Positions 1 through 20,743 of a stretch of 20,743 nt of DNA are shown here, piece after piece; within the stretch, counting starts at the first letter, position 1, and each line of letters begins with the position of its first letter. The DNA comes from a virus, in IMG/VR virus record IMGVR_UViG_3300037427_001608, positions 1 to 20,743 of that record. One strand, written 5' to 3'. The translations under genes and the position numbers were made by a program. The notes below the pieces were generated by a model. The model searched no databases. It was not told the DNA's origin and was given only the letters and a program-made list of their open reading frames with translations.

Positions 1-18
1 ACAGATGTTTATATTTGT

Positions 19-48
19 TTGACATTTGTATACAAATTGTATTATTCT
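19..48 (+). promoter_or_regulatory. sigma70-like promoter with palindromic operator in the spacer
   Basis: TTGACA at 19-24 matches the -35 consensus and TATTCT at 43-48 is a 4/6 match to -10, with 18 bp between them. The spacer holds a perfect 14-bp palindrome, ATTTGTATACAAAT (24-37), placed where a dimeric repressor would block polymerase. The expected start of transcription, near 55, lies just ahead of the amidoligase gene, so this is the likely promoter of the plus-strand operon. That the palindrome is an operator is inferred from position and symmetry only. Confidence 0.55.
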
Positions 49-61
49 AAACATGGAGAAA

Positions 62-97
62 ATGTATTCTTCAAACAAGTTAAATCGAAGTCTTTAA
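62..97 (+). CDS. possible 11-codon leader peptide ahead of the amidoligase
   Basis: An ATG at 62 follows a TGGAGAAA ribosome-binding sequence very like those of later genes in this operon. It opens an 11-residue reading frame that ends in TAA at 95-97, 14 bases before the amidoligase start. It may be a leader peptide coupling translation into the next gene, a decayed gene start, or chance. An in-frame ATG at 53 would make it 14 residues. Nothing in the peptide suggests a function. Confidence 0.2.
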   Translation: MYSSNKLNRSL

Positions 98-111
98 ATG
101 GAGAGTTTAAA

Positions 112-1194
112 ATGAGTGATTTAATACTGACAGACAACACATTCGGAGTTGAAATCGAAACTGCTTCACCAGTTTCACGTGAAAGACTTGCAACAATACT
201 GGAAGAAAAAACTAATCTTCCGATATATGCAGAAGGTTATAATCACAGAGACAGTGAAACAAACTGGAAGATTGTATCAGATGCAACCATCAGAACAACA
301 AATTCATGTCCTAATCAAGCAGAAATAGTTTCACCAATTCTAAAAGGTGAAGCAGGTCTGCAAGAACTTGAAAAGATGCTGACAGCATTAAATGAAGTAG
401 GTGTTATAGTGAACAAGTCATGCGGAATTCATGTACATCATGATGCAAATATGCTGAACACTGAACAGATGATCAAACTTTCTCAATTCTACACATTCTA
501 TGAAACAATTCTTGACAGTCTGCAACCTATGAGTAGACGAGCGCATAATTCATATAACACACCTATGAAGCAGAATTCAGAACATTCAAGTCAACTATTT
601 GACAGAATAGAATCACGCAAATCAATGAATGACTGGATAGCAAGAGAAAGAAATGATTCTGCAAAACGTGAAAATATGAGATTAGCATTTGCGCACCAAT
701 TTGCAAGAAACTGCAAACTGAACATTTACTCTGCTTATGGAAGACATGAAACAATAGAGTTTCGTCATCATTCTTCTAGCACTGAATTCTTGAAGATAAA
801 AAATTGGATTATCTTAACACAAGCAATGATGAAGTTTGCTTCAAATAATCGCAAAAAACTTTCAAAGAATCATAAACCAACATTTGCAAAGATGTTCAAA
901 CTCTTGGAAGTTTCAAAGAAAGTTGAAGAATTTTACACATTTCGCAGACTGATTTTAAGAGATAAATATTTTTCTTTCAATTCTGGATGCACCAAACAAG
1001 ATGCTGGATATTTTCCAAGATCAAGACCACGTTCAGCAGGTAGCAGATGTTTTTTAGATTCTGCAAACAATGGAACACTTCACAGATACCTAGCAAACCA
1101 GAATCCAGAATGCGAAGGTGATTTTGATGATGAAGAAATGCAACTTGAAAGAGAAGCACTTCCATATACTTTCACACAAGCAGTTTCAAACTAA
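112..1194 (+). CDS. amidoligase family protein (COOH-NH2 ligase, Amidoligase_2)
   Basis: A 360-aa protein resembling the phage and bacterial amidoligases of the glutamine-synthetase-like fold, which use ATP to join a carboxyl to an amine (peptide-like or gamma-glutamyl bonds). The family motifs appear in order: FGVEIE at residues 11-16 with acidic E14 and E16, then WKIVSDATI (52-60), AEIVSP (70-75), GIHVHHD (105-111) and TIEFRHHSS (214-222). These are the expected ATP/metal-binding acidic and histidine positions. The frame stays open upstream to TTG 19, but that codon is inside the promoter -35 box, so ATG 112 with GGAGAG upstream is preferred. A GGCT-domain protein three genes downstream supports a gamma-glutamyl-type reaction, a pairing described for phage amidoligases. 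The substrate is unknown. The C-terminal third (from about 270) has no motif I recognise. Confidence 0.85.
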   Translation: MSDLILTDNTFGVEIETASPVSRERLATILEEKTNLPIYAEGYNHRDSETNWKIVSDATIRTTNSCPNQAEIVSPILKGEAGLQELEKMLTALNEVGVIVNKSCGIHVHHDANMLNTEQMIKLSQFYTFYETILDSLQPMSRRAHNSYNTPMKQNSEHSSQLFDRIESRKSMNDWIARERNDSAKRENMRLAFAHQFARNCKLNIYSAYGRHETIEFRHHSSSTEFLKIKNWIILTQAMMKFASNNRKKLSKNHKPTFAKMFKLLEVSKKVEEFYTFRRLILRDKYFSFNSGCTKQDAGYFPRSRPRSAGSRCFLDSANNGTLHRYLANQNPECEGDFDDEEMQLEREALPYTFTQAVSN

Positions 1195-1202
1195 TTAAAC
1201 AA

Positions 1203-1221
1203 GCGCACCTTCATGGTGCGC
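1203..1221 (+). promoter_or_regulatory. GCGCACC/GGTGCGC hairpin between amidoligase and next gene
   Basis: A perfect 7-bp GC-rich stem (GCGCACC at 1203-1209, GGTGCGC at 1215-1221) with a 5-nt loop sits between a stop codon and the ribosome-binding cassette of the next gene. No T-run follows, so a classical intrinsic terminator is unlikely. An mRNA-stabilising or processing hairpin fits better. A second copy of the same design occurs at 2025-2046. Confidence 0.55.
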
Positions 1222-1225
1222 ACTA

Positions 1226-1245
1226 ACACTGGAGAAAATAAAATG
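1226..1245 (+). repeat. repeated translation-initiation cassette (copy 1 of 4)
   Basis: ACTGGAGAAAATAAAATG occurs ahead of the genes starting at 1243 and 1780, and with a single T-to-G change ahead of those starting at 2068 and 2273. Copies lie at about 1226-1245, 1763-1782, 2051-2070 and 2256-2275. Each holds a GGAG Shine-Dalgarno core at the same distance from the ATG. The match extends beyond what ribosome binding requires, so these leaders probably share a control mechanism or arose by duplication. They also fix the start codons of all four genes. Confidence 0.75.
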
Positions 1246-1758
1246 AGTACACGTGCAAGAATAGGTTATAAAACAAGAGACAACAACAATAAATACAATG
1301 GTCTTGTTATTTCAACATACGTTCACATGGATGGTGATATGTTACTTGAACCATTGAATGAAGTCTTTTTTTCAAAGAAGAAAGCATTTGATTTATGTTT
1401 TTCTGGACATATTTCTTCACTTGATCTGTACATCAACAATGGATGTGTTTTGACAGATGATGAAAAACTATTGCAAGGTGAAAGCATTCTTTTCACTGCA
1501 ATAGAAGAATTTACTAACAGTGAAATATATTCAAGAGAAACTCGAAGACTAGAATCAGACCTTGAATATCTTTACTTGTTTGACAAGCATGAAAATACGC
1601 ACTGCTGGAAGCAGTTCAGAACAGAATTCAATTCTGAACCAGTGCAAGAAACTGTACCTGCTAGAACATCAATTTTCAGAACTGATGCAATAGCGAATCA
1701 AAGAAGATGTGAACAGTTGAACAGTCTTTATCCTTCACTAACTTCAATCTTAGTCTAA
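1243..1758 (+). CDS. conserved phage hypothetical protein (STRARIG-type N-terminus)
   Basis: A 171-aa acidic, soluble protein of unknown function. Its N-terminus (STRARIGYK, then a strand with ISTYVHMDGD at about residues 28-37) resembles small phage proteins that open with a TRA-I-G strand followed by a Y-H-DG motif; I cannot assign a role to that family. No membrane segment, signal peptide or metal site is evident. An ATG at 1213 is in frame but lies in the upstream hairpin, so ATG 1243, preceded by the repeated ACTGGAGAAAATAAA leader, is the start. Its place directly after the amidoligase makes it a candidate partner or substrate of that enzyme, by position only. Confidence 0.7.
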   Translation: MSTRARIGYKTRDNNNKYNGLVISTYVHMDGDMLLEPLNEVFFSKKKAFDLCFSGHISSLDLYINNGCVLTDDEKLLQGESILFTAIEEFTNSEIYSRETRRLESDLEYLYLFDKHENTHCWKQFRTEFNSEPVQETVPARTSIFRTDAIANQRRCEQLNSLYPSLTSILV

Positions 1759-1779
1759 TCTTAAACTGGAGAAAATAAA

Positions 1780-2016
1780 ATGGAAACTTATGCACCTACA
1801 ATTGAAACTCTTAAAAAAATAGTTGAAGAGCAACAACATCAAACCATTCAATTTGAAGAAGGAAACTCAATTGTTGACTTGTTCAGTGCTTCCGCACTGG
1901 TTGCAGTTTATAATGCTTTAAGCAGAGAATCACTAAAAGAACATTTTAGAAATCAAATCAAATCAAGAGTAGGTTATTTGGTAGTTTTAGACTTTGCATT
2001 TGAAAGAACACAATAA
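1780..2016 (+). CDS. small conserved-looking phage protein, unknown function
   Basis: A 78-aa protein with a mainly helical pattern. Residues about 29-75 read as a compact two- or three-helix unit (LFSASALVAVYNALS, then a basic stretch and VVLDFAFE). I recall similar short proteins in phage accessory regions but know of no assigned function. The start is fixed by the shared ACTGGAGAAAATAAA leader. It lies in the amidoligase operon, 21 bases after the previous stop, and could be a partner or peptide substrate of the pathway. Confidence 0.7.
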   Translation: METYAPTIETLKKIVEEQQHQTIQFEEGNSIVDLFSASALVAVYNALSRESLKEHFRNQIKSRVGYLVVLDFAFERTQ

Positions 2017-2024
2017 ATCAACTC

Positions 2025-2046
2025 AGCGCATCTTAAAAGGTGCGCT
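2025..2046 (+). promoter_or_regulatory. second GCGC-type intergenic hairpin
   Basis: AGCGCATC (2025-2032) pairs with GGTGCGCT (2039-2046) around a 6-nt loop, giving 8 bp with one G-U wobble. It has the same arm sequence and the same placement, just before the ACTGGAGAAAA leader, as the hairpin at 1203-1221. The short TTT after it is too weak for me to call a terminator. Confidence 0.5.
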
Positions 2047-2067
2047 TTAAACACTGGAGAAAAGAAA

Positions 2068-2292
2068 ATGTTTAGCTATATTAAAATGAACAAACTCGAA
2101 GATAAAATCAATAATTGGAGAGAAAGTTTGTCTGAAGAACAACAAGTTCCAAATGAATTATTACTGCTGGAAGAAAAACTTGAAGAAATGTTTGAACATC
2201 TTGAAGTTTTAGAAGGTGCAAGAAGCGAACTGCAAGAAGCACAATTTGAACTCTCAAACTGGAGAAAAGAAAATGAAACAGATGAAGCATAA
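2068..2292 (+). CDS. small acidic coiled-coil-like protein
   Basis: A 74-aa, strongly acidic protein almost entirely predicted helical. Residues about 25-65 are rich in Leu and Glu with heptad-like spacing, so a coiled coil or helical hairpin is likely. No catalytic motif is visible. Its last 20 bases overlap the start of the double-GGCT gene, and the ribosome-binding leader of that gene lies inside this coding sequence, which implies coupled translation. It could be a small adaptor or inhibitor, or a target of the amidoligase/GGCT pair; none of these can be chosen from sequence alone. Confidence 0.65.
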   Translation: MFSYIKMNKLEDKINNWRESLSEEQQVPNELLLLEEKLEEMFEHLEVLEGARSELQEAQFELSNWRKENETDEA

Positions 2293-3445
2293 AAAAGGTG
2301 AACATCTTCACCAGATAAAAAAAGCACCTTTAAAACAAGCAATACCTGCACCTACAACGCAATGGTATTTTGCGTATGGTTCAAACATGAATCGCAAAAG
2401 AATGTTTGCACGTAATGCAGTTTGGAACATTTGCACTGCTGGAACATTGTACAATCACAAACTTGTATTTAATAAGAAGTCTAAAAAAGCAAGTGAAGGA
2501 TTTGCAAATATCATCAAGTCAAAAGAACACGAAGTTGAAGGTGTTTTATATAGACTTGAATCAAAGCACCTTTACAAGCACCTTGACAAGTTTGAATGTG
2601 CAGGAACACATTACAACAGAGTTGAAAAGCGCATACGTAGAGCAGATGGAAAATTTATCACTGCTTTTGTATATGTAGCAATTTTGACTCAAAAGAATTT
2701 ACAACCTAGTGAGGAATATTTAAACCATTTATTGAAAGGAGAAATGTATTTATCACCAGAATATTTAGAGTTTCTAAAGAGAACAGAAATATCTATCAAC
2801 AAAGAAATGAAAGTGTTTGTCTATGGTACACTTAAAAAAGGTTTTGGAAACCATAGAAGACTTGAAGATGCTACGAAAGTAGAACCAGCGCAAGTTAATG
2901 GTAGATTATATGATGTTGGTCTACCATACGTTTGCATGAAAGACTCAAACTTTTCTTGTATTGCTTCCGGTGATATTGAGAAAGACATGAAGTCTTTCAG
3001 TAATCAAAAGACCGAAAACTATATTTCATCAAATGAAACAGTTAAAGGTGAATTGATTACATTTTCTGATTGGTCTGCATTGAAAGGTCTTGATAGTTTG
3101 GAAGGATATAGACCAAACTTCATGCAACACAATGAAGATGCAATCTTCAGTAATAACCATTATGTGCGAGTTTTGACAACTTGCATCACTGCTAAAAACC
3201 ATGTTGAACCATGTTGGATTTACATAGTTAAGCAGAGTCAAAAGAATTTTAAGAAATCAGATCAAGTTTTGTCTGGTGAATATAAGCGTTTTGTAAACAA
3301 TCATCATTCAAGCATTCAAGAAATGGAAAGACTTGAAGATGAACTTGATACAATTGAACACAATACAGACATGAGTTTGTCTTATGATTATCTTAATAAT
3401 GACTATGGAATCGTTAATTCATTATGTGAAAAAGGAGAGTTATGA
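2273..3445 (+). CDS. tandem gamma-glutamylcyclotransferase (two GGCT/AIG2-like domains)
   Basis: A 390-aa protein with two GGCT-fold domains. Domain 1 (about residues 30-150) has YGSNM at 35-39, a GFANI strand (76-80) and the LDKFE segment whose E108 matches the catalytic glutamate, followed by Y114 and R116. Domain 2 (about 180-325) has VYGTLKKG at 183-190 and LDSLEGY with E277 at the catalytic position. GGCT enzymes release gamma-glutamyl groups as 5-oxoproline; usual family members have one domain of about 110-180 aa. Domain 1 resembles the GGCT type and domain 2 the AIG2/GGACT type, so the two may act on different bonds. ATG 2273 is preferred over the in-frame ATG 2216, which lies inside the previous gene and lacks the shared leader. 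An internal ATG at residue 179 could yield domain 2 alone. The pairing with an amidoligase suggests a make-and-break modification cycle. Confidence 0.85.
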   Translation: MKQMKHKKGEHLHQIKKAPLKQAIPAPTTQWYFAYGSNMNRKRMFARNAVWNICTAGTLYNHKLVFNKKSKKASEGFANIIKSKEHEVEGVLYRLESKHLYKHLDKFECAGTHYNRVEKRIRRADGKFITAFVYVAILTQKNLQPSEEYLNHLLKGEMYLSPEYLEFLKRTEISINKEMKVFVYGTLKKGFGNHRRLEDATKVEPAQVNGRLYDVGLPYVCMKDSNFSCIASGDIEKDMKSFSNQKTENYISSNETVKGELITFSDWSALKGLDSLEGYRPNFMQHNEDAIFSNNHYVRVLTTCITAKNHVEPCWIYIVKQSQKNFKKSDQVLSGEYKRFVNNHHSSIQEMERLEDELDTIEHNTDMSLSYDYLNNDYGIVNSLCEKGEL

Positions 3446-3711
3446 CTTGGAATGAATTTTTATTATCACTAAGTGATCGTGAACAAGAATTGATTAAAGA
3501 TGCACTTTTCAATCACTTCTGGAATCACAGAGACAATACAATGCTAATCAGATTAAACCATGAATTTGGTGCAATCTTATTAGATGAAATATCAGGTCTT
3601 GAAGATTCTGGAATTGAAGATTCTGGAATCTATGAAGAATTAGACAGTATCTTTAAAAGATATTTGACTGTTCCTAATCCAATATCAATCTATAAGGAGA
3701 GGATATTATGA
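3442..3711 (+). CDS. small acidic hypothetical protein with internal EDSGI repeat
   Basis: An 89-aa protein whose start overlaps the GGCT stop by ATGA, with GGAGAG just upstream. The N-terminal half looks helical and aromatic (two Trp, FNHFW). Residues about 51-62 hold a tandem EDSGI repeat, visible at DNA level as two nearly identical 15-base units. No known family is recognised. Tight coupling to the GGCT gene suggests it belongs to the same pathway. Confidence 0.6.
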   Translation: MTWNEFLLSLSDREQELIKDALFNHFWNHRDNTMLIRLNHEFGAILLDEISGLEDSGIEDSGIYEELDSIFKRYLTVPNPISIYKERIL

Positions 3712-3911
3712 TAATGGAGTTAAACGATAATAGTTTTAGAATTGACGATAAGGTTGTAGTAAAAAACACTTGTGCAGGTTCAGATAACAGTATCATTCAT
3801 GGTATTGTTACAGGACATGAAGTAACAAGACAATGGTCGAAAACTAGAATTTACTGTTGTGATTTTGGTTTTGAATTTTTAGTTGATGATGAATATATAA
3901 CACTAGCTTGA
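3708..3911 (+). CDS. small beta-rich hypothetical protein
   Basis: A 67-aa protein coupled to the previous gene by an ATGA overlap and preceded by AAGGAGAGG. The alternating hydrophobic pattern (DDKVVVKN, GIVTGHEV, RIYCCDFGFEFLV) suggests a small beta-barrel, of the kind seen in SH3-like or KOW-like phage proteins, but no family can be assigned. Three cysteines are present (one at about 21, an adjacent pair at about 49-50) without a zinc-binding spacing. Confidence 0.6.
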   Translation: MIMELNDNSFRIDDKVVVKNTCAGSDNSIIHGIVTGHEVTRQWSKTRIYCCDFGFEFLVDDEYITLA

Positions 3912-3921
3912 AAGGAGCATT

Positions 3922-4131
3922 ATGAATAAGCACTGGATAGAACCAATCGAAATAGGAAAATCTAAAGAAAATTATTTAGATAAGGAACAAGTCGAAGCAA
4001 TCGTAATTCCAGAGAATTGTGATTGGGGATTAGTTCCGAAGATTGAAGAAATGAAACAAAAAGACATTGATGTGATTGTTCTAAAAGTTGAAGACTTTGC
4101 AGAAATGTTTGCTACAATCTCAAATGAATAA
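3922..4131 (+). CDS. small hypothetical protein
   Basis: A 69-aa acidic protein preceded by AAAGGAG. The pattern EAIVIPENCDWGLVPKIEEMKQKDIDVIVLKVEDFAEMF suggests a small alternating strand-helix-strand fold. No family is recognised. It lies in the same plus-strand run as its neighbours with gaps of about 10 bases, so it is probably co-transcribed with them. Confidence 0.55.
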   Translation: MNKHWIEPIEIGKSKENYLDKEQVEAIVIPENCDWGLVPKIEEMKQKDIDVIVLKVEDFAEMFATISNE

Positions 4132-4139
4132 GGAGAGTT

Positions 4140-4355
4140 ATGAAACAAGACATTGACATAAAAACATTTCAAGGGAAAATCCCTGCATATTCTTTTCTGA
4201 TGGTTTATGAAAAAGGTCAAAGCACTAAAGATGGTATTGTCTTAGAAGGATTTGGTGAAGAAGGATTGTTTGACCATAATTTTAAAAATCCTCAATATTG
4301 TTTTTTAAAATTTAGCAATGAAACAATTAAAAAGATAGAATCTGCTAACAGATAA
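4140..4355 (+). CDS. small hypothetical protein
   Basis: A 71-aa protein preceded by AAGGAGAGTT. It has mixed charge and several aromatics, including a central segment with FLMVYEKGQS and a C-terminal YCFLKFSNE strand. No membrane segment or catalytic motif is visible and I do not recognise a family. It is the last of a run of short genes before the hairpin at 4368-4404. Confidence 0.55.
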   Translation: MKQDIDIKTFQGKIPAYSFLMVYEKGQSTKDGIVLEGFGEEGLFDHNFKNPQYCFLKFSNETIKKIESANR

Positions 4356-4367
4356 TTGGTGGTAAAA

Positions 4368-4404
4368 GCGTTACTGTTTGTTACCGAGTAACGAATGGTA
4401 ACGC
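4368..4404 (+). promoter_or_regulatory. 17-bp RNA hairpin ahead of the small basic protein
   Basis: The arms GCGTTACTGTTTGTTAC (4368-4384) and GTAACGAATGGTAACGC (4388-4404) flank a CGA triloop. As RNA all 17 positions pair, three of them as G-U wobbles that cluster in the middle. As DNA it is a nested palindrome with GTTAC/GTAAC units at two spacings. It ends 14 bases before ATG 4419 and has no U-run, so RNase processing, attenuation or an autoregulatory operator fits better than termination. Confidence 0.6.
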
Positions 4405-4418
4405 ATAGAAAGGACATA

Positions 4419-4754
4419 ATGAGTAATAATAATAAGAACTTACGTTCAAATGACTTGAATGTGAACGAACTTGTAAATGACCTAACTCACGTCTTTGGGG
4501 AACAGAGAGTTCATGTAATCGATGAAAATACGGATTTTTCCAAATTAGGAAATCCGTTTTTGGAATATTCTAAAAAAGGAAAGGAAAAAATGGACAGAGA
4601 TTTAGTAGCAATAAAAGTAGAAACTAAAAAGCGAATGGACAAGCACCTAAAACGAATGTTTAAGGAAACTGGTATGAAGTTCACAAGCATCTCTTTTTTG
4701 TCTTCAGCAGTTGAGGAGCGCATAAAAAGAGACATTGAAAAGATAAAAGAATAA
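4419..4754 (+). CDS. small basic protein, possible ribbon-helix-helix regulator
   Basis: A 111-aa protein with a basic C-terminal half. Residues about 61-105 (a DLVAIKVE strand, then two charged amphipathic helices separated by TGMKFTS) have the length and pattern of a ribbon-helix-helix DNA-binding domain. The N-terminal 50 residues are polar and probably flexible. An in-frame ATG at 4395 lies in the upstream hairpin, so ATG 4419 behind AAAGGACAT is preferred. The nested GTTAC/GTAAC palindrome just upstream would be a natural autoregulatory target. The gene abuts the stop of the convergent primase-helicase gene with no gap. The RHH call is from pattern only. Confidence 0.6.
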   Translation: MSNNNKNLRSNDLNVNELVNDLTHVFGEQRVHVIDENTDFSKLGNPFLEYSKKGKEKMDRDLVAIKVETKKRMDKHLKRMFKETGMKFTSISFLSSAVEERIKRDIEKIKE

Positions 4755-7055
4755 TCATTCACAGAAATAGAAGGTCGTATCTTTACCAGACTTTGAGGTA
4801 CGACTTTCAAAGTTAATTAATTCAGCTTCATATAAATCCTCTAATATATTCTTACGTTGTTGTCGTGATTTTATAAAGCGAGTGCGTTGTGTTAATTCAC
4901 TCATGGTCACACCTTTCTCACCATACTCTGCAATTATTCTTTCAACTCTCTTGCTTTCCTTCTCTGCAAAGTTATCACTCAAATGAGTTGCAATTTCCTT
5001 AATAGCATTTTTCATTAGTACATCCACTAAATTTGTAGAATACATTGCAACCTCTACAGGAATTTCATTCAGCAATTTTGACGCAGTCAAGATCAAAGCT
5101 ATTTTTTTAGAATGCTCACTTGCACGAACCCACATCGAAGCAGTTGAGTTCTTCTTATCGGCTCGTTCCAGAGTTATGTCCTCGAACCTATCGAATATCT
5201 CCAGACTGTCATCACTGTAACCAATCGTCATCGGGTCTGGATCACAGGTGATCTCTCCGAAGTCATGATGGATTGGGTTTCTGTATCTTGTCTTGCTATC
5301 TACGACTTCACCATGATGATCGATAAATTTTGTTGGATCATACATTCGACCTCTGCTTGAGATTTTAATGTTCTCAGTGAGGTTGTAGAGTCTCAGGATA
5401 TCCTCTTTCAGTGCTTGTGGTATCTCTCTAACTCGTCCGGTCATTTGTCGTGTAGTCCTGTCTACAGCAGAGAAAATGAGAAACCTGTTCAGACTTCCAT
5501 CTCTCACAGCAGTATGTGTCAGTCCTTCCCAGAACGAGTCAGGAGTTGATGTTGCATAGATGTTTGCGTGTGGTTGACTTATAACAAAGCGTGGATTCTC
5601 ACGTGCATTTGCTTTGTCAGTTCCAAAGAAGGTAGTTGCAGAAGATGAGTACAGTTCCATCAATGCAGTCATCACATCTCTTACATGACCTGAAGATTTC
5701 TCACCAAGAATCGACTGCACGTATTTGCCGAACTCGTCAAAAAGGAAAAGAGCAGACGGAGTTGCAGACAAAACTCTCTCAATGGCTGTTCTGGAAGTGA
5801 CCTTTTCTGCACCAAATCCTTGCATCTCCAGTTGAGAATATATCTTTTTGATGATACTTCGAGCTGATTCCTTACCAATTCCTGTCCTTCCAAGACCCAC
5901 TGTGAAAAGGTTAGGTCGTATGTCATCCTCAGTGCAGACTTTCCTTCCAATTAGAGTTCCTACAAACGTCAGAGATGCAGATAGTGCAAGGATCGGCTGT
6001 GGATAACGTGAATTTTCGCAGATGAATCTGACCATATTACCAACCAATCCGTCTGGATAACACATGGAAGAATCCAGTGGCACGACCTCAGTTGAAATCT
6101 TTTCCTTAACCTCCTTTTTCGCTCGTGGCGAAAACTGGTGATCTGGTGTGTTGCTCTGTTGGTTGAATACGTTATTATTGTCAGCAACGAAATGTTGCAT
6201 CACAGTACCAGCAGACACACCACCTTCCGGTGAGATGCTGTTCCATTTGTAGCGCATCTCCGAAGGATTATACTTTGAACTTTGCGATGACCAAGAGTTC
6301 CAGAGTTCGTATCCAGACTCGCCAAGCAGTGCTTTTAGCGAACATCCAACCTTAAACCAAACGTCATATTCTTCAGGGAAAATACTCTTGAGTGCTATCT
6401 CTGCTTTCTCGTAGTCGCTCTTGGTAGGGTCTGTGAAGACCTTCGTGGAGTCAAAGAAGATGTCGTCAGCACTGGTTTCGCATACAGCATCAGTTATGTC
6501 ATCACCTTCAATTCGTGCGTTGTCAGACCATGTCAAAGGGACAGCATCTACATTCCCTTTTATGTCCTCATCATGTGAGACAAACATCAGTCTGTTGATG
6601 TCCTTACAGGAGTTGTCTAACTCTACTCCGTGATTCTCTCGGAAGTATTTCTTTGCGCAGTTGAAGTAGTCAGTATGGTGATCCGGGTCTTCTGGAACTT
6701 TGATTGCGAGCTTAACTCCTTCGCCAGATGGTGAAAGGAAACTTGCTCTAACGTGCGGATCGAGAGACAGTTGATCTCTCAGCAGTTCAGGATTCTTAAC
6801 ATTATCGATATCTCCTTGCAGTAGTCCTGAATATTCTACCAGATCAGTTCGTCCATTAAATTCTCCAGATAGTGTGACTGCGAACAATAGTTTCTTCTTC
6901 TTATTATATTCTTCCTTACCTGAGTCCTTTAAACACGTTCTCAGTATATTTATTTCAGACTTCCATCTTCCTAGACGTATGTATTCAAAAAAGTCGTCTG
7001 TGTCGATTAGCGAATGATTCTTCGATAATGCTGATTTAAAAAAACTTACATTCAT
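4755..7055 (-). CDS. primase-helicase: VirE_N/BT4734-type primase, PriCT-like domain, DUF3987-like ATPase
   Basis: A 766-aa replication protein. Residues about 55-175 match the VirE_N/BT4734-type, primase-like domain: hDhD acid pair in LLQGDIDN (D82, D84), SPSGEGVKLAIKV (108-120) and LDNSCKDINRLMFVSHDED (147-164). Residues about 215-290 resemble PriCT-2 (VWFKVGCSLKA, GGVSAGTVMQHF). From about 335 a DUF3987-like ATPase follows, with a P-loop GRTGIGKE at 389-396 and Walker B LFLFDE (436-441). The C-terminal 75 residues look like a winged helix. The usual Ser/Thr after the P-loop lysine is Glu396, an oddity that I believe occurs in related phage proteins but cannot confirm. It likely primes and unwinds DNA at phage forks. 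AAAGGAGAGAGA precedes ATG 7055. Confidence 0.8.
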   Translation of the reverse strand: MNVSFFKSALSKNHSLIDTDDFFEYIRLGRWKSEINILRTCLKDSGKEEYNKKKKLLFAVTLSGEFNGRTDLVEYSGLLQGDIDNVKNPELLRDQLSLDPHVRASFLSPSGEGVKLAIKVPEDPDHHTDYFNCAKKYFRENHGVELDNSCKDINRLMFVSHDEDIKGNVDAVPLTWSDNARIEGDDITDAVCETSADDIFFDSTKVFTDPTKSDYEKAEIALKSIFPEEYDVWFKVGCSLKALLGESGYELWNSWSSQSSKYNPSEMRYKWNSISPEGGVSAGTVMQHFVADNNNVFNQQSNTPDHQFSPRAKKEVKEKISTEVVPLDSSMCYPDGLVGNMVRFICENSRYPQPILALSASLTFVGTLIGRKVCTEDDIRPNLFTVGLGRTGIGKESARSIIKKIYSQLEMQGFGAEKVTSRTAIERVLSATPSALFLFDEFGKYVQSILGEKSSGHVRDVMTALMELYSSSATTFFGTDKANARENPRFVISQPHANIYATSTPDSFWEGLTHTAVRDGSLNRFLIFSAVDRTTRQMTGRVREIPQALKEDILRLYNLTENIKISSRGRMYDPTKFIDHHGEVVDSKTRYRNPIHHDFGEITCDPDPMTIGYSDDSLEIFDRFEDITLERADKKNSTASMWVRASEHSKKIALILTASKLLNEIPVEVAMYSTNLVDVLMKNAIKEIATHLSDNFAEKESKRVERIIAEYGEKGVTMSELTQRTRFIKSRQQRKNILEDLYEAELINFESRTSKSGKDTTFYFCE

Positions 7056-7065
7056 TCTCTCTCCT

Positions 7066-8172
7066 TTAAGATTTTTTTTCTAGTTCATATAATTCTCTGT
7101 GCTTGTCTCCTCTTTTACCTATGTACTCATGTGAGTAACAGATTCTTGAAGCATCCGGCAACCAATGATTAAACTCGTCCTTTGTTGCAGTATTAATCTT
7201 TTTTAGGTTCGTTGATGTTGCTCTCCACCAATCATGCTTCTGTCGATACTCACCGAATCTGAAGTGTGCAGTCTTTGAGAAGTACCTGTAACCTTGATCC
7301 AAATGAAGTTGACCAAGTGCATCTGAAAACCTAACTCCAATTCCAAGACCTTGAAAGTCAGGAAGAATAACAGTCCTGCTTGCACGAACTGAATTACGAT
7401 TATCACCTTCGTACAATGGAGGAAAGTAGCCCGGAAAATAGAGAGTTGCATTGAATCCAACCATTTTATTTTCCCAGTAGCATAGATAACATTTCGCAGT
7501 CTGGTTTAAGTCTGCACTTAAATAGTGATGCTGACTAAAGGTTTTCCATGCTGATCTTGTGGACTTGTAGATTTCAAATCGAATAGGAATCCGTTGAAGC
7601 CACCTCCCGATGGTAAAAGAACCATCTGAAGTATCGAATGTCCATTCTGGTTCTAGCCAGTCTTTGATGTCTTCGTGACAAGAAGCGAATACAATGTTCT
7701 TTAGATTGTTACGCTTAATATATTTACTGATCGCATAGCTTGCAGACTTCGCAACATCACGATTAACAACAGACGTAAATTCGTCTATAACTGCTCCGTT
7801 TTCTAATTTACGTGCTAAGTCTGCTCTGAACTTTTCTCCTGTACTCAGCGCATGATATGGACGTAACCAAGATGGTATTGAATTGAATCCTACAGCAGAT
7901 AATTTATCCATTGCTTCATCTGGTGTTTTAAAGTGAGAAACTATAGCAAGTTCAGAATTCCATTGAGGAACTTTTTCTTCTCCGAACTCTTTCAGCAGAG
8001 AAGACTTTCCTGAACCAGAAGGACCCATTATCAATCCAGTTGAGAATTCATCTGGAACAGGAGGTTTGTCAAAGCAGGTGAATGAAGTTTTTCCATCAAA
8101 CTCATAATCAAATGCTTCACTTGCTCTTGCTGTGAACTCGTCTTTTTTAACTATTGATTCTAGTATTTTCAC
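7066..8172 (-). CDS. ABC-type ATPase fused to GNAT acyltransferase (COG2401-like)
   Basis: A 368-aa two-domain protein. The N-terminal ABC ATPase has Walker A GPSGSGKS (50-57), an LSTGE signature (109-113), Walker B AVIDE (127-131) and the switch histidine H166. The C-terminal GNAT-like domain (about 205-320) has the acyl-CoA-binding loop QGLGIG (274-279) and an HHYL motif at 215-218. The order matches the ABC-ATPase/acetyltransferase fusion family COG2401, whose function is not established. No membrane segments exist, so transport is unlikely. The HHY motif and following SR recall the Mom-type acyltransferases that modify adenine in phage Mu, which makes DNA modification a possible role; this is inference. 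The start is GTG 8172, in a GTGA overlap with the preceding 46-aa gene, and no Shine-Dalgarno is visible, so translation is probably coupled. Confidence 0.75.
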   Translation of the reverse strand: MKILESIVKKDEFTARASEAFDYEFDGKTSFTCFDKPPVPDEFSTGLIMGPSGSGKSSLLKEFGEEKVPQWNSELAIVSHFKTPDEAMDKLSAVGFNSIPSWLRPYHALSTGEKFRADLARKLENGAVIDEFTSVVNRDVAKSASYAISKYIKRNNLKNIVFASCHEDIKDWLEPEWTFDTSDGSFTIGRWLQRIPIRFEIYKSTRSAWKTFSQHHYLSADLNQTAKCYLCYWENKMVGFNATLYFPGYFPPLYEGDNRNSVRASRTVILPDFQGLGIGVRFSDALGQLHLDQGYRYFSKTAHFRFGEYRQKHDWWRATSTNLKKINTATKDEFNHWLPDASRICYSHEYIGKRGDKHRELYELEKKS

Positions 8173-8309
8173 AATAAGTTACGTAATTTCATGTATGCTA
8201 TATAACACTTAAAACTTTCTAAGGATTTTTTCTTACGTCTTTCTTCGTTAATTTTTCCTTCTTCTACTCTCTTATCGTTTGCTTTAACTTCTTTCTCGTA
8301 TTTATTCAT
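8169..8309 (-). CDS. 46-aa small basic protein between dioxygenase and ABC-GNAT genes
   Basis: A short frame of 46 codons, very rich in Lys and Glu, with a basic helical centre (EERRKKKS). AGGAGTTCC lies upstream of ATG 8309. The start overlaps the dioxygenase stop by ATGA and its own stop overlaps the GTG of the ABC-GNAT gene by GTGA. This exact fit on both sides is strong evidence for a translated gene despite its length. It may serve mainly to deliver ribosomes to the ABC-GNAT start, which lacks its own ribosome-binding site. No family is recognised. Confidence 0.65.
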   Translation of the reverse strand: MNKYEKEVKANDKRVEEGKINEERRKKKSLESFKCYIAYMKLRNLL

Positions 8310-8863
8310 TTGAATGGAACTCCTATAAACCACGCAACTAATGAATACCTAGTACCAGAAGTTACAGGAGTAACGCAATGCTCCACGATAGATGGAAATA
8401 GAATAATACTCCCTGTCCCTTGTGCGATTGTTTCAATAATAACCTTACCTCTTTTAAATAGAGCAACCTGAAAATCACCTCCTTCGTAGTCATCATTGAG
8501 TTGTATTGTCATCGATATTTTCCTAACTTTTCCATTAACTGCATTTTTATGAGAACCTTTTCCATCAATGTGAAAATCGTAATAATCACCTTTTTCATAT
8601 CTTGTGATCTGGATTGCTTCCACTCCAGAAATGTCATAGTTTAATCCAGTGACTTCGTTGTAGGATTCCATATATTTCCAGACCAAATCAATAATCCATT
8701 GTTCGCTAGTCCAGAAGATTTTACTGTTTCGGATTTCTTCAACTCCTTCTACTTCTGCTTTTTCCCAAGACTTAGCAAGACGCAGAATCTCCTGACAATT
8801 TTCTTTTGTCAGTTCTTCTTTCATTTCCAAGACGTGTGTATCGTTATTTAATCGTGCTTCCAT
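8306..8863 (-). CDS. 2OG-Fe(II) dioxygenase (PKHD/prolyl-4-hydroxylase-like)
   Basis: A 185-aa member of the 2-oxoglutarate, Fe(II)-dependent oxygenase superfamily. The iron-binding triad is H98-x-D100 in YYDFHIDG and H162 in VEHCVTP. R172 in GTRYSLVAWF is the expected 2OG-binding arginine. The order and length match the PKHD-type hydroxylases common in phages. The substrate is unknown: protein side chains or nucleic acid bases are both possible. ATG 8863 is preceded by TGGAGAC and overlaps the upstream HNH gene by 16 bases. Its position two genes before the ABC-GNAT fusion raises the possibility of a shared modification pathway. Confidence 0.85.
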   Translation of the reverse strand: MEARLNNDTHVLEMKEELTKENCQEILRLAKSWEKAEVEGVEEIRNSKIFWTSEQWIIDLVWKYMESYNEVTGLNYDISGVEAIQITRYEKGDYYDFHIDGKGSHKNAVNGKVRKISMTIQLNDDYEGGDFQVALFKRGKVIIETIAQGTGSIILFPSIVEHCVTPVTSGTRYSLVAWFIGVPFK

Positions 8864-9279
8864 TTGTCTCCATTTTTCATCTGCATGAACTCCTCATAAC
8901 TGTAGTGAAAACCCTTTTCTCGATTGCATGAATCACAGCAAACAACGAGATTCGATTCATCTTGTATTTCAGACTTAGTTTTAAAGTTACCTTTGCTTAT
9001 TGGCACTTTGTGATCCAGTTGGAAATTGTCTGGAGTCAAACGCTTCTGACAATAATGACATGGAGCAGTAATATCTGAGTTCCTCGCAAGCATATATAAC
9101 CTCACCGACAACTTTCTTGGATAACCAGTTTTCTTTGCTCTGATGTGACCAGATTTTTTTGCTCTATAATATTGAGCTTTGTCTTTGCAGGATGTAGAGC
9201 AATACTTTTGAACTGAAGTATTCTTAGAATGTGGAATATACTGTTCTCCGCATTGCTCACATTTCTTTAAAAAATCCAC
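8848..9279 (-). CDS. HNH endonuclease with N-terminal zinc finger
   Basis: A 143-aa protein. An N-terminal zinc knuckle has C7-x2-C10 and C27-x3-C31. The HNH nuclease motif follows: CxxC at 74-77, DH at 89-90, N110, CDSC (115-118) and N119 in NREKG. The whole reads as a structural zinc plus a beta-beta-alpha metal catalytic centre. Free-standing phage HNH proteins may be homing or DNA-processing nucleases; inside the replication operon either is possible. The start is GTG 9279, overlapping the TAG of the previous gene by one base. The N-terminal zinc-finger spacing resembles that of the zinc-finger protein at 12788-13336. Confidence 0.85.
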   Translation of the reverse strand: MDFLKKCEQCGEQYIPHSKNTSVQKYCSTSCKDKAQYYRAKKSGHIRAKKTGYPRKLSVRLYMLARNSDITAPCHYCQKRLTPDNFQLDHKVPISKGNFKTKSEIQDESNLVVCCDSCNREKGFHYSYEEFMQMKNGDKWKHD

Positions 9280-9782
9280 TAGAAAGGAATGTCATCCGAA
9301 ACTGCTTCGGTTGAAGCAGGAGGTTCACCACCTCGCTTTGGCAAATCCAATATCCTATCGATCTGCTTCTTTGCGTCTCCTACTGGAGCATTCGCAGGTA
9401 GGTACTTCTTCACTCTGTTCTGATCTCCGTACTGCGAGTCAGTTTCGAGTGAGACAGATGCTCTTAGAGGTATGTAATGAAGTTCCTCAGAGGTTTGTGG
9501 TTTCAGTACATTGGTTGCATTGCAGATTGTCTTCATGGTCTGCTGTGCAATCTCACGCACATTGTCTTTTGGATGCCAGAGGTTCACAATGTCCCAGAGG
9601 TAACGATTCTTATATTCTCCTTCCAAGACCTGAAGTTTTAGGTTCAGGTATTTGTTACCAGAGTTACTGATCTTTTCCTCCGTCTCAGCAATATGCACCA
9701 AATATTTTCCTTCTGGTAATGCACCAAAATCTGAAGGAATTTCCTCACTGACTATTTGTGTACTATCAAAGTTTAAATCCAT
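9279..9782 (-). CDS. DUF669-like / SSB-like phage protein
   Basis: A 167-aa protein resembling the phage DUF669 family. It has the LPEGKYLVHIAETEEK strand pair (residues about 22-37), the NSGNKYLNLKLQVLEGEYKN core (about 40-59) and YLWDIVNLW, an OB-fold-like beta pattern. It ends in an acidic DDIPF tip like that of bacterial SSB proteins, through which partners are recruited. It sits next to a Sak4-like ATPase and a YqaJ exonuclease, and DUF669 proteins are often found in such recombination cassettes, so single-stranded DNA binding is the likely job. AAAGGATAATT precedes ATG 9782. Confidence 0.75.
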   Translation of the reverse strand: MDLNFDSTQIVSEEIPSDFGALPEGKYLVHIAETEEKISNSGNKYLNLKLQVLEGEYKNRYLWDIVNLWHPKDNVREIAQQTMKTICNATNVLKPQTSEELHYIPLRASVSLETDSQYGDQNRVKKYLPANAPVGDAKKQIDRILDLPKRGGEPPASTEAVSDDIPF

Positions 9783-9784
9783 AA

Positions 9785-10558
9785 TTATCCTTTCCTTGCT
9801 TTTGCAATTTCTTGTTTAAAAACCTTCCAATCTAGCGGAAGTGGTGAAGGTATTGCGACTCTACTCTTTGCTTCAAATGCAGGTTGACCAATCGTATGTT
9901 TGATACGATTTCCTGTAGAAGTAGCTTTATATATGTTCTGTCCAAACTTCTCTCCAGCTTTGAAAGAGTGAGTTTCAAACTGACACATACAAACAAAATC
10001 CGCCCATTCTCTAACAACTCCACGAACTCTCTTATCTAGCTTGATGTCGTGTCGATCATAAGAGTCTGAAGTAGGATCTTCGATCCTCACGATCTGACTA
10101 TGAGCAATTATAATAATGTCAAGACCTAACGCTCGTAGCGAATCGAGTCCAGATAGGAAACCATGCCAGTAATTAACTGCCATTGCATATCCTTTTCCGA
10201 ACCCAATCTGTTCAATTGAGTCCACATTATTAACTGTGCATACTTTCTCATGCACCTTTTTCTCTAACCAATCAGCAGAATCAATTACTACTGTTTTGCA
10301 ACCTAGTTTTTTATACTCAGAATAGATCAACCTGAGTGCATCTGTAACATCGTCAAATGATATTGATTTGTCATACAGAGGAATTGATTGAACATCATGC
10401 TCACTCAGACCACCTTCAAAATCTAACGCTATTACACCATCTGCGGAACACGCATAATGTGTCTTTCCAACTCCATCCATTCCATACAATAATTCTCGGA
10501 TTGGTTTTGGTTGTTTACCCTTAACAATTGAGCTAAGAGATATTTTATTAGTTGTCAT
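9785..10558 (-). CDS. Sak4-like phage recombination ATPase (AAA_24, RecA-fold)
   Basis: A 257-aa P-loop ATPase. Walker A is GMDGVGKT (26-33) and Walker B is VVIDSAD with D93. A sensor-like IIIIAHSQIV strand and an arginine-rich RHDIKLDKRVRG segment follow. The layout and length fit the AAA_24/Sak4 family, shortened Rad51/RecA-core proteins that act with an SSB-like partner in single-strand annealing. The YqaJ exonuclease lies directly upstream and the DUF669 protein directly downstream, the expected partners. ATG 10558 shares its A with the TAA of the exonuclease gene (TAATG), behind GGAGAG. Confidence 0.75.
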   Translation of the reverse strand: MTTNKISLSSIVKGKQPKPIRELLYGMDGVGKTHYACSADGVIALDFEGGLSEHDVQSIPLYDKSISFDDVTDALRLIYSEYKKLGCKTVVIDSADWLEKKVHEKVCTVNNVDSIEQIGFGKGYAMAVNYWHGFLSGLDSLRALGLDIIIIAHSQIVRIEDPTSDSYDRHDIKLDKRVRGVVREWADFVCMCQFETHSFKAGEKFGQNIYKATSTGNRIKHTIGQPAFEAKSRVAIPSPLPLDWKVFKQEIAKARKG

Positions 10559-11499
10559 TACTCTCCTTTATTAGAAGTTACTGAAAACCTTCTGAACGTA
10601 GACTCCTTCAAATATTTTTTACAGAGTTCAGGTTCATCGATCTTCATTTGTTTCTGGTCTAGCTTAGATTGAGTTACTGTAGACCAAGTAGCAACTCTCT
10701 GACCCTCTGAATCCTCACACACTGAAGCATCCTTCATGTGGTTTTGGATTTGAGTTTTTATAGCATCAATCCTTTTAGAAGATGCTTTTTGTATTTCTAA
10801 TTCGTTCCAGTATTCCTGCTGAATATTGTTCATTGAAATAGGTAGGTGTGCGATCTTATCAACTTCACCAATTGGAAATAATATTGCAGTCTCGCTTGTT
10901 GTCTCAGGAATTGGAGGAACTTCTTTAATTACACATTCGTTCCAGAATTCCAGTTCCTTCTTTACCAACTCATCTATACGTCTTTCATCTCTATGAATTG
11001 TATGAATCATCAATTCTTGACCTCCTACCAACGCACAAACATCGAAATAATCAAAACCTGTAATTGCTAGATAGTGAAGCACTTGGTACTCGTAATATAT
11101 AGGAGGTTGATTGTTCCAATACTTTGCTTGTCGCAGACCTACATTCTTGATTTCCAGACCTGCATTCTCTCCTTCTATCTTCTTGTCAATGTGACCTTGA
11201 AGAATTGGATAGTCCTTATGTCTGTATGTGCGATTTACGTTACGAACTCTTTTTCCTGTTCGATCTGCATATTCTTTTGCAATGATATCTTCCAGCAGGA
11301 CACCCCATCTTATTTTCTCCATGTCGCTGAGATCAGCAGGTTCTCTCTGACCTGTTTTCACTTCATAAAGCTCGACTTTATTGGTGAATGGATTGACACC
11401 CATTATAATTGAAGCATCTGAACCACCAATTCCTTGTCTTCTAAGTTCTTGATCTGCTTCTGGTTTGTACGCATCTGATTTACTACTCACTATCTCCAT
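10558..11499 (-). CDS. YqaJ-type viral recombinase / lambda-Exo-like nuclease
   Basis: A 313-aa member of the YqaJ exonuclease family. Residues 14-33 carry the RRQGIGGSDASIIMGVNPF motif. Later come GVLLEDIIAKEYADRTG, ILQGHIDKKI with the catalytic Asp, and LEIKNVG for the E-x-K pair, together the PD-(D/E)XK core. It would resect double-stranded ends to make substrate for the Sak4-like annealing protein encoded next. ATG 11499 was chosen because the family motif then starts at the usual distance. Alternatives are ATG 11574 (AGGA upstream, 25 residues longer) and GTG 11679, but that extension overlaps a convincing 45-aa gene. Confidence 0.8.
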   Translation of the reverse strand: MEIVSSKSDAYKPEADQELRRQGIGGSDASIIMGVNPFTNKVELYEVKTGQREPADLSDMEKIRWGVLLEDIIAKEYADRTGKRVRNVNRTYRHKDYPILQGHIDKKIEGENAGLEIKNVGLRQAKYWNNQPPIYYEYQVLHYLAITGFDYFDVCALVGGQELMIHTIHRDERRIDELVKKELEFWNECVIKEVPPIPETTSETAILFPIGEVDKIAHLPISMNNIQQEYWNELEIQKASSKRIDAIKTQIQNHMKDASVCEDSEGQRVATWSTVTQSKLDQKQMKIDEPELCKKYLKESTFRRFSVTSNKGE

Positions 11500-11560
11500 A
11501 ACCTTCTCTCGATTGCGGTTGTATTTAGTTTTAACTCGATGAATTTGCGAGCCTCTATTT

Positions 11561-11698
11561 TTAATTCCGACCATATTTCCTGAAGTTGAATTTAACAAAA
11601 CGGAAAAAAGTCTTCCGTGACTCTTTATTCCTCTCGTCCTGAGATTTCCGAATTGCTTGTAAAACTCTTTGTTCACCAAACATTTCTAACTGTTCCAT
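11561..11698 (-). CDS. 45-aa small basic protein upstream of the exonuclease gene
   Basis: A 45-codon frame that begins at ATG 11698 in a TAATG junction with the preceding nuclease-like gene, behind GGAGAG, and ends in TAA at 11563-11561. The same junction design is used for the Sak4-like gene, which supports translation. The protein is basic, with an N-terminal helical region and a C-terminal aromatic-basic stretch (FFRFVKFNFRKYGRN). No family is recognised. A longer frame of the exonuclease gene overlaps it, but that extension lacks a good ribosome-binding site. Confidence 0.6.
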   Translation of the reverse strand: MEQLEMFGEQRVLQAIRKSQDERNKESRKTFFRFVKFNFRKYGRN

Positions 11699-12240
11699 TA
11701 CTCTCCTTTTAGTTTATTAATAAAATCATCGTTTTGGATTAAGTCCTTGATTTCGATACTAACGCAATCAACTCTAATCCTTTTTCCATTTCTAGCATCT
11801 ACTTCTCCTGCTCCCCAGTGATCTCCTTTCTCAAACAAACTCTCCAAATCTATTCCTCCTAACAAGAATCCTTTTGTGAAAATTCCTCCTTTCTTCAGCA
11901 AGGATATAAAGTAAAAATAATCTGGTTTCTGGTGATCGAGACTCTCCTGTGCAACAGTACAATCGTAATGAGATTTAGGAACTACACTGCGATCTTTCGT
12001 TTTCACGTCCACTGTGAACTTTCCATCTATCACGTAATCGTGGTTGTACTTCTTCTGTTCATCTTCTTCTTTCTCCAGAGAGAGTCCTTGTTCTTCTATG
12101 AACTTTTCAAACAAGACTTCTCCAATAGACCCTATTAGGTTTGCTTCTTTACCTCGAATAGAATTTTTGAGGATTGGAATATCTTGAATTCTTTTCTCTG
12201 CTAACCAGAGAATTTCTTTAGAAATATACTTCGAGATCAT
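11698..12240 (-). CDS. PD-(D/E)XK-like nuclease domain protein
   Basis: A 180-aa protein with a plausible restriction-endonuclease-like core: E41 in IGSIGEVLFEKF, D68 in HDYVIDGK, and D78-x-K80 in VDVKTKD. The pattern E, then D, then D-x-K is that of PD-(D/E)XK nucleases and Holliday-junction-type enzymes. A C-terminal beta-rich half follows. It lies between the resolvase and the exonuclease genes, in line with a DNA-processing role. The start ATG 12240 has no clear Shine-Dalgarno and overlaps the previous gene by 23 bases, so coupling or a different start is possible. Confidence 0.6.
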   Translation of the reverse strand: MISKYISKEILWLAEKRIQDIPILKNSIRGKEANLIGSIGEVLFEKFIEEQGLSLEKEEDEQKKYNHDYVIDGKFTVDVKTKDRSVVPKSHYDCTVAQESLDHQKPDYFYFISLLKKGGIFTKGFLLGGIDLESLFEKGDHWGAGEVDARNGKRIRVDCVSIEIKDLIQNDDFINKLKGE

Positions 12241-12433
12241 GTTTCACATTTGATATATCGGTTTCTGTTATTTCTGGTGTTTCTAAACTATCTGCAACCT
12301 TCCACTCCAGAAGAAGTTTGACCACATTATCTTCATCATCTCTTAGAAGACTTTCCATACTTTCAAAAGTTCTGCTCTTAGCGTGTAATGAACGCATAAC
12401 CACTTGCATAAGTCTCGGAGCATTGTCGATCAT
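12218..12433 (-). CDS. small acidic hypothetical protein
   Basis: A 71-aa acidic, probably helical protein with AGGAGAG upstream of ATG 12433 and an ATGA overlap with the RusA-like gene. No motif or family is recognised. It overlaps the next gene by 23 bases. The position among recombination genes suggests an accessory role there. Confidence 0.55.
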   Translation of the reverse strand: MIDNAPRLMQVVMRSLHAKSRTFESMESLLRDDEDNVVKLLLEWKVADSLETPEITETDISNVKHDLEVYF

Positions 12434-12798
12434 ATCTCTCCTATATTTTTAATGGTGATTGCTCCTTCAACTGACCAGAACTTTTTTGCTTGGAGGTGCC
12501 AAACTTTACAATCCTCTGGAAGTAGCGAATCCATCACTCCCTTTGCGAGATTGTCGGTATCGGGTCTTTGTCGATGAGGTTCTCCAACCATCCTATCTTT
12601 CTTCTTCTGCGACCAAGATTTCGGCATAGGAATATGAAATTCCAGATCGATCTCCTCTCCAAGAACAAAGTCATTCGCTAGACACGCTTGACGTAGTGCG
12701 TCACTGTATTCTCTGTATCGGATCACAACAGGACGTTTCTTCCAACGATCAGAACGATTCTGACGAGGTGCTGAAACTGGAGTTATATTAAAGTGCAT
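12430..12798 (-). CDS. rusA: RusA-like Holliday junction resolvase
   Basis: A 122-aa protein matching the RusA family, dimeric enzymes that cut Holliday junctions symmetrically. The diagnostic RPDTDNLAKGVMDSL segment gives D80 and D82, and D96 in PEDCKVW fits the third catalytic acidic position. The beta strand HIPMPKSWS and a basic KKKDRM run precede them, as in the family. ATG 12798 is preferred to the in-frame ATG 12831, which would add 11 residues overlapping the previous gene. It likely resolves recombination and replication intermediates made by the other genes of this operon. Confidence 0.85.
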   Translation of the reverse strand: MHFNITPVSAPRQNRSDRWKKRPVVIRYREYSDALRQACLANDFVLGEEIDLEFHIPMPKSWSQKKKDRMVGEPHRQRPDTDNLAKGVMDSLLPEDCKVWHLQAKKFWSVEGAITIKNIGEI

Positions 12799-13336
12799 CG
12801 ACCACCACCTGTTCCTCTGATTCCATCTCAAGTCCGAAACCCATTAACTCATCGAAGTCTCTGTAGAAAGGGACATTTACTTCAGGAATCTTTGCACGAG
12901 GTTCTTCTGGAAATCTGAGGATAGTACCTCCATTCTGAAGGTACTGAAGGACGTGTTGCTTATTCGGATCACCAGTATGGAATTTAGCTACTTTTACACG
13001 TTCAAACTTTGAATGGTCTTCCTTTACCATCACTGGTAAACGCTTAGCCATTGGTTTCACAGGTGCTAGTTTGCGAGCTTTGTCACGCTTCTCTTGCTGT
13101 CTAGTGCGAGCTTGAATAGTTGAGCAAGGTCGAGAGCAAGCAGTGACATCTGTTCTTAGCGGAAAGAATTTTTCACCACAAACAGTACATTCTCTCTGTG
13201 GATTTTTCCTTCGCATTAGTTCAGATTGTCGTTTTGCTCTATCAGCTTTATATTGCAAATAACAAATGTCTCCACAAAACTTTGTGCGGATTCCTGTGAG
13301 TTTCTTTTCACATATAAAACATTTTTTAATTTTCAT
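12788..13336 (-). CDS. double zinc-finger protein
   Basis: A 182-aa basic protein with two successive zinc-finger units: C6-x2-C9 with C21-x3-C25, and C50-x2-C53 with C67-x3-C71. A long Lys/Arg-rich helix (about 74-110) follows, then a C-terminal acidic region. No catalytic motif is visible. Nucleic-acid binding is likely, perhaps as a regulator of the leftward operon, in which it is the second gene. ATG 13336 with AAGG at a good distance is chosen over GTG 13339. Its zinc-finger spacing resembles that of the HNH protein at 8848-9279. Confidence 0.65.
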   Translation of the reverse strand: MKIKKCFICEKKLTGIRTKFCGDICYLQYKADRAKRQSELMRRKNPQRECTVCGEKFFPLRTDVTACSRPCSTIQARTRQQEKRDKARKLAPVKPMAKRLPVMVKEDHSKFERVKVAKFHTGDPNKQHVLQYLQNGGTILRFPEEPRAKIPEVNVPFYRDFDELMGFGLEMESEEQVVVDAL

Positions 13337-13343
13337 CACAACC

Positions 13344-13535
13344 TTAAATAGAATTTAATGCTGAACGTAATTTTATTGCTTTTTCCTCGCAAAGTCGTTC
13401 TGCAATTTCATGAACTTGTTTAATCAAGTCCTCATTAAGTGCATTACATACTTGAGGGTAATTACACTTCGGCATTTGTCTAGTCACTTCCTGTAAGGTA
13501 ACTCCACAAGTTTTCATCTTTTCTCGTAAATTCAT
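13344..13535 (-). CDS. small HTH-like protein, first gene of the leftward operon
   Basis: A 63-aa protein led by AAGGAG upstream of ATG 13535. Residues about 11-35 (GVTLQEVTRQM followed by NYPQVCNALN) resemble a helix-turn-helix, and the C-terminal half is one long helix. It is the first gene after the divergent control region, a usual place for a Cro-type or early regulatory protein. The HTH call is from pattern only; two cysteines in the turn region would be unusual for it. Confidence 0.55.
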   Translation of the reverse strand: MNLREKMKTCGVTLQEVTRQMPKCNYPQVCNALNEDLIKQVHEIAERLCEEKAIKLRSALNSI

Positions 13536-13560
13536 TTTGATTTCTCCTTATTAATTGTTC

Positions 13561-13589
13561 TTGACTGATAATAATAAATACTATATATT
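13561..13589 (+). promoter_or_regulatory. rightward sigma70-like promoter (integrase side)
   Basis: TTGACT (13561-13566) and TATATT (13584-13589) are separated by 17 bp, close to consensus. The expected start is near 13596, so the transcript would begin at the large inverted repeat (13598-13629) and run about 105 bases to the integrase start. The -10 box lies within the smaller inverted repeat at 13578-13594. Confidence 0.55.
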
Positions 13590-13594
13590 AGTAT
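13578..13594. repeat. inverted repeat ATACTA-N5-TAGTAT
   Basis: Perfect 6-bp arms, ATACTA and TAGTAT, flank TATAT, and the site covers the -10 box of the rightward promoter. A bound dimer would block integrase transcription. It could also be a core-type site for the integrase, but its arms do not match the other repeat in the region. Confidence 0.45.
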
Positions 13595-13597
13595 CTA

Positions 13598-13629
13598 TCT
13601 CACAATAAGAATATATCTTATGCGTGAGA
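13598..13629. repeat. interrupted inverted repeat between divergent promoters
   Basis: TCTCAC-A-ATAAGA (13598-13610) and TCTTAT-GC-GTGAGA (13616-13629) form 12 matching pairs in two 6-bp blocks, broken by a small asymmetric bulge, around ATATA. It covers the start region of both divergent promoters, so a protein bound here could switch between the integrase and the replication operon. An RNA hairpin at the 5' end of either transcript is the alternative. Confidence 0.55.
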
Positions 13630-13632
13630 ATC

Positions 13633-13662
13633 ATTATATATTTTTTCTAATATGTTTGTCAA
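13633..13662 (-). promoter_or_regulatory. leftward consensus sigma70 promoter for the replication operon
   Basis: Read on the minus strand, TTGACA (13662-13657) and TATAAT (13638-13633) are both perfect consensus hexamers with an 18-bp AT-rich spacer. Transcription would start near 13626, inside the large inverted repeat, and run into the HTH-like gene and the rest of the leftward operon. This is the strongest promoter-like sequence in the window and would be expected to need repression during lysogeny. Confidence 0.75.
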
Positions 13663-13699
13663 GAAAAGATATTCAACAAAAATAAATATGGAGAGTATT

Positions 13700-14611
13700 A
13701 TGAAAAATAATGTAACCTTTACGTCTGAATCAGATAAGCATACAGTAAAAGAAACTATCAGTAAATACTTGAGAGAAATACTTCCTAATAAAAGTGATTC
13801 TACTATAAAGAATTTTTCTCAACAACTAGAATACTGGAGTAATAAATTCGGAAACCATAAACTATCCGAACTTAAACCTCTGGATATTAAAAATGCTAGA
13901 GATGCACTATCTACACCAGAAAGATCAGCTACTACTTTAAATAGATACCTTAGTGCATTCAGCGCAGTCTTAGGTTGTGCAGTAAAAGACTTCCTCTGGT
14001 TAGACGAGAATCCTTGTTGTAAAATAAGAAAACTTGCTGAACCTAGAAGTCGTATCCGTTTCCTTTCACATGAAGAAAAGGACGAACTTCTTGCTGAATG
14101 TGATGGAGATTTATATGATGCAGTCCAGCTTGCTCTTTTAACTGGTGCTAGGAAGCAGGAGATATGGAAGATGAGGTTCGACCAGATTAACTGGAAACAT
14201 AGATTCCTTTCTTTTTACGAGACAAAAACTGGTATCCCTCGATCTATTCCGATGTCTCCACAAATTCATTCAATTCTCCAAAGACGTGCGAAGTCGAATG
14301 AACTTAGAAGTAAATATGTTTTTCCTTCTCCTATGAAAGCTAATTCACCGAATAGCTTTGAAAAGTCATGGGAGAAAGCATTAAAAAGGTCAGGAATAAA
14401 AGATTTTCGCTGGCATGACCTTCGTCATACATCAGCATCTTACATGGTCATGGCAGGGATTTCATTGCGAACTGTAGCAGATATTCTAGGTCACGCTAAT
14501 ATAAGTATGACGTTTAAATATGCTCACTTATCTCCATTGCATTTGTCATCTGCACTGGATGTTTTGGATGATGAGTTATTTGGTGAATGTAAAGAGAGGA
14601 AAATAGGTTAG
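13700..14611 (+). CDS. int: tyrosine recombinase / phage integrase
   Basis: A 303-aa tyrosine recombinase. Residues about 15-105 form the SAM-like core-binding domain. The catalytic domain has R151 (TGARKQEIWKMRF), K176 in the YETKTG hairpin, H239-x-x-R242 in HDLRHTSASYM, H265 in LGHANI and nucleophile Y274 in FKYAHL, so all active residues are present. It would integrate and, with a partner, excise the phage genome. ATG 13700 behind GGAGAG is preferred to the in-frame ATG 13652, which lies in the leftward promoter -35 region. It stands alone on the plus strand between two leftward gene blocks. No tRNA-like attP core could be seen beside it, and no excisionase is clear. Confidence 0.93.
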   Translation: MKNNVTFTSESDKHTVKETISKYLREILPNKSDSTIKNFSQQLEYWSNKFGNHKLSELKPLDIKNARDALSTPERSATTLNRYLSAFSAVLGCAVKDFLWLDENPCCKIRKLAEPRSRIRFLSHEEKDELLAECDGDLYDAVQLALLTGARKQEIWKMRFDQINWKHRFLSFYETKTGIPRSIPMSPQIHSILQRRAKSNELRSKYVFPSPMKANSPNSFEKSWEKALKRSGIKDFRWHDLRHTSASYMVMAGISLRTVADILGHANISMTFKYAHLSPLHLSSALDVLDDELFGECKERKIG

Positions 14612-14620
14612 AAACTCACT

Positions 14621-14669
14621 TAGGAAAAGAGGAGACTACCTTGCTCCTTGTGCTTTCCTCTTTTTCCTA
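14621..14669. terminator. candidate bidirectional terminator between integrase and virion genes
   Basis: TAGGAAAAGAGGA (14621-14633) and TCCTCTTTTTCCTA (14656-14669) form a 13-bp stem with a one-base bulge and a 22-nt loop. The right arm lies inside the last codons of the convergent virion gene. The U-rich arm could act as a terminator for transcripts from either side, but there is no long trailing U-run and the loop is large. Confidence 0.4.
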
Positions 14670-16927
14670 TTATCGTAATCTCCTCCAACTGTGGAAGAAC
14701 CACCTACTCCAAGACTTAGAAGACCCATTGGATCATATTTACCTTGAGTCATTGCTCGTTTAGTTAATAGACCTTCAGCAGATTTAAGATTCTCTCCAAC
14801 CTTTTCACCTTGCTCAAACGCAAACTTTGCTCCAGACGTTGCTTTCTTTTTTGCTATTTCTGGAGCAATTCCTCGTTCTAATGCTGTCACAACTGCTGGA
14901 GCATTCCTAGATTTTACGTCCTGCATCATTTGAAGTCCAGTACCTATTGCTGTATCGTCATCCATCGCTTGTCTGGATGCAGTTAAGGAATTCTTCAGCA
15001 GTACGTTGTCTACATATATTCTTTCTCCAAGAACATCAAGTCTTGCAAGTAATCTTCTTCTTTCTTTAGGGTTAGGAACTAACCATGTAAGTTTATTAAG
15101 ATTCTGTTCAGACTTAAAGTAATCTGCAACTGCTCTAGGATTCTTCCCTTCTCCTGCACGTTCAATCCAATCCATCATTGAATTGTATGCACCTAGTTTG
15201 AATGAATCTCTCTGACTCATTTCTAATTGCTTCCAGACATACTCTGCATCGTCTTTAGATAGACTTGGTTTCCATAGATCAGCACCTTGCTCAAATGCGT
15301 CTTCCAACTCAGCTTGTCCTTGATACTTACTCCTTGCAGTTTTGTACGCTGGATGTGCGTCTTCTGTAAGAGTGACCATTCTGGTCTTTAATTCTGTTAT
15401 GTCAGGTTTAGAACCTTTCAATGCTGGAGGTGCGTCAGGAAGGTGAGCATATTTGTATTTGCGATCCAGATACTTTTTAGCTGAATCCAATGCCCAGACA
15501 GGCCATTCAACAGGTTCATTGGAGATAGGGATTAAGTTACCTGCTTGATCTCTGTCAAAAGTCATTGGTAATCCATCTACAAAGTAGTCACTGTTTGGAT
15601 CTTCTACCATCCGATACCTTTGCTCCAGAGGGAACTTTGGTAGGGTCTTACCATCTACTGAGTTTCGTGCTTGTCTCTCAGCAACCTTGTATGCTTCCAT
15701 GAAATCTGGTCTTAGCATGATTTCATCAATCTCAGGATTTACGATAGTATTGTAAATTTTATTTCCTTGCTCATCAACACGGAAATACGCTTCTTGATAA
15801 TGAGGTTTCGCTTGTTCTCTTGCTCTATTCATTAAGTAGTCTTTCTGTTTCTGGATACCTTTCCTGACTTGTCCAGATGCAGAAGTGATGAAATCTACTG
15901 CTTTCTCCTTCGTATTCATTAACCTTGATCTTAACGATTCTCTGATAACTCTTATTGTATCGCTTGTTGGATCACCTAACCTGAGAAAACTTCCTGCTTT
16001 CTCTACACCAACCTCGTCTATAAGATCAACCGCCATTACGTCATCTCCAAGACCTAATTGCTTTATCTTCTCATACTTTTGTTTCACTGCTCCAGAGAGT
16101 TTACCATCCTTCATAAAGAATGCTTTAATCTGGTCAAATCCTTCTCCTAGTTCATCCATTGTGTTTAGAACTTTAGGATTGTCCATCATTATTTTATAAC
16201 CACCAGCTAAACCTTTACCTATAGGTGCGAATAGAGGTAATACTCCACCTGTTGCACCTCCAAGTGCAGTCGCAAGCAGTGATTGTTTTCCTACATCTTC
16301 CTCACCTCTTGCACCTGCTAATAATGCAGTCTGCGAACCTGAAGCACCTCCTCCAACTACGAGTCCTGTTCCTACTTCCTTTATTGTTTTCCGTACAGGT
16401 TTCCCTGCTTGTGCGTATTTACCAATCTTAGTAGCTTTCATCACATTACCTAAAGGAACTAATGCTTGTGCTGTACCTCCAGCGACCTCTGCAACTTTGG
16501 AAGAAACTGGATTTTCAAGCATATAATCCTGAATTTCTGCTCTAGTCATTTTGAGGTTCTTATCCCAGTTCCATTCTCCTGTCTTTGCTTTGTCTTGTAA
16601 TGATTTAATTCCTGCTCTTGCGTAGATAGATGCACCAGAAGTAAATGAATCTTGTGCATGAGCTAAATCTCTAACAAGACCTGAACCAACATCTCCACCT
16701 CCCATTTTAACTACATCACTATCACCACGAATATACTTATCAACTGTAGTCCAGAATCCTTCTCCTTTATCTTTCTTCTCTGACTTATGCTTCAAAGCTA
16801 ATTCATAAGACGCAGGAGTATATCCAAACTCCTTTAATGTTTTTGTGATCTCCTCCTCTGAACCTCCTACTTCTCTAAATTCAGTAATAACAGCAGTAAT
16901 GTCTTCTAAAGTTGGATTATCTTTCAT
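14636..16927 (-). CDS. large internal virion / DNA-ejection-type protein
   Basis: A 763-aa protein with Gly/Ala-rich hydrophobic segments at about residues 145-165 and 185-250, flanked by long charged helical regions. No lysozyme or protease motif is visible. This build, and its place as the last of a run of large virion-like genes, fits podovirus internal core proteins that leave the head with the DNA and cross the envelope. It ends in a strongly basic tail (KKRKKRKAQGAR). ATG 16927 overlaps the previous stop by ATGA. A large tail component is the alternative. Family assignment is by overall character, not by motif. Confidence 0.6.
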   Translation of the reverse strand: MKDNPTLEDITAVITEFREVGGSEEEITKTLKEFGYTPASYELALKHKSEKKDKGEGFWTTVDKYIRGDSDVVKMGGGDVGSGLVRDLAHAQDSFTSGASIYARAGIKSLQDKAKTGEWNWDKNLKMTRAEIQDYMLENPVSSKVAEVAGGTAQALVPLGNVMKATKIGKYAQAGKPVRKTIKEVGTGLVVGGGASGSQTALLAGARGEEDVGKQSLLATALGGATGGVLPLFAPIGKGLAGGYKIMMDNPKVLNTMDELGEGFDQIKAFFMKDGKLSGAVKQKYEKIKQLGLGDDVMAVDLIDEVGVEKAGSFLRLGDPTSDTIRVIRESLRSRLMNTKEKAVDFITSASGQVRKGIQKQKDYLMNRAREQAKPHYQEAYFRVDEQGNKIYNTIVNPEIDEIMLRPDFMEAYKVAERQARNSVDGKTLPKFPLEQRYRMVEDPNSDYFVDGLPMTFDRDQAGNLIPISNEPVEWPVWALDSAKKYLDRKYKYAHLPDAPPALKGSKPDITELKTRMVTLTEDAHPAYKTARSKYQGQAELEDAFEQGADLWKPSLSKDDAEYVWKQLEMSQRDSFKLGAYNSMMDWIERAGEGKNPRAVADYFKSEQNLNKLTWLVPNPKERRRLLARLDVLGERIYVDNVLLKNSLTASRQAMDDDTAIGTGLQMMQDVKSRNAPAVVTALERGIAPEIAKKKATSGAKFAFEQGEKVGENLKSAEGLLTKRAMTQGKYDPMGLLSLGVGGSSTVGGDYDNRKKRKAQGAR

Positions 16928-19083
16928 AATTTCTTTTTCTTCCTTCCTGCAGTTCTTTGTCGTATCATTTGAGTCAAAGTTACAGCATTGTCACCTTTAT
17001 TAATTGTTTTCCTTATATTATCCGATTCTCCTGTAGAAATATAATCTTGATATTTAATATCAAAGTTATGATCTGCAAATACATCTACAATTCCAGTATT
17101 TTTATATCCTGCTTTTTCCGCTATTGCATTATATGTATTGTAATGCTTGTCTGACCTTTTCTGAATTGCTTTCATATAATCCTGAACAAGAGTGTGCATC
17201 TGTTGTCTTGCTACTGGAGACAGTCTATCACCATCCATGAACTGATCTGGATTATTTAAGAATTTTTCTAACCAACCTCCAGCATTTGCAGTGATCTCAA
17301 ATTCTGCTTCTCTAACAACAGAGTTCGGCTCGAACATAATACGGAAACTGGTGATCGCCATGATGTCACCAAAACCTGAATCTGCTTTCAAACCAGACAT
17401 GATACCATCGTAACCACGAGATGCTATACGATGATCTCTTGTGAGTTGATTGTATTCTTTTCTTATACCTGCTTCTCCTCCTAATCTCTCGCTAGAGTGA
17501 GGTCTGTATTCAACCCATCTATCTCCTTCTAATCTATAGTAGAGGTCTGCTTCAAAAGGAGCATTCTGACCAAACTTACCAAGCAGTGTAGTTCCAGACT
17601 TGATATTGTCGCCTTGCGCATAATACTGCGTGTATAGATTGTTTATTTCTGTGATTGCTCCTTCAGGATCAATTAAAGATTTTGTTTTCAGATAACCAAT
17701 CATGTTATCATCCACTCCATGATCCAATCTTAGATCATCGAGTAAATCATCAACATTCTTTCCAAGATTTGCTTTTTCTTTCTGTTCCATATTAAAACGG
17801 AGTCTCTCAACAGGTGTCTCATACATTTCCTTGAGATCAATTTTCTTTATTTTTTTCCCTGTATTCTTGTCAACGACCCAGTAATTAAGATCCTTTGTTT
17901 GTTCATCCTGTAAAGCTAAGACAGTAGTAGTTGGATCAGCAACAGGATTGTTTTGTTCATTCAAGAATTCAATATCACCTGTTTTTTTATTCCATTTAAC
18001 ATTTACTGTTCCTGCTGGAATATTAATATCCTTCCCTACTTCCAGTTGTTTAAATTTACCGACATTCATTAGTTCTGAACTTAATATTGAATGTTGCGCT
18101 TGTGCTTGTTGCCATGATTTTTCGTGCGCACCGAGATAAGTAATTCCGTCTGCATCTTCGATTTGGTATCCTAAGATTTTTCCTGTCTTATCTCTTGCAA
18201 CATTTTTAGTTTTGTCAGGAAGCACCCAATTTGGTTCTTTCTTCTTAAATTCTTCTGCTGAAATATATTCAGCAACTTGACCATTGGAATCTGTGACATC
18301 TTCAGTTTCTAATTCATCACCTTTTTCGTCTTTAAAAACAAGGTGCGATCCTAATATTTTTTTGTCTAAAGTAATTGGTTTAGCATCTATATATACTGTA
18401 CCTTCTGGAACATTTGTTATTCCATGTGAAGTTAGAACTTTATTTGCTTCCTCTGTTCCAATCTGGAAAGTACCTAATGGACTTCCTTTAAAATCTTTTT
18501 GATTTTCCTTTAAGACTTCTATTTTTCCATCCTTATCTTCTTGAACCCAACCTAACTCTTTATGGAGATATGGTTCACCTGCTCTCTTTTGAGTGAGAAT
18601 TTCCATTATCTTCTTGGATGCTTCTTCAGCAATTTTACCTCCTGCAAGAAGTTGTGACTTTAAAATTCTCTTTTGTTCTCTGTTAAGTAATTTTGAATCA
18701 ATAGTATCTAACTGAGCAATCATAGATTGCGTCTGTGCAAGTGCTAAGTCTTGCTGTTGCTTCGCTTGCTGTTGTGCAATGAAATTTGTTTCTTCCTGTT
18801 GATTACGTACATCCTGATTATAATAACCACCAATACCAGCAGGGATTGCATGACCAATCATTTCAGACGTAGTCATCGGTTTATTTCTCCATCCGCTATT
18901 CCGCATCATGGACGCACCTGCTTGGAGTAGACCCATAGCGAGTGGAGAAACACCTTCATATTTCTCACTATGATCCTCTAATAAACTCTGCTGTTTAGGG
19001 TTTTTAGCCTTACGAGTATGAGTATTATATGGAATTCCTTCAGGCGGAATTTCGTGCATTGCAACTAAATCTTGTTCACTCAT
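16924..19083 (-). CDS. large virion-associated protein, likely ejection complex
   Basis: A 719-aa, largely hydrophilic protein. The N-terminus carries a Gln/Ala-rich helix (about 105-125). The C-terminal region (about 560-660) has the GFGDIMAITSFRIMFEPNSVVREAEFE segment (given here in two overlapping reads: GFGDIMAITSF, then MFEPNSVVREAEFE), a pattern I recognise from phage head-internal and ejection proteins of podoviruses. It ends in a basic KKKKL tail. No catalytic motif is visible. It lies directly before the other large virion gene, with ATGA coupling, and after a smaller virion-like gene with TAATG coupling, so the three probably form one complex. Confidence 0.6.
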   Translation of the reverse strand: MSEQDLVAMHEIPPEGIPYNTHTRKAKNPKQQSLLEDHSEKYEGVSPLAMGLLQAGASMMRNSGWRNKPMTTSEMIGHAIPAGIGGYYNQDVRNQQEETNFIAQQQAKQQQDLALAQTQSMIAQLDTIDSKLLNREQKRILKSQLLAGGKIAEEASKKIMEILTQKRAGEPYLHKELGWVQEDKDGKIEVLKENQKDFKGSPLGTFQIGTEEANKVLTSHGITNVPEGTVYIDAKPITLDKKILGSHLVFKDEKGDELETEDVTDSNGQVAEYISAEEFKKKEPNWVLPDKTKNVARDKTGKILGYQIEDADGITYLGAHEKSWQQAQAQHSILSSELMNVGKFKQLEVGKDINIPAGTVNVKWNKKTGDIEFLNEQNNPVADPTTTVLALQDEQTKDLNYWVVDKNTGKKIKKIDLKEMYETPVERLRFNMEQKEKANLGKNVDDLLDDLRLDHGVDDNMIGYLKTKSLIDPEGAITEINNLYTQYYAQGDNIKSGTTLLGKFGQNAPFEADLYYRLEGDRWVEYRPHSSERLGGEAGIRKEYNQLTRDHRIASRGYDGIMSGLKADSGFGDIMAITSFRIMFEPNSVVREAEFEITANAGGWLEKFLNNPDQFMDGDRLSPVARQQMHTLVQDYMKAIQKRSDKHYNTYNAIAEKAGYKNTGIVDVFADHNFDIKYQDYISTGESDNIRKTINKGDNAVTLTQMIRQRTAGRKKKKL

Positions 19084-19772
19084 TATACTAATCCCTTATT
19101 TTGGTAGTAATTTCGTGGTTGTTTATTCTGACTCAGTAAAGAAGGAAATGGTATGCTTCCTCTGGATATTCCTGCACTCCTAGCTTGTTGAGGAGGAGCG
19201 TCTTCTGCTGGAGTCAGAAAGTCTTTTAATAGACCTACTATCGCAGACTTCGCTTGTGGAGACATCTTGGATGCAGGACTTTTACTAGCAAACGCATTAT
19301 TGGTCATCCCACCAGAAGTGTCCTCTGCACCTCTGCGTAACAGATGTTCTTCTCTTGCTAAATCTTTCCCTTTATTTTCTGCATCAACATGACTTTTAAG
19401 CCATTGATCTTCTGGTTCAAGTGAGTAACTTAATTCTTTAGCAATATCTGATGTATCTGTTGAGTTATCTGGAGTTCTGTATTTTCCGTATTCTGAATCA
19501 ATTACTGAACTGTCAAAACTCCCTTCAGCATCTAACATATCCTGTGGATCGTCCTCCATATCAGTAATCTTTGCACTAAGACCTTCTAAATCTAAACGAT
19601 CACTCATGCTTTCAAAATCCCTTTTATTCATTTTTGCTTTAAGTCTGTCAACAGTCTCTTGCTCAGTAACAGGTAAAGAATTTTTAAGAAGACGAAAAAT
19701 TTCGTCATACCAAGCAGGATCTTCTTCTTTTTTTCCAGTTAAAAGACCTAATTCTCTCTTTGTATATGCCAT
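19083..19772 (-). CDS. hypothetical virion-associated protein
   Basis: A 229-aa acidic protein with low-complexity, Ser/Asp-rich stretches (about 75-115) and a Pro/Gln/Ser-rich C-terminus. AAGGAGTAGATT precedes ATG 19772, and its TAA shares an A with the next ATG. No known family is recognised. It lies between two proteins with ejection-protein character, so a virion role is likely by position. It could instead be a chaperone or assembly factor for its neighbours. Confidence 0.5.
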   Translation of the reverse strand: MAYTKRELGLLTGKKEEDPAWYDEIFRLLKNSLPVTEQETVDRLKAKMNKRDFESMSDRLDLEGLSAKITDMEDDPQDMLDAEGSFDSSVIDSEYGKYRTPDNSTDTSDIAKELSYSLEPEDQWLKSHVDAENKGKDLAREEHLLRRGAEDTSGGMTNNAFASKSPASKMSPQAKSAIVGLLKDFLTPAEDAPPQQARSAGISRGSIPFPSLLSQNKQPRNYYQNKGLV

Positions 19773-19788
19773 AATCTACTCCTTTAAT

Positions 19789-20724
19789 TTAAACTAAACC
19801 ACCCATGTCATTACCAAGATAACCTAAACCACCACCGATAGCCGCTCCTGCGGGTCCACCATATAACCAACCTGCTCCTGCTCCTGCAAGCGCACGACCC
19901 ATCCTACTTCCTCCTGCGTTACGATACATAGGATTATTCTGAGTAGTTGTTGTACCTACTGGTGCGCCCGATAATACGTTTGACGCAAACATTGCGTTGT
20001 TTTTATCCCAATCACGACCCTCAATATATTCATCATAATCAAAATCTTTCTGTCTTTGATCTCGACCTTCTATATCTGCACCAACTTTTGAGAGCATCTG
20101 AGCATCTTGATAACCTGCTTGTCTTCCTGCACCAGTTGCGTCTGTCATTCCTCTTGCTCCTCTTAGTCTAACATCCTGTGCTTGCATTCCTGCTTGTTGG
20201 TTGTATCTCTGAGCATCTTGATTCATTTTCATGTCTGCACGTTTCTGAGCAGAAGCATCTGCGAAACTCTTATTCAGCAATTCACCAGTTTGACGATTAA
20301 GGTTTGACATAACCTCACCTGCCATGACACCTTTCTCAATTGCAGATCGTGAACCCATTCCAGCACCAGCCATTTGCGCTTGCGCTCCTAACTGGTTGCG
20401 ACCCATCTGCATAGACTTCATTGCTTGATCTTGAAGTCCACCAATCACGTTAGAAGTGTGTGGATTCATGTAATCTCCAACTGCTTGACCTTGCAGGAAG
20501 TTACCTCCACCTACTTGTTCAGCTTGATAACCTGAGACATCTTTACCTACATTTGAAGCATCTGTATATGCTTGTTGACCTTGTCCCTGCATATCTCTGA
20601 CACCTTGCTGTGCGTCAAGAGTGTCCTGAGAAGCATCTGCGAATCTTTGGTTTCCTCCTACTGATCTTGCGGTTTCAGGATCATATCCTTCTTGACCTTC
20701 TGTTAAACCAGAAGCGTCAGTCAT
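19789..20724 (-). CDS. Gly/Ala/Gln-rich internal virion protein with C-terminal glycine zipper
   Basis: A protein of at least 311 aa, rich in Gly, Ala, Gln and Asp, with helical segments around 90-240 that alternate Ala and Gln like phage ejection proteins. The last 34 residues form a glycine-zipper-like hydrophobic tract (ALAGAGAGWLYGGPAGAAIG and following), of a type that inserts in or crosses membranes. The frame stays open to the window edge at 20743. ATG 20724 has AGGAACA upstream, but the true start may lie outside, so treat it as possibly 5'-incomplete. It likely starts or heads the leftward virion block seen here. Confidence 0.6.
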   Translation of the reverse strand: MTDASGLTEGQEGYDPETARSVGGNQRFADASQDTLDAQQGVRDMQGQGQQAYTDASNVGKDVSGYQAEQVGGGNFLQGQAVGDYMNPHTSNVIGGLQDQAMKSMQMGRNQLGAQAQMAGAGMGSRSAIEKGVMAGEVMSNLNRQTGELLNKSFADASAQKRADMKMNQDAQRYNQQAGMQAQDVRLRGARGMTDATGAGRQAGYQDAQMLSKVGADIEGRDQRQKDFDYDEYIEGRDWDKNNAMFASNVLSGAPVGTTTTQNNPMYRNAGGSRMGRALAGAGAGWLYGGPAGAAIGGGLGYLGNDMGGLV

Positions 20725-20743
20725 TGTTCCTGTTGCTTCTCCA

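Follow-up and report, generated by a model that had tools for sequence, protein, structure and literature searches.

A phage operon in the viral DNA analysed here may well encode a gamma-glutamyl amide pathway in which bonds are both formed and cleaved. The operon lies at positions 112-3445 of a 20,743-nt fragment (IMG/VR record IMGVR_UViG_3300037427_001608, positions 1-20,743), hereafter the window, and comprises five open reading frames, all on the (+) strand and as listed in the earlier note: an amidoligase, three small genes and a protein with two gamma-glutamyl cyclotransferase (GGCT) domains.

112..1194, +: amidoligase P0001, 360 aa, Amidoligase_2 (glutamine-synthetase/GCS-like carboxylate-amine ligase); PF12224, phrog_2443, AF2 fold match
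1203..1221, +: intergenic hairpin, GCGCACC-TTCAT-GGTGCGC, 5' of the 1243 gene
1225..1245, +: repeated leader AACACTGGAGAAAATAAAATG, with further copies at 1762, 2050 and 2255
1243..1758, +: small protein, 171 aa, beginning MSTRARIG; phrog_1987 (function unknown), PHROGs E 5e-7
1780..2016, +: small protein, 78 aa, without a convincing relative in Pfam or PHROGs and with no counterpart in L095
2068..2292, +: small acidic protein, 74 aa, probably coiled-coil judging by its sequence; homologue in L095
2273..3445, +: double GGCT protein P0005, 390 aa; PF06094, A-B architecture in relatives
2357..2788, +: GGCT domain A (human GGCT type), approximately residues 29-172, catalytic Glu E108; 2PN7, YkqA 2QIK and Foldseek matches
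2804..3292, +: GGCT domain B (YtfP/GGACT type), approximately residues 178-340, motif FVYGTLKKGFGNH, catalytic Glu E277; profile against PDB

The leader CTGGAGAAAA(T/G)AAAATG is common to four of the five gene starts, and the closest relative, L095, has a similar hairpin at the equivalent place. In the operon, promoter-like sites did not outnumber those in shuffled sequences. A megablast search of phages with the window gave no match, and a search for a relative of the 763-aa protein at 14636-16927 found none. Scans of viral contigs with the single proteins P0005, P0001 and P0002 also returned no relatives; those described below were found among viral contigs with alignment queries, after the single-protein queries had failed.

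Two conserved enzymes and three variable small genes

The family assignments in the earlier note were confirmed by Pfam and PHROGs. P0001 matched Amidoligase_2 (PF12224) over profile positions 3-245 of 245, with an E value of 1.1e-34 and 120.8 bits against a cut-off of 22, and phrog_2443, amidoligase, with an E value of 1e-42. The sequence profile of P0001 gave only chance matches against the PDB, and a fold search was needed to find structural relatives. Foldseek with an AF2 model (core pLDDT above 90) placed it nearest the GCS-like ligase YbdK (1R8G, E 2e-5), with glutamine synthetases as weaker matches and the depupylase Dop (7OXV) as a weak one (E 0.11). In an alignment of 35 amidoligases, P0001 keeps the conserved acidic residues E14, E16, E71 and E216, the histidines H107 and H109 and the arginine R218, as expected of a GS/GCS-fold enzyme.

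P0005 matched the GGACT/AIG2-like family in several stretches (PF06094, E 9.9e-31, 107.2 bits against a cut-off of 22.8) and phrog_2520, gamma-glutamyl cyclotransferase. Each of its domains keeps the YGxx loop and the catalytic Glu: YGSN/E108 in domain 1 and YGTL/E277 in domain 2. Domain A resembles 2PN7 (E 2.8e-8), the C-terminal half of YkqA (2QIK, E 9e-6) and, by Foldseek, 3CRY/2I5T (E 1e-9). The profile of domain B (A7) matched YtfP (1XHS, E 1e-19), GGACT (3JUB, E 2.5e-12) and the N-terminal half of YkqA (E 3e-12) in the PDB; this domain carries some 40 extra residues as an insert, its direct similarity to GGACT is weak, and AF2 modelled the B half with low confidence. P0005 therefore joins two kinds of GGCT in one chain, with domain A, which resembles human GGCT, ahead of domain B, which resembles YtfP/GGACT. 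The earlier note had let its proposal depend on the active-site residues of both enzymes, and in alignment these are present and apparently intact. Between the window and L095, both enzymes are constrained (NG86; amidoligase, dN 0.24 and dS 1.12; domain A, dN 0.21 and dS 1.47), although the ratios are rough, as dS values above 1 are near saturation.

The earlier note had also put forward the three small genes as candidate substrates or adaptors. This idea was weakened by the relatives: in L015 and L016 the amidoligase is followed directly by the A-B double GGCT, with no gene between them and hence no homologue of the 1243 gene there. L095 has homologues of the 1243 gene (7190-7696) and of the 2068 gene (ORF 7700-7993) and lacks one of the 1780 gene. 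Because two relatives have no gene between the pair and a third lacks one of the three, the small genes look optional. The C-terminal WRKENE of the 74-aa protein is conserved, but this has a cause other than the protein itself: the GGCT gene starts (2273) within the 3' end of the 2068..2292 gene, and WRKENE is encoded by the overlapping Shine-Dalgarno sequence and start.

Amidoligase and GGCT genes are linked across viruses

Relatives carry the two enzymes together, as the earlier note had anticipated. Of the dereplicated viral loci sampled through the amidoligase, 59 had complete flanks; at 40 of these a GGCT lay no more than 2.5 kb away, in almost every case downstream and on the same strand. 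GGCT was also the commonest neighbour family (70 loci) around 123 dereplicated amidoligases, a set partly sampled via GGCT or GAT-II. The pairing is not due to chance, since GGCTs adjoin amidoligases across viral contigs and none of 80 bacterial chromosomal GGCT loci had an amidoligase beside it. Neither GGCT nor GAT-II was present within 2.5 kb at 15 of the 59 loci, and an amidoligase can therefore manage without a nearby breaker. That the two genes are unrelated neighbours sharing no pathway, as the mosaic nature of phage accessory regions and the third of amidoligase loci without a GGCT might suggest, is very improbable in view of the strand- and distance-specific linkage in divergent viruses, the bacterial result and the recurrence of A-B fusions beside the amidoligase.

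The A-B architecture is also found in L015 (where it is cut by the contig end), L016/L096, L113 and L333. The fusion recurs in at least two lineages, adjoining an amidoligase each time; at other loci, A and B adjoin the amidoligase as individual genes. Fused or separate, the two domains occur together beside an amidoligase in 16 of the 123 loci (for example, L046, L115, L119, L123, L138 and L153). This recurrence suggests two separate gamma-glutamyl cleavages in one pathway and narrows the chemistry to be probed.

A-type GGCT and GAT-II nearly exclude each other beside one amidoligase family. GAT-II was found at 1 of 61 loci with an A-type GGCT and at 39 of 62 others, the latter partly sampled via GAT-II itself; when loci were collected with a single amidoligase query, the counts were 0 of 22 and 11 of 27. 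Tree-aware tests offered only three to four independent contrasts on well supported branches, and one locus, L131, combines all four of A, B, GAT-II and the amidoligase. The near-exclusion raises a testable question about the source of the amine. An association of B-type GGCT with GAT-II was too weak to be claimed (P 0.06, amidoligase-sampled set).

A proposed gamma-glutamyl pathway and its alternatives

In the pathway that we propose, the amidoligase, an enzyme of GS/GCS fold, would consume ATP to link an amine to a carboxylate, which is most likely that at the gamma position of glutamate. Domains A (GGCT type) and B (GGACT/YtfP type) would cut two different gamma-glutamyl bonds by cyclotransfer, yielding 5-oxoproline and a free amine. 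Cyclotransferases require that the alpha-amine of the gamma-glutamyl residue be free, and the substrate would be a small molecule or exposed group bearing such a residue. The three small genes would be accessory insertions in the operon and not core parts. Its purpose may be a change to the cell envelope against superinfection, which is a published guess. The roles in host takeover and anti-defence raised in the earlier note neither gained nor lost support, and PADLOC gave no defence match for the amidoligase or the double GGCT. The make-and-break idea of the earlier note holds in that both enzyme families are present and paired, but action on the same bond is only one reading: each enzyme may have a bond of its own, or the two may work one after the other.

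A more specific hypothesis, that the enzymes alter gamma-glutamyl linkages of the host cell wall and so block superinfection, has been stated for the cassettes of PSA-HP1, RIO-1, phiEco32 and LUZ24-like phages (PMC5498523; repeated in PMC10580990 and PMC11318856). We consider it unlikely here. No experiment on it turned up in the literature searched, and three components of the published cassettes were not seen in the 20.7-kb window, although they may lie beyond this fragment: an ATP-grasp enzyme and a second amidoligase (PHROGs and Pfam scans; amidoligase profile) and GAT-II (profile search). Moreover, in peptidoglycan the gamma-linked Glu carries an acyl group on its own nitrogen, contrary to the free alpha-amine that GGCT needs. 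It is somewhat less probable that the A-type GGCT supplies the amine, freeing it from a gamma-glutamyl donor for use by the amidoligase and standing in for the GAT-II of other loci (glutamine to glutamate and ammonia), such that the amidoligase product is not undone. The near-exclusion of A-type GGCT and GAT-II favours this idea, as does the presence of an A domain in a window where no GAT-II was seen; however, the exclusion may reflect clade history, given the few independent contrasts, the sampling of the non-A set and the combination in L131. Its extension, in which one phage amidoligase family has interchangeable amine-releasing partners (GAT-II for ammonia from glutamine, A-type GGCT for an amine from a gamma-glutamyl donor) and the fused A-B protein is a supply-and-trim module instead of an eraser, is more doubtful still; if true, it would mean that GGCT enzymes also serve in biosynthesis, a new role for them.

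Protein tagging, in which the amidoligase conjugates a small operon protein such as the 74-aa acidic one and the GGCT protein removes it, is hardly credible. The GS-like fold with its faint resemblance to Dop and the presence of a small acidic protein in the operon are in keeping with a pupylation-like system, but a tag with its terminal Glu in a peptide bond cannot be removed by GGCT chemistry, which needs the free alpha-amine. We rejected a Pup-like tag on this ground, together with the lack of conservation of the small genes and the overlapping start that explains the conserved C terminus. A search for GGE/GGQ endings among the small proteins of the operon found none, and the ligase belongs to Amidoligase_2 and not to the PafA/Dop family.

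Comparison with known systems

Phages with both amidoligase and GGCT have been published (PMC5498523, PMC5513430, PMC11318856), and the pairing is already known as a phage cassette, for example in PSA-HP1; a description of an A-B GGCT fusion beside an amidoligase was not found in the literature. Such cassettes are widespread, and the literature searched does not demonstrate a function for them. The original prediction of a phage peptidoglycan-modification cassette reportedly goes back to Iyer et al. 2009 (Mol Biosyst). Like the window, PSA-HP1, RIO-1 and phiEco32 carry amidoligase and gamma-glutamyl cyclotransferase genes together, but their cassette also includes an ATP-grasp enzyme, GAT-II and another amidoligase, and one GGCT gene is named for it where the window has an A-B double GGCT (PMC5498523). 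In the Arthrobacter cluster AL phages Laroye, Salgado and Waltz (PMC5513430), a GGCT adjoins an Amidoligase_2 gene, and the encoded amidoligase shares 33-34% identity with that of the window; Waltz differs in that its amidoligase is preceded by a single GGCT of the B type and followed by GAT-II.

Bacillus subtilis YkqA (PDB 2QIK) joins both GGCT types in one protein, as P0005 does, but in the order B then A, so that P0005 is not a YkqA-like tandem; no amidoligase lies near the gene of a bacterial B-A protein (L190). Human GGCT (2PN7/3CRY) resembles domain A and human GGACT (3JUC) resembles domain B, with the catalytic Glu kept. Unlike P0005, both are single-domain cellular enzymes. BtrJ and BtrG of the butirosin pathway provide a precedent for make-and-break logic: the ligase attaches a gamma-glutamyl group, which an enzyme of the GGCT family later takes off. 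They differ from the present pair in that BtrJ is an ATP-grasp enzyme and that they serve antibiotic biosynthesis.

Organization of the amidoligase–double-GGCT operon

The window (20,743 bases, from IMG/VR) is a viral record and probably a fragment. At its left end we found the operon described in an earlier note, in which an amidoligase gene is followed by three small ORFs and a protein with two gamma-glutamyl cyclotransferase (GGCT) domains:

112-1194, amidoligase (Amidoligase_2 match, E 1.1e-34; PHROGs concordant)
1203-1221, intergenic hairpin of the GCGCACC/GGTGCGC kind, before the 1243 gene
1243-1758, small ORF
1780-2016, small ORF
about 2025-2046, intergenic hairpin of the same kind, before the 2068 gene
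2068-2292, small ORF
2273-3445, double-GGCT protein, 390 aa (GGACT match, E 9.9e-31; PHROGs concordant)

The double-GGCT start codon falls within the 3' end of the 2068 gene. Four of the five operon genes are preceded by the leader CTGGAGAAAA(T/G)AAAATG, and this repeated leader follows the window hairpins. A hairpin of the same kind precedes a small gene in L095, the closest relative (about 7166-7186); these hairpins may act in the processing or stability of mRNA. The genes at 3442 and 4140 are preceded by another repeated leader, TGAA(A/T)AAGGAGAGTTATGA (3427-3445 and 4125-4143). Elsewhere in the window, the protein encoded at 7066-8172 (-) matches phrog_11143 (unknown function) over nearly its full length (E 6.5e-103), with an N-terminal ABC-type ATPase part (ABC_tran, E 4e-4, below cut-off) and a C-terminal acetyltransferase-like part (phrog_7693, E 3e-5). 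2OG-Fe(II) oxygenase-like genes, oriented against the amidoligase, are present in the window (8306-8863, -), in the compared locus L015 (2741-3400, -; like the window protein by eye) and in L095 (4197-4715, -; weak match, E 0.02).

Both enzymes retain conserved residues

The window amidoligase keeps G12, E14, E16, D57, E71, H107, H109, R199, E216 and R218, which are among the invariant or nearly invariant positions in an alignment of 35 amidoligases. Its AF2 model, confident in the core, matched YbdK best (E 2e-5); glutamine synthetases came next, at E 1e-3 or weaker, and Dop scored E 0.11. In the nearest A-B loci, L015 (3877-5064) and L016 (674-1945), the amidoligases carry near the N-terminus a long Cys-rich insert with many CxC/CxxC motifs, a possible metal-binding module that the window protein lacks.

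Domain A of the double GGCT matched human GGCT (2PN7, E 2.8e-8; Foldseek 3CRY/2I5T, E 1e-9), and its E108 aligns with the catalytic Glu, that of the human LDEQEG motif. The domain B profile matched YtfP (1XHS, E 1e-19) and GGACT, and E277 is invariant; the predicted model of this half is of low confidence.

Enzymes of the GS/GCS fold use ATP to join a carboxylate and an amine, and enzymes of the GGCT family release 5-oxoproline by cyclising gamma-glutamyl residues whose alpha-amine is free. Fitting this chemistry, the amidoligase may add, and the GGCT remove, a single gamma-glutamyl group, or the two may catalyse two steps of one pathway; the sequence is compatible with a GGCT that undoes the amidoligase product or one that feeds the amidoligase. 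Removal of a protein tag by the GGCT is at odds with this chemistry, given the need for a free alpha-amine on the gamma-glutamyl residue.

The two enzymes form the core of the operon

L095, whose GGCT part is 74% identical to that of the window, has the order amidoligase, 1243 homologue, 2068 homologue and GGCT, without a 1780 homologue; its contig stops within the GGCT gene. It encodes an Sf6-like small terminase, and inspection showed proteins resembling a large terminase and a portal; this gene content suggests a P22/Sf6-like podovirus. In L015 and L016, the A-B protein directly follows the amidoligase with no intervening small genes. Between the window and L095, dN was 0.24 and 0.21 for the enzymes versus 0.50 and 0.33 for the small proteins, indicating stronger constraint on the enzymes. 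Given this difference and the variable absence of the small genes, the operon's core consists of the amidoligase and double GGCT, with the small genes as optional additions.

GGCT genes recur beside amidoligases

Among 59 dereplicated loci that were sampled through the amidoligase and had complete flanks, 40 carried a GGCT within 2.5 kb of it, and 44 of their 45 GGCT genes shared its strand. Among 80 viral amidoligase loci, 36 had a GGCT; 32 of the 37 GGCT genes shared the amidoligase strand and started no more than 1 kb downstream of it, and none lay more than 3 kb away. No amidoligase was detected at 80 bacterial chromosomal GGCT loci. Clustering the neighbours of 123 dereplicated amidoligases, a set that takes in loci sampled through GGCT or GAT-II (glutamine amidotransferase), placed GGCT first (70 loci), a ParB/methyltransferase-like family second (37) and GAT-II third (32). 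The second family looks like a reflection of shared phage synteny.

Besides the window, L015, L016/L096 (a single contig under two names), L113 and L333 encode fused A-B proteins (human GGCT-like A, YtfP/GGACT-like B). A supported clade of the amidoligase tree unites the window with L015 and L016, and L113 branches elsewhere; in a larger tree the fused label has to change three times, and supported branches force two of these changes. An A-A double GGCT directly after the amidoligase in L003, a human-gut phage contig (1356-2606), is an independent tandem arrangement. At several loci A and B are separate genes near the amidoligase. Both types lay near it at 5 of 59 amidoligase-sampled loci and beside it at 16 of 123 dereplicated loci; the latter is not a population frequency, because a double-domain query was used to collect the GGCT-sampled loci, so that those having both are over-represented.

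GAT-II was present at 1 of 61 A-type loci versus 39 of 62 others (all dereplicated loci of this amidoligase), and at 0 of 22 versus 11 of 27 in the set from one amidoligase query. The sole locus found with both, L131, carries B-type GGCT, A-type GGCT, GAT-II and amidoligase in one run (3626-9890). The tree holds only three or four independent A/GAT-II contrasts, in the expected direction wherever they differ and too few to test. This near-exclusion is a pattern to follow up and no established rule.

Comparison with published systems

The amidoligase–GGCT association is already known. PSA-HP1 has a peptidoglycan modification cassette of amidoligases, ATP-grasp, GAT-II and GGCT, and the same paper lists this pathway in several podoviruses (PMC5498523). 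GGCT and amidoligase genes adjoin in Arthrobacter AL phages (PMC5513430), both are present in Clostridium clostridioforme prophages (PMC11318856), and the LUZ24-like UFV-P2 has an amidoligase with GAT-II and ATP-grasp (PMC3890496). Neither the fused double GGCT nor the A/GAT-II exclusion was found described in the literature searched; the founding paper, Iyer et al. 2009, falls outside that search and may contain part of either. The bacterial locus L190 and YkqA have the domain order B-A, whereas the window protein is A-B.
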